A DNA stretch of 64,000 bases from Bacteroidota bacterium (GTDB lineage: Bacteria > Bacteroidota > Bacteroidia > SXHM01): the NCBI GenBank assembly GCA_947478465.1, contig CANJWH010000011.1, forward strand, positions 1-64,000, in the 5' to 3' direction. Both the position numbers and the translations under genes were made by a program. Of this stretch, positions 1-64,000 are shown one piece after another. The stretch's first letter is position 1. Each line of letters opens with the position of its first letter. The notes beneath the pieces are model-generated. The model did not search any database. It was not told the DNA's origin and was given only the letters and a program-made list of their open reading frames with translations.

Positions 1-2
1 TA

Positions 3-221
3 AACTCAGAACAAAGCAAATACAAAGAAGCACCCATCGGTTTTATCGGTGCAATAAAAGATTTAAAAATCCATTTTCTACCTGCTATTGATTCGGAAAT
101 AGTAACAGAAATTAAAATAACTCACCAGATTTTTGATGCCACTGTTGTAAATGCTTCTGTAAGCAGCAACGGAGAAAAAGTGGCAGAATGTGAGCTTAAA
201 ATCTTCATCAAAAAAGACTAA
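3..221 (+). CDS. C-terminal fragment of a hotdog-fold / FabZ-like 3-hydroxyacyl-ACP dehydratase-like protein (5' truncated by window edge)
   Basis: Open frame from the window start (NSEQSKYKEAPIGFIGAIKDLKIHFLPAIDSEIVTEIKITHQIFDATVVNASVSSNGEKVAECELKIFIKKD*); hotdog-like pattern, family assignment by eye. Confidence 0.5.
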   Translation, partial: NSEQSKYKEAPIGFIGAIKDLKIHFLPAIDSEIVTEIKITHQIFDATVVNASVSSNGEKVAECELKIFIKKD

Positions 222-248
222 ATTCGCGCGTTTTCAAATTAAAAGAAA

Positions 249-647
249 ATGGAAAAAGAACAAGTACCGCAGGATGATGAAAACCTGCTGGAGGGCAAAT
301 TTACTGTTGTAAAATATGCCGTTGATAAAAATGGGAAATATGTTAAAGTACCAAGTGTTGGCTGGGAGCCGGAAAATGTTGCATTGAAACAAGCCTGGGA
401 AGTGATAAATGAAAAAATAGAAGCAGCGCACAAAAGTGTTTTGTCGGGTGAGGTAAGTCCGCTTGCTTACTGGATTGAAAAAAATATGATGGATGAAAAA
501 CTTGTTGGCGATTATATGGGATTTTCAAAGTGGAAAGTGAAAGAACACCTCAATCCTAAAGTGTTTACTGCACTACCTCAAGATATTCTAAAAAAATACG
601 CAGAGACTTTTAAAATCTCGGTTGAAGAGTTGACTAAAATAGTTTAA
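249..647 (+). CDS. conserved hypothetical protein, 132 aa, possible C-terminal HTH-like segment
   Basis: ORF in a tightly packed + strand run; C-terminus LVGDYMGFSKWKVKEHLNPKVFTALPQDILKKYAETFKISVEELTKIV. Confidence 0.6.
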   Translation: MEKEQVPQDDENLLEGKFTVVKYAVDKNGKYVKVPSVGWEPENVALKQAWEVINEKIEAAHKSVLSGEVSPLAYWIEKNMMDEKLVGDYMGFSKWKVKEHLNPKVFTALPQDILKKYAETFKISVEELTKIV

Positions 648-659
648 GAAAAAAAGACA

Positions 660-1670
660 TTGATTATATCTGATTATAAACACCACCAAAGCGCCCACTG
701 CGAGAATGGGACAGTTTCAAACCTACTTAATTTTCACAAACTTGAATTGAGCGAGCCAATGGTTTTTGGTATAGGTTCCGGACTTTTCTTCAGTTACATG
801 CCTTTTCTGAAACTGAACGGCATGCCCGGAACTTCTTACCGTATTTTGCCAGGTGAGATTTTTAAACGGATGACCAAACGCCTTAACATAAAAGTAAAAA
901 CTGAGAAGTTCAGCGACAAGAAAAAAGCAATGGATGAGTTGGATCGTGCTCTGGATAAAGGTTTGCCGATTGGTATGCTTACCAGCGTTTTTTACCTACC
1001 CTATCTTCCAAAAGCATTTCGATTCCATTTCAATGCTCATAATATTGTTGTGTTCGGAAAACAAAACGGCAATTATTTAGTGAGCGACCCCGTGATGGAT
1101 AATCCTACAGAAGTTTCTTACGAAGACCTGATGCGTGCACGTTTTGCAAAAGGCGTTATGCCGCCAAAAGGCAGAATGTATTACCCAGTTGAAGTACCTA
1201 CTCCAACTGAGAAGGAAATGAAGATTGCCATAGTAAAAGGGCTTAATAAAACCACTTCAGATATGCTCACAATTCCTGTTCCTTTCTTTGGTTTGTGGGG
1301 GGTGCGTTACCTTGCAAAAAACCTGCGAACCTGGGATAAAAAACTAGGCGAGAAACAAGCCGGGCTTTACCTCGGAAATCAAATACGCATGCAGGAAGAA
1401 ATTGGAACTGGCGGTGCCGGTTTCCGTTTCATTTTCGCGGCATTTCTGCAAGAAGCAAATGATATTATGCGCCAGGATTTGTTCAATGAAGCATCGGCTG
1501 AAATGACAATTGCTGGCGACCGCTGGCGCGAGTTCGCCTATCTTGCAGGTAAAGTCTGCAAAGGTCGTGCAACAAGCGATATCACGTATCCTTTGCTTGC
1601 CGATATTCTTCTTGATTGTGCCGATAAAGAAGAGAAAGTTTTCAAAAAACTGAAAAATCTTAAAGCCTGA
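660..1670 (+). CDS. BtrH N-terminal domain-containing protein (DUF4872-like), TTG start
   Basis: 336 aa with N-terminal HHQSAHCENGTVSNLL and GIGSGLFF motifs typical of the BtrH_N/DUF4872 family; stop overlaps the next start. Confidence 0.7.
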   Translation: MIISDYKHHQSAHCENGTVSNLLNFHKLELSEPMVFGIGSGLFFSYMPFLKLNGMPGTSYRILPGEIFKRMTKRLNIKVKTEKFSDKKKAMDELDRALDKGLPIGMLTSVFYLPYLPKAFRFHFNAHNIVVFGKQNGNYLVSDPVMDNPTEVSYEDLMRARFAKGVMPPKGRMYYPVEVPTPTEKEMKIAIVKGLNKTTSDMLTIPVPFFGLWGVRYLAKNLRTWDKKLGEKQAGLYLGNQIRMQEEIGTGGAGFRFIFAAFLQEANDIMRQDLFNEASAEMTIAGDRWREFAYLAGKVCKGRATSDITYPLLADILLDCADKEEKVFKKLKNLKA

Positions 1671-2416
1671 TGTCAATCGCCATCAGCATTGAAAACCTTG
1701 TGCACCGCTACAAAGATGCGGAACAAGTTGCTGTAAACGATATTACTTTAGAAATAAAAGAAGGGGAGATTTTCGGTCTGCTCGGACCAAATGGTGCAGG
1801 GAAAACCACTACAATATCTATTCTTTCTAGCTTAATAAAACCCACACAGGGAAAGGTTTCCATTCATGGTTTTGATTTAGCACAACAAAGCGATGAAAGC
1901 AAAAAAGTGATTGGAGTTGTTCCGCAGGAGATTGCGCTCTACCCTACTCTTACTTCAAAAGAAAACCTTGATTTTTTCGGGAGTATGTATGGAATTCAAA
2001 AAAATAATCTGAAAGAAAAAATCAATCATTACCTGCATATATTCGGATTGGAGAATACAGGCAACAAGCGCGTGGAGCAGTTTTCAGGCGGCATGAAACG
2101 CAGACTGAATTTAATTGCATCGCTGTTACATGACCCTAAAGTTTTAATTCTTGACGAACCGACTGCAAGTGTAGATGTACAATCACGAAACATGATTATT
2201 GAATTTCTGCGTGAACTGAATAAAAAAGGAACAACTATTTTATATACTTCACATTACCTGGAAGAAGCAGAAAATCTTTGCACAAAAATTGCAATTATTG
2301 ATGATGGCAAAATCATTATTCAAGGATCACCGCAACAAATTATTGGCAGTCAGCCAGGCTTTGATAACCTTGAAAATATTTTTTTGAGACTGACCGGAAA
2401 GAAACTTAGGGATTAA
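1670..2416 (+). CDS. ABC transporter ATP-binding protein
   Basis: Walker A GPNGAGKTT, signature FSGGMKRRL, Walker B VLILDEPTA. Confidence 0.95.
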   Translation: MSIAISIENLVHRYKDAEQVAVNDITLEIKEGEIFGLLGPNGAGKTTTISILSSLIKPTQGKVSIHGFDLAQQSDESKKVIGVVPQEIALYPTLTSKENLDFFGSMYGIQKNNLKEKINHYLHIFGLENTGNKRVEQFSGGMKRRLNLIASLLHDPKVLILDEPTASVDVQSRNMIIEFLRELNKKGTTILYTSHYLEEAENLCTKIAIIDDGKIIIQGSPQQIIGSQPGFDNLENIFLRLTGKKLRD

Positions 2417-3702
2417 TGAGATTTTTAGTTACCATAAAAAAAGAGTGTCTTATTCTGCTTCGCGACAAAGCTGGGCTGGCAATTCTCTTTGTTATGCCTT
2501 TGCTGCTTATCACCATTATGTCTTTGATACAAGATGCGCCATTCAAAGATTACAAAGAAAATAAAATACCAATTGTTTATGTAGATAATGACAAAGATTC
2601 GCTTGGAAGTATTATAAAAAAGGGATTGATAAACTCTGGTATATTTTCTGTCATCACAGAAATAAACGAAGAAACAGCCAGCGATGAAAGCATCAAACAA
2701 GCTGTGGCAAAAGGCGATTTCAGATTAGGAATTATTATTCCTGAAGGTGCCACAAATACAATGAATAAGAATGTAGAAAACCGTGTTGGCAAAATGCTTG
2801 CTGGTTTTGGAATGGGTAAAAAAGATAGTACTGTATTTCAACCCGATTCAATTCAATTGATTATCCTGTTTGACCCCGCTGCTAAAATTGCATTCCGAAG
2901 TTCAGTAAGCAGCGCGCTGGATAAGTTTATCACCCGCACGGAGATGGAAACTATGCTCCGCATCTTTTCACAAAAACTGGGTGAAGCAAGCGGAATAAAA
3001 CAGGAGGCGTCTATAGAATCCCGTCCGCTGATAACGCTAAAAGAAATACAGGCAAACGACAGCAAAGTAGCTGAACTGTTAACTAATTCAGTTCAGCACA
3101 ACGTTCCTGCATGGGCAATCTTCGCTATGTTTTATATCGTTATTCCGTTAGCATCATCTATGATTAAAGAGCGCGAGGAAGGCAGCGCACTGCGCCTGCT
3201 TCTTATTCCCGGCTCTTACATGACGAGCCTTTACGGTAAAATTTTTATTTACACAGCCGTTTGCCTTATTCAGTTTTTCCTGATGATGCTGGTGGGGATT
3301 TATTTTCTCCCACTACTCGGCCTACCGGCCTTTGAAATCGGAACAAATTTTATAGCATTAATGCTAATGGTAATTGCTTGTGCGCTTGCAGCCACAGGTT
3401 ATGGTTTTATGGTGGGTTCAATTTTCAATAGTCATCATCAGGCAATGGTATTTGGCTCAGTAAGTGTTGTTATACTTGCTGCTATTGGAGGAGTGCTTGT
3501 TCCAGTTTATGTTATGCCTGGCATCATGCAAAGCATTAGCATAATTTCTCCACTGAATTGGTCTTTGAATGGACTTAATAATGTGTTTTTGCGACAGACA
3601 AATTTATCTGAAATCCTTCCTGACATTTTAAGACTAACGGGCTTCTTCGTTTTAATGATATTACTGTCTGTGAAGTTTAATCAGATGAAGAAATACAAGT
3701 AA
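2416..3702 (+). CDS. ABC-2 type transporter permease
   Basis: N-terminal TM, large extracytoplasmic domain and C-terminal TM cluster; overlaps the ATPase stop. Confidence 0.9.
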   Translation: MRFLVTIKKECLILLRDKAGLAILFVMPLLLITIMSLIQDAPFKDYKENKIPIVYVDNDKDSLGSIIKKGLINSGIFSVITEINEETASDESIKQAVAKGDFRLGIIIPEGATNTMNKNVENRVGKMLAGFGMGKKDSTVFQPDSIQLIILFDPAAKIAFRSSVSSALDKFITRTEMETMLRIFSQKLGEASGIKQEASIESRPLITLKEIQANDSKVAELLTNSVQHNVPAWAIFAMFYIVIPLASSMIKEREEGSALRLLLIPGSYMTSLYGKIFIYTAVCLIQFFLMMLVGIYFLPLLGLPAFEIGTNFIALMLMVIACALAATGYGFMVGSIFNSHHQAMVFGSVSVVILAAIGGVLVPVYVMPGIMQSISIISPLNWSLNGLNNVFLRQTNLSEILPDILRLTGFFVLMILLSVKFNQMKKYK

Positions 3703-3715
3703 TTTTACATCATAA

Positions 3716-4579
3716 ATGAAAACCGCATCTGTCAGTAACTACCTTTCATTAATCAAATTCAGTCATACTGTTTTTGCGTTGCCATTTGCCTTGCTTGGTT
3801 TTTTTATAGGAGTAAAATCTACTGAGGCACATTTTGACTGGAAAGTTTTAGGATTAGTTATTCTCTGTATGATTTTCGCGCGCAGCGCTGCAATGGCGTT
3901 TAATCGGCTTATTGATACCGATGTTGACAAAGAAAATCCGCGCACTGCTGTCCGTGAAATTCCTGCTGGAGTAATTTCAAAAACATCGGCATTGGTTTTT
4001 GTGATATTGAATTCTCTTTTTTTTATTGTAGCAACTTATTTCATCAACACTATTTGTTTTTATTTAAGCCCTGTTGCATTGCTGATAGTTCTTGGTTACA
4101 GTTATACTAAACGCTTCACTTTTCTATGTCATTTAATTCTTGGATTAGGTTTGTCACTTGCACCCATTGGTGCCTGGCTTGCTGTAACAGGTAAATTTGC
4201 TGTACTTCCTGTTTTGTTTTCCTTTGCTGTTTTATTCTGGGTTAGTGGTTTTGATATTATCTACGCTTTGCAGGACGAAGCATTTGATAAGTCCAAAGGC
4301 TTACACTCAATACCGGCTGCTATTGGAACTAAAAATGCGTTGTTACTTTCTTCTGTTTTCCATTTATTTTCTGCTGCATTTATTCTTACTGCTGGATTTA
4401 TTGGCTATGCAGGAATGTATTACTGGATCGCAGCAGCTATCTTCAGCGGGCTTTTGCTTTACCAACACAGCCTTGTAAAACCTGATGACTTAAGCAAAGT
4501 GAATATCGCTTTTTTTACAACCAACGGTATTGCCAGCATAGTATTTGCTGCCTTAGCAATTGCAGATTTATATCTATGA
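3716..4579 (+). CDS. UbiA-family prenyltransferase (4-hydroxybenzoate polyprenyltransferase-like, putative MqnP)
   Basis: NRLIDTDVDKENPRTAVREIP motif, DIIYALQDEAFDKSKGLHSIP, multiple TM segments. Confidence 0.9.
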   Translation: MKTASVSNYLSLIKFSHTVFALPFALLGFFIGVKSTEAHFDWKVLGLVILCMIFARSAAMAFNRLIDTDVDKENPRTAVREIPAGVISKTSALVFVILNSLFFIVATYFINTICFYLSPVALLIVLGYSYTKRFTFLCHLILGLGLSLAPIGAWLAVTGKFAVLPVLFSFAVLFWVSGFDIIYALQDEAFDKSKGLHSIPAAIGTKNALLLSSVFHLFSAAFILTAGFIGYAGMYYWIAAAIFSGLLLYQHSLVKPDDLSKVNIAFFTTNGIASIVFAALAIADLYL

Positions 4580-5127
4580 ATTTAGTTGTTGCTCTTCCTG
4601 GAGAGGTACTACCACAAGAATATTTTGATGTTCGATATGAGGTGTTAAGAAAACCTTTAGGAAGTCCCCGCGGGTCTGAATTGCTTTCTGATGATAACAC
4701 CGCTATTCATGCATACATTTCCTTCTATGATAAAATAGTTGCTGTAGGAAGAATTCAACTTATTGTCGGTGATGGTTCAGTGAAAGACCCTGTGGGCAGT
4801 AATTGTCCTGCATTTGAGCTATTAAGTGATGGAATAAAAACTGTTTTAACTGACGATAAAGGCCAGCCATTTGCTTCGAATTTGCGACCTGCCGTGCAAG
4901 TAAGACAAATGGGAACGCTGCCTGAATTTCAGGGAAAAGGATTTGCTGCAAAAATTCTTTTTGCATTGGAAGAAGCAGCAAAGCAAAACTGGAATGCTCG
5001 GACTGGTTGGCTGCAGGCTCGCCTGGCAGCTATTGCTTTTTATAAAAAATGCGGATGGACTAGTTATGGAGTTGAATACGAAGTAAACAAAGTTGGTGCG
5101 CACCGCAGCATGTGGAAAAAATTATAA
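4576..5127 (+). CDS. GNAT family N-acetyltransferase
   Basis: VRQMGTLPEFQGKGFAAKILFALEEAAKQ acetyl-CoA binding motif. Confidence 0.85.
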   Translation: MNLVVALPGEVLPQEYFDVRYEVLRKPLGSPRGSELLSDDNTAIHAYISFYDKIVAVGRIQLIVGDGSVKDPVGSNCPAFELLSDGIKTVLTDDKGQPFASNLRPAVQVRQMGTLPEFQGKGFAAKILFALEEAAKQNWNARTGWLQARLAAIAFYKKCGWTSYGVEYEVNKVGAHRSMWKKL

Positions 5128-5128
5128 A

Positions 5129-5353
5129 ATGATGCATAGTATAAAAATCCGGTTTAATACCGAGTGTTCAGACAACCGCCTATATTGGCGGGTATTGATT
5201 GATGGCGTTGAGCATCTTGCAGAAAATATTTTTATCAATGTTCCTGTTTATACCAGCGGTGATTTTTTACCGGATAAAAACCAAACAAAACATCATATTT
5301 CTTGCGAAAGCTCTGACTTAGTCTGGAACGGTGATGTACTGACTGTAAATTAA
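5129..5353 (+). CDS. hypothetical protein
   Basis: ORF 5093-5353 with likely start at the internal ATG 5129 just after the acetyltransferase stop. Confidence 0.5.
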   Translation: MMHSIKIRFNTECSDNRLYWRVLIDGVEHLAENIFINVPVYTSGDFLPDKNQTKHHISCESSDLVWNGDVLTVN

Positions 5354-5372
5354 TTTCAATAATTTTGTTCAA

Positions 5373-5771
5373 ATGAAAAACCTACTACTTCTTATCTCTT
5401 TGTTTTGGTATTCTGCTTCTAATGCACAGACCGAAATTACTACAGACACTATTTACTGCGATAATACAGCAGCCGGATTGCTTAAAAAATCAGGCACTGG
5501 TTTTATTGCTTATTCATTAAACGGCAAAGAGAGACTTATCAGCATAAAGGAAAACTATTACCGTTTTGCTAACGGCTCAATTGCCTATCCAGATGTTACA
5601 GTGCGCTCGGCAGAAAAAACATTGGAAGTTATTAACTCAAATGGACTTTTTGGCAAAAGCGGACTAAATGAAAAAAAAGTAAATGGATTTATCAGCCGCT
5701 ACTCTACTGCACTTCCTGTTCAGCAACTTCAGCGCGAAAGCCGTCAGGAAATTAATTCTGAAATACGATAA
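5373..5771 (+). CDS. hypothetical secreted protein
   Basis: signal peptide MKNLLLLISLFWYSASNAQ; coupled to the downstream gene. Confidence 0.6.
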   Translation: MKNLLLLISLFWYSASNAQTEITTDTIYCDNTAAGLLKKSGTGFIAYSLNGKERLISIKENYYRFANGSIAYPDVTVRSAEKTLEVINSNGLFGKSGLNEKKVNGFISRYSTALPVQQLQRESRQEINSEIR

Positions 5772-7645
5772 TGAGATTTTTTTTCGCTCTTGTTTTAGGT
5801 ATATTGTTTGGGGCTGTTTCCTATTCACAAACTACTTACAAAGCAACAAATTTTACATGCGAAAAAGCTGCAGTACTCAGTTTCTCCGATACTATTCCTG
5901 ATTGGGAAGTGATGCTGCAGAATATTGAAGTTCCTGCTCCCGGAGGTCCTTCATATAGATCGAAATTGCGTTCAATGAAAGAAGAAATGCGCAAAAAATA
6001 TCCTGTAAAAAGAGAAGCAAATTTTCAACCTAACTACAAAACAGATTCTATTTCACCGGTAATTGTAGGACAAAGTTTTGAGGGGAACATTGCGCAGAAT
6101 AGCATTCCTAATGATAACGACATGGCTATTTCCAATGCAGGAATTATTGTTTCAGTTATCAACTCACGGGTGCTGATTTACGATACAAATAACGACACCA
6201 TTTTAAAAGTTAAATCACTCGGAGCATTTGCTACCAGCCTGAATGCAACAGACTCAAAGTTTGATCCAAAAATGGTTTATGACCCTGATGCAGACCGCTT
6301 TATCATGGTTTTCCTAAACGGCAGTACTTACCAGAAAAGTAAAGTAATTGTATGTTATTCGCAGACCAATGACCCAATTGGAAACTGGAATGCTTATGCA
6401 CTTAGCGGAAATCCTCTGAGCAACGATACCTGGAGCGATTACCCAGTAATAGGAATTTCTAACCGCGATTTATTTATTGGTGTAAACACATTTACCAACG
6501 GTTCAAGCAACAATTCAGGGTTTACAGAAACCTGTTTGTGGCAGATAAGCAATTACGATGGTTATGCAGGAGCAACACTTACCACTCAATATTATCATGA
6601 TATATTCCTTGACAACGGAATTAAATCAATTTTTAATATCTGTCCGATTAAAGGAGGAACAAAGCCATACGGACCCGGCATGTACTTGTTGAGCAACAGG
6701 GCAACTTCTTATGAAAACGACTCCGTTTTTTTGCTGCATATTACTGACAGCGTAAAAAGCAACAACGCAGCATTACAAATAAAATTCCTTACTGCAGATA
6801 GAAAATACCTTTTGCCACCAGAAGCACATCAGCAAGGTACCAACACTTTTGACACTAATGATAACAGAATACTTGGCGGATTTTATGAAAATGATGTTAT
6901 ACAATTTGTACAGGCCTGCATGAACGAGCCTACCGGTCTTGCCGGTATTTATCATGGATTTATTGAAAGTCCTGAATCATCAAGTCCTAATTTACGGGCA
7001 ACAGTTCTTGGTGATGATGTTCTTGATTTCGGATACCCTAATATTTCATTCTCAGGTCGCGACCACCGTGATCAGGAAAGCATAATCACTTACAATCATA
7101 CTTCTCCTAATGATTTTGCAGGCTTCTCATATGTGTATTACACTAATGAAGGAGTATATTCATCTTTTGAAAAAATTAAAACTGGCGATAATTACGTAGA
7201 TGCTTTTGGTGATGGCAACTACGAGCGCTGGGGAGATTACAGCGGCTCGCAACGTAGGTATAATGAAACAGCTACAGTTTGGGCTGTTGGCTCTTTCGGG
7301 CAGCAGACAAAGAAAAACGGAACATGGATTGCAGAACTTACCAGCACCGACTCCATTAGAGCGAGCGAATACCCTTCCCTTCAAATAAGTGTTTACCCAA
7401 ACCCAACAGTTGATTATGTTACACTTAACTTTTATATGGATAAAACTAGTGATATTGCCGTAGACCTGTATGACATGAATGGACGCAATGTGATTTCGCT
7501 TTTTAAGGATCAGGCAAAATTCGGGCAAAACATTTTTACCTTTTCAACCGCACCTCTTGCGGCCGGCATTTATTTCGCAACCATTACAAGCGAAGAAAAA
7601 CATATTTTCAAGCAGAAGATTATTAAAACTGCTCACCCTTATTAA
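5771..7645 (+). CDS. T9SS type A sorting domain-containing protein, 624 aa
   Basis: signal peptide and C-terminal ISVYPNPTVDYVTLNF...GIYFATITSEEKHIFKQKIIK sorting domain. Confidence 0.85.
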   Translation: MRFFFALVLGILFGAVSYSQTTYKATNFTCEKAAVLSFSDTIPDWEVMLQNIEVPAPGGPSYRSKLRSMKEEMRKKYPVKREANFQPNYKTDSISPVIVGQSFEGNIAQNSIPNDNDMAISNAGIIVSVINSRVLIYDTNNDTILKVKSLGAFATSLNATDSKFDPKMVYDPDADRFIMVFLNGSTYQKSKVIVCYSQTNDPIGNWNAYALSGNPLSNDTWSDYPVIGISNRDLFIGVNTFTNGSSNNSGFTETCLWQISNYDGYAGATLTTQYYHDIFLDNGIKSIFNICPIKGGTKPYGPGMYLLSNRATSYENDSVFLLHITDSVKSNNAALQIKFLTADRKYLLPPEAHQQGTNTFDTNDNRILGGFYENDVIQFVQACMNEPTGLAGIYHGFIESPESSSPNLRATVLGDDVLDFGYPNISFSGRDHRDQESIITYNHTSPNDFAGFSYVYYTNEGVYSSFEKIKTGDNYVDAFGDGNYERWGDYSGSQRRYNETATVWAVGSFGQQTKKNGTWIAELTSTDSIRASEYPSLQISVYPNPTVDYVTLNFYMDKTSDIAVDLYDMNGRNVISLFKDQAKFGQNIFTFSTAPLAAGIYFATITSEEKHIFKQKIIKTAHPY

Positions 7646-7648
7646 CAC

Positions 7649-8242
7649 ATGGAAGCAAAAGAAGGATTTGATTATTTTAACTGGGTGGTATTGCCACTTG
7701 TTATTTATTTCGCGCGGATGACAGACGTGACACTGGGAACGCTGCGCATTGTTATGATATCAAAAGGCAAGCGCAAAATTGTTCCCATAATAGGTTTTTT
7801 TGAGGTTTTGCTTTGGCTTATTGCAATAGGACAAATTATGCAAAATCTCAGCAATGTATTATGTTACTTTGCATGGGCTGCAGGATATGCCACCGGAACA
7901 TTTTTAGGATTAACTATAGAACAGGCACTGGCAATAGGCACGCAAGTTATACGCGTTATTACTAACAAAAACTCAGATACATTTCTGGAAGAACTGAAAA
8001 AGGAAAAACACGGCTTTACAGTTATTGACGGGCAAGGCGCTATGGGTCCTGTAAAAGTTATTTTCATTGTAGCCGAGCGCAAAAACGTAAAGCAGATTTC
8101 AGAATTTATCGACAGCCATTTACCTGGTTCATTCTATTCGGTAGAAGATATTCGCGAAACCAATAAAGGTGTGTTTAATGAGAGCAACACGCGCAAACTT
8201 GATTTTGCAAGAGTGCTGCTGCCGCTCAGAAAGGGCACGTAA
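7649..8242 (+). CDS. DUF2179/DUF5698 family membrane protein (UPF0316-like)
   Basis: YFARMTDVTLGTLRIVMISKGKRKIVPIIGFFEVLLWLIAIGQ signature. Confidence 0.85.
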   Translation: MEAKEGFDYFNWVVLPLVIYFARMTDVTLGTLRIVMISKGKRKIVPIIGFFEVLLWLIAIGQIMQNLSNVLCYFAWAAGYATGTFLGLTIEQALAIGTQVIRVITNKNSDTFLEELKKEKHGFTVIDGQGAMGPVKVIFIVAERKNVKQISEFIDSHLPGSFYSVEDIRETNKGVFNESNTRKLDFARVLLPLRKGT

Positions 8243-8262
8243 AACCATCTCCCATTTTAAGA

Positions 8263-10416
8263 CTATTTAGATATGCCTTCCAGCGAAAGCATGAAGGCAT
8301 ATCTAAGAGCTACCTCTTTTAAATAATCAAAACGACCCGAGGCACCTCCATGCCCGAAATCCATATTAGTATGCAGGAGTAAGAGGTTATTATCGGTTTT
8401 AGTTGCCCTTAGTTTTGCAACCCATTTAGCAGGTTCAAAATACTGCACCTGGCTATCATGTAGACCTGTTGTTACCAGCATATTGGGATAATTTTTCTTT
8501 TCAACATTTTCATAAGGCGAGTAGCTTTTCATGTAAAAATAAGCGTCTTTATTTTTAGGATTTCCCCACTCGTCAAATTCATTAGTTGTAAGCGGAATAC
8601 TTTCATCCAACATGGTGTTTACCACATCTACAAAGGGAACAGCAGCTACTACACCGTTCCACATATCAGGAGCAAGGTTTATTACTGCACCCATAAGCAG
8701 GCCTCCTGCACTTCCGCCTTCAGCATATAGATGTTCTTTACTTGTATATTTTTCTTTTACCAGAAATTCACCACAGTCAATAAAATCAGTGAAGGTGTTC
8801 ATCTTTTTCATAAGCTTTCCGTCTTCATACCACTGTCTGCCCATTTCCTGTCCGCCACGGATGTGAGCAATGCCATAGGCAAAACCTCTGTTGAGCAAAC
8901 TCAAACGTCCGCTGCCGAAATAGGCATCAATGCTGTTTCCGTATGAACCATAGCCATAAAGTAATAGCGGAGCCTTACCGTTCTTCTCAAATCCTTTTTT
9001 GTAAACAATGGAGATGGGAATTTTTGTGCCGTCTTTGGCCGTTGCATACAGGCGCTCTGTAACATAATCGGCAGCATTATAACCTCCTATAACTTCCGCC
9101 TGCTTCATAAGTTTTTTATCGCGGGTTGCCATGTTGTAATCAATGGTAGATGATGGGGTAACTAATGAGGCAAACTGGTAGCGCAGTGTTGAACTGTTGT
9201 AGTCGGGATTGGCACCAGGCCATGCTGCATAGGCAGGCTCGCCAAAATCTAGTACATGTTCTTTACCATCGGCAAGGCTTTGAATGGTTAGCTGGGTTAA
9301 TCCGTTTTTACGTTCAGTAAGCACAATAAAATCTTTAAACTCATCAATACCTTCGAGCAATACATCATTTCTGTTAGGAATAATTTCTTTCCAGTTGCTG
9401 CTTTGCGTTTTGTCAAGCGTGCATTCCATCAAACGGAAATTTTTTGCATTCCAATTGGTTTTAATAAGGAACTTATCGGCCAGCGGGATAATGGAATATA
9501 GTACATCTTTCATGCGTGGTTGAAACAATTTGAAAGTAGCATCTGGTTTTGATGCATCAATTAATCTGTACTCAGAATTCATAGTGGCTTGCGAATTTAT
9601 AATGATGTACCTGTTATTTTTGGATTTATATACACCTATATAATTAGATTTATCAAGTTCTTCATACACTGTTACATCCTTTGCTGGATCGGTGCCCAAT
9701 ACATGGCGCTTTATTTTTTCGGATAAAAGTGTTTCGGGATTTTTTGATGTATAAAAGAGTGTTTTATTATCGTTAGCCCAAATTGCAGCGCCTTCGGTGC
9801 GTGGTATGGCATCTTTGTATACTTCTCCCGTTTCAAGATTTTTTATATGAATAATATATTCTCTCCGCGACACTTCATCAACACCATAGGCTACCAGTTT
9901 ATTGTCTTCGCTTATTTCTATTTCGCCAATATCGTAATATGCTTTGCCTTCTGCCATGGCATCAACGTCCAATACTATTTCTTCGGGAGCTGTGAGGCTC
10001 CCCTTTTTACGACAGTATTTATAATACTCCTTACCTTCATCCGTGCGGGTGTAATAAAAATAACCATTGTTGAATACAGGCACGCTTTCATCTTTTTCCT
10101 TTATTCTTGCTTTCATTTCAGAGAACAATGCTTCCTGAAATTTTTTTGTACCACTCATCATGGTATCTAAATATTCATTCTCGGCTTTGAGGTAATCAAC
10201 CACCTTTGTACTATCGGCACCTTTTTTAAAATAATCTATCATCCAGTAATAGTTATCGGTAACGGTATCACCGTGCAGGGCACGTTGCAGGGGTTTCTGT
10301 TCAGCCACCGGAGCTTTTACATCGGGCCATTGGTAAGAATTTGTTTTCATATCAGAATGATTGTTACAGGCTGCCATAAAAGTAAGGCATGTGAATAAAA
10401 ATAGTTTGGTATACAT
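8263..10416 (-). CDS. S9 family peptidase (oligopeptidase B / prolyl oligopeptidase-like)
   Basis: GGSAGGLLMGAV nucleophile motif, LHDSQVQYFEPAKW, HTNMDFGHGG; lipoprotein-like N-terminus. Confidence 0.92.
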   Translation of the reverse strand: MYTKLFLFTCLTFMAACNNHSDMKTNSYQWPDVKAPVAEQKPLQRALHGDTVTDNYYWMIDYFKKGADSTKVVDYLKAENEYLDTMMSGTKKFQEALFSEMKARIKEKDESVPVFNNGYFYYTRTDEGKEYYKYCRKKGSLTAPEEIVLDVDAMAEGKAYYDIGEIEISEDNKLVAYGVDEVSRREYIIHIKNLETGEVYKDAIPRTEGAAIWANDNKTLFYTSKNPETLLSEKIKRHVLGTDPAKDVTVYEELDKSNYIGVYKSKNNRYIIINSQATMNSEYRLIDASKPDATFKLFQPRMKDVLYSIIPLADKFLIKTNWNAKNFRLMECTLDKTQSSNWKEIIPNRNDVLLEGIDEFKDFIVLTERKNGLTQLTIQSLADGKEHVLDFGEPAYAAWPGANPDYNSSTLRYQFASLVTPSSTIDYNMATRDKKLMKQAEVIGGYNAADYVTERLYATAKDGTKIPISIVYKKGFEKNGKAPLLLYGYGSYGNSIDAYFGSGRLSLLNRGFAYGIAHIRGGQEMGRQWYEDGKLMKKMNTFTDFIDCGEFLVKEKYTSKEHLYAEGGSAGGLLMGAVINLAPDMWNGVVAAVPFVDVVNTMLDESIPLTTNEFDEWGNPKNKDAYFYMKSYSPYENVEKKNYPNMLVTTGLHDSQVQYFEPAKWVAKLRATKTDNNLLLLHTNMDFGHGGASGRFDYLKEVALRYAFMLSLEGISK

Positions 10417-10561
10417 GAATTGAGGGTTTTGGACAAATTTATACTTATTAATAATTTAAATCACTTCTTGTGAAATATCCTCTGGAGTGATTTGGTCGTT
10501 CATCGAACTACTGAACTATTTTCAAAGTATCATCGTTAAACGACCTAAAACAAACTATTCA

Positions 10562-11029
10562 ATGAAATCATTAATTACAGCCTTCTTAGCCCTTATCCTC
10601 TTCACAACTGCCAATGCTCAGTTTCCCGGCTATACCCTAAGGACCATTCAAATCGAATTCGGTGATTTATTGGAGCAGGAAAAATGGGATTTTGATAAAG
10701 AATACCGCTGGAGTTTTTATATCTGTGCAGATGATGTAGAAAAACTAACTGCAGCACAAGAGGAATTAGTTCAACTTGGCTTTACTAATTTTGAAATCAT
10801 TCCCAACTCTGTTTCTCGCCTAGAAAATGGCGAAATGTTAAACATGCTCAGCTTTGAAAAAAGCACAAAATACCTTCCACAAACTTTGATGGATGATATT
10901 ACAGCCTTTTACAACTTAGAGAAAAACTACAACCTCAGCAGTTTTGACGATTATGGAAATTACGAATTGTTGGAAGAAATACAACCTTCCCACGAAACAG
11001 CCACTAATACTAAGAACTGGAAATTCTGA
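10562..11029 (+). CDS. hypothetical secreted protein
   Basis: internal ATG of ORF 10487-11029 gives signal peptide MKSLITAFLALILFTTANAQ. Confidence 0.6.
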   Translation: MKSLITAFLALILFTTANAQFPGYTLRTIQIEFGDLLEQEKWDFDKEYRWSFYICADDVEKLTAAQEELVQLGFTNFEIIPNSVSRLENGEMLNMLSFEKSTKYLPQTLMDDITAFYNLEKNYNLSSFDDYGNYELLEEIQPSHETATNTKNWKF

Positions 11030-11119
11030 AAAGTACTAATTAAATTTTTGTCTTTTCCGCTGCTTCATTTTTTCGTATTATTGCTATACTTTTAAGCAGA
11101 AGTAAAGCGTTACAATAGT

Positions 11120-11632
11120 ATGATATACGATTACTACAAAATACTTGGTGTAGAGCGAAACGCAACGGTTTCGCAGATAAAACTTGCTTACCGCAGAAAA
11201 GCGAAACTATATCATCCTGATGTAAATGCATCGGCCAGCGCTCACGACTATTTCACCATTCTAAATACCGCCAATGACACGCTTTGCGATGAGAAGAAAA
11301 GAAAGCGTTATGATCTGAAACTGGAATACGAGCAGTTTCGCGCTTCTTCTGCTTCAACGCAACAGGAACAGACCCACCGCGACCCTGCTTACAGAAGAAA
11401 TCCTGAACGCGAACAAACCCAGAACAGAGAAGAAGAAATAGATTTTGAACCTTCGCGACCGTTATTCAAGTTTTTCCTTTTTGCCATTATGTTTATCGGA
11501 ATGCTCTGCATCTTTATTCCTACGCTTGCGGTATATCACAATGCCATTAACTACGGTGTATTGCTATTGTTCTTTCCCGGTTTTTTTATGATACGTGATG
11601 TAGCGAAGTCGATATTGTTGAGTGAAGAATGA
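11120..11632 (+). CDS. J domain-containing (DnaJ-like) membrane protein
   Basis: DYYKILGVERNATVSQIKLAYRRKAKLYHPDVN J domain followed by two TM segments. Confidence 0.88.
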   Translation: MIYDYYKILGVERNATVSQIKLAYRRKAKLYHPDVNASASAHDYFTILNTANDTLCDEKKRKRYDLKLEYEQFRASSASTQQEQTHRDPAYRRNPEREQTQNREEEIDFEPSRPLFKFFLFAIMFIGMLCIFIPTLAVYHNAINYGVLLLFFPGFFMIRDVAKSILLSEE

Positions 11633-13548
11633 ACACCAATTCTTCGCCCAGCGAAATACTTTTTAAATACTGGAATTACCAAAGTTTTCGTCCGCTACAG
11701 GAAGACATTGTTAACGCTGTCCTGCAAGGGAAAGACACGTTGGCACTCTTGCCAACAGGAGGCGGAAAATCTATCTGCTTTCAGGTTCCTGCTTTATGCA
11801 TGGAAGGCTTGTGCATAGTAGTTTCTCCACTAATTGCTTTGATGAAAGACCAGGTAGACAGCCTGCGCAAGAAAGATATTAAAGCCGTTGCTATCAATTC
11901 AGTAATGAGTATGAAAGAGATTGACATTGCATTGGACAACTGCATTTACGGAAACTACAAATTCCTCTATCTCTCACCTGAGCGTCTGCAAACCGAAATC
12001 TTTCTCTCTCGTCTGCCAAAAATGAACGTGAACCTGATTGCAGTGGACGAGGCGCACTGTATTTCTCAATGGGGTTATGATTTCCGCCCCCCATATATGA
12101 AGATAAGAGACATAAGGCAATATGTTCCAAAGGTTCCCATTCTTGCTCTTACCGCTACTGCAACTCCTGATGTGGTCAAAGACATTCAGCAGAAATTGGG
12201 ATTCAAAAAAGAACATGTGTTGCGAAAAAGTTTCAGCCGGTCCAACCTCGCTTATGTTGTATTAAATGAAGATGACAAAAGCAAGCGCCTGCTGAAAGTG
12301 ATAAAAAACGTGGGCGGTAGCGGAATTATTTACGAGCGTAGCAGACGTAAAACGACTGAAACAGGCACGTTTCTACAAAAAAATAAAATAAGTGCTACAT
12401 TTTACCATGCCGGAATGGATGCAGCAAAACGTGCACAAGTGCAGGAACAATGGATTAATAACACTGTACAGGTTATTTCGGCAACAAACGCATTTGGTAT
12501 GGGAATTGACAAGTCTGATGTACGTTTTGTAATCCATACCGATCTGGCAGAATCATTAGAAGCCTACTTTCAGGAAGCAGGGCGAGCAGGACGCGATGAG
12601 AAGAAAGCTTTTGCCGTTTTATTAGTCAGCAACAAAGACAAAATTGAACTAAAGAAAAGAGTGCTCACTGCTTTTCCTGAGAAGGAAGAAATAAAACAAG
12701 TGTATCATGCTCTTTCAAATTATTTTCATCTGGCAATGGGCAGCGGAGCCGACCATTTTTTTGAATTTGATATTGCTGACTTCTGCAATAAATATAAGTT
12801 GGAAGCATTGCGTGTAATGAATTGCATCAAATTTCTCGAAAAAGAAGAATACCTTCTACTAACCGAAAGTGTTTACATGCCATCGCGTCTAAAAATAACG
12901 GGAACAAAAGAACAACTTTACGAATTTCAGGTTGCCAATCAAGAAGCAGATAGTGTGATAAAAGTAATGCTCCGCTCCTACTCAGGTTTATTTTTTGAGT
13001 ATGTAAATATTTTTGAAAACGATATTGCAACCCGAACAAAATTAGACAAGGCAAAGGTTCTGAATATTATTTACCGTTTGCAGGAACACGAACTTGTTTC
13101 ATACTTTCCACAAAGCAGTTTGCCAAAACTATCGTTCTGCAGAGGCAGAATTGATACTGGTCTTCTGACCTTTTCAAAAGAAAATTACGAATTGCGTAAA
13201 AAAGTATTTCAGCAAAAAATTGAAGCTGTGCTCAACTATGCCGATAACAAACTCTTTTGCCGCAGTCGCATGCTTCTTGCCTATTTCGGAGAAACTAATT
13301 CCAAAGACTGTGACGTATGTGATGTATGTCTTGAACGCAACAAACAAGACTTAAATACTTCGGATTTTGAAAAAATATCAGAAAAAATAAAAACGTTATT
13401 GGCAAATTCAAATCTTAGTATAATTGAATTAGTTGCTCAATACGGCAGCAACAAAGAAAGTTTGATAATAAAAACGCTGCAACAACTTATAGAGGAAGGA
13501 TCTGTTATTTATGATGCTGAGAATAAGCTTCAACTTCTAAATGAGTAA
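11629..13548 (+). CDS. recQ: RecQ family ATP-dependent DNA helicase
   Basis: LPTGGGKSICFQVPA, DEAHCISQWGYDFRP, QEAGRAGRD, CDVCDVC zinc motif. Confidence 0.93.
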   Translation: MNTNSSPSEILFKYWNYQSFRPLQEDIVNAVLQGKDTLALLPTGGGKSICFQVPALCMEGLCIVVSPLIALMKDQVDSLRKKDIKAVAINSVMSMKEIDIALDNCIYGNYKFLYLSPERLQTEIFLSRLPKMNVNLIAVDEAHCISQWGYDFRPPYMKIRDIRQYVPKVPILALTATATPDVVKDIQQKLGFKKEHVLRKSFSRSNLAYVVLNEDDKSKRLLKVIKNVGGSGIIYERSRRKTTETGTFLQKNKISATFYHAGMDAAKRAQVQEQWINNTVQVISATNAFGMGIDKSDVRFVIHTDLAESLEAYFQEAGRAGRDEKKAFAVLLVSNKDKIELKKRVLTAFPEKEEIKQVYHALSNYFHLAMGSGADHFFEFDIADFCNKYKLEALRVMNCIKFLEKEEYLLLTESVYMPSRLKITGTKEQLYEFQVANQEADSVIKVMLRSYSGLFFEYVNIFENDIATRTKLDKAKVLNIIYRLQEHELVSYFPQSSLPKLSFCRGRIDTGLLTFSKENYELRKKVFQQKIEAVLNYADNKLFCRSRMLLAYFGETNSKDCDVCDVCLERNKQDLNTSDFEKISEKIKTLLANSNLSIIELVAQYGSNKESLIIKTLQQLIEEGSVIYDAENKLQLLNE

Positions 13549-14134
13549 ACTATCAAAAGATTTCTACTTGCAGGACGATGTAGTGAGTTTAAGCAAACAA
13601 CTGCTCGGAAAAGTACTTTTTACCAAAGACGAAAAAACAGTAACCGCAGGAATCATTACTGAAACAGAGGCCTACGCAGGTGAGACTGATAAAGCATCTC
13701 ATGCCTATGGAGGCAGAAGAACAGAGCGCACTGAAACCATGTATGCTGAGGGAGGTATATCCTATGTTTATCTCTGCTATGGAATGTATTCACTATTTAA
13801 TGTGGTTTCAAACAAAAAAGATATTCCTCATGCGGTGCTTGTACGCGCCATACAACCTATTGAAGGTATTAAAAAAATTCTGGAACGAAGAAACTCAGAG
13901 AAACTCAAAAAAGGATTGACTACAGGGCCCGGAAAAGTATCCATGGCACTGGGAATAAACTTCCGAAGCCATAATGCACAAGATCTTTCAGGAAGGAAAA
14001 TCTGGATTGAAGATCAGGGAATAGTGATTCCTGAAAAGCTTATCAATAAAGGGCCACGCATAGGTGTTGATTATGCAGGAGAAGACGCTAAACTGCCTTA
14101 TCGCTTTTGGGTAAATGAAAAAGAGAACCTGTAG
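13541..14134 (+). CDS. DNA-3-methyladenine glycosylase (AAG/MPG family)
   Basis: TETEAYAGETDKASHAYGGRRTERTETMYAEGG...YVYLCYGMYSLFNVV; overlaps the recQ end. Confidence 0.92.
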   Translation: MSKLSKDFYLQDDVVSLSKQLLGKVLFTKDEKTVTAGIITETEAYAGETDKASHAYGGRRTERTETMYAEGGISYVYLCYGMYSLFNVVSNKKDIPHAVLVRAIQPIEGIKKILERRNSEKLKKGLTTGPGKVSMALGINFRSHNAQDLSGRKIWIEDQGIVIPEKLINKGPRIGVDYAGEDAKLPYRFWVNEKENL

Positions 14135-14167
14135 GGCTCTCTTTTTCATTTAAAACTATTCAATGAT

Positions 14168-16627
14168 TTAAGCAGATGCTTTGCTCTTCACTTTTTCTTC
14201 AAGCAATGCGATATCAGCCACTTCTATCATCGTTTTCACATAATGAAATTTCAAACCTTTCAGATAATGCGGTTGAATTTCATTGATGTCTTTTTCGTTT
14301 TCGTGAGAAAGAATAATATCAGTGATATTAGCACGTTTGGCAGCAAGTATTTTTTCTTTTATTCCACCTACAGGCAGCACTCTTCCGCGCAGGGTAATTT
14401 CACCTGTCATGGCTAATTTTTCTTTCACTTTTCGTTGCGTGAAGGCTGAAGCTAATGCTGTAAAGATTGTGATACCTGCACTCGGTCCGTCTTTAGGCGT
14501 TGCTCCTTCAGGAACGTGAACGTGTACATTCCACTGATCAAAAAGATCGGATTGCAAACCTAAATCATAGCAATGTGATTTAAGGTATTCCAATGCAAGC
14601 ATAGCCGATTCTTTCATCACATCACCCAGATTTCCGGTGAGTGTGAGTTTACCTTTTCCTTTGCTAAGACTTACTTCTATAAAAAGAATATCTCCACCAA
14701 AAGCAGTCCAGGCAAGGCCAGTAACAACTCCCGCAATATCATTACCCTGATAAATATCTTTCTGATAATGCGAAACACCCAAAATTTTACGCGCTTTATC
14801 AACAGTAATTTCTGCTTCAGCTTTTTCGTTTGAAGCAACAGATTTTGCCACACTGCGTATCAATCGCGCCAACACTTTCTCTAAATTCCGAACTCCGGAT
14901 TCGCGTGTATATTCTTCAATAATTGTTTCAAGAACCTTATCTGAAAAGGTAACCTGTTTCTTTTTTAGTCCATGCTCTTCGATTTGCTTAGGAACAAGGT
15001 GGCGTTTGGCAATTTCAACCTTTTCTTCAACGGTGTAGCCGGTTACTTCAATAATCTCCAGCCTATCGCGAAGCGCAGGTTGAATGGTACTAAGCGAATT
15101 TGCTGTTGCTATAAACAGAACCTTTGAAAGATCATAACCTGTTTCAATGTAGTTATCATGAAACGCATTGTTTTGTTCCGGATCAAGCACCTCAAGCAAA
15201 GCAGAAGAAGGATCGCCATGTGCATCGCGACCTACTTTATCCAACTCATCTAACACAAAAACAGGATTAGATGATTTTGCTTTACGCAGACTTTGAATAA
15301 CACGTCCGGGCATTGCACCAATGTATGTTTTGCGATGACCACGTACTTCTGCTTCATCACGCAAACCACCTAATGACATTCGCACATATTTTCTGCCCAA
15401 TGCTTTTGCTATGGATTTACCGAGCGAAGTTTTACCAACTCCCGGAGGTCCCACCAAACAAAGGATTGGCGATTTCATATCACCTTTCAGTTTCAACACA
15501 GCAAGGTGCTCAAGAATACGGTCTTTTACTTTATCCAACCCAAAGTGATCGGCATCTAAAATGTTTTTTGCACGCTTAAGATTGAAGTTATCTTTCGTGT
15601 ATTCGTTCCATGGAATATCAAGCAATACATCCAGGTAATTAGTCTGAACAGAATACTCAGAAGCCATTGGATTCATCCGTTTCAACTTAGCTAAATCCTT
15701 TTTGAAAAGCTCTGCAGTTTCTTTGCTCCACTTTTTCTTTTCAGCACGTCTCTCCAGTTCTTTCAACTCCTGCTCAAATGAGTTTCCACCCAGTTCTTCC
15801 TGAATGGTTTTCATCTGTTGGTTAAGAAAATATTCGCGCTGCTGCTTATCTAAATCAGTTTTTACTTTGGTCTGTATCTGGTTTTTCAATTCCAGCATCT
15901 GCAACTCTTTAGTGAGGAATTCCAGAACCAGTGTTGCACGTTTTTTCAAATCACTTTCATCCAGTACTTTTTGTTTCTCATGAACTTCCACATTCATGTT
16001 TGACGAAATAAAGTTGATAAGAAATGCCGGGCTGTTAATATTTTTCAAGGCAAAGGCAGACTCAGAAGGAATATTGGGCGACTGGCGCACAATCTGTGTT
16101 GCCACATCTTTAAGTGATGAAATAAGTGCTGTAAATTCCTTATCCTTTTTATCTGGCTTTTCTTCCGGTATTGCTTCAACCTTAGCTTTAAAATAAGGCT
16201 CACTCTGCACCATATCCTTTAATTCAAAACGCTTTTTACCCTGAATGATAACAGTTGTATTACCGTCAGGCATGCGCAGCATTTTAATAATGTAGGCTAC
16301 TGTTCCAATTTTATTAAGGTCATCAAAAGCAGGATCTTCAATTCCTACATCCTTTTGCGCTACAACGCCAATAATTTTAGTTCCGCGGTTTGCTTCTTTA
16401 ATCAGCTTTATGGATTTATCACGGCCTACTGTAATAGGAATTACCACACCCGGAAACAAGACAGTATTCCTTAACGGAAGTATTGACAAAATTTCAGGTA
16501 ACTTCTCTGAATTCATTGTATCCTCATCTTCCTGAGTAAGCAACGGAATAAATTCCGGCTCATCGTCAATGAGGTGATTCAGCGACAGGGCTTCAATGTT
16601 AAGGTGATCTTCTTTCATATAATTCAT
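14168..16627 (-). CDS. lon: endopeptidase La (Lon protease)
   Basis: [30 protein letters not shown] catalytic Ser region, 819 aa. Confidence 0.96.
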
Positions 16628-16694
16628 TCTTTTTCCTCTTTAGTTGACTAACTATTTGTCAATAGATGTGCCAACAGGAAAATTGTCAGGTTTC

Positions 16695-17867
16695 TTATTT
16701 TTTTGTCAGTTGAAGGATGTGTTCAAAAATCTTTATGTCTTCTTTCGTTAGTTCAATATGTCTGCGTTCCATTACAAGTTTTGCTGTTTCTAAGGCTTTA
16801 TCCAAACTGTAATTCATAAAACCGGTTGCTCCTCCCCACGAAAAAGAGGGGACAAAATTGCGCGGAAATCCTGCACCGAAAATATTGCAGCTAACACCTA
16901 CTACCGTTCCTGTATTAAACATTGTATTGATTCCACATTTACTGTGGTCGGCCATTATCAATCCGCAGAACTGTGAACCTGTGCTTACAAAAGTATTCTC
17001 TGCATAATTCCAGAGTTTTACTTCGGCATAATTATTTTTAAGGTTTGAGTTATTGCTGTCAGCACCAAGATTGCACCATTCGCCAATTACAGCATTACCA
17101 AGAAAACCATCGTGAGCTTTATTTGAGTAGCCGAAAATCACTGAATTATTTACTTCTCCCCCAACTTTTGAATGCGGGCCGACAGTGGTAGCACCATAAA
17201 TCTTAGCACCCATCTTTAAAGTAGAATGTTCGCACAATGCAAACGGACCTCGGATAAGCGAACCTTCCATTACTTCAGCATCTTTAGCTAAGTATACTGG
17301 CCCGGAAGAAGCGTTAATTACAGAAGCCTCCATCTTTGCGCCTTCTTCAAGAAAAATATTTTCAGGGTTAACTAATGTATTGGTTGATGAAATCTTAGCC
17401 GATTTCCTTCCTTTTGTCAGAAGTTTAAAATCTGCTTCAATTGCCTCTGCGTTTTTCTGAAATATATCCCAAAGGTTATTAACCTGTAAAAACTTAGCCG
17501 TGTAGCTATACTTAACATAACAGTCAGTATCACTTTCCTTAAAAGCTTCGGCCTTATGTTTTGGCAAAGCCACTGCCATAAGAGTATGTTCAGCAATAAG
17601 CGCTTCACCGGTTTTTAATTCTTTAATTTTCTTTACCATGTCCTCATCAGGACAAACGGAAGAATTGATAAGAATATTGGCGGAAGCAATTTTTACCGGA
17701 AATTTACCTGATAGATAATGTTCGGTAATAGTGGATGTTTTCCCTAAATAATGCTCCCACTTTTCGCGAATGGTTAATATTCCAATTCTAATATCTGCTA
17801 CCGGTCGCGTATAAGTAAGCGGCAATAGGTAATTTCTTCGGTTTCCATCAAACAGGATAACGTTCAT
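16695..17867 (-). CDS. GlmU-family putative sugar nucleotidyltransferase
   Basis: NVILFDGNRRNYLLPLTYTRPVADIRIGILTIREKW N-terminus and left-handed beta-helix region. Confidence 0.85.
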   Translation of the reverse strand: MNVILFDGNRRNYLLPLTYTRPVADIRIGILTIREKWEHYLGKTSTITEHYLSGKFPVKIASANILINSSVCPDEDMVKKIKELKTGEALIAEHTLMAVALPKHKAEAFKESDTDCYVKYSYTAKFLQVNNLWDIFQKNAEAIEADFKLLTKGRKSAKISSTNTLVNPENIFLEEGAKMEASVINASSGPVYLAKDAEVMEGSLIRGPFALCEHSTLKMGAKIYGATTVGPHSKVGGEVNNSVIFGYSNKAHDGFLGNAVIGEWCNLGADSNNSNLKNNYAEVKLWNYAENTFVSTGSQFCGLIMADHSKCGINTMFNTGTVVGVSCNIFGAGFPRNFVPSFSWGGATGFMNYSLDKALETAKLVMERRHIELTKEDIKIFEHILQLTKK

Positions 17868-18023
17868 AGCTCAGATTTGAACGTCAATATTAAGGAATTA
17901 CCTCCTAAGACATTTTATTTTTCGATGAATACCTCATTATTTTCAGCACTGATAACACGGATTAATCAGCCGAAAACATGAACGTGTAGGCAAAATAAAT
18001 TCCCGAGTAAATCATATTTTTCT

Positions 18024-18031
18024 ACTTTTGT
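18024..18031 (+). promoter_or_regulatory. Bacteroidota-type -7 element (TACTTTTG) of tRNA-Leu
   Basis: matches TAnnTTTG, 13 nt upstream of the tRNA 5' end; no clear -33 box. Confidence 0.4.
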
Positions 18032-18043
18032 CGCCCCTCGCTG

Positions 18044-18126
18044 CCCACGTGGCGAAATTGGCAAACGTTGCGGTCTCAGAAGCCGTTGGTGTAATTACCT
18101 TGGGAGTTCGAGTCTCCCCGTGGGCA
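18044..18126 (+). tRNA. tRNA-Leu (anticodon CAG)
   Basis: acceptor stem GCCCACG/CGTGGGC, anticodon stem GCGGT-CTCAGAA-GCCGT, T arm GGGAGTTCGAGTCTCCC; class II variable arm. Confidence 0.93.
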
Positions 18127-18130
18127 CAAG

Positions 18131-18178
18131 AAACACCCTTAAAAAAACTGATAAAAAGTTCTTTTAAGGGTGTTTTTA
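18131..18178 (+). terminator. Rho-independent terminator after tRNA-Leu
   Basis: perfect 14-bp stem AAACACCCTTAAAA/TTTTAAGGGTGTTT followed by a T-rich run. Confidence 0.75.
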
Positions 18179-18311
18179 TTAACAGGCTTTTATTGAAACA
18201 AATATCAATTCGATTAAAAGCACTACCAAACAATTCGTTTTTTTGTAACAGAATTCAGTTAATCAAGTATAACCACGAGATTAATATTGTCTTCTGACCC
18301 AAAAAACACCT

Positions 18312-19412
18312 ATGAAGCAACGCATACTTTGTGCTGTTCTGTTCCTGTTAATTATCGCTACAAACTCTGTGTTGGCGCAGGATCCTACCTTCTCTCAATA
18401 CTATTCAAACAAACTTTATTACAACCCTGCTTTTGCCGGTGCAGACCCAGGACTGCGGACTAATTTCAATTACCGTAATCTCTGGACATCGCTCAACAGC
18501 AATTTCGGAACGTATAACTTCAGCATGGACATCTCTGATTTTAACCTTGGCGGTGGTATTGGGGCGGTGGTTACAGGAAATGTAGAAGGTGATGGTTTAC
18601 TTAAAACCAACAGCTATGCGCTTAATTATTCTTACCGTATAACCGTTGTTCCCCGTATGTGCGATATACATATAGGAGCACAGGCCGGATATGTGCAGAA
18701 ATCAATTGACTGGAGCCGTTTTGTTTTCAGCGACCAGCTTGACCCTGTTTACGGACAGGTTTATACTTCTGCCGCTTCGCTGCCCAGCAACAATAAAAAA
18801 GGCATGTTTGATGCCGGTGCTGGTATTATGACCCGTTTTAATATCAAGAAAGTGCACAGCCGCAGAATCATCAGCACCACCATTGGTTTTTCGGTACAAC
18901 ACCTTACCCAACCTAATGAATCACTTATTGGCGGAGTGCAACGTCTGCCACGCAAATATGTAGGACACCTTAGTTTTATGATTCCTGTTTCAAAAAAGAA
19001 ATCAAGAAGCAAAAACCTGACTTACATTTCACCTAATTTTATTTACGAAAGACAAAGTGTTTTGCAAACCTTTAACTTAGGTATGTTTGCCCTGCGTGCA
19101 CCTTTATTAATTGGTGTGTGGTATCGTAATGGCACACCTGCCATTATTCCAAGACGCACCGATGCGCTTATTTTCAATATCGGTTTCCGCCAGAAAGACC
19201 CTAACAACGGAACCTTTATCTATCAGTTTGGCTATAGTTACGATTTAACATTATCCAAACTGGCAGGTTCATCAGGCGGTTCGCACGAAATTTCATTGAT
19301 ACTGGAATTTACAGGGGCAAGACTAACCAATGCGCGTTCTAACTCTGCACGCAGAAAGGCACGCAACTGTTATAACTTTAACGGACCAAGAAATCTGCCG
19401 AAGATTTTCTAA
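18312..19412 (+). CDS. PorP/SprF family type IX secretion system membrane protein
   Basis: signal peptide, QDPTFSQYYSNKLYYNPAFAGAD motif. Confidence 0.93.
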   Translation: MKQRILCAVLFLLIIATNSVLAQDPTFSQYYSNKLYYNPAFAGADPGLRTNFNYRNLWTSLNSNFGTYNFSMDISDFNLGGGIGAVVTGNVEGDGLLKTNSYALNYSYRITVVPRMCDIHIGAQAGYVQKSIDWSRFVFSDQLDPVYGQVYTSAASLPSNNKKGMFDAGAGIMTRFNIKKVHSRRIISTTIGFSVQHLTQPNESLIGGVQRLPRKYVGHLSFMIPVSKKKSRSKNLTYISPNFIYERQSVLQTFNLGMFALRAPLLIGVWYRNGTPAIIPRRTDALIFNIGFRQKDPNNGTFIYQFGYSYDLTLSKLAGSSGGSHEISLILEFTGARLTNARSNSARRKARNCYNFNGPRNLPKIF

Positions 19413-19422
19413 TTTATTTTAC

Positions 19423-19446
19423 CACAGAGGCACAGAGACACAGAGA
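19423..19446. repeat. 3 x 8-bp tandem repeat (CACAGAGG CACAGAGA CACAGAGA)
   Basis: read directly; intergenic. Confidence 0.85.
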
Positions 19447-19458
19447 ATTTATCTGAAA

Positions 19459-21048
19459 TCAATCTTCTAAAATCATAAACCTGCAGTCTAATGGCTGCAG
19501 GTTTTGTTTTAATACATTTATAAAAGAACTGCCATAGCGCAGGTAAAACGTGCTGATATTTTCGTGACGCTCCTGCAAGGCGTTAGCAGGGAATAGTTTC
19601 TCGCGGATTGATTTAATCTGATTAACAGAAATTTCGTATTTCTTCTTTTCAGCACGCTGTATGCGACTTTCCAGTTGCTCAATTACTTTCAATTGTTTCT
19701 GTAATTCTGCTTCTATGCTGGCTTCTAAGGTTGTATCTACTTTTTTAGCTATTGCTTTAATAGATGCAAATAGTTCTTTTAATTTCTCCTGCTCATCAAC
19801 TAAACTGATTGAAGCAGAAGAATGTGAAACAATAAAATCGTTTACTAATTTTTCTTCCGCAGCAAAAAATTCAGTTGGTGACAAACCAAACTTATCAATT
19901 TTAGTCTTTACCGGTTCATCCACCACCATCACCGAATTGCGCAACACCAGAATGGGGAAAGATATTTTAGCAGCATCAAACATCCGTTTGTATTGCAGCC
20001 AGTAAGCTAGCTCCCCTGCCCCACCTATGTAAGCAAGGTTGGGCAAAATATATTCCTGATACATCGGGCGCAGCACCACATTAGGACTGAACTTTTCGGG
20101 ATTGTTTTCAATTTCTTTTTCCAGTAACTCTTTTGAAAAGACAATAGAAGTGTTCAGCACTTCAAAACCATTCTCCGTTTTAACAATGCGTTCACGTTTT
20201 CCGTCTGTTAAATAAAAACAATTGATTTCACGCGGGTTTACCTGCGTCTTATAACTAAGCTTTTCAAGTTCTGAATTGGTTTCAGTAACCAATTTATAAT
20301 TGGTGTTTTGAAAAATATCTTGTTTAAATTGCTGAACAAAAGTTTGTTTCAATCTTTTGTCACGTGCATCTAAAATCACCAAGCCATACTTACCAAAGAA
20401 TTGGTGGCAAAGAAAACGCATGGCATCAGCAAGATTGAAATGATTGAGATATGCATCTGAAAAAAGGCTGACTAATTCGTTTGCATTGGCACTTTCTCCC
20501 AAAATAGTTTTCAGTTCATCAATAACCGAGCGCAATGATGCTGTAGCAATTTCACCAGCTGCCCCGTGGTGCTCTTCTTTCCATTCTATCTTTTTTCCAA
20601 AAAGATAAATGTGATTTATTTCAGCAAAATCATGGTCTTCGCAATGCATCCAGTAAACAGGAACAAAATCTGAATATGGATATTCCTGCTTTAATTTTTC
20701 AGCAAGATTGATGGTAGAAATGATTTTATAAACGAAATAAAGCGGTCCGGTGAACAGGTTTAGCTGATGCCCTGTTGTTACTGTAAACGCATTGTTGTTT
20801 CTCAGTAATTCAATATTCGCAAGAACCTTAGCATTGTCATTCAGCGGTTTATTTTGCTCTGATAATACATCCGCCAAAAGTTTTCGGTCAATATTTTTTA
20901 ATCCTCTCTCTTTGATCTTTTTTCCAAAAGAAAAAAAGCCGGGCTCTGATTCATAAAAGCTTTTCAGTTCAGGCTTACCTGAAAGATAATCCAGAATAAG
21001 GTTGGAGAAAAAACCGGTTTCGGAATAAGGAATGTGTTTACTATTCAT
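19459..21048 (-). CDS. bshC: bacillithiol biosynthesis cysteine-adding enzyme BshC
   Basis: VTTGHQLNLFTGPLYFVYKIISTINLAEKL, PVYWMHCEDHDFAEINH motifs. Confidence 0.93.
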   Translation of the reverse strand: MNSKHIPYSETGFFSNLILDYLSGKPELKSFYESEPGFFSFGKKIKERGLKNIDRKLLADVLSEQNKPLNDNAKVLANIELLRNNNAFTVTTGHQLNLFTGPLYFVYKIISTINLAEKLKQEYPYSDFVPVYWMHCEDHDFAEINHIYLFGKKIEWKEEHHGAAGEIATASLRSVIDELKTILGESANANELVSLFSDAYLNHFNLADAMRFLCHQFFGKYGLVILDARDKRLKQTFVQQFKQDIFQNTNYKLVTETNSELEKLSYKTQVNPREINCFYLTDGKRERIVKTENGFEVLNTSIVFSKELLEKEIENNPEKFSPNVVLRPMYQEYILPNLAYIGGAGELAYWLQYKRMFDAAKISFPILVLRNSVMVVDEPVKTKIDKFGLSPTEFFAAEEKLVNDFIVSHSSASISLVDEQEKLKELFASIKAIAKKVDTTLEASIEAELQKQLKVIEQLESRIQRAEKKKYEISVNQIKSIREKLFPANALQERHENISTFYLRYGSSFINVLKQNLQPLDCRFMILED

Positions 21049-21084
21049 TTCTCTTTTCGGTCTTAACGCCTTTGCGAGACATTT

Positions 21085-22398
21085 TTAAGAAACAATTTCA
21101 CCGTAAAGGTCGAAATCTTCGGCAGAAGTAATCTTCACGTTTGCAAAATCACCAACACGCACATAGAATTTCTTTGCATCAACCAGCACTTCATTATCCA
21201 CCTCAGGCGAATCAAATTCAGTGCGACCGACAAAGTAGTTCCCTTCTTTTCTATCAAACAACACTTTATAGGTTTTGCCTATTTTCTGTTGGTTCAGTTC
21301 ATTTGAAATCTCTTGCTGTGCCTGCATAATAGCTGCCACACGTTTCTCTTTTGTTTTTGCAGAAACATCATCTTTCAGCAAATAAGCATGCGTATTTTCT
21401 TCGTGCGAATAAGCAAATATTCCAAGCCTGTCGAAACGGGTTTCTTTTACCCATTCCAGCATTTCGTTAAAATCTTCCTTTGTTTCGCCCGGGTAGCCTG
21501 CAATCAAGGTTGTTCGCAAAGCAATTTCCGAAACTTTCTCGCGAATGGTTTTCACCAGTTCACGTGTCTTTTCAGAAGTTGTTCCTCTGCGCATTGATTT
21601 CAGCATAGGGTTTGAAATGTGCTGCAAAGGCATATCAAGGTACTTCACAATCTTCTTATTCTCGCGCATTATATCCAACACATCTTCGGGAAACCCTGAT
21701 GGGAAAGCATAATGCAACCGCAGCCACTCAATACCGTCTACTTCTGAAAGACGCTGCAGCAATTCAGCTAATTTGCGTTTACCGTAAATATCAATTCCGT
21801 AATACGTTGAGTCCTGCGCAATAATCATCAACTCTTTTACTCCTTTTGCAGCAAGACTTTCTGCTTCTTTCACCAATTCTTCAATTGGTTTTGAAATATG
21901 TTTCCCTCGCATTAAAGGAATAGCACAAAACGAACAAGGACGATCGCAACCTTCTGATATTTTGAAATAAGCATAATGCGATGGAGTAGTAATAATGCGT
22001 TCTCCTATAAGTTCATGCTTGTAATCAGAACCCAACACTTTCAATAATTTAGGCAAATCACGTGTTCCGAAATACTGATCAACATTTGGGATTTCTTTTT
22101 CCAAATCAGGTTTGTACCTTTCAGAAAGACATCCTGTTACAAATACTTTATCAACTAAACCACGCTGCTTTGCATCGGCAAAACGAACAATTGTATCAAT
22201 GCTTTCCTGCTTCGCATTATCAATAAAACCGCAGGTATTGATGACAATAATATTTGCATCATCTTTATCACTTTCATGCACAGCAACTTTGCCGTTAGCT
22301 TTCAGCTGACCTAATAAAACTTCTGAATCATAAATATTCTTGGAGCAGCCAAGAGTGACAACATTGATCTTATTCTTTTTGGCTGACTTTGTTCTCAT
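21085..22398 (-). CDS. rimO: 30S ribosomal protein S12 methylthiotransferase RimO
   Basis: VVTLGCSKNIYDSEVL, radical SAM SEGCDRPCSFCAIPLMRGKH, TRAM-like C-terminus. Confidence 0.95.
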   Translation of the reverse strand: MRTKSAKKNKINVVTLGCSKNIYDSEVLLGQLKANGKVAVHESDKDDANIIVINTCGFIDNAKQESIDTIVRFADAKQRGLVDKVFVTGCLSERYKPDLEKEIPNVDQYFGTRDLPKLLKVLGSDYKHELIGERIITTPSHYAYFKISEGCDRPCSFCAIPLMRGKHISKPIEELVKEAESLAAKGVKELMIIAQDSTYYGIDIYGKRKLAELLQRLSEVDGIEWLRLHYAFPSGFPEDVLDIMRENKKIVKYLDMPLQHISNPMLKSMRRGTTSEKTRELVKTIREKVSEIALRTTLIAGYPGETKEDFNEMLEWVKETRFDRLGIFAYSHEENTHAYLLKDDVSAKTKEKRVAAIMQAQQEISNELNQQKIGKTYKVLFDRKEGNYFVGRTEFDSPEVDNEVLVDAKKFYVRVGDFANVKITSAEDFDLYGEIVS

Positions 22399-23345
22399 TT
22401 AAACAAACTATCTACAAACTCATTTTTGTTAAATACCTGTAAATGATCAATACCCTCTCCTACTCCAATATATTTTACAGGGATTTTAAACTGGTCTGAA
22501 ATACCGATAACGACACCGCCTTTAGCAGTTCCATCCAGTTTTGTTAATGCAAGCGCATTTACGTCAGTAGCCAAAGTAAATTGTTTAGCCTGTTCAATGG
22601 CGTTTTGTCCGGTTGAAGCGTCCAGTACTAATAAAATCTCATGTGGTGCATCAGGTATTACCTTTTGCATAACACGCTTGATTTTTGAAAGTTCGTTCAT
22701 CAGGTTCACTTTATTGTGTAACCTGCCGGCAGTATCAATTATTACCACATCCGCATTTTGTTTTACAGCTTCCGAAACAGCTTCAAAAGCAACCGAAGCA
22801 GGGTCAGCATTCATACCCTGATTAATTACAGGAACGCCAACTCTAGTTCCCCATATTTTCAATTGGTCAACTGCTGCTGCTCTGAAAGTGTCTGCAGCGC
22901 CTAACATCACATTATTGCCTGCCTTCTTCAACTGGTTGGCTAGTTTACCGATGGTGGTTGTTTTACCAACTCCGTTAACACCAACCACCATAATAACATA
23001 AGGCTTTTTACCGGCAGGAATAGTAAATTCTGTTACATCATCGCTGTTATTTTCAGCAAGCAATGAAGCAATTTCTTCTTTTAATAATCTGTTTAGTTCT
23101 GAAGCACCCAGGTATTTATCTTTTTTAACCCGCTCTTCAATTCGTGCAATAATTTTCAAAGTTGTCTCCACGCCAACATCACTGCTGATAAGGATCTCTT
23201 CAAGATTATCAAGCACATCGGCATCTACTATTGATTTACCAACAACAGCTTTTGTAAGTCTGGAGAAAACACTTTCGCGTGTTTTTTCCAAACCTTTGTC
23301 AAGGCTCTCTTTTTTGTCTTTAGAAAATATACTAAAAATACCCAT
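22395..23345 (-). CDS. ftsY: signal recognition particle-docking protein FtsY
   Basis: GVNGVGKTTTIGKLA, DTFRAAAVDQL, DTAGRLHNK, TKLDGTAKGG; start at internal MGIFSIFSK. Confidence 0.95.
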   Translation of the reverse strand: MGIFSIFSKDKKESLDKGLEKTRESVFSRLTKAVVGKSIVDADVLDNLEEILISSDVGVETTLKIIARIEERVKKDKYLGASELNRLLKEEIASLLAENNSDDVTEFTIPAGKKPYVIMVVGVNGVGKTTTIGKLANQLKKAGNNVMLGAADTFRAAAVDQLKIWGTRVGVPVINQGMNADPASVAFEAVSEAVKQNADVVIIDTAGRLHNKVNLMNELSKIKRVMQKVIPDAPHEILLVLDASTGQNAIEQAKQFTLATDVNALALTKLDGTAKGGVVIGISDQFKIPVKYIGVGEGIDHLQVFNKNEFVDSLFK

Positions 23346-23350
23346 TGTAT

Positions 23351-23390
23351 TAAACAAAAAAAGCTTCTTCCTGAGGAGAAAGAAGCTTTG
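23351..23390 (-). terminator. Rho-independent terminator after the rpmG-DUF4295 genes
   Basis: stem AAAGCTTCTT/AAGAAGCTTT followed on the minus strand by TTTTTG. Confidence 0.6.
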
Positions 23391-23408
23391 TATTCATTGT
23401 GCCGTTAA

Positions 23409-23564
23409 TTAGTTTTCTTTCAGAAAATCTTTCACGTGGTCGTTGTGAACTACTTCTGTTTTGAAAGAATACGCACCTGTTTTAGGTGATTTTACCATTT
23501 TAATTACTTTGGTAAAACTTCTTCCTGTTCCTGATTTCAGCGTTGCTACGGTTTTCTTTGCCAT
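23409..23564 (-). CDS. DUF4295 family protein (51 aa)
   Basis: MAKKTVATLKSGTGRSFTKVIKMVKSPKTGAYSFKTEVVHNDHVKDFLKEN translated by hand; known neighbour of L33 in Bacteroidota. Confidence 0.9.
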   Translation of the reverse strand: MAKKTVATLKSGTGRSFTKVIKMVKSPKTGAYSFKTEVVHNDHVKDFLKEN

Positions 23565-23578
23565 GTTATTTTTTGCTT

Positions 23579-23620
23579 TTAGCTTTCAGCTATTAGCCAT
23601 TAGCTAACAGCCATCAGCTG
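23579..23620. repeat. 6 x 7-bp tandem repeat, consensus TYAGCYA
   Basis: TTAGCTT TCAGCTA TTAGCCA TTAGCTA ACAGCCA TCAGCTG read directly. Confidence 0.85.
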
Positions 23621-23623
23621 ATT

Positions 23624-23806
23624 TTACTTAATTTCTTTGTGAACTGTCATTTTCTTAAGAATTGGGTTGTATTTTTTCAACTCAACTCTTTCGGTTGTAT
23701 TTTTCTTGTTTTTGGTAGTGATATAACGAGAAGTTCCCGGTTTACCGCTGTCTTTATGCTCAGTGCATTCAAGAATTACCTGTATTCTGCTTCCTCTTTT
23801 AGCCAT
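23624..23806 (-). CDS. rpmG: 50S ribosomal protein L33
   Basis: [60 protein letters not shown]. Confidence 0.95.
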
Positions 23807-23936
23807 TTTATTCTGTTTTATTATTTAAAGGGCTGCAAATGTATAAATTTATTCCAAACAAAAATGAAAATAATTGTTCAGATAAGTTCACTTTCGTCAA
23901 ACACACTAATTATTCGCGAAAAGAAATGACAATTAC

Positions 23937-23967
23937 TTGACATCCCTATTGAAAATCAATATATTTG
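23937..23967 (+). promoter_or_regulatory. Bacteroidota-type promoter (TTG-N20-TATATTTG) upstream of the PKD protein
   Basis: TTG at 23937-23939 and TATATTTG at 23960-23967. Confidence 0.5.
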
Positions 23968-24023
23968 CTTGGCATTTTCTAAAGATAATGGGAAGCAATT
24001 TTTACCCCTGTTGGATTTAACCT

Positions 24024-27000
24024 ATGTTCACTTGTGTTAAATCCATTGTATTAACGTTAACAATTCTGGCTTTTTTAGGCCTGATGAATACCTGTTATTC
24101 TCAATGCGATAATGCCGATTTTTCAAACAATAACTTTACCGGATGGGTGGGTAGAACCGGAACTTGTTGTGGTATAAATACACCAACTGTAGGAATTGTA
24201 AACGGACGACACACCATAATGACGGGAGCCGGCACAGATCCCATTGCCTGCAATGACATTACATTAGTTGCGCCAGGGTATGCAGCATCAGCCCGTTTGG
24301 GAAACAGCAATGTTGGTGCGGAGGCGGAACGCCTTTCTTACACTTACAATGTAACAACTGCAAGTGCACTTTTCACTTACCAATATGCTGTGGTGCTGGA
24401 AGACCCCGGCCACTCTGTTGCTGACCAACCTCGTTTCGAAATAAGGGTTTTAAATTCAAACGGACAATTAATCAGTCAACAATGCGGATATTATGCTGTT
24501 ACATCTGCTGCAAATATTCAAGGATTTCGGAATTGTGGTGGCGTACGTTACAGAGCATGGACACCTGTTGGGATTGACCTGTCTGCTTTTATAGGGCAAA
24601 ACATTACTATTGAATTTTCAACTGGTGATTGCGCACTTGGCGGCCACTTTGGTTATGCCTACATTGTTGGAGAGTGCAATCCGCTGGAACTGGTAGTGGA
24701 TTATTGTCCTGCCAACAGTAATATAGCCACACTTACTGCGCCAAGCGGTTTTAGCTATCAGTGGAATACAGGAGCAACTTCTCAAAGCATACAGGTTACC
24801 AACCCCGTAAATGGCGCGCAATATTCATGTCTTCTGACTGCCGTTACCGGATGTCAGGTTAACGTTTCGGCAAACATAGCAGCTACTGCAATTAACACAG
24901 ACTTTACAAATACAGTTGCCTGTCCGGGTGAACAAATACAATTTACAGATATAACCAATTCAAATATTGGAACTGTAGTTTCTTGGGATTGGGATTTTGG
25001 CGATGGGAATACTTCACAACTACAAAACCCTACAAACACCTATGCTAACAGCGGTGTTTACAGCGTAACATTAACTACAGTAACATCCAATAATTGCGAG
25101 GGAACAATAACTAAAGCGGTTGATATAAACCCTTATCCAGTAGCCAATTTTACAGCACCTCCGGTTTGTGAATCTTTTCCTGTAAACTTTGCCAACGGAA
25201 CTCTTTTTCCAAATACTATTGGCGCATGGAGCTGGGATTTTGGAGATGGTTCGCAACCCAATACCGCCAATTGGGATGCACAACATAACTATTCTGTGGG
25301 CAATTATAATGCAACACTTATCTGCTATTCGCAAAATCTGGCCTGTACCGATACTTTTACTGCTCCGGTTGTGGTTTCACCTTTACCTGCAGCTGATTTT
25401 ACTTTCACGGATGTATGCCACGGAAACCCTGTAGATTTCACCAATACCTCACAAGGTACTATCAGCAACTCTACATGGGATTTTGGAGACAACTCTATTC
25501 CACTTTACATCACTTCACCATCACATATTTTTATTGCTTCAGGAAATTACAACACAACACTTTCGGTTACAAGTACTGACGGCTGTGTGGATTCCATAAC
25601 ACAAACCGTAACCGTAACAGCTCAGCCTCAAACTCAGTTCAGCTATAACAATGCCTGTGAAGGCGCACCTGTAAACTTCACCAATCAAAGCACCATTTCA
25701 CCTCCTTTTGCGATTAATGAATGGGAGTGGGATTTTGGAGATGCAAGCCCTGTAAATACTACCGATTGGGAACCTCAGCACATTTATGCAACTGCCGGAA
25801 CATATTACATCCGCCTGATTACCTGGTCTGACAATCTGGTTTGTTCTGACACGCTTATTGATTCAGTTTATGTTTATCCGCAACCACAGGTTGACTTTTC
25901 ATTTTCCAACGTTTGCCTCAATGTAGCAATGGAACTTGACAATTTATCGCAGGGAGAAATTACTGACTGGGACTGGAATTTTGGTGATGGCAGTGAGCAC
26001 AACTTCAACATGAACATAAGCCATTCCTACTCTACTCCCGGCAATTTTGATGTTACACTAAGCGCAACCACAATTTACGGATGTATCGATTCACTAACTC
26101 AGTCTGTTACTATTTATTCTCAACCTGAAGCGGCTTTCAGTTCTGCTAATGTCTGCCATGGAACCACTACAGATTTTACAGATTTATCAACCACGCCTGC
26201 GCCAGGAACAATTGTAAGCTGGCAATGGAATTTTGCTGATGCAACGCCTTTTGTTAACGACACATCCACAACTCATCAATATGCAAATCCCGGAAATTAT
26301 AATGTAGTGCATTCTGTTGTTTCAAACGATGGATGTATTGATTCAATTATTCAAACCATAGTTGTTCACCCAAACCCTGTGGTTGATTTTATTGGTGAAC
26401 CTGAGCAAGGTTGTTCGCCTTTATTTGTGGATTTCCATGATTTATCGGGGATACTTTCAGGTGTAAATGCACAATGGGATTGGAATTTTGGAGACATTGG
26501 TTCTTCTTCGTTGCAGGACCCAACCTATGCTTTTATCAATTTTTCAACTACAGTTCCTGCTATTTTTGATGTTTCGCTGAAGGTAACCTCAGATCAGGGA
26601 TGCGAAACAAATCTTCGCAAAGAGAATTACATCACCGTTTTTCCGATACCAAAAGCAGGATTTACTTTCACACCCCAGGTTACAACAGTTGTTTATCCTC
26701 AAATTGAATTTACTGATTTATCGCAGGAGGCAACACAATGGAGCTGGAACTTTGGAGATAATCAGGTAAACAATACTTCCAACTTTCAAAATCCTGTTTA
26801 CAATTACAGCGACACCGGAATATTTACAATAACACAAGTTGTTTATAACGACTATCGCTGTTCGGACACCATGCGTTCTGAAGTGATTATTAATCCCGAT
26901 ATAGTGATTTACATACCAAATGCATTCAGCCCCAATGCCAATGGTGTGAACGATCGCTTTACAATAAATGGAACCGGAATTTCAGCTCAGCAGATGCGCA

Positions 27001-27179
27001 TTTACGACCGCTGGGGCGAACTGCTTTTCTATACTGAAGACATTGAAAGGGGCTGGGATGGAACTATACAACGCAACGGAGAGAAAGCTAAACAGGATAT
27101 GTATGTTTACACCATTACCGTTTTGGATTTGGTGAAAGCTGAACATAAGTTTTATGGCTACGTGATGTTGTTACGATAG
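24024..27179 (+). CDS. PKD-domain surface protein with gliding motility-associated C-terminal (T9SS type B) domain, 1051 aa
   Basis: repeated WDWNFGDG-type PKD motifs; C-terminus YIPNAFSPNANGVNDRFTINGTGI...YDRWGELLFYTED...GWDGT. Confidence 0.93.
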   Translation: MFTCVKSIVLTLTILAFLGLMNTCYSQCDNADFSNNNFTGWVGRTGTCCGINTPTVGIVNGRHTIMTGAGTDPIACNDITLVAPGYAASARLGNSNVGAEAERLSYTYNVTTASALFTYQYAVVLEDPGHSVADQPRFEIRVLNSNGQLISQQCGYYAVTSAANIQGFRNCGGVRYRAWTPVGIDLSAFIGQNITIEFSTGDCALGGHFGYAYIVGECNPLELVVDYCPANSNIATLTAPSGFSYQWNTGATSQSIQVTNPVNGAQYSCLLTAVTGCQVNVSANIAATAINTDFTNTVACPGEQIQFTDITNSNIGTVVSWDWDFGDGNTSQLQNPTNTYANSGVYSVTLTTVTSNNCEGTITKAVDINPYPVANFTAPPVCESFPVNFANGTLFPNTIGAWSWDFGDGSQPNTANWDAQHNYSVGNYNATLICYSQNLACTDTFTAPVVVSPLPAADFTFTDVCHGNPVDFTNTSQGTISNSTWDFGDNSIPLYITSPSHIFIASGNYNTTLSVTSTDGCVDSITQTVTVTAQPQTQFSYNNACEGAPVNFTNQSTISPPFAINEWEWDFGDASPVNTTDWEPQHIYATAGTYYIRLITWSDNLVCSDTLIDSVYVYPQPQVDFSFSNVCLNVAMELDNLSQGEITDWDWNFGDGSEHNFNMNISHSYSTPGNFDVTLSATTIYGCIDSLTQSVTIYSQPEAAFSSANVCHGTTTDFTDLSTTPAPGTIVSWQWNFADATPFVNDTSTTHQYANPGNYNVVHSVVSNDGCIDSIIQTIVVHPNPVVDFIGEPEQGCSPLFVDFHDLSGILSGVNAQWDWNFGDIGSSSLQDPTYAFINFSTTVPAIFDVSLKVTSDQGCETNLRKENYITVFPIPKAGFTFTPQVTTVVYPQIEFTDLSQEATQWSWNFGDNQVNNTSNFQNPVYNYSDTGIFTITQVVYNDYRCSDTMRSEVIINPDIVIYIPNAFSPNANGVNDRFTINGTGISAQQMRIYDRWGELLFYTEDIERGWDGTIQRNGEKAKQDMYVYTITVLDLVKAEHKFYGYVMLLR

Positions 27180-27189
27180 GTTTTTTCAC

Positions 27190-27213
27190 CGCAGAGACGC
27201 GGAGGCGCAGAGA
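27190..27213. repeat. 3 x 8-bp tandem repeat (CGCAGAGA CGCGGAGG CGCAGAGA) abutting the next ATG
   Basis: read directly. Confidence 0.85.
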
Positions 27214-30200
27214 ATGAAAAATAAAATGCAGCGGATAAAATTCACACTATTAGCTCTACTCTTCTCATACAGTGCTTCTGCGCAATTAGTAACCGACAAT
27301 ACCTATACCCCAGATGAGTTAGTTGATATTATAGTTGCTGACGGAATAGTAGTCAGCAACGTAATAATGAACTGTCCGCAGATTGCTAATGCCTATTTTG
27401 ATGGCACTGCCACTAATATTGGCATGACAACCGGCATTTTGCTTACCAGCGGCACTGCCGCTTTAGCTAACGGCCCCAACAACAATGCAGGTGCCGGAAG
27501 CTGCAACAACTCACAAGGCGACCCATCGGTTTCTGCTATTTCAGGAAACAACACCAGTTACGATGCGTGCATTCTGGAGTTTGACATAGTTCCCACCTGC
27601 ACACCCCTCACATTTTCTTACGTTTTCGGGTCAGAAGAATATCCTGAATACATTAACCGTGAGTTTGCCGATGGCATGGTGATTATGATAAGCGGTCCCG
27701 GCATTGTTGGCACACAAAATCTGGCAGTGATAAACGGCAACACTCCCGTAAATATTCAGAACATTAACCAGAACAATAACAACGGACTTTACAACAGTAA
27801 TAACGGAGGTGCAAGTATTCAATACGATGGCTTTACCGATGTGCTGACTGCTACTGCCAACGTACAGCCCTGCTCACAATATCACATCAAAATTGCGGTT
27901 GCTGATATTATCGATTGCATTTTTGATGCAGGACTTTTTATTGCAGAAAACAGTATGGACTGCGGAGTGAATGCAGCCGTTGTTACCGATGCAGTTCAAA
28001 ACGGAGTAAACCCTATTGAAGGCTGCAAAACTATTTCGGTTGATTTTTGCAGACAGGGCAGCACAGCTGCTCCTTTTGATGTTCACCTGTCGTTTGCGGG
28101 AACTGCTGTAAACGGAGCTGATTATGTAAATATCCCTTCCACCATTACTATTCCGGCAGGGCAACAATGTATTACCGTAGTTATTGATCCTATCAGTGAC
28201 GGACAAAACGAACCTACAGAAACGCTGCAACTGATTTATGAAATTATTTCCGGAGCATGCTCGTTATTAGACACTATTGACATTGATATTATGAACGATC
28301 AGGGATTGGTTGCTTCGTTCTTTAATAACGATGTCTGTTTAAATAACACCACATTCTTTAACAACACAACGGTTATCAATCCGCCTGCAACGGTCAGTAA
28401 TTTTCAATGGGATTTTGGCGACCTGAATACCAGCATATCCTATAACCCATCAAACATTTATGCTGCTGCCGGCACTTACGATGTAATGCTGATTGCCACC
28501 AGCAACAGCGGCTGTATTGATACTGTTATTCAGCAAGTGAATGTGTATGATTACCCCACAGCATCATTTACGTTTACAAATACCTGCCTTAACAGCGAGG
28601 CCGTTTTTACCAATACCTCAACAGATGCCAGCAATGATACTATAGGCACTGTGGTGTGGAATTTTGGTGACGGTATCAGTTCCCCATTATGGGATGGCTC
28701 GCATTATTATTCACTGCCTAACTCTTACCCTGTTGTGTTGCAGGTATTCAATTCGGTGATGGGTTGCTCCAGCACTTTTCAGGATACGATTGATATTTAT
28801 CCTTCGGTGGCGGTTGACTTTATTGCAGCCAATGTTTGTTTTCCAAATCCGGTTGACTTTATTAACCAGAGCGTTGGAGTAGCGCAGTGGGAATGGGATT
28901 TTGATGATGGAAGCCCTTATGATGCAACGCAAGACCCCAGCTATACTTACGCCAATGCCGATACTTTTGATGTACGTTTAGTAGGCATTACGCCTGATGG
29001 CTGCAACGATACCATTACCAATACCATTTATGTTTTTGATGCGCCTGTGGCACAATTCAGTTTTGTTGATACCTGCGCCAATACTTCTGCCATCTTTACC
29101 AATACTTCGCTTGACCCTACCATGGGCACACTGGATGTCTGGTACTGGTCGTTCAGTGATAACACAACTTCCAGCGCATTTTCACCGCTGCATAATTTTC
29201 CGGGAGCAGGTATTTATGATGTAATGATGATTGCTTATTCCAGCAACCTGAGTTGTGCTGACACGGCTTTGGCACAGATTGAAATGTTTCCCGTTCCCAC
29301 TGCAGACTTTACAATGCAAAGCGTTTGCAATCTGCTGGATGTAGTTCCTGTAAATCTTTCTTCGGGCAGCATTAATACCTATGAGTGGGATTTTGATGAC
29401 AACACCGCCATTGATTTCAGTCAGGACCCAACCCACCTATATGCCAACACGGGGCAATACGATATTCAGTTGCTGGTTACCAGTGTTGAGGGTTGCCTGG
29501 ATTCTGTTTCCCGGCCCGTTACAGTGTATGAATTACCGGTGGCGCAGTTTACCGTTGCGCCTGTATGCGATGGCTTTCCTGCTTTGTTTCAAAATACAAG
29601 CAGCATTGCCTTTCCTGAAAATATTGTAACCTGGGAATGGACTTATGGTGATGGAACCCCACCCGAAACGGCTGTTAACGCCAACCATGTTTACCCTAAT
29701 GACGGAACATTTGATGCCCAGATATTAGTGGTATCGGGACATGGCTGCCGCGATTCGGTAACGCAAACGGTTACCATTTATCCCGTTCCTGTTCCTGATT
29801 TTTCGGTTGATACAGCAGCAGGCTGCCAGCCGCTGTGCGTTAATTTCACTGACCTTAGTACCATTAACACCGGAAACATTGTGCAGTGGGACTGGAACCT
29901 GGGCGACCTTACCCTTTCAGATGTTCAAAATCCTGCGCATTGTTATTACAACGATGATAATTTTACCTCTACTCTTATTGATGTTTCGCTGCAGGTATTC
30001 AGTGAGTATGGCTGCAAGAGCGATACAGTTTTTGACGATGTGATTGAGGTATATCCTATTCCGCTGGCCGAGTTTACGTTTTCGCCAATGGAAACTTCGC
30101 TGCTGGAACCGCAGGTGCATTTTACCGATTACAGCATAAACCCCGTTACCTGGCACTGGGATTTTGGCGAGCCGCAAATTGATACCGATACTTCCGATGC

Positions 30201-30606
30201 CGAAGACCCTGTTTATGATTACCGCGATTTCGGGAATATGTTTGCCTCCCTTATTGTATGGAACCGCTACGGTTGCAGCGATACAGTAACCCATACCGTT
30301 ATCATTAAACCCGATTTTGTGATGTATGCACCCTCGGCCTTTACCCCCAACGGTGACGGACTGAACGATGTTTTTAAGCCCGAAGGCTTAGGCATGGGCA
30401 CCATGGAATGGTTTGTTTTTGACCGCTGGGGCGCCAAACTTTTTACCGGCACCGATACCATTACCGGCTGGGACGGGACAGTGCGCGCCACCAACCGCCT
30501 TGCCCCGCAGGGCGTTTATGTTTACCATATCCGCTCGGTAGATCTTACAGGTGATGAACATTCAATGACTGGTAAGCTGGTGCTGGTGAGGAAACCGGAG
30601 GAGTGA
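27214..30606 (+). CDS. choice-of-anchor L / Calx-beta-like / PKD protein with gliding motility-associated C-terminal (T9SS type B) domain, 1130 aa
   Basis: LTFSYVFGSEEYPEYINREFADGM (choice-of-anchor L), PKD repeats, YAPSAFTPNGDGLNDVFKPEG...FDRWGAKLF...GWDGT. Confidence 0.92.
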   Translation: MKNKMQRIKFTLLALLFSYSASAQLVTDNTYTPDELVDIIVADGIVVSNVIMNCPQIANAYFDGTATNIGMTTGILLTSGTAALANGPNNNAGAGSCNNSQGDPSVSAISGNNTSYDACILEFDIVPTCTPLTFSYVFGSEEYPEYINREFADGMVIMISGPGIVGTQNLAVINGNTPVNIQNINQNNNNGLYNSNNGGASIQYDGFTDVLTATANVQPCSQYHIKIAVADIIDCIFDAGLFIAENSMDCGVNAAVVTDAVQNGVNPIEGCKTISVDFCRQGSTAAPFDVHLSFAGTAVNGADYVNIPSTITIPAGQQCITVVIDPISDGQNEPTETLQLIYEIISGACSLLDTIDIDIMNDQGLVASFFNNDVCLNNTTFFNNTTVINPPATVSNFQWDFGDLNTSISYNPSNIYAAAGTYDVMLIATSNSGCIDTVIQQVNVYDYPTASFTFTNTCLNSEAVFTNTSTDASNDTIGTVVWNFGDGISSPLWDGSHYYSLPNSYPVVLQVFNSVMGCSSTFQDTIDIYPSVAVDFIAANVCFPNPVDFINQSVGVAQWEWDFDDGSPYDATQDPSYTYANADTFDVRLVGITPDGCNDTITNTIYVFDAPVAQFSFVDTCANTSAIFTNTSLDPTMGTLDVWYWSFSDNTTSSAFSPLHNFPGAGIYDVMMIAYSSNLSCADTALAQIEMFPVPTADFTMQSVCNLLDVVPVNLSSGSINTYEWDFDDNTAIDFSQDPTHLYANTGQYDIQLLVTSVEGCLDSVSRPVTVYELPVAQFTVAPVCDGFPALFQNTSSIAFPENIVTWEWTYGDGTPPETAVNANHVYPNDGTFDAQILVVSGHGCRDSVTQTVTIYPVPVPDFSVDTAAGCQPLCVNFTDLSTINTGNIVQWDWNLGDLTLSDVQNPAHCYYNDDNFTSTLIDVSLQVFSEYGCKSDTVFDDVIEVYPIPLAEFTFSPMETSLLEPQVHFTDYSINPVTWHWDFGEPQIDTDTSDAEDPVYDYRDFGNMFASLIVWNRYGCSDTVTHTVIIKPDFVMYAPSAFTPNGDGLNDVFKPEGLGMGTMEWFVFDRWGAKLFTGTDTITGWDGTVRATNRLAPQGVYVYHIRSVDLTGDEHSMTGKLVLVRKPEE

Positions 30607-30621
30607 GTAAAATGTATTAGC

Positions 30622-30693
30622 CAAATAGCCAAGTAGGAATTAGGAGTTAGCAATCACGTGGTTGCTAACTCCTAATTCCTACTTGGCTATTTG
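30622..30693. repeat. perfect inverted repeat, 32-bp arms, 8-nt spacer TCACGTGG
   Basis: CAAATAGCCAAGTAGGAATTAGGAGTTAGCAA and its exact reverse complement. Confidence 0.95.
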
Positions 30694-30698
30694 CTTGT

Positions 30699-31037
30699 TT
30701 ACTTACTGATTACCTCCCAATACTTATCACGTTCAGCTTTTAGGGTTAGCAGTTCTTTTTTCAGTTGTTCCAGTTCAATTAATAAAGCCCGTTCGCGATG
30801 GGTAGTTTGCAGGGCGGGGGGCAAAAGAGTTGTGTAGTGTTCTACCAGATTTAGGTTCAAGAGTTCACTTAGCTCCAACAGAATGAGAATATCGGGATTC
30901 TGATTTTTGAGTTTTTGGGTAAGGTAGTTGGGCGATTTTCCCATTCCAAGGCTTATCTTTTTAAGTGATCTCCCACGCAGTTTCGCATATCCTTTAACGG
31001 TTTCAAGAAGGTTAGGTAGTGTTTTCTTTTCTTCCAT
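30699..31037 (-). CDS. small XRE-like helix-turn-helix protein with C-terminal coiled coil
   Basis: RSLKKISLGMGKSPNYLTQKLKNQNPDILILLELSELLNLN HTH, then ELEQLKKELLTLKAERDKYWEVISK; ATG at 31037 preferred over the TTG at 31043. Confidence 0.75.
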   Translation of the reverse strand: MEEKKTLPNLLETVKGYAKLRGRSLKKISLGMGKSPNYLTQKLKNQNPDILILLELSELLNLNLVEHYTTLLPPALQTTHRERALLIELEQLKKELLTLKAERDKYWEVISK

Positions 31038-31052
31038 ATTCAATTTATTATT

Positions 31053-31230
31053 AGAAATAAGACATTAGGGTATAGAAATAAGATACTTAGGTACAAAAAT
31101 AAGATAACTGGGTAAAGAAATAAGATATAGTGGTATATAAATAAGATAGTATGATAGAGAATTAAGATAGTTAGGTAGAGAAATTAGATACCTGAGTACA
31201 GAATTAAGACTGCTGGGTAGAGAAATCATA
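31053..31230 (-). repeat. array of eight 21-bp degenerate tandem units plus a partial ninth, immediately upstream of the HTH gene
   Basis: units 31053-31073, 31074-31094, 31095-31115, 31116-31136, 31137-31157, 31158-31178, 31179-31199, 31200-31220; + strand consensus AGAAATAAGATAxNNNGGTAx; no length variation. Confidence 0.97.
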
Positions 31231-31235
31231 TTTTC

Positions 31236-31271
31236 TCAAAAAAAATCCCCTTGACTTGGGCAAGAGGATTT
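31236..31271 (-). terminator. Rho-independent terminator of the S8 peptidase gene
   Basis: minus strand AAATCCTCTTG-CCCAAGT-CAAGGGGATTTTTTTT. Confidence 0.75.
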
Positions 31272-31319
31272 GGGTTCTTAATCCCGATAGTTATTGGGGG
31301 AGGCTCTTAGTGGTAAAAA

Positions 31320-32996
31320 CTACCTCTTCAACACCCGCTTATAATACACCTTTCCGGGCGTGGTAACGCTGAAGATGTAAACACCCTGCGCTAAGTTTTG
31401 CAACAGCGGCAGTCGAAAAGTGCTGGAGGTATTTTTGCGGCAAAAGATTTCTTGAAAATAAATAGAGCGGCCGTCAACAGCCGAAAGGCGCACCTCTGTA
31501 GGCTGGTCAAGTGCAGAGTAAAATACACCGGTAACATCGCCCTCAAAAGGACTGGGGAAAACAGTAAGCAACTCATCTTTGCTCAGGTCGCCTGGCATGT
31601 ATTCTGAAAGAATAAGATTGGCAATAGAAAAATTAGGAATACCATAGCCCATCAACGAATCGGGGTTCATATACTGACTGGCACTTTGCTCAATAGCATG
31701 CAATAACTCCATATTAGTTAGCGTTGGATTGGCTTGCCACAGGCAGGCAGTCATGCCTGCTATAATGGGACCCGAGAAGGAAGTTCCGTTGCCTGTCATA
31801 ATATCACCTGTTTGTGTGGAAACAACGGCAGCGTCTTTACCCTGGGCTACTACATTGGGTTTTATGCGTCCGTCAAACGAATAACCTTTTCCGCTAAAAG
31901 CAACATATTGTCCGAACCCGTCAACTGCACCAATAGCCAATACACTGTCGGCATCTGATGGTGCACTTATGTGCAGCCATGCCGAGCTGCCCTCGTTACC
32001 TGCACTGTTTACAACCGCTATACCTTTTGAAGCCGCAATATCTGCTGCAATAGTGGCAGGTGCAGTATTTCCATCCATATCGGCATAAGTATGATTTAGC
32101 GAAGGATCATCAAAAGTAGTATAGCCCAGCGAAGAGTTGATTACATCTGCTCCTGCGCTGTCGGCAAACTCAGCAGCCGAGGCCCAGTTCACTTCTTCAA
32201 TCAGGTATTCGGATGCAGCTTCTTCTGAACGCAGCAACATGTACGAAGCTTTGGGTGCAGTGCCAATCAATTGTCCCGGACTGTTTGCCGCCATAGTAGA
32301 AAGCACCATGGTACCATGTGTGCTGCTGCCATAAACGTTAAGGTCTCCATCCACAAAATCGCGGGTGGCAATAATGCGGTTCTCATTTCTAAGACTGTCA
32401 AACACGGTAAGAATATCGGCATTGAAAAAACCTGCATCAATAACGGCAATCAACATTCCCTGTCCGCGATAACCGGCTTCGTGCAACTGAATTCCGCCCA
32501 GCATATCAATCTGGTTAAGGCCCATTCCATAATCAGCATTGCTGATGGCAGGCGAAGCAACTTCATTTTTATATACATTTTCTGTTTCCAACTCAAACTT
32601 GTTGCGCAGGTCAACAACAGGTTGTTGAGCAAGCGCCACCGCATTTACATTCACCACAAAAGGCAAAGCATTGATGGCATCAATCTGTGCCGAATCACTT
32701 GAAAGAATAGTAACAGAATTATGCCACTTGCTGCGGTTCAAAATCTGAGCGCCTGTGGCAGCAACCGCATCAACATACGTTTGGTTTACGGGAATATCAT
32801 TTTCAACAACCGCAATGTTTTGATTTGCCCTGCGCTGAATAGCACGTTGGGAAAGAAACGCTTCGGGTGCACCAATGCTGAAAGGACTTCCGTTCTTATC
32901 CGAAAACTTTACCCAATAGCGTGAAGGAGCAATCTGCGCGAAAGAAAATGAAGCAAGAAACAGGAAGCAGGAAGCAAGAAGAAGACGTTTACTCAT
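31320..32996 (-). CDS. S8 family serine peptidase (subtilisin-like) with T9SS type A sorting domain
   Basis: IAVIDAGF, STHGTMVLSTMA, GTSFSGPIIAGM; start at MSKRLLLASCFLF; C-terminal VFPSPFEGD...GVYIFSVTTPGKVYYKRVLKR. Confidence 0.92.
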   Translation of the reverse strand: MSKRLLLASCFLFLASFSFAQIAPSRYWVKFSDKNGSPFSIGAPEAFLSQRAIQRRANQNIAVVENDIPVNQTYVDAVAATGAQILNRSKWHNSVTILSSDSAQIDAINALPFVVNVNAVALAQQPVVDLRNKFELETENVYKNEVASPAISNADYGMGLNQIDMLGGIQLHEAGYRGQGMLIAVIDAGFFNADILTVFDSLRNENRIIATRDFVDGDLNVYGSSTHGTMVLSTMAANSPGQLIGTAPKASYMLLRSEEAASEYLIEEVNWASAAEFADSAGADVINSSLGYTTFDDPSLNHTYADMDGNTAPATIAADIAASKGIAVVNSAGNEGSSAWLHISAPSDADSVLAIGAVDGFGQYVAFSGKGYSFDGRIKPNVVAQGKDAAVVSTQTGDIMTGNGTSFSGPIIAGMTACLWQANPTLTNMELLHAIEQSASQYMNPDSLMGYGIPNFSIANLILSEYMPGDLSKDELLTVFPSPFEGDVTGVFYSALDQPTEVRLSAVDGRSIYFQEIFCRKNTSSTFRLPLLQNLAQGVYIFSVTTPGKVYYKRVLKR

Positions 32997-33699
32997 AACC
33001 ATGTTCAAGGTAGTGGTATTTATATTGTGCTCCGTAAAGCACATCAACAGGAGGATTTCCATCTTTCTGCCAGTTAACATTGTAATAGTATTTATAAACC
33101 AATCCAATGTGTTTAGCATATACTTCCACTACTTTAATTCTGTAATCAAAAATCGGCTGTCTGTCAATCTGTAAAACAGTTACAGTTGAGTCAAAAGTTA
33201 TTCCGGTCAGCGTATCAGTAAAAGGCTGATGCACATTGTACATTTTGTAATCAATGCCAAAATCTTCAAGTGTGTTAAAAGCATTGCCATTCCATTGCTC
33301 ATCTTCCGCCAGCGGAAAAATCAGTTTCACATAACGTACATTTTCCTCAATCTTTTCAGCACGTTCGGCAGTGCGTGTTGCAAACCATACATCACTAATA
33401 TCATTGAAAACAAAATCAAGATTGGTATCGGTTTTAAAACGCTCCAGTCGCTGCGACCAACGGTTTTCATTGTCAAGAAATTTCGATTCGGTGTATTCTT
33501 TCATCTTGAAAATAAAAGTGTCTTTGCGGTTGAAGGCATCATCCGTCCAGATTGAATCAACGCGGTAAGTAACATAATGTCCAACAGTATCAGGAAAATA
33601 CTCATATCCCATATAAGGCGGTGTTTGCACTTCTTCAGTACACGAAACCATGTTCAGTGCCAAAACAGAAAGGAAGAAGTAGTTGTAAAGTTGCTTCAT
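32989..33699 (-). CDS. hypothetical lipoprotein
   Basis: MKQLYNYFFLSVLALNMVSC lipobox. Confidence 0.7.
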   Translation of the reverse strand: MKQLYNYFFLSVLALNMVSCTEEVQTPPYMGYEYFPDTVGHYVTYRVDSIWTDDAFNRKDTFIFKMKEYTESKFLDNENRWSQRLERFKTDTNLDFVFNDISDVWFATRTAERAEKIEENVRYVKLIFPLAEDEQWNGNAFNTLEDFGIDYKMYNVHQPFTDTLTGITFDSTVTVLQIDRQPIFDYRIKVVEVYAKHIGLVYKYYYNVNWQKDGNPPVDVLYGAQYKYHYLEHGYE

Positions 33700-33731
33700 G
33701 TATACCCGAATTCTGTGCACCAAATTAAGGA

Positions 33732-34814
33732 TTATTTGATAAAACCGCCTCCAAGCAAATCATTGCCCTCATAAAAGACAGCACTTTGTCCGGGTGCAAT
33801 GGCGCTTACATTATTGTAGAATTCCACCTTCAGCAAATCAGCTTCGTGTGTTAGCGTGCTCAACATGCCTTTGTCTTTGTAACGGATTTTAGTCAACGCC
33901 TCAAAGCCTTCAGGCAGTGAAGCATATTTTATCATATTCACCTTTTTTACCAGCATCTCACGTTTTTCCAAATCCTCTTTTTCGCCCAATACAACGGTAT
34001 TGGTTTCAGGATTTATTTCTGTCACATACATCGGATGGCCTAGCGCAATCTCCAATCCTTTTCGCTGCCCGATGGTATAAAAAGGATAGCCTTCGTGTTT
34101 TCCTAACACCTTGCCCTCGCGGTTAACAAAGTTGCCGCCTTTCACACGCTCTTCTAATCCCGGGTCTTTGCGTTTCAGAAAACCACGGTAGTCATTATCG
34201 GGCACAAAACATATCTCGTAACTCTCGCTTTTCTTTGCCAGTTCTGTGTAGCCGCTATCCAATGCCAGTTGACGTATTTCTGATTTATGATATTTACCCA
34301 ACGGAAAAATAGTTCGCGCAAGACTTTCCTGAGTCAATCCCCAGAGCACATAACTCTGGTCTTTGGTTTCATCCAGACCTTTGGAAACAACATAGCGTCC
34401 GTTCTCTTGTCTTACCTGCGCATAATGTCCGGTTGCAATGTATTTGCAACCGAGTTTATCAGCACGTTTCAGTAATGCATCCCATTTGATGTGTGTATTA
34501 CAAAGCACACAAGGATTTGGAGTTCTTCCGGCAAGATATTCTTCAACAAAATTGTCAATGATGAAATCACCGAACTCAGCACGGATGTCTAAAATATAAT
34601 GGGGAAAACCACAGTTCACCGCAAGCTGACGCGCATCGTTAATATCATCCAGACTGCAACAACCTGTAGTGCGTTTGCTTCCGCCCGAAGTAGCATAGTC
34701 CCATGTTTTCATGGTTATTCCAATCACCTCATAGCCCTCATTATGCAGCATAAGCGCTACAACAGAGCTATCCAGCCCGCCACTCATTGCCACTAAAACT
34801 TTTTCTTTTGCCAT
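33732..34814 (-). CDS. mnmA: tRNA 2-thiouridine(34) synthase MnmA
   Basis: VLVAMSGGLDSSVVALML, GRTPNPCVLCNTHIKW, ATGHYA. Confidence 0.95.
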   Translation of the reverse strand: MAKEKVLVAMSGGLDSSVVALMLHNEGYEVIGITMKTWDYATSGGSKRTTGCCSLDDINDARQLAVNCGFPHYILDIRAEFGDFIIDNFVEEYLAGRTPNPCVLCNTHIKWDALLKRADKLGCKYIATGHYAQVRQENGRYVVSKGLDETKDQSYVLWGLTQESLARTIFPLGKYHKSEIRQLALDSGYTELAKKSESYEICFVPDNDYRGFLKRKDPGLEERVKGGNFVNREGKVLGKHEGYPFYTIGQRKGLEIALGHPMYVTEINPETNTVVLGEKEDLEKREMLVKKVNMIKYASLPEGFEALTKIRYKDKGMLSTLTHEADLLKVEFYNNVSAIAPGQSAVFYEGNDLLGGGFIK

Positions 34815-34815
34815 T

Positions 34816-35805
34816 TTAATTTACCAGCACTCCTGCTTTATACATTTCTTTCTTGGCAATACTGCCATCAGGATTATAATTAATCACTTCCCCATCCAAC
34901 AAATCATTCACATATTTTCCAGTTCTTTTCAGCACTTGGCCTTCCAGATATTCTTCCCATTCATCAGGCTTTCCATCCTCTCCTTTTATCAGTTTCTTTT
35001 TCCACTCGCCTGTTTCATACCATTCGCTAAAAAGTCCACTCTTTTTCCCACTTACATAATTAACACTCGACTTGGGAATATTGTTTTTATAAAACTCTTC
35101 CTTCTTTCCGTTCATCATTTGTTCCGAAAACAAATTTCCGTCTCGGTATTTCTCAATTTTCTCAATTGCACCGGTTGAGGTGTAGTAATACCAGATACCT
35201 GCTTTTTTATCTTCCTTGTATTTTCCTTCAATATATGGCTTGCCTTCATCTGTGAAAACTTTGTAATCACCATCCAGTTTTCCATTCAGGTGAAATGCTT
35301 CTTGTCTGGGCTTTCCGTCTTCATAATATTTTTTCCATGCGCCTTCTTTCACTCCGTTTTTCCAGTTGATTTCTTCAACCAGTTTTCCATTGGCATACCA
35401 GGTTTTAAATGTTCCGTCTTGTATTCCTTTTTTGTAAAACTCTTCACCTATTATCTGCTCCTGCTCGTTATAATAACGCCACAGGCTATCTTTTTTCTGG
35501 TCGGTATAAAGCCCTGCTGCTTCAATTTTCCCATTCGGATAATAAATATATGTAGAAGCTGATTTACCATTATTGAAATAATTAGCGGTCATTTTCAATG
35601 GCCCGGTTTCGTAGTAATGACGGAACAAACCAACAGGAAAATTGTCTTTAAACTCACCTTCGTATTTCACTTTTCCGTTCTCATGATAAGTTTTCCACAG
35701 GCCCTGTTTCAGACCTTTCTCATCGGTCTTATTCTGTTGTGCATTTATTGTAAATGCCGACAACACCAACACAATTAAAAAAACAATATTCTTAGTTCTG
35801 TTCAT
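34816..35805 (-). CDS. YwqK/MORN-repeat family secreted protein
   Basis: repeated GxWKxYYExGKxxxE motifs; signal peptide. Confidence 0.85.
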   Translation of the reverse strand: MNRTKNIVFLIVLVLSAFTINAQQNKTDEKGLKQGLWKTYHENGKVKYEGEFKDNFPVGLFRHYYETGPLKMTANYFNNGKSASTYIYYPNGKIEAAGLYTDQKKDSLWRYYNEQEQIIGEEFYKKGIQDGTFKTWYANGKLVEEINWKNGVKEGAWKKYYEDGKPRQEAFHLNGKLDGDYKVFTDEGKPYIEGKYKEDKKAGIWYYYTSTGAIEKIEKYRDGNLFSEQMMNGKKEEFYKNNIPKSSVNYVSGKKSGLFSEWYETGEWKKKLIKGEDGKPDEWEEYLEGQVLKRTGKYVNDLLDGEVINYNPDGSIAKKEMYKAGVLVN

Positions 35806-35809
35806 AATT

Positions 35810-36493
35810 TTAAGTTGGCAAAGATAGAGGTTTAATTGCTCTCAACATTTCGCGTTTACCCGGTGGCCCCTGAATGCGTTCCACCTGAAAACCTGCCGCC
35901 TGTAAATTTCTTCTTACCTGCCCTTTTGCTGAATAGGTAACAAGAATTCCGCCTGCTTCCATTGTATTAAAAAGTTGAGCAAAAATTTCAGTTTCCCATA
36001 ATTCAGGTTGTGAGCTATGAGCAAATGCATCGTAAAACACAATATGATATTTTTGGTCATGGTTCAAAGTCTGAAGTGTAGCCTTCATTTTTTTTAACGC
36101 AAATTTTGAAGAGATATTGCAAAAGCCGTTCCATTCACATTTATGCATTTCCACAAAATCTGATTTGTGCTTAACGGCATCAAGTAATTCAGCATAATTG
36201 AGTGAAGTATAAACATCTTCAAACAAAGGAAAAGCTTCAACTGCAGTATATTCAACAATCTCATTAGAATCATGCATTTGTAGAAATGAGAGAAAAGCAT
36301 TTAATCCTGTCCCAAACCCCATTTCAAAAATTTTTAGCTTCTGAGGTTGATTATTCTGAAGAAAATAAAGCAATCCGCTTTTGATAAAAACATGTTGTGA
36401 TTCCTGAATAGCTCCATGCTTGGAATGATAATCTGCATTAAATTTTTCAGAAAAGACAGAGTGCGATCCGTCTGAGGTGGTGATGAGTTTCAC
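35810..36493 (-). CDS. mnmD: tRNA (5-methylaminomethyl-2-thiouridine)(34)-methyltransferase MnmD
   Basis: TTSDGSHSVFSEKFNADYHSKHGAIQESQHVFIKSGL, IFEMGFGTGLNAFLS, ILVTYSAKGQVRRNLQAAGF. Confidence 0.9.
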   Translation of the reverse strand: MKLITTSDGSHSVFSEKFNADYHSKHGAIQESQHVFIKSGLLYFLQNNQPQKLKIFEMGFGTGLNAFLSFLQMHDSNEIVEYTAVEAFPLFEDVYTSLNYAELLDAVKHKSDFVEMHKCEWNGFCNISSKFALKKMKATLQTLNHDQKYHIVFYDAFAHSSQPELWETEIFAQLFNTMEAGGILVTYSAKGQVRRNLQAAGFQVERIQGPPGKREMLRAIKPLSLPT

Positions 36494-36978
36494 TGCTTAG
36501 CTGTTCTTATATTCTCCAAAATATCAAATACAGCAGGGCAAACGGCTGCATTATTCAAAGTAAGCTTAAAAATCTGTTGTACTCTTTTTCTGTCGGTATG
36601 CGGATATTCGCGACAAGCAGTTGGACGGCTATCGTAAACACTGCAATAATTATCATCGCCCAGAAATGGGCAGGGCGCATAATTCAGGACATAGTCATTG
36701 TCTTCATCAATATGAAGATATTGCTCGATAAACTCTGATGGCCGTATACGAAAATGCTTTGCCAGCCTCTCAATATCTCGCTGATAAAATATAGGACTTG
36801 TGGTTTTGCAACAGTTGGCGCATTGGAGACAGTCAATTTTCTCAAATGCTTCATTATGCAAACGCTGAAAAAATTTGTCCACATCACTGCTGTTTTTCTT
36901 TTTCAAAACAGCAAGAAGTTTTTTGTGCTCTTCCATTCGTTTTGATGCGGCCTGTTTTAGTTCGGATATTTTTATCAT
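36490..36978 (-). CDS. YkgJ family cysteine cluster protein
   Basis: CLQCANCCKTTSP, CPFLGDDNYCSVYDSRPTACREYPH. Confidence 0.9.
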   Translation of the reverse strand: MIKISELKQAASKRMEEHKKLLAVLKKKNSSDVDKFFQRLHNEAFEKIDCLQCANCCKTTSPIFYQRDIERLAKHFRIRPSEFIEQYLHIDEDNDYVLNYAPCPFLGDDNYCSVYDSRPTACREYPHTDRKRVQQIFKLTLNNAAVCPAVFDILENIRTAKQ

Positions 36979-37003
36979 AAATTTGGTGCAAGATATTCAA
37001 CAA

Positions 37004-37840
37004 ATGGCAAATAAAACAGGATACGTTTTTGCAATTATGATAGCATTCTGGCTTGGTATAATAGGCCTTAGTGTTTCTATTGTGGGTTTCTCAGGTGCAC
37101 TGACAAGCGATGAGATGGAAAACTGGATACGAGGAGTAATGTGGATTATGGCCATTTCCGGGCTATTTATAATTTATGGCGGGGTCAATATGTTTATTGC
37201 GAGCCGCAAAAAAATGAGTGATATTGATAAAGACGAAATTGAATTAGCAATAGCAGTAAATAAACACGTAACTATTGAGGATGCCGTAAAAACTATTCGT
37301 GAAGAAGCCGCAAAGCCCTTTGCTGAGAAAAATACGCTGCTTGCGCACTGGAGTTACACTTCTGAAGAATGGAAAGAATTCACAAAAAAAGAATTCAGCT
37401 TTCGTTTACGCGAAGCATTAGTAGTTTGGTTGCTAATAGTTGGTTTTGGAACCTGGCTGCTGGCAGGTTACCGCGACATGGGGCATCTTGCTGCATTCAT
37501 TACCAGTCTATGCACCGGAGGGCTAATTACATTAATCCGTTTCATTATTGCTTACAATGCCCGAAAGGCAAATGCATCAAAACCTGGAGATGTTGTTATA
37601 TCGGCAAAATCAATTTTGATTAACGGGAAATATCACATTTTAAATGATGAAAATAAAACGCTGTATAAATTAGAATTACTAAAAGACGAAAACCCTCAAA
37701 TACTTGAATTCTCTGTTGAATGGAACACACGAAATGGGAATACCAATGAACAGGTTCGTGTGCCTGTACCATCCGATAAATTAACCGAAGCGTGGAAATT
37801 AGTTGAAGTATTTAACAATGAGGTAATCGGGAAATACTGA
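37004..37840 (+). CDS. hypothetical membrane protein
   Basis: start at internal MANKTGYVFAIMIAFWLGIIG; two TM hairpins. Confidence 0.65.
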   Translation: MANKTGYVFAIMIAFWLGIIGLSVSIVGFSGALTSDEMENWIRGVMWIMAISGLFIIYGGVNMFIASRKKMSDIDKDEIELAIAVNKHVTIEDAVKTIREEAAKPFAEKNTLLAHWSYTSEEWKEFTKKEFSFRLREALVVWLLIVGFGTWLLAGYRDMGHLAAFITSLCTGGLITLIRFIIAYNARKANASKPGDVVISAKSILINGKYHILNDENKTLYKLELLKDENPQILEFSVEWNTRNGNTNEQVRVPVPSDKLTEAWKLVEVFNNEVIGKY

Positions 37841-37842
37841 GA

Positions 37843-39483
37843 TTACAGTTCAGTATTCAAATCAGTTTTCAATTCTTCCTGACCTTCTTCTGCACCATTG
37901 ATTTCCTCAATATCAGAGTGTTCAATATCTTCTATTATCTCAGAAACATATTCTTGAATAATCGGTGAACCAAATCTTACTATCTGCTGCTTCAACTTGC
38001 GGTAATAATCATCCTGCAGCCAGGCGACATAACTCTGTGAAGCTTTGCCCAGACAGCGGGTGTAAACACGAACACGAAAATCAATTTCTTCTTTCAGCAA
38101 ATGAGCAAGTAGCAAAGCCCCTTCTATATCTGTACTGTTTTCAACGCAAATTTTAACATGCTGTTCAATAGAATTTTCAATTACAATTTTAGGGCGTTGC
38201 TTTTGGCGGAGGGCTTCTTTATGCGCTTCCTTCACATCAAAATCAATAACCTCTGATTTGTTAAATCGAGCTCTTAGTTCATCTGGCATTTCATAACGAT
38301 ACTGAAGTTCTATTTCCTCATCGCTGCGAAGGTTTAAGAGATAGGCTTCCGGATTACGAAATACTGCAGACCAATCCACTTCATCTTCCCACAATCCAAA
38401 ACGGCTAAGATTATTTCCCAAATCAATAACAGTAAATTCCTTTTTACCTGGAATAACACGCGAACCTCGACCTATCATCTGGAAATATAAGGTGAGTGAA
38501 CGAGTAGCACGATTTAGAATAATGCTTTCAACAGTGGGTTCATCAAAACCAGTGGTAAGAATACTTACAGAAGTTAAAATAGCATCAGGCTTTTCACGAA
38601 ACCAGTCGAGAATTTTTCTGCGCTCTCCTCCTGTATGTGTGTTATCAAGGTGTTTTATCTCAAAACCTGCTTGTTTAAACGATTCATAAACATATTGTGA
38701 AGTATGAATTCCGTTATTAAAAATCAAGGTCTTTTTTCCAAGACATTGGTCTTTGTATGCTGCAAGCAATTTATCCTGCATCATATGTGTATTGTAAAGA
38801 CGCTCAGAAGAGCTAACTGTATAATCACCGTTAATCCCTATCTTAAGTGAAGTTAAACCTACATGATAACTATAAGTTGTTGCTCGAGACAAAAAACCCA
38901 TATTAATGAGTGAACCAATGGACTCGCCTACAATCAATTCGTCATAAACTTCATTCATAGGAAGTTTAATATTTGAACTTAGTGGCGTTGCAGTAACGCC
39001 CAGCATTACACCTTTTTCATAAAACTTAAATAGCTTACGAAACGAGTTGTAGTGGGCCTCATCCACAATCATTAATCCTATATTATCAAGGTCAAGAATT
39101 TTATCGCGCAAACGATTATTGAGTGTTTCAACCATGGCCACAAAACACATAAAATCATTAGGAACAGGAAGTTCTTTTACCTCACTATTGATGACTTTAT
39201 TAACAACGCCAAACTCATTCAACATCTGCGAAGTTTGTGCACACAACTCAACCCGATGTGTTAGAATTAAAACCTTCTTTCCTGTTTCGTGAATGTATCT
39301 TCTTGCTATTTCAGAAAAGATAACAGTTTTGCCGCCACCTGTAGGCAACTGATACAAAAGATTATAGCGATCAGGATGATTTTTGAGTTTATCAAAAATC
39401 TTGTCAATAGCTGTTTTCTGGTAAGAGTAAAGCTCTTTACCAAATGTATTATCCTGTGGTTCTATTGTGTTTCGTATATCCAA
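37843..39483 (-). CDS. DEAD/DEAH box helicase (superfamily 2)
   Basis: LPTGGGKTVIFSEIA, IVDEAHYNSF, QMIGRGSRVIPGK. Confidence 0.93.
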   Translation of the reverse strand: MDIRNTIEPQDNTFGKELYSYQKTAIDKIFDKLKNHPDRYNLLYQLPTGGGKTVIFSEIARRYIHETGKKVLILTHRVELCAQTSQMLNEFGVVNKVINSEVKELPVPNDFMCFVAMVETLNNRLRDKILDLDNIGLMIVDEAHYNSFRKLFKFYEKGVMLGVTATPLSSNIKLPMNEVYDELIVGESIGSLINMGFLSRATTYSYHVGLTSLKIGINGDYTVSSSERLYNTHMMQDKLLAAYKDQCLGKKTLIFNNGIHTSQYVYESFKQAGFEIKHLDNTHTGGERRKILDWFREKPDAILTSVSILTTGFDEPTVESIILNRATRSLTLYFQMIGRGSRVIPGKKEFTVIDLGNNLSRFGLWEDEVDWSAVFRNPEAYLLNLRSDEEIELQYRYEMPDELRARFNKSEVIDFDVKEAHKEALRQKQRPKIVIENSIEQHVKICVENSTDIEGALLLAHLLKEEIDFRVRVYTRCLGKASQSYVAWLQDDYYRKLKQQIVRFGSPIIQEYVSEIIEDIEHSDIEEINGAEEGQEELKTDLNTEL

Positions 39484-39600
39484 AGCCTTGTGAAAAAAGG
39501 CTGCAAAGATAGCAATAAAGAAGGGTTATTGATTTTAAAACACTTCTTCCAATGCAGACCTATATCTTTCTCAGAAGAATTCAGGCGCCTGAAATCGTAT

Positions 39601-40296
39601 TTATTTCTTCAAATGATTGATAGTGACAATAGAACCATCTACCATTTCAATAATGCGGTGAGTGCGATTAGCAAACTCCTGATCATGGGTAACAATAAGC
39701 AATGATTGATTATAGGTTTCTGCAAGCTGATTAAAAATTTCATAAACAACCTCACTATTCTTCTTGTCAAGATTTCCCGTAGGCTCATCGCCCATAATTA
39801 TCAAAGGATCATTTATTAGTGCACGCGCTATAGCAACTCTTTGTTTTTGTCCGCCCGAAAGCTGGTTGGGCTTCTTTAATGCTTCGCTTTCAATACCCAG
39901 CAATTTTAGTTTTTCGTAGGCTTTTTGCTCTATTTCTTTCTCTGAATATTTTTCAAGTTTTAAACCGGGTAGCATAACATTTCTGATTACAGAAAACTCG
40001 TTAAGCAAATAGTGAAACTGAAAAACAAAACCAATCTTTTCATTGCGCACACGAGCAAGTTCCTTCTCGGTTCTGTTGCGCATATTTACTCCATCAATTA
40101 AAAGTTCACCTTCATAATCGGTGTCCATAGTGGAGAGAATATACAACAGCGTAGATTTTCCGCAGCCTGATTTTCCCATTACTGATGCAAACACCCCTTT
40201 TTCAATAGTGAGGTTTACATCTTTCAACACCTGATTAGTAACAGGGTCATGAAAATACTTGTTTACATTTCTGGCTTCCAGTACAACTTCACTCAT
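39601..40296 (-). CDS. ABC transporter ATP-binding protein (LolD/MacB type)
   Basis: [38 protein letters not shown]. Confidence 0.93.
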
Positions 40297-41556
40297 TTAT
40301 TTGCCTCTGATAATGATTACCGGATCTAATTTACTTGCTTTTTTGGCAGGGAAATAACCTGCAAAGTATGTTGTTACAATTGAGAAAACAATACCAATAA
40401 TATAGAACTTAGGATTGTAATTGATTGCATACGTTTTAATGGTAGGCAAGGCTGCGGTAACAAACGGTATCTGGTCAATAATCAATGAAAAGCAAAAACC
40501 AAAGACCAAACCTAATAAGCCGCCAAAGACACCAATAGATAAAGCAATAATGATAAAAATACTCTTCACATCGCTGCCGGAAAATCCCGTGGCTTTTAAG
40601 ATTGCGATTGAATCCATCTTTTCATAAATCATCATATTAAGGATATTATAAATACCAAATCCTGCCACAATTAGCAGCGTAATACCTACCGCATAAGAAA
40701 TAAGTGTACGTACAGAACTTCCTGTCTCGAATTGTGCATTGGCAGTTTGTATATCAATAGCATTGGTTTCAAAAATGCGTGCATATTCTTTTGCTAATTC
40801 GGGAGCCATAGCCAAATCATTCAGCTTAATCTGTATGTCGGTGATATAGCTATCTGACTCTCCAAGTAATTTTTGTGCTGTAGTGATGGATGCATAGCTC
40901 TGCACTTTATCCAAATCAAGAAGTCCTGACTGAAAATAACCGACAACTTTCAACTGAACTCTTTCTCCTTTTGAGGTAGTAACCTGAATTAAATCACCAA
41001 CATCTGCAAGCATTTTATCGGCAACTCCTTTACCAAGAATAATACTGTTGGGAGTATTTTTAAGATCAATGTAATTGCCTGTTGTAACGTAATCACTGAA
41101 AGCAAACAACTTTGATTCAGCATCCACATCTATACCATTAATAGATCCTGCAAAATCTATGGAACCAATATTGTAAAAAACCTGCGCAGTAATTTTGGGC
41201 GAAATACCAGAAACACGGGGATCTTTTTCAAGTGTATTCATTATTTCACGACTATTATAAATTTCAGGTAACTCGTTTTTGGGCTTTACAGAACTTACAA
41301 AATTATGGTAACCTTCAAATTGCGAAAACCTGTCTACAGGCTGAACTTCAGATGGCTGAACTTCATTGTAAAGTCTTACATGAGGTGAACGCTTAGTTAT
41401 AAGTCCGTCAAGTAAATCATTTAAACCGCCCATAAAACTGAGCAGTGTTATAAACATGGTGATACTGAAAGTTACACCCACAGCAGCAACTGTTGTTTGC
41501 TTTATTCGGGCAATCATCAGTGAAAAAGAAACAGATGCAATCAGTTTGATTTTCAT
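40297..41556 (-). CDS. ABC transporter permease (FtsX/MacB_PCD family)
   Basis: N-terminal TM, periplasmic domain, C-terminal three TM with MMIYEKMDSIAILKATGFSGSDV. Confidence 0.9.
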   Translation of the reverse strand: MKIKLIASVSFSLMIARIKQTTVAAVGVTFSITMFITLLSFMGGLNDLLDGLITKRSPHVRLYNEVQPSEVQPVDRFSQFEGYHNFVSSVKPKNELPEIYNSREIMNTLEKDPRVSGISPKITAQVFYNIGSIDFAGSINGIDVDAESKLFAFSDYVTTGNYIDLKNTPNSIILGKGVADKMLADVGDLIQVTTSKGERVQLKVVGYFQSGLLDLDKVQSYASITTAQKLLGESDSYITDIQIKLNDLAMAPELAKEYARIFETNAIDIQTANAQFETGSSVRTLISYAVGITLLIVAGFGIYNILNMMIYEKMDSIAILKATGFSGSDVKSIFIIIALSIGVFGGLLGLVFGFCFSLIIDQIPFVTAALPTIKTYAINYNPKFYIIGIVFSIVTTYFAGYFPAKKASKLDPVIIIRGK

Positions 41557-42635
41557 TCTTCAGGCTTAACCAGTTCATCCTGTGCGCTGATTCCTGAAAG
41601 CACTTCAATTTTTTGGTAGTCTTTAAGTCCTGATCTGATAATTACTTTTTCATCATCGACTTTCAATACTGTGGAATCATTCAATAAGTAATTGCGGGGA
41701 ATAATCAATGCATCTTTCTTAACCTGAATTACAATACTGGCTTCAAAAGTAATGTTGGGATAAAGTTGTTCCGGTTTGTTCAGAAACTCTGCTTCAACCA
41801 GAAAAGTTTTACTTCGCTCATTCATAAGTGGATTAATTTTTGAGACTTCTGCTTCAAACACTTTGCCTTTGTAGCTATCCATTGTTATCAGCACTTTCTG
41901 GCCTTTTTTAACTTTCAGAATATCGTATTCATCTACCTGCATTTCCAGAATAAAATTACTGGCATCACCAATAATTGCAACAGGTGTTTGCGGCCCTGCA
42001 ATTTCGCCTTTTGATTTAAGAACACTATAAACTACCCCTTTGATATCACTCTCAACAGAATAATCATTTTCAAGCACCCCTGACAATTGAAGATTTTTTT
42101 TCGACTGCGCAGAAGTAAATTCAAGTTGACGTTTTAAATCCTCATATTTTACCTGAGCTGAGTTGTAAGCAGTTTTTGAATTAAGATAAGCCAGTTGCCT
42201 TTGTTCAAGTTCTGATTTACTGCCAATCTGCTTGTCCCATAAATTTTTCTGACGAAAATATAACAATGAATCATTCTGCATTTTGTTTTTAGCCAGTTCT
42301 CTAAGCATAGAAACATCATTAAGCTTTCCCTTATTCGCTTCGGCATCTGCATAAGCGGCAGAAAGCTGCGCTAGTTCTTTATTTAACTTCTGGGCCTTAC
42401 CCGAAATAATAAGAATTATGGAACCTGAATTTACAGAATCGCCTTCGGTAACCAACACGGAATCTACAATGCCGCTAACCGAAGGAAAAACCTGGTACTG
42501 ATTTTTACTTTTAATAATTCCGGAAGCATAAACCGATTCGGTGATGGAAGAAACTTCCGGCTTAATTGTTTCCTTTTTGCTTTTGCAGGAAAATAGCAGC
42601 AGCAATAGGGAAAGAAGATATATTTGTTTGAACAT
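41553..42635 (-). CDS. periplasmic adaptor subunit (HlyD/MacA-like) lipoprotein
   Basis: SGIVDSVLVTEGDSVNSGSIILII biotinyl-lipoyl domain, coiled coil, overlapping genes with permease and ATPase. Confidence 0.88.
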   Translation of the reverse strand: MFKQIYLLSLLLLLFSCKSKKETIKPEVSSITESVYASGIIKSKNQYQVFPSVSGIVDSVLVTEGDSVNSGSIILIISGKAQKLNKELAQLSAAYADAEANKGKLNDVSMLRELAKNKMQNDSLLYFRQKNLWDKQIGSKSELEQRQLAYLNSKTAYNSAQVKYEDLKRQLEFTSAQSKKNLQLSGVLENDYSVESDIKGVVYSVLKSKGEIAGPQTPVAIIGDASNFILEMQVDEYDILKVKKGQKVLITMDSYKGKVFEAEVSKINPLMNERSKTFLVEAEFLNKPEQLYPNITFEASIVIQVKKDALIIPRNYLLNDSTVLKVDDEKVIIRSGLKDYQKIEVLSGISAQDELVKPEE

Positions 42636-42871
42636 AAAAAAAATGTTTGCGCAAAGTAACAAAATAAAAAGGCAGCCGGTTATGATATAAAGCATAGGAA
42701 AAAAAATGAAACAATATTACTAGACTAAGAACAAACCATATTTATTTATGCCTTTTGTGAATTCTACTCTATTAATTACATTCGCAAAAATTTGCTTTAC
42801 ATATAATAACATATTGAGCAAATTAGCTTTTGTATTTGCCTTTTAGAAATAACTTATATCAAATTCATATA

Positions 42872-43828
42872 ATGAAACATCTTAACGCCCTCATAACATT
42901 TGTATTGCTAATCGCTTCCTCTCTGGTATCTGCACAAAATAATATGGGAATAGGAACGCTTAACCCAAACGGATCTGCGCTGCTTGAATTAAGTGCAAAT
43001 GACAAAGGTTTTTTACCACCTCGTATGACCACTGCACAGCGTTTATCCGTTACAAATCCTGCTCAGGGCTTATTGGTTTATGACATAACTGCAAATTGTT
43101 ATTTTTACTACGATGGTTCTGTCTGGATGTCGCTCTGTCAATTATCCGGACCTTCAGGACCTTCAGGACCTTCAGGAGCAAATGGCGTAACAGGAGCTAC
43201 AGGTGTAACAGGAACTAATGGCACAACCGGTCCTTCAGGAGCTGACGGAGCAAACGGACTAGCAGGTGCAACAGGTGCTGCAGGTGCAACGGGTGCTGCA
43301 GGAGTAACTGGACCAACAGGTCCCAGTGGTTCTTCCGGTAGCAGTCAGGGATTAGCATTCCTCACATGGGTGGGCGGAAGTTTATCACCGGGAAGTTCAA
43401 CCCTTACCAGATATTTATGGTCTTCAGATCCCGCTGACATTGGTGATAGCTGGGCTGGGGTTAGCATAATGACTCCTGAAGATAATTCCACAGCTATTCT
43501 TAGCGGAATAACTTCTGATAATACATGGTATTGCCCTATGAACGGAACTGCAGAAAAGATGTGGGTTTCAATTCAACTTAACAGCAGTGCTCTACCATCA
43601 AATACAACCTATACATTTGATTTGTACAATACTTCAACATCAAGTTCAACAGGCTTATCGCTTACTATTACCCATACAGGTAATGGAACTCCAGTTGCTA
43701 CTTCGGTAAGCGGGTCTGCCAATATGATTGCTGGACAACTTTATACAATACGTAGCGTTCATAGTGCTGCCGAAACATCAGGTGTATTATCTGACATCAA
43801 AGTTATCATAGGTTTTTCGCCATTGTAG
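42872..43828 (+). CDS. secreted protein with collagen-like (Gly-X-Y) region
   Basis: signal peptide [53 protein letters not shown]...[12 protein letters not shown]. Confidence 0.85.
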
Positions 43829-44110
43829 CGAATAGTAGAATTTACTCATTCGAAATTCAGCAAACTTTCCGATTGAGATTTCTACAAAATAAATACCGGC
43901 AGGAATCTTGACAATTGGAATTATTGTTTTTCCGCTTGCGATACCTTTCACTACAACCTTCCCGGATGAATTATAAATTTCAAATCCGATAGCTGTTATA
44001 TTGCCTTTCGGCTCAATGATTAATTTATTTGAAACGGGATTAGGATAAATATTAGTATCAGAAAATTCGGCACTTTGATGTCCAGCAAGAAGAACTGATG
44101 TAGTGAAAAA
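43787..44110 (-). pseudogene. orphan T9SS type A sorting-domain remnant
   Basis: minus strand, in frame after the kinase stop: FFTTSVLLAGHQSAEFSDTNIYPNPVSNKLIIEPKGNITAIGFEIYNSSGKVVVKGIASGKTIIPIVKIPAGIYFVEISIGKFAEFRMSKFYYS; no start codon or gene body. Confidence 0.8.
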
Positions 44111-45319
44111 TTATTTCTCCTTTTTAATTGAGAAGTTAATAGTGGTTCCCTTTCCAACCTCTGAAGAAATAGTAATTGTTCCTCCAAGTGCTTCTATAAA
44201 TTTCTTTACTGCAGTTAATCCAATCCCCGTTCCTTTATTTCCAAATCGATCTTTGATTCCAAGATTGGCAAAAAGATTAAATATCTTACCCAGATGTTCC
44301 TTAGCAATTCCTCGTCCGTTATCAGCTACGCTGAAATAATAATACTCATTATCATCTTGAAAACTAAAATCAATAAGGATTACTTCTTTATCATTGTATT
44401 TAATACTGTTATTAAAAAGGTTCAATAAAATATGCTCCAGCACTACTTTGTTCCCCTTAATTGTTTTTTTGCTTTCAGGATAATTGATTTTAAAATTTTC
44501 TGATTTACTTAATAACGGAATCAGTGATTGCACTAAATCAATTATTTTAAAAACTTCATTTTTTGTAGCTAACAATCGTTCGCCTCTGTAATAAGAAAGC
44601 AAGCCATCTACCATGGCATTCAATTTTTCTGAAGATTGTTGCAGATAATCTAAATACTTGATACCATTCTCATCAAAACTTTCATAATAGTCGCTTTTCA
44701 ACAAACCTGTAAAGGACATAATATTAATAAGAGGCGATTTAATATCATGTGAAATAATATAAGCAAAGTTCTCAAGTTCTGAATTCCGGGCTTCAAGTTC
44801 TCTCTTTGTTTTTAGTAATGCAATATTTGACTTTCTTAACTCCATTAAATTAACCACAGTATGAGCTAATATCTTTAATGAACTTATTTGTGACTGAGAT
44901 AATTCACGTGGCTTATGGTCAATTGTACAAAGTGTACCTAATGTAAAACCATCGGGATTTACAAGTGGAATACCTGTATAGAAAACAACATTTGGATTTC
45001 CAGTAACTAAAGGATTATCAGAAAAACGGACATCTTTATATGCATCATTTACAACAAATATCTGATCAGGATCCATTATAGCGTGGGCGCAAAATGCAAG
45101 TTCACGGGGTGTTTCAGTTGCCCCGAGTCCGTGATGTGATTTAAACCATTGCCGCTCTGGATCTATTAAACTGATTAATGAAATTGGTGTATTGCAAATC
45201 TGTGATGCTAGTTGTGTAATTTCATCATAATCCTTTTCAGGAAGTGTATCCAGAATTTCATAACTATTAAGAGATTCTATTCGCTGGTCTTCGTTTGCCG
45301 GGATTTCAGGTTTTATCAT
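44111..45319 (-). CDS. GAF domain-containing sensor histidine kinase
   Basis: GAF region, YIISHDIKSPLINI (H box), DNGRGI, GNKGTGIGLTAVKK; start at MIKPEIPANEDQR. Confidence 0.92.
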   Translation of the reverse strand: MIKPEIPANEDQRIESLNSYEILDTLPEKDYDEITQLASQICNTPISLISLIDPERQWFKSHHGLGATETPRELAFCAHAIMDPDQIFVVNDAYKDVRFSDNPLVTGNPNVVFYTGIPLVNPDGFTLGTLCTIDHKPRELSQSQISSLKILAHTVVNLMELRKSNIALLKTKRELEARNSELENFAYIISHDIKSPLINIMSFTGLLKSDYYESFDENGIKYLDYLQQSSEKLNAMVDGLLSYYRGERLLATKNEVFKIIDLVQSLIPLLSKSENFKINYPESKKTIKGNKVVLEHILLNLFNNSIKYNDKEVILIDFSFQDDNEYYYFSVADNGRGIAKEHLGKIFNLFANLGIKDRFGNKGTGIGLTAVKKFIEALGGTITISSEVGKGTTINFSIKKEK

Positions 45320-45382
45320 AAATAAAAAAATGGTTTTGAAACAAAACGCAGCTAACTGCCGTATAGTTACAGTTAAGCAAAA

Positions 45383-45799
45383 ATGGAAAAAATTAATAAA
45401 GTTGTATTTATCGATGATGATGAGGCAGCAACTGATTTCCACAAATACATAGTTGATAAAATGCAGTTTGCCGAAGAGGCCTTATTCTTTACACAAGAGG
45501 AAGAAGCCCTGAAATACCTGCAGAATATTGAAAATAAATATGATTTCCCTGATTTGATTTTTGTTGATATAAATATGCCGAAAATGAATGGGCATGAATT
45601 TGTTTCAGAGGTTATGGATATACCTGTATTTAATCAGCAAAGAACTATAATTGTTCACCTTACCAGTTCAACCAATATAGAGGACATTAAAAAATCGTTA
45701 GTTAATGAGGTGGAACGGTATTATCAGAAACCCCTATCAAAACAAATTATATCTGATATTCTCAAGAAGGATTTAAATATAGATTTTCCTGCTAATTAA
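45383..45799 (+). CDS. single-domain response regulator
   Basis: VVFIDDDEAATDF, DLIFVDINMPKMNGHEFV, LTSSTN. Confidence 0.92.
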   Translation: MEKINKVVFIDDDEAATDFHKYIVDKMQFAEEALFFTQEEEALKYLQNIENKYDFPDLIFVDINMPKMNGHEFVSEVMDIPVFNQQRTIIVHLTSSTNIEDIKKSLVNEVERYYQKPLSKQIISDILKKDLNIDFPAN

Positions 45800-45846
45800 T
45801 TGAAATTTACTCTGAAAATAGCTTAAAATCTGAAGTGTTTAAAGAC

Positions 45847-47334
45847 TTAAAACGTCACATCAATACTATATGAGCCATTTACTGAAACAGAGGCATAATA
45901 TCCACCTTCAACAGTTTCTAAATTTTTAAGTTCAGCATTAGTTCCGGAAATAACCGGCTCTCCGAAAAAATTGGGGATCCATAATTTTGTAACACCCTGA
46001 GAAGAAGCGATTGCTTCAAGATGCATCAGACCGTTATCGGAATCTGAAGTAAGCAAAGATGGTGTTCCATGAATAGCAAGCGGTCGGGTGCGGCCTAATA
46101 CTTTAAGATAAATTTCGTTTTTGTTCCCAGTAAAATTTCCGCTTTGGTCAAGTTCAATAAGATGAAGTGAAGTATTGCCATAGCTGGTTCCATCCCAGCT
46201 GATGCCATGAGGATCACCTGGAGCCTGAGACCATTGCCACCATGTAGAAGAACCAAAGTTGGCGTCTTCTATAACACCAAAACGTTTTACTTTTGAAACA
46301 TCGCTGGCGGGATCGCCAAAGAATCCCCACTCGCCTACAAATAATTTTGCACTATAATAGGCGCTTGCACTCATCAACATTCCATAACCGGTTTCTATAG
46401 AAACAGCTGAGTTAAGAGATTCAAAGTAATGGTGTGGTGCAGCAACTATATTATTATCAGTAGAAAAATTCTGGTCAGGATAACCTATAAATCCTAATCC
46501 ATTGTAGGTTACCGGGTTTTCAATAAAAACGATGTGTTCATTCTGTTTGCTCCCTTCAGCACTTCTTATTGCAATAATCAAATTAGCATAATAATTACTC
46601 AACTTAGTTTGTTCCGTTGCTAAAGGTGTTTTATAACCTAAACCTGGTTCATTAATCAAGTCGTATCCTAATACATTTTCGTAAGGTGCTGTAGCACTTA
46701 CCAAATGCTGCCAAGCAGCTATGCAAGCATCCTGTATTCCATTTGTATTATCCCAAAAATTCTGAAAGGCATGATATACTGCAGGAGCGCTTTCACGCAT
46801 ACCTCCTTCAGTGCAGGTTGACATGCCATCAGTAATTGTAGCCCATTCAGGTGCACCATCCCAGCCTTTATTTGGATTTAAACAGACAGAATCAACTGGT
46901 GTTGCAATGAACTTACCCCAGGCATCCTGATGCATATCAATCATCACATACATATTGTATTTGGCAGCTTCTTCTATTACAGTTTTAATTTGCTGAATAT
47001 AGGTCTCATCATAATTTCCTCGCACTGGTTCCAGCCGGCTCCAACTAAACAATAAACGTACACAGTTAAAACCATAAGATGCCATCATGCTGATATCTTC
47101 AGGTGAATATTGTTTAGTAGTTGCTACAGAAGAATTTGCCTGCCAGTAATCACCAAGTACATTGTAATTAACACCGCGTAAAATCATATAGCGCCCCTCA
47201 CGGTCAAATATGCCGGGAGAACTTCCTCTCACAGCATATAATTGATTTGACTCAGGCAGTAAAGGATTATCTTTTTTACAACTACTAAAAAAAACAAAAC
47301 CTATAAACAGGATTATTAAATATCGCGTTTTCAT
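45847..47334 (-). CDS. glycoside hydrolase family 5 lipoprotein (endoglycoceramidase-like)
   Basis: lipobox FFSSC, LRGVNYNV, CVRLLFSWSRLEP, DMHQDAWGK, YDLINEPG acid/base, VGEWGFFGDP nucleophile. Confidence 0.82.
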   Translation of the reverse strand: MKTRYLIILFIGFVFFSSCKKDNPLLPESNQLYAVRGSSPGIFDREGRYMILRGVNYNVLGDYWQANSSVATTKQYSPEDISMMASYGFNCVRLLFSWSRLEPVRGNYDETYIQQIKTVIEEAAKYNMYVMIDMHQDAWGKFIATPVDSVCLNPNKGWDGAPEWATITDGMSTCTEGGMRESAPAVYHAFQNFWDNTNGIQDACIAAWQHLVSATAPYENVLGYDLINEPGLGYKTPLATEQTKLSNYYANLIIAIRSAEGSKQNEHIVFIENPVTYNGLGFIGYPDQNFSTDNNIVAAPHHYFESLNSAVSIETGYGMLMSASAYYSAKLFVGEWGFFGDPASDVSKVKRFGVIEDANFGSSTWWQWSQAPGDPHGISWDGTSYGNTSLHLIELDQSGNFTGNKNEIYLKVLGRTRPLAIHGTPSLLTSDSDNGLMHLEAIASSQGVTKLWIPNFFGEPVISGTNAELKNLETVEGGYYASVSVNGSYSIDVTF

Positions 47335-47491
47335 AAAGCCGATGAGTAATGAGATTTATAATTAATGAACTACTGTTTATACCTTGCAACTATACTATAT
47401 ATTTAAATGGACCTATTTTATTTGCAAACAGGTTTAATATATAGTTTAAATAAAAAACGAATCATTCTAATCAGAAAGCTATCAACAAAAA

Positions 47492-48703
47492 TTATTCTTT
47501 TGCAACACACTCCAACCTTGCAGTATAGCCGTCTTTAACACTTAGTACCATGTTAAAGTAGCCCCATACCCATTCATTAGCTTCATCGGTTTGTAAATCA
47601 CTAACCCACCATTTAAGTGCGGATGTATTTGTTACTTTATCTGTTTTCAATTGCAGTGGAAAAGATTTTCCATTGGAGAGAATAACAGGAATAATGGTAT
47701 CGGTAAAATTAAACTGACTGTTTTTTTGTGGCAAACCTTCCATACGTTTAATTCCCTTGGGACGAAATTTCCCTTTTACAATTTCATTCAATTTCAAATA
47801 ACTGTTTTTTTCAGAAGTTTTGAAAATAAACGGAACAGATATGGTTCCAACCCGCGGAGGAAAAGTCCAGTGAATAAAGCGGTTGCTGCTTTCTTTAAAA
47901 AAGCCAATCATCCAGTCTTTATTAAAATTACCGGGCGCTTTTTCTTTTTCAGTAAACCGCAGCCACCACAGCCATTCATAAGGATGAATTTCCGGATGGC
48001 ACGAATGATTGCAATCCAACACAAATATGCCATACATACCTACCGTAGGTTTCATGTCAAAAAAATTAGGATGCTGGTCAAGGTTGCAGCCGTGCATGCA
48101 GGGATAAAAAAGTGCATTGAGCGAATCACGCATTCTTTTGGGTGGCGTAAGCTCGCAATGGAGTTCATACGATTCTGCCGTTTCCTCTGTTGGGGAAATA
48201 TAGGGTGGTATTGTTATATCGGTATTGTCAGCACGCTTAAATTGCCTCCGTTTGCTTTGAGCAATGCTGCCATCATAAACCAAGTTTAGATATGCCGGTA
48301 AATGAGGAATAAGATTGAAATTTACATCATGTTCTGTCAATTCATCTTTCTTGCCGGGAAGAGAAAGTCCATTTCTGTTAGTGCCCACAAATTTATGTCT
48401 CTTGCGGTCTACTGCTTTCCAGTAAAAACCTAAGCTGCGAACAATCCATCCTCCTATTATACCTCCCTGATGGGTAGTATAAGGAGTTGGAGTTCTTTTA
48501 TCGCGCTCATCAACATTTACAAGGTCAATAATCTTTTCGTTGAGTAAGCTATTCCTTGAAACAGAATCGTTACTTATTCTAAGTTCCAAAAAAGTGTCAG
48601 GCACCTTCGCTACTACTTTAGCAGTATCAGGAGTAATTCTATTGCTTCCATCAGCATAATAAATGCAGCAGACAAAAGCTGTGAGCAAAAGAATTAAATG
48701 ACG
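47492..48703 (-). CDS. hypothetical secreted protein with Cys/His-rich region
   Basis: start at MRHLILLLTAFVCC; FYPCMHGCNLDQHPNFF and VLDCNHSCHPEIHPYEWLWWLRF. Confidence 0.65.
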   Translation of the reverse strand, partial: RHLILLLTAFVCCIYYADGSNRITPDTAKVVAKVPDTFLELRISNDSVSRNSLLNEKIIDLVNVDERDKRTPTPYTTHQGGIIGGWIVRSLGFYWKAVDRKRHKFVGTNRNGLSLPGKKDELTEHDVNFNLIPHLPAYLNLVYDGSIAQSKRRQFKRADNTDITIPPYISPTEETAESYELHCELTPPKRMRDSLNALFYPCMHGCNLDQHPNFFDMKPTVGMYGIFVLDCNHSCHPEIHPYEWLWWLRFTEKEKAPGNFNKDWMIGFFKESSNRFIHWTFPPRVGTISVPFIFKTSEKNSYLKLNEIVKGKFRPKGIKRMEGLPQKNSQFNFTDTIIPVILSNGKSFPLQLKTDKVTNTSALKWWVSDLQTDEANEWVWGYFNMVLSVKDGYTARLECVAKE

Positions 48704-48722
48704 CATAAAGAAAATCAAACTC

Positions 48723-51218
48723 TTAATAAATCAACACTTTTTGCACATTAACGCTGCCATCAGTAAATAATGCACGAACAAAGAACATTCCTTTTCCTTT
48801 GATTCGGATACTCGTTTTTCCGTGTGCCGGTAAATAGTTGCTGAGTACCAATTTTCCCGTAACGTCAAAAACATCAATTGTTGCATCAACCTGCGACTGA
48901 CCGGCAATATCAATCCTTCCGTCAGGCGATGGATTAGGGTAAATAATAACAATGTGATTTAATGACACCTCTTTTATATCTGTAATCAGAACAGGGTAGC
49001 ATGACGAAGTATCTCTGCAATTATTTTGAGTAACAATTACCGCATAGCTTCCAGATGTTGCCGGATCAAATGTTGCAGAAGTAAAACCATCAAGCGGTGC
49101 ATAGTTGTTATTACAATCTACCCATTGATAAGTAGCACCGATTAACACTGCCTGCAGTTGATTACCATTAATCACAACCGATGTGTCAGGAAGTTCAACA
49201 ACTGTAACCAATACCGAATCAATGTTGGAGCAGGAAGTTGTTTGGTCAGTTCCGGTTACAGTATAATAGAGGCTTTCAGTTGGGAAGAATGCCACACCAT
49301 TATCAACACTATTATTCCAGACAAAATCATCAGGACCGCTACCTGCAAGTGTTACCGAATTTCCTAAACAAACTGAAGTTGCTGATGCAATAGCTGAAAC
49401 TACAGGCAACGGATTAATAACAATGTCCGTTGGCGTTTCCAAACCTATTGAAGGTGTGGCCGATGAAACCACACGAATTCTGTAGCCTGATCCACCCACA
49501 GCATTAGCCGGCAGAACCACTGTAATGGTTCCTGAAGTAGTAGAGGTAATAAAACCGATATCAACAGGTGATGAAAAATCTCCGTTAGCATCAGAAAGCT
49601 GAGCAGTAAATGTGTTGCCATTTGAAAAATTTCCTACTGCATTGTAATCTACAGTTGTGGTTTCTCCGGCACAAAACTGAAGTACTGATAAATCGGCTGT
49701 AATAATTTCTATGCAAGGGTCTTCTTCCAAAGCAAGAGTAGCAATGTTATCTGTTAGTGAACCACCAAAATTTGTTGCCATTCCCGGATTACCTGCAGTG
49801 CCTTCCAAACCACCCGGAGTTCCGTTGCCCCCGTTTCCGGAAGTTCCTGCCACACCGCCACTGAGATTTGTATTTGAACGATTGATAACAGAGTTCTCTC
49901 CATAAAATCCATAAGCAGAACCTCCTGCACCACCACCACCTGCACCGCTGTTGCCACCATCACCGCCTTTACCACCATTTCCTCCTGCACCTGTTCCGTT
50001 TCCTGCTCCACCTATTCCGCCTGAACCTCCAAGTGTTCCTAATCCTGAAGCACCGCCATTTCCTCCATTTCCTCCGGCACCAAGTATAATATTACAATCA
50101 ACAAAATCGCAAGTTGATGAGAACAAAAAGACTGCTGCACTATTGCCTCCCGACATGCCTCCTGAACCTGCAACATCAGAAGCAATACCGCCTGAACCAC
50201 CACCGCCACCGCCTGCACCGTAAGAATCTGTTCCATCATCACAGCCACCCGAACCACCACCACCACCACCACCCGTGCCGTTTGCACCAAGGACTCCGTT
50301 ACTGCCCAATGTAGCCTCAAAAAATAATCCCACAACATTGGCAGACTGTGTAGCGCCAGTTCCTCCGGAACCATGAATGGTTTGTCCGTCATTTCCATTA
50401 CCACCATTGTTGCAGGTTCCTCCACCCGCACCTCTGTAGCCAAAACTATTTACAACAAAAGATGCTGCATTTGATCCGTTAATTCCTCCTGTTGCATTAA
50501 AATTAGGAATACCACTGCAATCACTGTCCATATGACCTCCACGACCTCCGTTACCTCCTGCTGTGGCCGGATTACCCGTTGTTACAGCTCCGCTGCCACC
50601 TGTACCTGCATTACTGTCATCACATGCGGTATTGTACTCATCAGAATTTCCACCATTACCTCCGTTAGATGCCAAAATGGTGGCATCTGTTCCATTAAAT
50701 CCTGCAAGACCGTTTGCTCCAGCACCTCCATGCACAGTTACCCTCTGAAACTTAAGACCAGTAGAGTTTGCAATATGCAAACCATAAGAACTTTTTCCCG
50801 GAATTGTAGCATCGGGTGCAAAAATTTCAAAATCAGAAATCACAGTAGGTGTATTAATACCATCTCCATTTATGGTATAATATTCTCCGTTATATAATCC
50901 TCCGTTTATTGTTGTTAAACCGGTAACAACCCATTGTGAATCAAAGCCACCCCAAAGGTTAATACCGTCAGCCAACTGAACAACTTCATTATAAGTTCCT
51001 GAAGAAATACGCACATTAGTATATCCCAGGTCAATAGCTCTAGTGATACCTAATGCAATGGTTGCACAAGGTGTGCCTTCACTTCCGCAACCGGTATCAT
51101 TTATTCCATTTACACCATCAACATGAATAATGAATGAGCAGCTCTGCTGTGCCTGTGCATAAATACTAAGCATTAAAGAAAAGCTAATAGTAAAAAGAAT
51201 GGGTAGATTTTTTTTCAT
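48723..51218 (-). CDS. Gly-rich T9SS type A sorting domain protein, 831 aa
   Basis: signal peptide, long GGNGG/GAGGNGG tract, C-terminal VIIYPNPSPDGRIDIAGQ. Confidence 0.85.
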   Translation of the reverse strand: MKKNLPILFTISFSLMLSIYAQAQQSCSFIIHVDGVNGINDTGCGSEGTPCATIALGITRAIDLGYTNVRISSGTYNEVVQLADGINLWGGFDSQWVVTGLTTINGGLYNGEYYTINGDGINTPTVISDFEIFAPDATIPGKSSYGLHIANSTGLKFQRVTVHGGAGANGLAGFNGTDATILASNGGNGGNSDEYNTACDDSNAGTGGSGAVTTGNPATAGGNGGRGGHMDSDCSGIPNFNATGGINGSNAASFVVNSFGYRGAGGGTCNNGGNGNDGQTIHGSGGTGATQSANVVGLFFEATLGSNGVLGANGTGGGGGGGSGGCDDGTDSYGAGGGGGGSGGIASDVAGSGGMSGGNSAAVFLFSSTCDFVDCNIILGAGGNGGNGGASGLGTLGGSGGIGGAGNGTGAGGNGGKGGDGGNSGAGGGGAGGSAYGFYGENSVINRSNTNLSGGVAGTSGNGGNGTPGGLEGTAGNPGMATNFGGSLTDNIATLALEEDPCIEIITADLSVLQFCAGETTTVDYNAVGNFSNGNTFTAQLSDANGDFSSPVDIGFITSTTSGTITVVLPANAVGGSGYRIRVVSSATPSIGLETPTDIVINPLPVVSAIASATSVCLGNSVTLAGSGPDDFVWNNSVDNGVAFFPTESLYYTVTGTDQTTSCSNIDSVLVTVVELPDTSVVINGNQLQAVLIGATYQWVDCNNNYAPLDGFTSATFDPATSGSYAVIVTQNNCRDTSSCYPVLITDIKEVSLNHIVIIYPNPSPDGRIDIAGQSQVDATIDVFDVTGKLVLSNYLPAHGKTSIRIKGKGMFFVRALFTDGSVNVQKVLIY

Positions 51219-51255
51219 TTTATTAATTGAGTTACTAATTATTAGTTGCTGATGA

Positions 51256-51645
51256 TTATTCTAATTTGCCTTGTGCTTTTGCTGCTTCAATAGTTATCCA
51301 TTGCATGTTTGAAGAGCAATCACAACCACCTTTGTCAAGCGGCACAATATAGTCTACAATATATCCGGGCCATCCGAAAGGATGGCCTGATTTTTTCATA
51401 AATTCAATTCTTCCCTCAGAACCTGTTTTTACTTCTTCAATAGTATCATTTGCAACATTGGTATTTGCAGCGTTAGTATTGCTACCTGCATTGGGAGAAG
51501 AATAACGGTTAGTACCTTTATTTGAGTGCTTTTGTTTATAATGACTTCCCGGAGTTGTATTTCTTTGAGCAAACAAATTATGCGTGCCGAAAAGCAGAAG
51601 CAACAAAAAAAATGAAGTTGGAAATAGCTGCTTAATCTTATTCAT
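51256..51645 (-). CDS. secreted HNH-like protein with degenerate His (VDYIVPL)
   Basis: signal peptide; GYIVDYIVPLDKGGCDCSSNMQWITIEAAKAQGKLE resembles VDHIVPLxxGGxDxxSNMQWQT. Confidence 0.6.
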   Translation of the reverse strand: MNKIKQLFPTSFFLLLLLFGTHNLFAQRNTTPGSHYKQKHSNKGTNRYSSPNAGSNTNAANTNVANDTIEEVKTGSEGRIEFMKKSGHPFGWPGYIVDYIVPLDKGGCDCSSNMQWITIEAAKAQGKLE

Positions 51646-51826
51646 TTAAACTTAAAACCCTATAACACGCTGTAACATGAGTGAAGAACAGCATTAATAA
51701 GAACATTCAAATATACATTTTATTATTCTGCAAGAAACCAATCCTTCAATCATTAAAACTAATAACAATTGATATATAACTTTAATGAGGGATTACATTA
51801 TTTCCTCATAAAAGAACTTAGTTTAT

Positions 51827-52723
51827 TTATTTTAAACTAAAACTGCTTGCACCCGCAGGATAACCTTCAATGTAAACTTCAATAAGGTAAGTACCGGGAG
51901 CATATATCCTATCACCTTCTTCATAGGACATGCAAATAGGAGTAGCAGAATTCAGATAGTCAATTTCTTCTAATGCTGTATACAATACATCTTCATTAGT
52001 ACTTGGATTTTTAAATGACCCGGAACCTGTGCTTCTGTTACCAAGTGGCATACCATCGGGCGCTATTATGCGCAGGTAAACATTTCGTTTTCCCGGTTTT
52101 GAAACTTTATTTTCAACAATATCAAAACAAACATCCACTTTGTTGGTACGCTTTGCAATCATCGTTTCAGCATACTTGTTGTTATTCTTACGTTTGTAGG
52201 TGAGTGTACTCAGGTTTCCGGTTTTTAAAACTTCGGCTGTTTTTATGGTCTTATAATAGTCCATATTTTGTTCCATAACTATCTGAAGGGAATTGTTGAG
52301 TGCTGTGTTCTCTGTCTTCAGCTGCTTATTCTCACTCATCAGTTTATCTATAGTTTCAAGATTTTCGTCACGGAGCTTTTTTAATTCTTCCAATTCTACT
52401 TTCAGGAGTTTATTAAGTTTTTCCAGATTTTTTTCTGAAGCAATAAGTTGTTTTATTTTTTCTTCTTTGCGTGCTATTCTGTCTGTTGCATCTACCAAAA
52501 GACTATCACCGCGTGACGAAAAGCCTTTATAAACCATTAGCTCAAGCGATGCCTGTTCCAATTCATTGGTAAGATTAACTCTGGTTTGAATAAGGCTGTC
52601 AATAACTATCTCATCTGTTACTTTAGTTTCGCCCAATTGTCTTTGCTGAATAAAATTATATCCAACTGAGCCTAGAAGCAGTAATAATAAAATTACAGCT
52701 ATGGTTTTAGAATTGTTTTTCAT
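51827..52723 (-). CDS. hypothetical coiled-coil protein with N-terminal TM
   Basis: KNLEKLNKLLKVELEELKKLRDENLETIDKLMSENKQLKTE coiled coil. Confidence 0.7.
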   Translation of the reverse strand: MKNNSKTIAVILLLLLLGSVGYNFIQQRQLGETKVTDEIVIDSLIQTRVNLTNELEQASLELMVYKGFSSRGDSLLVDATDRIARKEEKIKQLIASEKNLEKLNKLLKVELEELKKLRDENLETIDKLMSENKQLKTENTALNNSLQIVMEQNMDYYKTIKTAEVLKTGNLSTLTYKRKNNNKYAETMIAKRTNKVDVCFDIVENKVSKPGKRNVYLRIIAPDGMPLGNRSTGSGSFKNPSTNEDVLYTALEEIDYLNSATPICMSYEEGDRIYAPGTYLIEVYIEGYPAGASSFSLK

Positions 52724-52832
52724 AATTGTTTGAGTAAGATTGGGCTGTTTATTATTTATGCGGTAAATTTAAAAAGGTAATTAACAGATTGCAATTTCTA
52801 AGAAAAAAATAACGTTAACACAATGTTTCAAA

Positions 52833-54791
52833 TTACTGAGCGGTGTTAAGCTTATCAAAAACAGAAATTAAATTACTGCTATATTTTCCGTTTTTTCTGA
52901 TGTATGCGGGAGGAAAACCGACTTCTGAATTTATGCGCTGAGTACTGCTTCCGCTTACCAGTTCTTTTGTCCAGACATTTATCCATTCGCCTGCCGGAAA
53001 ATAAACCTGTCGGGATTTTGCACCTTTCTCTATTACCGGTGCTACCAGTAAATCTTCACCCAGCATAAACTGGTCTTTGATGGTATAGGTTAAGGTATCA
53101 GCCGGAAACTCAAGCAACAAAGCTCTTACAATAGGTATGGCATTTTCAGTTGCTTCGATATTAAGTTCTTTAAAATAATCTTTTAACGCCCAATGAAGTT
53201 GTCCGAAACGGGTGAAAAAATTCATCATCGAGTCGCTGGAGTATACCTGCATATTGCTCTCAGGTTTTAATCCTTCATGAGTTCTGAAAACAGGAGTAAA
53301 TGCAGCAAATTCAATCCATCGTTTTAATAATTCCTCATCTCTTTTAACTTTAATAAATAAATTATCCAGAGTGGTGTAACCGCCAATATCTGAGTGGTTG
53401 AGTGTAATGCCCGAAAGTCCGGAAGTAATAAGAGCGCAAACTACTGAAGGTAAGCCATCGTGTTCACCCCAGTCAACCATTTGGTCACCTGCCCAGAACA
53501 ATGTTGAATAAGCAGCAGAACCCAATGCACCACTTCTTGTAAAGAAAACAATATCACCTTCTCTTCCGGCTTCCTGAATAGCCTCTCTGTTAAGCCTTGC
53601 CCAATCAACGGCATATTGATTATGATAATCAAAAGCATCTTCGCCTGAAAATAATACAGCATCCAGCGGAAGCCATTCAGCATAATCAGCCATCCAGCCG
53701 CTTAAGCCCACATCAATAAGATTATGTTTTATAACCTGCTTCATCCATTGAAAAGCAGCAGGATTAGTAAGATCAATTAAATAAGCAGGAAAGCCGGCTG
53801 TTTTTATAACATAGTCTTCGTGCTTTTTATTTTTTACGAGATAACCATTTGTGCGGGCCTCTTCAAACAGCCTGCCTTCGTTAGCCATAAAAGAATTGAT
53901 GTAGCCCAATACCCGTATGTTTTGTTTACCCATGCGTTTACAAAAATTTACAAAATCAGGATAAGCAACAGTATCAGCTTCCCATGTCCACCAGAGTTGC
54001 GAACCAAAACGCGTTTTTCGTCTTCCCACCCAGTCCTGAATCCATACAGCAGTTACCGGATTATTATGTTTCAAAGCCTTATTGATAATTTCTTCCACTT
54101 TGGTTGCTCCGCCCTGCAAACCCAGCCAGGTTCCAAAAGCCCAGTCAGGCAAGAGCGGCATTTTTCCTGTCAGGGTGGCGGCTTTACTTAACAGTTGTTT
54201 AGGATTAGCAGAAGTGATGTTATAGATGTTTAAATGATTGCTCCAGCTTTCAATTGAAAACGAATTACCTTTTGTAAAATCATAACTGATATAAGGACTG
54301 CCGGTAAAAATAAATGCGTTGTTATTTTCAGTAAAGAAAAAATTAAGAGGTGCATAAGAACTGAACCTGTTTCCTGAAACGCCAAACATCCGTGTAAACC
54401 TGCTTACCCGTTTATCACCGCGACCAATGCCTTGCTCCTCGGTAAAAACATAGGGTTTTGTGTTTCTAAAATCAAGACAGGAAAACTGTTCGCCTAAACC
54501 AAAATAATGTTCACCACCGGCATTAAATGTTGCCCGTATAAATGAACGATTACCGGAATTTAGGCAGGTAATACTTATAGCAGAATCACTGATACTTATA
54601 CAGGTATCATTATCAAGGTTTTTACCTGTACACGAAAACTTAAACGAGGCATAATTGTTTTTCGCTTTTATTTTCTGATGTCCGGCTTTAATATCTGTAG
54701 CTGAATATTTCTGTTGCGCAAAAGTTGTTGCATTCCATGCACCCATAAAGAAGCATAAACAGGTAATTATTAATAGACGGAGTGCATACAT
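52833..54791 (-). CDS. glycoside hydrolase family 31 alpha-glucosidase (YihQ-like)
   Basis: AVWIQDWVGRRKTRFGSQLWWTW, GWMADYAEWLPLD, FFTRSGALGSAAYSTLFWAGDQMVDW, HSDIGGYTT. Confidence 0.9.
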   Translation of the reverse strand: MYALRLLIITCLCFFMGAWNATTFAQQKYSATDIKAGHQKIKAKNNYASFKFSCTGKNLDNDTCISISDSAISITCLNSGNRSFIRATFNAGGEHYFGLGEQFSCLDFRNTKPYVFTEEQGIGRGDKRVSRFTRMFGVSGNRFSSYAPLNFFFTENNNAFIFTGSPYISYDFTKGNSFSIESWSNHLNIYNITSANPKQLLSKAATLTGKMPLLPDWAFGTWLGLQGGATKVEEIINKALKHNNPVTAVWIQDWVGRRKTRFGSQLWWTWEADTVAYPDFVNFCKRMGKQNIRVLGYINSFMANEGRLFEEARTNGYLVKNKKHEDYVIKTAGFPAYLIDLTNPAAFQWMKQVIKHNLIDVGLSGWMADYAEWLPLDAVLFSGEDAFDYHNQYAVDWARLNREAIQEAGREGDIVFFTRSGALGSAAYSTLFWAGDQMVDWGEHDGLPSVVCALITSGLSGITLNHSDIGGYTTLDNLFIKVKRDEELLKRWIEFAAFTPVFRTHEGLKPESNMQVYSSDSMMNFFTRFGQLHWALKDYFKELNIEATENAIPIVRALLLEFPADTLTYTIKDQFMLGEDLLVAPVIEKGAKSRQVYFPAGEWINVWTKELVSGSSTQRINSEVGFPPAYIRKNGKYSSNLISVFDKLNTAQ

Positions 54792-54868
54792 CTGCGCTGA
54801 AATTATGTATGCGTAAAAATAGAAAATCTAATACAGTGTGAATTTATGGATGAATATAAAATCCTGTT

Positions 54869-55375
54869 TTAGTTACCGACCTCTTTATCCTGAGATGGTT
54901 GTGGATTATATTCTATCATTTTTACAGTAAAACCTGCTGACAAGGCATCATTCATCAGGTTATTGCTGGCTGCTGCTGCATTATCATAGCCAAAGTAATA
55001 TCCAACAAGAGTTACTGTGCCTGCTGACGAACGTTTCTGCAACTCAGCTATCAGTTCGCTCTTCAGCGGCCAGCTGCCGTCATTATGTTTTTCAATTTTA
55101 AAAACATTTGAAATAAAAATAAGAGGATTTTCTTCCACTTTTGTTTTGTTACTTATATAGGCATAACAATAAACATGCGACTGACTGAGGTGATCTGTTT
55201 CAGCAGGTATTTTTCCTTCAGGGTATTTAAGAAATATATCACCGGGCAATTGCTGCTTTTGTGATGATACAGTTTTATTGGAATTTGTTTTACCTGCTGA
55301 CTGACTGGTGGCACTGCCGGCAATAACCAACTGTACTATTATCGCAACAAGGATAAGTGCATCTTTTAGTTTCAT
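54869..55375 (-). CDS. hypothetical secreted protein
   Basis: MKLKDALILVAIIVQLVIAGSATSQ signal peptide. Confidence 0.6.
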   Translation of the reverse strand: MKLKDALILVAIIVQLVIAGSATSQSAGKTNSNKTVSSQKQQLPGDIFLKYPEGKIPAETDHLSQSHVYCYAYISNKTKVEENPLIFISNVFKIEKHNDGSWPLKSELIAELQKRSSAGTVTLVGYYFGYDNAAAASNNLMNDALSAGFTVKMIEYNPQPSQDKEVGN

Positions 55376-55567
55376 AATTATATACAAAGGTATTTCAAGT
55401 ATTGTTTTGTTTTTAAAATAACTTGACCTTCCCTAATTATTCTTCACCATTTTAATTCTTGCATTGTTGCTTTTACTGCTTATTTCAACAACGAAACCGG
55501 CACAGAAATTAACATTAACATAATATTACTCTTTAATAATAGCATGAGATAGCCCTAAATTTGCAGT

Positions 55568-55933
55568 ATGCTTAGGGGGCGAAATTATTTCTGTTTTTTC
55601 ATTGTCTTCATCCTTATTTTTTCAGGAGCCTGCAAAAAAAGTAACAATACGGCACCAAGTGATACCTCTGTCAGTTATTCGCAAAGTATTGCTCCCCTGT
55701 TTGCCCTCCATTGTACAACATCGGGCTGCCATGCTGAAAGCAATCTTTATAATTTTCCTTTACAGACTTATGACGAGGTAATTAATTATGCAAATGTTAT
55801 CCCTCATGATACGGCACAAAGCCGCCTTTATCAGGTATTATCTAATAATTTTATGCCATCGGGAGATTCTCTTACACTGGAACAAAAGCAACTTGTTTAC
55901 AACTGGATATTACAGGGCGCAGAAAATAATTAA
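55568..55933 (+). CDS. c-type cytochrome domain lipoprotein
   Basis: lipobox FSGAC; LFALHCTTSGCHAESN and MPSGDSLTLEQKQLVYNWILQGA. Confidence 0.75.
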   Translation: MLRGRNYFCFFIVFILIFSGACKKSNNTAPSDTSVSYSQSIAPLFALHCTTSGCHAESNLYNFPLQTYDEVINYANVIPHDTAQSRLYQVLSNNFMPSGDSLTLEQKQLVYNWILQGAENN

Positions 55934-56096
55934 ACCCTGTTAAATTATGACATGCTGATTTGATGGGTATTGGGTGACAGGATGCTCAATCATTCCTACA
56001 GAAAACCTGCACATAAATTAATTAAAAGCAAAAATGGTTTTAGAGATTATAAGTCACGGCTGTAAGGGCACAAATCTTTATAACTTAAAAACCTGT

Positions 56097-57743
56097 TCAG
56101 TTTTTAAAAAATTTTGCAGTTTGAGTTGCAGAACCACTTTGCAGAATAACTAAGTAAATACCCGAAGAAAATGCTGAAGTGTTTATTTCAAATCGGTTTG
56201 TTGTATTTACATTGTTTTCAGTAAAGAGAAGTTTGCCCGAAATATCAACAATGCTGAGAACTGACTGCTGATTGTGAATATTCTCAAACTGAACGGTAAG
56301 TATATTGTTTGCTGTGGCTAAAGAAATAGCTGAGCTATTCTCTCTGTCACTGATGGAAGAAGTGCATAAACCCAACCATCCCGAGGCACAGATGTTTTGT
56401 GCATAAATATCAGTTGATCCGGTTCTTGTATCATCCCAGGTAAATATAGCACCACCATTGCCATCCGAAACAAGTTTTACGTTAGACTGGTTAGCGGTTT
56501 GCAAACAAACTCCGGTTCCGTCTGCTGTCCACTGCGGCACTCCTGAAACGTTTAAGAATTGTGCGTATATGTCTGGATTAATATTACCGTTGCGCGTGTC
56601 GAGCCAGGCAATAATGGCACCACCCGAATTATCAGCAATAATCTGAGGACTACTTTGATTATCTGCAATGTCAGTTACTGCAACTCCATAAGCAGTCCAG
56701 ATTAAATTTCCTGCTGAACTTATATGTTGTGCATAAATATCGGATGCATCACTTATACCATCCTGCCATGCAATAATGGCGCCCCCGTTCTGGTCAGAAA
56801 CAAGCTGGGGATACTGTTGATCTCCTGCAACTGTGTTTACCGCAACTCCATTTGCTGTCCATTGCAATGCGCCACCGGAAATTACTTTTTGGGCATAGAT
56901 ATCCCAATTGCCACTGCGTTTATCCTGCCATGTAAATACAGCACCACCAGCCCCGTCTGAGCAAATAGCTGGGGTGAACTGATAGTCTGTTGCATCGCAA
57001 ATTACCAAACCATCTGCAAGGCCGGAAATAACACCTGAAGCATTAATGTGTTGTGCATAAATATCTGCTGCGACACCTCTTTGATCTTCCCAGACAATAA
57101 TAGCACCTCCGCTTTCGTCTTCTGCTAATTTGGGAGTATACTGATTGCCTGTTGCTGTGCATATAGCAACCCCACCAGCCGTCCATTGGGTTAGACCTGA
57201 TGCGTTAATCCGTTGTATATAAATATCAGGACTTGTGCCATCATTATCTTCCCAAGCCATTATTGCTCCTCCTGCCCCGTCTGAAATAATGTCAAGGTAA
57301 TTCTGGCTGGTAGTGATGGTACAAACTGCTTCACCACCTGGTGTCCATTGTGCAACCCCGCTGCTGTTTATGCGCTGTGCATAAATATCCCAGTTGCCGC
57401 TGAAGTAATCTTCCCATGCAATAATAGCTCCGCCAGCTCCGTCTGAAACAAGAACAGGTGTTTGCTGATCCTCCGGGGCAGAGCAAATCAAAACTCCGCC
57501 AGCAGTCCATTGAATAACACCGTCTGCATTTACTTTCTGAGCGTATATATCTTTATCGTTTCCGTTGCGCTTATCCTGCCAGGTAATAATGGCTCCGCCA
57601 TTGCCATCAGATATTACCTGGGGATATTCCTGATAATCTGCCTCGGTGCATATTGCATTATTTACTACCGGATTGTTTGACCATTGTGCATATACAGAGT
57701 AAACTGATACGCCTGATAAAACTGCAAGAAGAAAAAACTTTTT
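56097..57743 (-). CDS. T9SS type A protein composed of ~45-50 aa repeats (WQD/DIYAQ motif)
   Basis: repeated DGxGGAIIxWxDxRxGxxDIYAQxInaxGvxqWTaxGvxiC; start near MKKFFLLAVLSG. Confidence 0.85.
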   Translation of the reverse strand, partial: KKFFLLAVLSGVSVYSVYAQWSNNPVVNNAICTEADYQEYPQVISDGNGGAIITWQDKRNGNDKDIYAQKVNADGVIQWTAGGVLICSAPEDQQTPVLVSDGAGGAIIAWEDYFSGNWDIYAQRINSSGVAQWTPGGEAVCTITTSQNYLDIISDGAGGAIMAWEDNDGTSPDIYIQRINASGLTQWTAGGVAICTATGNQYTPKLAEDESGGAIIVWEDQRGVAADIYAQHINASGVISGLADGLVICDATDYQFTPAICSDGAGGAVFTWQDKRSGNWDIYAQKVISGGALQWTANGVAVNTVAGDQQYPQLVSDQNGGAIIAWQDGISDASDIYAQHISSAGNLIWTAYGVAVTDIADNQSSPQIIADNSGGAIIAWLDTRNGNINPDIYAQFLNVSGVPQWTADGTGVCLQTANQSNVKLVSDGNGGAIFTWDDTRTGSTDIYAQNICASGWLGLCTSSISDRENSSAISLATANNILTVQFENIHNQQSVLSIVDISGKLLFTENNVNTTNRFEINTSAFSSGIYLVILQSGSATQTAKFFKN

Positions 57744-58071
57744 CATGTTGATAATTTTTAACTGACACAATTTTAAAGGAAAAATATTGGATAAAAAAAT
57801 CATTTAACTAACAGCAGGCAATTTCATCAGCACTGCTTTTTGCAAGATAATGTTAATGGTTTGCTTTTCTATTTCGCTTATTCGGGGGGGTGGTTTTTAA
57901 GCCCTATCTCTGCATAATATCTCAATTTAAAAAAAATACTAATTATTTAAGTAGTTGATTTTTAGATATAACCGACTTTTTGTTTAACTTTTTATCTAAA
58001 TAATTAAACAAAGTATTATTTAATGTGTTTCAGAAGCATTAATTAACTAAAAACAACCAAATTAAAAAAAC

Positions 58072-58758
58072 ATGAAAAACAAAATTTCAATTTTCGCATC
58101 AGCTCTTTTTGTAACTTCAATTGCACTTCTTTCTTCCTGCAAAGATGAGGCATTGGATGTAAAATCTCAGGCCAGCATTTTAGTAACCCATGCATCACCG
58201 GATGCACCCGGAGTTGACCTGCTGGTAGATAACACCAAACTGAACTCATCAGCTCTTACATTTCCTAACAATACCGGATATATTCTTGCAGATGCAGGAA
58301 TGCGTAACATCAAGGTTAATGTTACAGGCACTTCAACTACAGTAATAGAAGCAGATCTTGATCTTACAAAGGATATGAACTACTCTGTTTTTGCAGTAGA
58401 TTCAGTATCTAAAATTTCTGCTGTTGTTGTTACAGATGACCTTACTGCACCTGCAGCAGGCAAAGCTCACGTTCGTTTTATACACCTTTCACCAAATGCA
58501 CCTGCAGTGGATGTAGCTGTAGCAAGCAGCGGAGCTGTAGTATTCGGAAACAAAGCTTTTAAAGAGTACACTGCTTTTACACCACTTGATGCAGGAACTT
58601 ACAACCTTGATGTGCGTGTAGCAGGAACTTCTACCGTTGCACTGGTATTGCCTGCTATTACTTTAGAATCAGGTAAAATCTACACCGTGTTTGCAAAAGG
58701 TTTCCTTGGCGGAACCGGTTCACAGGCATTAGGTGCTGAGATTATTGTAAATAAATAA
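58072..58758 (+). CDS. DUF4397 domain-containing lipoprotein
   Basis: lipobox LLSSC, ILVTHASPDAPGVDLLVDNTK, VRFIHLSPNAPAVDVAV. Confidence 0.92.
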   Translation: MKNKISIFASALFVTSIALLSSCKDEALDVKSQASILVTHASPDAPGVDLLVDNTKLNSSALTFPNNTGYILADAGMRNIKVNVTGTSTTVIEADLDLTKDMNYSVFAVDSVSKISAVVVTDDLTAPAAGKAHVRFIHLSPNAPAVDVAVASSGAVVFGNKAFKEYTAFTPLDAGTYNLDVRVAGTSTVALVLPAITLESGKIYTVFAKGFLGGTGSQALGAEIIVNK

Positions 58759-58777
58759 TTGTCGTTTGAAACAGAGT

Positions 58778-58814
58778 AAAAAAGCCCATGCTATTTGTAT
58801 GGGCTTTTTTATTC
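58778..58814 (+). terminator. Rho-independent terminator after the DUF4397 gene
   Basis: AAAAAAGCCCAT...ATGGGCTTTTTT. Confidence 0.85.
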
Positions 58815-58884
58815 TAAACTTTATTAACTATTCTGAATTAACAACCTGAATAAACATTTTAACCACAAACTTGTAGTACTACTA

Positions 58885-59508
58885 ATGAAACGCATACTGT
58901 ATATATCGCTCGGAATACTATCACTTATTATCATCTCCTTTCTTACAATTCATAAACTAATGGCAAAAACTCCTCAACAACCGTATAAAGAAATCGCCAC
59001 GCTGGGAGATCTTGAGTTCAGATATTATCCCGAAGCAATTATGGCAACTGTTAAGAATAATGATACAACCTTACAGGGCAGTTCGGGTAAAAATTTCCGT
59101 GTGCTGGCGGGCTACATTTTTGGCGGAAATGCCAGCAATGAAAAAATAGAAATGACAGCTCCTGTTCATATGGCCTTTGAAAAAGGCACCTCGTCTATGA
59201 GTTTTGTGATGCCGCAGGGATATAGTCTGAATAGTCTTCCAATTCCTTCGGGCTCAAACATTGAACTTCACAAATCTGATGAAGAGTATGTTGCAGTAAT
59301 TCGGTTTGGAGGTTATGCTTCTGATGATAAGATTAAAACCAAACAGGATGAACTGAACGACTTGCTAAAAAAGCAAGGGATTGAACACAATAATAATTTC
59401 CGATACCTGGGCTATAACGCCCCCTGGGATTTCCTCTTCCGCAGAAATGAGATTGTTGTGGGAATCAGCAAGGATGCTGCCATGAAATTGAATAATCAGA
59501 AAATATAA
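58885..59508 (+). CDS. SOUL family heme-binding protein
   Basis: LGDLEFRYYPEAIMATV, KIEMTAPVHM, FVMPQGYSLNSLPIP. Confidence 0.92.
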   Translation: MKRILYISLGILSLIIISFLTIHKLMAKTPQQPYKEIATLGDLEFRYYPEAIMATVKNNDTTLQGSSGKNFRVLAGYIFGGNASNEKIEMTAPVHMAFEKGTSSMSFVMPQGYSLNSLPIPSGSNIELHKSDEEYVAVIRFGGYASDDKIKTKQDELNDLLKKQGIEHNNNFRYLGYNAPWDFLFRRNEIVVGISKDAAMKLNNQKI

Positions 59509-59737
59509 TCATTAGCCAGCTGTTGGAACTCAGGGTTCCGCTATGTTTAATTTTACAGCTTATCATAGCTGTGGTTTTTATGCTATTGCTTTTCTACCCG
59601 CTAAGCTGAATTTGCAATGCCACTCAGCCATTATTCCGCCTGATTTAATGCCTAATTCGGCTCAGGGGAATCAAATCTATTGTAAATTAAATCAATTACT
59701 ATTAACAAGATACCCTGTTAATAAACTCCACTGACTT

Positions 59738-59770
59738 TTTGCATTTTACATAGGTATTTTTATATCTTTG
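59738..59770 (+). promoter_or_regulatory. Bacteroidota-type promoter (TTTG-N21-TATCTTTG)
   Basis: TTTG 59738-59741, TATCTTTG 59763-59770, upstream of the LuxR-HTH-like gene. Confidence 0.5.
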
Positions 59771-59843
59771 TATTCCGGTGATGCCCGCACCGGCACGTTG
59801 TGTACTGTGTTTTTTTTATTTACTAACCCTAAATAGAACCGCC

Positions 59844-60302
59844 ATGCTGCCATCCGCCTGCCTTGAGTTTGAGGGCTCACACCAACAGGGCAAAAAACGA
59901 TTGCCTGTTAATCCTGCCAGAGTATTAAAAGGTTTGCAGCCACAGGAATTGATACCCATTATCATTCGGGTGATTACCTATATTCTTATGCATCCGCAGG
60001 AGTTTTGGTTTAACATGCAGGTTGGGGGCTCTGATAAAGCCATTGAACTGATATATGCTGAACTGCAAAAGACAATAGCCAACCGGACTGAACCTATTTA
60101 TTTTACTGATGGCGAACTGCGCATGATACGAGCCACAAGGCAGGGCTTAAAGGGTGAGCGCCTATTGAAACACCTGAATATAAAAGCACCCACCGCAAAG
60201 AAATACCGCCAACAGATTTATGAGAAAATATGCAAATACTATAACATGCCGCACGATACCAGCACCATTGTATGGTATGCTAAAATGGCGGGGATTGAGT
60301 GA
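59844..60302 (+). CDS. LuxR/GerE-type HTH-like small protein
   Basis: start at internal MLPSACLEFEG; FTDGELRMIRATRQGLKGERLLKHLNIKAPTAKKYRQQIYEKICKYYN. Confidence 0.6.
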   Translation: MLPSACLEFEGSHQQGKKRLPVNPARVLKGLQPQELIPIIIRVITYILMHPQEFWFNMQVGGSDKAIELIYAELQKTIANRTEPIYFTDGELRMIRATRQGLKGERLLKHLNIKAPTAKKYRQQIYEKICKYYNMPHDTSTIVWYAKMAGIE

Positions 60303-60365
60303 GGGGAAGGTTTTACAACCTATTTAAGATTGCAAAATCTAAATTATTTTCGTTTCAGTTGATGA

Positions 60366-60516
60366 GATTCCTCACCGCGAAAAGCGGTTCGGAATGACAG
60401 GGTTGGTTTATGGAAGTGAGGGGAAGAGGAAGAGTGCGCCTTCGCTCACTCTTCCTCTTCCCCTCACCTGTTAACGCCCTCAAGCCCTGTCATTCCGAGC
60501 GTTTTAGCGAGGAATC
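60366..60516. repeat. nested inverted-repeat element (outer GATTCCTC...GGAATGACAGGG arms, inner 21-bp perfect hairpin)
   Basis: inner arms 60416-60436 / 60447-60467 exact reverse complements; outer arms imperfect. Confidence 0.9.
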
Positions 60517-60589
60517 TGTTAATATGAAACGGAATTAAAAATTCAGTAGTGTTCCGAGCGGCATTAAGAAAAATGCCGCTCAGCCAAGG

Positions 60590-61054
60590 TTAATGCATCC
60601 TTACCAGCATCATAATAAAGAGCAATGCATTTACAACCACCGTGCGCAGCAGCATGCTGTTATACCATTGCACGGTTTCGGGTGAGGCATTTTTGCGCAT
60701 CCAAACCAGCATCAATACCAATACAGGTGCTGCCGCGGCTGCTGAAACAAGCAGCACACCTGCTCCGGGCCAGTGCATTACTTTAAACAAAATACCAACA
60801 GGAATAAGTGACATAACAAAACCCGACAGTATGGCCGGTTTTTTCACCTCCGGGTTGCCCAGAAAATAAAAGCCAAAAGGAAAATAAACCAATGCAAGGG
60901 CAGACAAGGTGAGCAGGATAATAATGTTTGCCCCCGGCCAGTGCATTACTTTAAACATGGCGCCTACTACGGCAAAAGAAATAATGATACTTTCAGCAGG
61001 GTTTGAAAATAACTCCTTACTGTTTTCGGGTTGATTAATTGTGTTTTTTAACAT
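60590..61054 (-). CDS. GldL-related membrane protein with duplicated FKVMHWPGA motif
   Basis: MFKVMHWPGANIIIL and LFKVMHWPGAGVLL. Confidence 0.7.
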   Translation of the reverse strand: MLKNTINQPENSKELFSNPAESIIISFAVVGAMFKVMHWPGANIIILLTLSALALVYFPFGFYFLGNPEVKKPAILSGFVMSLIPVGILFKVMHWPGAGVLLVSAAAAAPVLVLMLVWMRKNASPETVQWYNSMLLRTVVVNALLFIMMLVRMH

Positions 61055-61148
61055 GGCTGAATAATTTTAGTGAATGATTTTTTAAACGTTTATGTACAGT
61101 ATAATGCAGCTTGTTTAAAAAGTAACACAATTTCTTTCTTGTGTAGAA

Positions 61149-61556
61149 TTAGTCACGGATTGTGGCTGATGTTTTCCCTTGCATAGTTGCAAGCATTTCT
61201 TTTTCTGCTGCTTCCATAGCTTTGTTGAGTATTTTTTTAGCTTGTGCTATTTTATTTTTTATGTTTCCTTCTGCTTTTGAATGATAATGAAAATAGCTGT
61301 TTTCAGTATCTGCCCCTGAATCATAATAACTGCAATCTTTCATGCCCATTTTAGTGGCATACTTGGCTGTCAGTTTCAGCAACCTTGCAGGATTATAGTA
61401 AGCAGCCTCCACCTGTTTCCTTAAAAACAACCATTCTACTTTTACTATAAATTCATTTCCTTTCCTGCAAAGAGTTACAAAATCAATACATCCCTGGCGC
61501 ATGGGGGTTGACAACAGCAACAGAAAAGTGAAAGAGAGCGAAAGTTTTTTGTTCAT
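61149..61556 (-). CDS. hypothetical secreted protein
   Basis: signal peptide-like N-terminus MNKKLSLSFTFLLLLSTP. Confidence 0.5.
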   Translation of the reverse strand: MNKKLSLSFTFLLLLSTPMRQGCIDFVTLCRKGNEFIVKVEWLFLRKQVEAAYYNPARLLKLTAKYATKMGMKDCSYYDSGADTENSYFHYHSKAEGNIKNKIAQAKKILNKAMEAAEKEMLATMQGKTSATIRD

Positions 61557-61588
61557 GGCAGTGGTATTAAAATTTATAAAACGAGAAA

Positions 61589-62713
61589 TTACTCTAGTAC
61601 AATCTTCCTGCTCTGTCCTGCAACGTTCAGAAAATAAATACCTTTTGCAAGGTTGTTTGCCTTTAAATCTAGACGTGTATTTTCGTCTTTCAGTGTTGAT
61701 GACAGCACAACTTTTCCGGTGAAATCAATTAAGGTAACACTGTATTTTTTACCGCTTACAAAATCAGGAAAACGAATGGTAAGGAAATCACCGGCAGGAT
61801 TTGGAAACACTTCCATTTCCTTTGCAAGAGGCGCATCTTCAACACCGGTCATAACGCCACCGCAGCTGCTGAAAAACTTCCATATCTCTACAGAATAAGA
61901 TACATCGTTGGCATTGGTAAGCCAGGTATGGTCGGCACCATCTACCTTATACAGATTAACACGTGTATTACCTGTGCCACCGCTGTAGGTATATTTCTCT
62001 ACAGTGTAGCCGTCACTCATGGTGTTGGGCAAACTGTCAATCTGCGGATCAACATTACATTGATTATTCCCTACCCAGAAATTGATAAGCGAATCGGCAC
62101 TGATACCATAATCACCTCCTGTGTAGGGCACCGTAGCATCAGCAGTGCCATGAAAATGCAGCACACAAACAGACCTCCATGGCTCGCAGCTGATAGCACT
62201 TCCAAAGGTTCCGGCTACCGAAGCAAACGAACGTATTTTGTGGCTCAGCTGGCAGGCAAGACGCTCGGTCATAAAACCACCCATAGAAAAACCGCAGCAA
62301 AAAACATTTTGAGAATTGATGGCATAGTTTGCTGAAATGGTATCAATCAGGGCACTGATAAAACCCACATCATCGATATTGCTGTTTGGAAAATAACCCA
62401 GAAAACCAGCACCTGAATTCCATGCAGTACCTGCTATAGGATCTGCCAGCGCCTGCGGAACAACAAAAATAATATTGGCAGTATCGGCAATATTCTTCAT
62501 GCCTATGCCACTGAAGTTGGTCATGTTATCACCCAGTCCGTGCAGGGCAAGCACCAGCGAAGCCGGTGAATTGGCATCATACATGGGAGGAACATACATT
62601 CTGTATTCACGGTCGTTACCCTGAAAAGTAAAACCTTTGTTAGACCATTGCGCAAAGGCAGAACCTGCACAAATAATAAGTGCAAGTGAAAGGAGTAGTT
62701 GTTTTGTTTTCAT
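61589..62713 (-). CDS. PHB depolymerase-family esterase with T9SS type A sorting domain
   Basis: LVLALHGLGDNMTNF, FCCGFSMGGFMTERLACQL, C-terminal EVFPNPAGDFLTIRF...GIYFLNVAGQSRKIVLE. Confidence 0.9.
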   Translation of the reverse strand: MKTKQLLLSLALIICAGSAFAQWSNKGFTFQGNDREYRMYVPPMYDANSPASLVLALHGLGDNMTNFSGIGMKNIADTANIIFVVPQALADPIAGTAWNSGAGFLGYFPNSNIDDVGFISALIDTISANYAINSQNVFCCGFSMGGFMTERLACQLSHKIRSFASVAGTFGSAISCEPWRSVCVLHFHGTADATVPYTGGDYGISADSLINFWVGNNQCNVDPQIDSLPNTMSDGYTVEKYTYSGGTGNTRVNLYKVDGADHTWLTNANDVSYSVEIWKFFSSCGGVMTGVEDAPLAKEMEVFPNPAGDFLTIRFPDFVSGKKYSVTLIDFTGKVVLSSTLKDENTRLDLKANNLAKGIYFLNVAGQSRKIVLE

Positions 62714-62742
62714 CAGTACAAATTATGTTTATGGTTTTAAAT

Positions 62743-64000
62743 TTATTGCTCTAAATTAGGAATATCTGCTTTTGAAAATTCATACAATTTATTGGCTTCC
62801 TCTTCCTTGAATTTCATAACAAGGTTCAGTGCTTCGGGCACTACATCGCTGCATACTACAATCAGACAGCCCTTGGTAGCGTGTTTAACAGCATATGTAA
62901 TTGCTTCTTTCTCTGAAGGAATAATGGTTACCTTTTTATCGGGGGCAACACTTTTTATTCCATCGTTTATCATGCCTATAATTTCCTGTTCTGTTTTTCC
63001 CCGCAGGTGTTTATCCTGACGGATAATAATCTCGTCAAACATCTCTGCAGCCACGCGACCAATCTCGTTGTTATCCTCTACCCTTCTGTCGCCAATACCT
63101 GCAATGATTCCGATTTTAGGACTGCCATCCATTTTCTCAATCATGTTTTTCAAAGCACGCAATCCGGCCGGATTGTGAGCATAGTCCAGCATGATTTGAT
63201 AATCTTTAAAGTTGAACATATTCAGCCTTCCCGGAGTTTGTGCCGGTGATGGCATAAATGATTCCAGTGCCGCTTTTATATCGTCAATAGCAAGACCTTG
63301 TACATAACCTGTAAGCACAGCAGGTAAAACGTTTTGTATCATAAACGCTGCCTTGCCACCAAACGTAAGCGGAACATTTACCGCTTTGGTAACACGTATT
63401 TTCCACTCGCCTTTTGAGATGGTGATGTAACCGTTTTCGTACAATGCAGAAAGACCACCTTTCTTAGCGTGCTTCTTTATGCGCGCACTGTTTTCGTCCA
63501 TTGAAAAGAGAGCAACCTTACTTGTTACCGTTTTGCGCATTTCATACACACGGTCATCATCTGCATTTAAAATAGCATAGCCATCAGGCAAGACCGATTC
63601 AGGAATAACGCCTTTCACCTTTGCCAGCTGGTCAATGGTGTGAATGCCTTTTAATCCAAGATGGTCGGCAGCAACGTTGGTAACAATACCCACATCACAT
63701 TTTTTAAAACCCAAGCCTGCACGTAATAATCCGCCACGTGCACATTCCAATACTGCAAAATCAACAGTAGGATCTTTCAGCACAAATTCAGCGCTGTTGG
63801 GTCCGGTGCAATCACCTGCCTGCAACATTTTATTCTGAATATAAACGCCATCGGTAGTGGTATAACCAACTTTATAACCACGCATTTTCATAATGTGTGC
63901 AATCAAACGGGTAGTAGTTGTTTTTCCGTTGGTGCCGGTTACAGCAACAATAGGTATGCGCGAAGTAGAACCCGGAGGATACAACATATCTATTACATGA
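62743..64000 (-). CDS. cphA: cyanophycin synthetase, C-terminal Mur-ligase-like part (5' end beyond window)
   Basis: IPIVAVTGTNGKTTTTRLIAHIM, LECARGGLLRAGLGF, DYAHNPAGLRAL; frame open to the window edge (HVIDMLYPPG). Confidence 0.88.
   Translation of the reverse strand, partial: HVIDMLYPPGSTSRIPIVAVTGTNGKTTTTRLIAHIMKMRGYKVGYTTTDGVYIQNKMLQAGDCTGPNSAEFVLKDPTVDFAVLECARGGLLRAGLGFKKCDVGIVTNVAADHLGLKGIHTIDQLAKVKGVIPESVLPDGYAILNADDDRVYEMRKTVTSKVALFSMDENSARIKKHAKKGGLSALYENGYITISKGEWKIRVTKAVNVPLTFGGKAAFMIQNVLPAVLTGYVQGLAIDDIKAALESFMPSPAQTPGRLNMFNFKDYQIMLDYAHNPAGLRALKNMIEKMDGSPKIGIIAGIGDRRVEDNNEIGRVAAEMFDEIIIRQDKHLRGKTEQEIIGMINDGIKSVAPDKKVTIIPSEKEAITYAVKHATKGCLIVVCSDVVPEALNLVMKFKEEEANKLYEFSKADIPNLEQ

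Follow-up and report, generated by a model that had tools for sequence, protein, structure and literature searches.

Several described systems place repeated DNA sites next to the gene of a small DNA-binding protein. BldC of Streptomyces, a small HTH-type protein of the MerR-like kind, binds a variable number of direct repeats head-to-tail as cooperative multimers (PMC5859096). In the type Ib, II and III plasmid partition centromeres (parC with ParR, tubC with TubR) tandem repeats lie upstream of the gene for the DNA-binding adaptor, which is autoregulated (PMC5016525). Repressors of the SinR and lambda-CI type, which belong to the XRE regulators, act at multipartite operators of 2–3 palindromic sites, and 17 bp is a typical size for an XRE operator. 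Plasmid iterons are direct repeats of about 17–22 bp, or about two helical turns, next to an autoregulated DNA-binding gene. Here we describe a row of eight 21-bp repeats directly in front of a predicted SinR-like HTH gene in a Bacteroidota genome, and show that a comparable arrangement, with a different repeat sequence at each locus but almost always the same 21-bp spacing, precedes most of the related regulator genes tested across the phylum, which suggests a widespread and apparently undescribed kind of multi-site genetic switch.

The repeats were examined in a 64,000-nucleotide stretch of contig CANJWH010000011.1 (hereafter the window). An initial annotation made from the sequence alone had reported eight consecutive units of exactly 21 bp with variable columns 13–16 and 21, followed by a decaying ninth, and this observation was confirmed. 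The eight ungapped units occupy positions 31053–31220 (minus strand, in the orientation of the HTH gene), and the decayed ninth unit (AGAAATCATATTTT on the plus strand) occupies 31221–31234. Tandem Repeats Finder (TRF) reported a 21-bp period over 31052–31226, and the lag-21 score was 74.5 compared to a maximum of 12.4 in 1000 shuffles of the 500-bp region. Mean pairwise identity between units is 0.72 (range 0.57–0.86), with all columns other than 13–16 and 21 near-invariant. Read circularly, the conserved columns form a single 17-bp block, GGTAnAGAAATAAGATA (TATCTTATTTCTnTACC in the orientation of the HTH gene), followed by a 4-bp variable linker. The array fills the space between an intrinsic-terminator-like hairpin at 31243–31271 (minus strand), which ends the upstream subtilase gene and whose T-run abuts the ninth unit, and the start codon of the HTH gene, from which it is separated by 8–14 bp. 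The subtilase gene (peptidase S8, PF00082; 31320–33119, minus strand) is probably not part of the system. On the other side, a near-perfect inverted repeat at 30615–30700 (TAGCCAAATAGCCAAGTAGGAATTAGGAGTTAGCAA...) between the convergent PKD/CHU_C and HTH genes is probably a bidirectional terminator; weak matches to microRNA families in Rfam were attributed to hairpin artefacts.

The HTH gene (30699–31037, minus strand; ATG at 31037, alternative TTG start at 31043, stop at 30699) encodes a protein of 112–114 aa that we refer to as HTH-A. It matched Pfam HTH_3 only weakly (E = 0.0012, below the cut-off for that family), whereas a profile search also found SinR (E = 0.006). An AF2 model built from 11 homologues (pLDDT 80.9) contains the five helices of a lambda-repressor-like XRE domain and a long C-terminal helix. 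Foldseek matched this model to SinR (3zkc and 3qq6, rmsd 1.9 Å; TMt 0.73 for 3zkc), including SinR in its DNA complex, although no match had E<0.001. By analogy with this fold, the recognition helix is inferred to be YLTQKLK (residues 39–45 of the model; 30906–30926, minus strand).

To determine whether the arrangement is a one-off we examined the flanks of related genes, as the initial annotation had proposed. Direct homologues in the genus and in another family each have a 21-bp array 5′ of the gene, in most cases with a different consensus. Extension to other XRE types gave 55 genes in related genomes, of which 43 carry an array within 500 bp upstream (41 of period 21 bp and two of period 22 bp) and none carries one downstream. 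Because the queries were partly chosen from array-bearing genes, the resulting 78% is not an unbiased frequency. By comparison, an array was found at 36 of 1066 ORFs (3.4%) in sampled stretches of five genomes, on which these background rates rest, and at 2 of 306 ORFs in the genome of the window (Fisher p about 1e-44). A phylum-wide search with an HTH_26-type profile found seven further genes in six families, six of which have 21-bp arrays, two of these six being from other classes of the phylum; the seventh is weak, with a score of 14.8. None of 12 XRE genes from viral contigs has an array. Genes without an array are clustered on the HTH tree (3 changes compared to 11.0 in shuffles), indicating that array presence is lineage-dependent. 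One HTH clade (loci L123 and L131 of genome G068) has 22-bp rather than 21-bp arrays, with palindromic units. Palindromic units are not a general rule, however, as only 7 of 39 arrays were palindromic at p<0.05 and the window array was not among them, nor was a conserved block confined to half the unit (6 of 39 arrays, not significant).

The consensus differs between loci, but array similarity rises with protein identity on the gene strand and much less on the opposite strand (Mantel rho 0.19, 0/2000 permutations), a trend that could also arise from linked co-descent. A stronger test was provided by an unlinked array of the window consensus, located between tatA (PF02416) and the type III glutamine synthetase gene glnA in the genome of the window (G000; locus L009, contig C7, 3098–3230) and at the same place in a congener (G003; locus L032, contig C6, 1475–1650). 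The two consensus sequences agree at 19 of 21 columns and their column conservation is correlated (rho 0.60, the best of 21 rotations). Substitutions between G000 and G003 in the HTH-A array avoid the columns conserved in the tatA array, amounting to 18% in its 11 most conserved columns compared to 47% elsewhere (rho -0.76, permutation p<0.001); the reciprocal test gave rho -0.44 (p 0.02), whereas the comparison of G000 with a second congener, G005, was not significant. No match to this consensus was found in four congeners that lack the HTH-A orthologue. In G005 the HTH-A orthologue (locus L026, contig C75) has frameshifts, which could reflect a pseudogene or an assembly error, while its array is retained and was the only one of this consensus found in that 87% complete MAG. 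We read these data as evidence of a trans-acting sequence-specific binder, most simply HTH-A. In contrast, the consensus of the paralogue HTH-B was found only at its own locus in the genome of the window at the stringency used. In another genome, G063, an array lies between a TatA-like ORF, recognised by eye, and an HTH gene (L049). Orthologous arrays differ by exactly 21 or 42 bp, that is by one or two whole units.

Many array-HTH loci also carry a gene for an uncharacterised protein of ~310 aa with a predicted N-terminal helical bundle and C-terminal beta domain (A3; model pLDDT 89.6), located either upstream on the same strand or divergently, with the array in the shared intergenic region between it and the HTH gene. 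A profile of its N-terminal part found five further genes, two beside HTH genes (L196, L203) and three in random stretches (L182, L184, L190), and comparison of coordinates showed that all five have a 21-bp array at their 5′ side. No significant match was found in Pfam, PHROGs or PADLOC; there was only a partial NCBIfam S-layer match in one member, and fold matches were limited to generic beta-sandwiches. At L084, L090, L101, L182, L184 and L190 21-bp arrays lie directly upstream of genes for small proteins of helical type and unknown function (210–306 aa), one of which has an fn3 domain. In most cassettes of the genus (L015, reversed 530–880; L058–L063) a second, different short HTH/coiled-coil gene sits just upstream of the helical-bundle gene.

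The explanation that we favour, with moderate confidence, is that the array is a multi-site operator for the HTH protein encoded next to it. In this view each unit (17-bp site plus 4-bp linker) would bind the SinR-like HTH, and the spacing of two helical turns would place all sites on one DNA face, so that protomers joined through their coiled coils would load cooperatively and form a short nucleoprotein filament over the promoter region. The likely outcome would be switch-like negative autoregulation of the HTH gene, plus control of a few other loci with an array of the same consensus, which for HTH-A would be the tatA-glnA intergenic region. The array itself, its association with HTH genes, the private consensus of each locus, the phase-preserving turnover of units and the constraint shared by unlinked arrays are shown by our analysis, whereas binding of the array by the regulator, control of its own gene, cooperativity and the sign of regulation are inferred. 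Several observations weigh against this view or limit it: 21-bp arrays also occur without an adjacent HTH gene, some between convergent genes, so HTH adjacency is not required; the units of the window family are not palindromic, unlike classical XRE operators; and no sigma-70-type promoter was found, in a search that did not model Bacteroidota promoters. The interpretation offered in the initial annotation, namely cooperative binding by the adjacent HTH/coiled-coil protein or alternatively a structured leader RNA, is thus supported in part: the operator array is well supported by the comparative evidence, and the RNA is not supported. Its argument that strict unit length speaks for function rather than recent slippage is only half right, because whole-unit gains and losses show that unit turnover does happen. 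If the operator reading is right, many small "HTH domain-containing" genes in Bacteroidota come with a readable, species-specific operator array, so that DNA specificities could be read directly from the genome and regulator-site co-divergence studied in dozens of natural pairs. It would also explain a class of degenerate intergenic tandem arrays as functional operators and give a way into the uncharacterised protein family found beside them. A more far-reaching reading, which we regard as tentative and less likely than not, is a phylum-wide, undescribed three-part module comprising a small XRE regulator, a private and fast-diverging 21/22-bp satellite-like operator array and the helical-bundle/beta-domain protein, in which array consensus and recognition helix diverge together so that each genome carries several mutually insulated copies, with a function possibly beyond simple autoregulation, such as chromosomal nucleoprotein assembly or cell-state switching.

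Turning to ALTERNATIVES, the most probable of these readings, although we consider it unlikely, is that the arrays are generic helically phased satellites of these genomes, shaped by a general nucleoid or recombination factor and expanded by unit duplication, beside which HTH genes merely tend to sit. Arrays of period 21, 42 or 41 bp range from about 4 intergenic arrays per 400 kb in the genome of the window to about 18 per 335 kb in another, and many are not next to HTH genes. One orphan array of about 16 units (TATCACGTGAGACAAGATAGT) lies between convergent genes in the genome of the window (locus L010, contig C31, 4234–4589), and no relatives of it were found in six congeners. Some arrays contain higher-order repeats of 63–84 bp, and intergenic arrays at L098 (17215–17620), L165 (5910–6211), L158 (281–602) and L188 (2538–2782) have a pure 42- or 41-bp period with no 21-bp signal, some of their units containing hairpin-like dyads. 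These observations, together with the whole-unit indels, make it likely that a general process makes or keeps phased arrays, but such a process does not explain the enrichment upstream of HTH genes or the column-specific constraint shared by two unlinked arrays in two species. The 22-bp period in the HTH clade of G068, a genome in which most arrays in random stretches have 21-bp multiples, also speaks against it. It is still less likely that the array is a centromere- or iteron-like site of a partition, replication or selfish element with the HTH as adaptor. Despite the similar layout, no motor NTPase of the ParA/ParM/TubZ type and no Rep gene was recognised from translations next to the array or, by reading of translations rather than a profile search, among the neighbours of the other array loci. 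The window HTH had no match in plasmid or phage collections, nor did an HTH_26-type relative, and several different arrays occur per chromosome. A transcribed structured leader or guide-type RNA is very unlikely: the array would lie in the 5′ leader if transcription started upstream of it, and some other arrays have palindromic units, but fold z-scores were +0.79 (sense) and -0.18 (antisense), no relevant Rfam family was found, and the variable part is only 4 bp without spacer-like diversity. The 21-bp period with its 4-bp variable linker, with no nuclease or Tas genes recognised among the neighbours, likewise does not fit CRISPR or TIGR arrays, which have long repeats with unique spacers and associated nuclease or Tas genes. 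A heptad-repeat peptide (21 bp = 7 codons) can be dismissed as highly improbable, because although the array is open in one minus-strand frame (54 aa), stops in arrays equal the column-shuffled expectation (1.33 compared to 1.32) and periods of 22 and 41 bp are not multiples of three.

We found no description of such arrays in the open-access literature, subscription journals not being covered. The proposed mechanism would work most like that of BldC, which shares a small HTH-type protein and asymmetric direct-repeat units with the window family, but BldC sites are 9-bp repeats, few in number, at many promoters with one consensus, whereas here the repeats are 21 bp, about nine per array, with a private consensus per regulator, and the protein has a predicted XRE/SinR-like fold with a coiled coil in place of the MerR-like wHTH fold. 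The partition centromeres share the position of tandem repeats upstream of the adaptor gene, but here no NTPase partner was seen, the locus is chromosomal and several different arrays occur per genome. Plasmid iterons are similar in unit length and placement, but no Rep gene or origin features were seen, and multiple unrelated arrays are present on one chromosome. SinR and lambda-CI type repressors share the predicted DNA-binding fold, and the 17-bp conserved block of each unit agrees with the size of their operators, but in place of 2–3 palindromic sites the arrays described here consist of 4–19 phased direct repeats.
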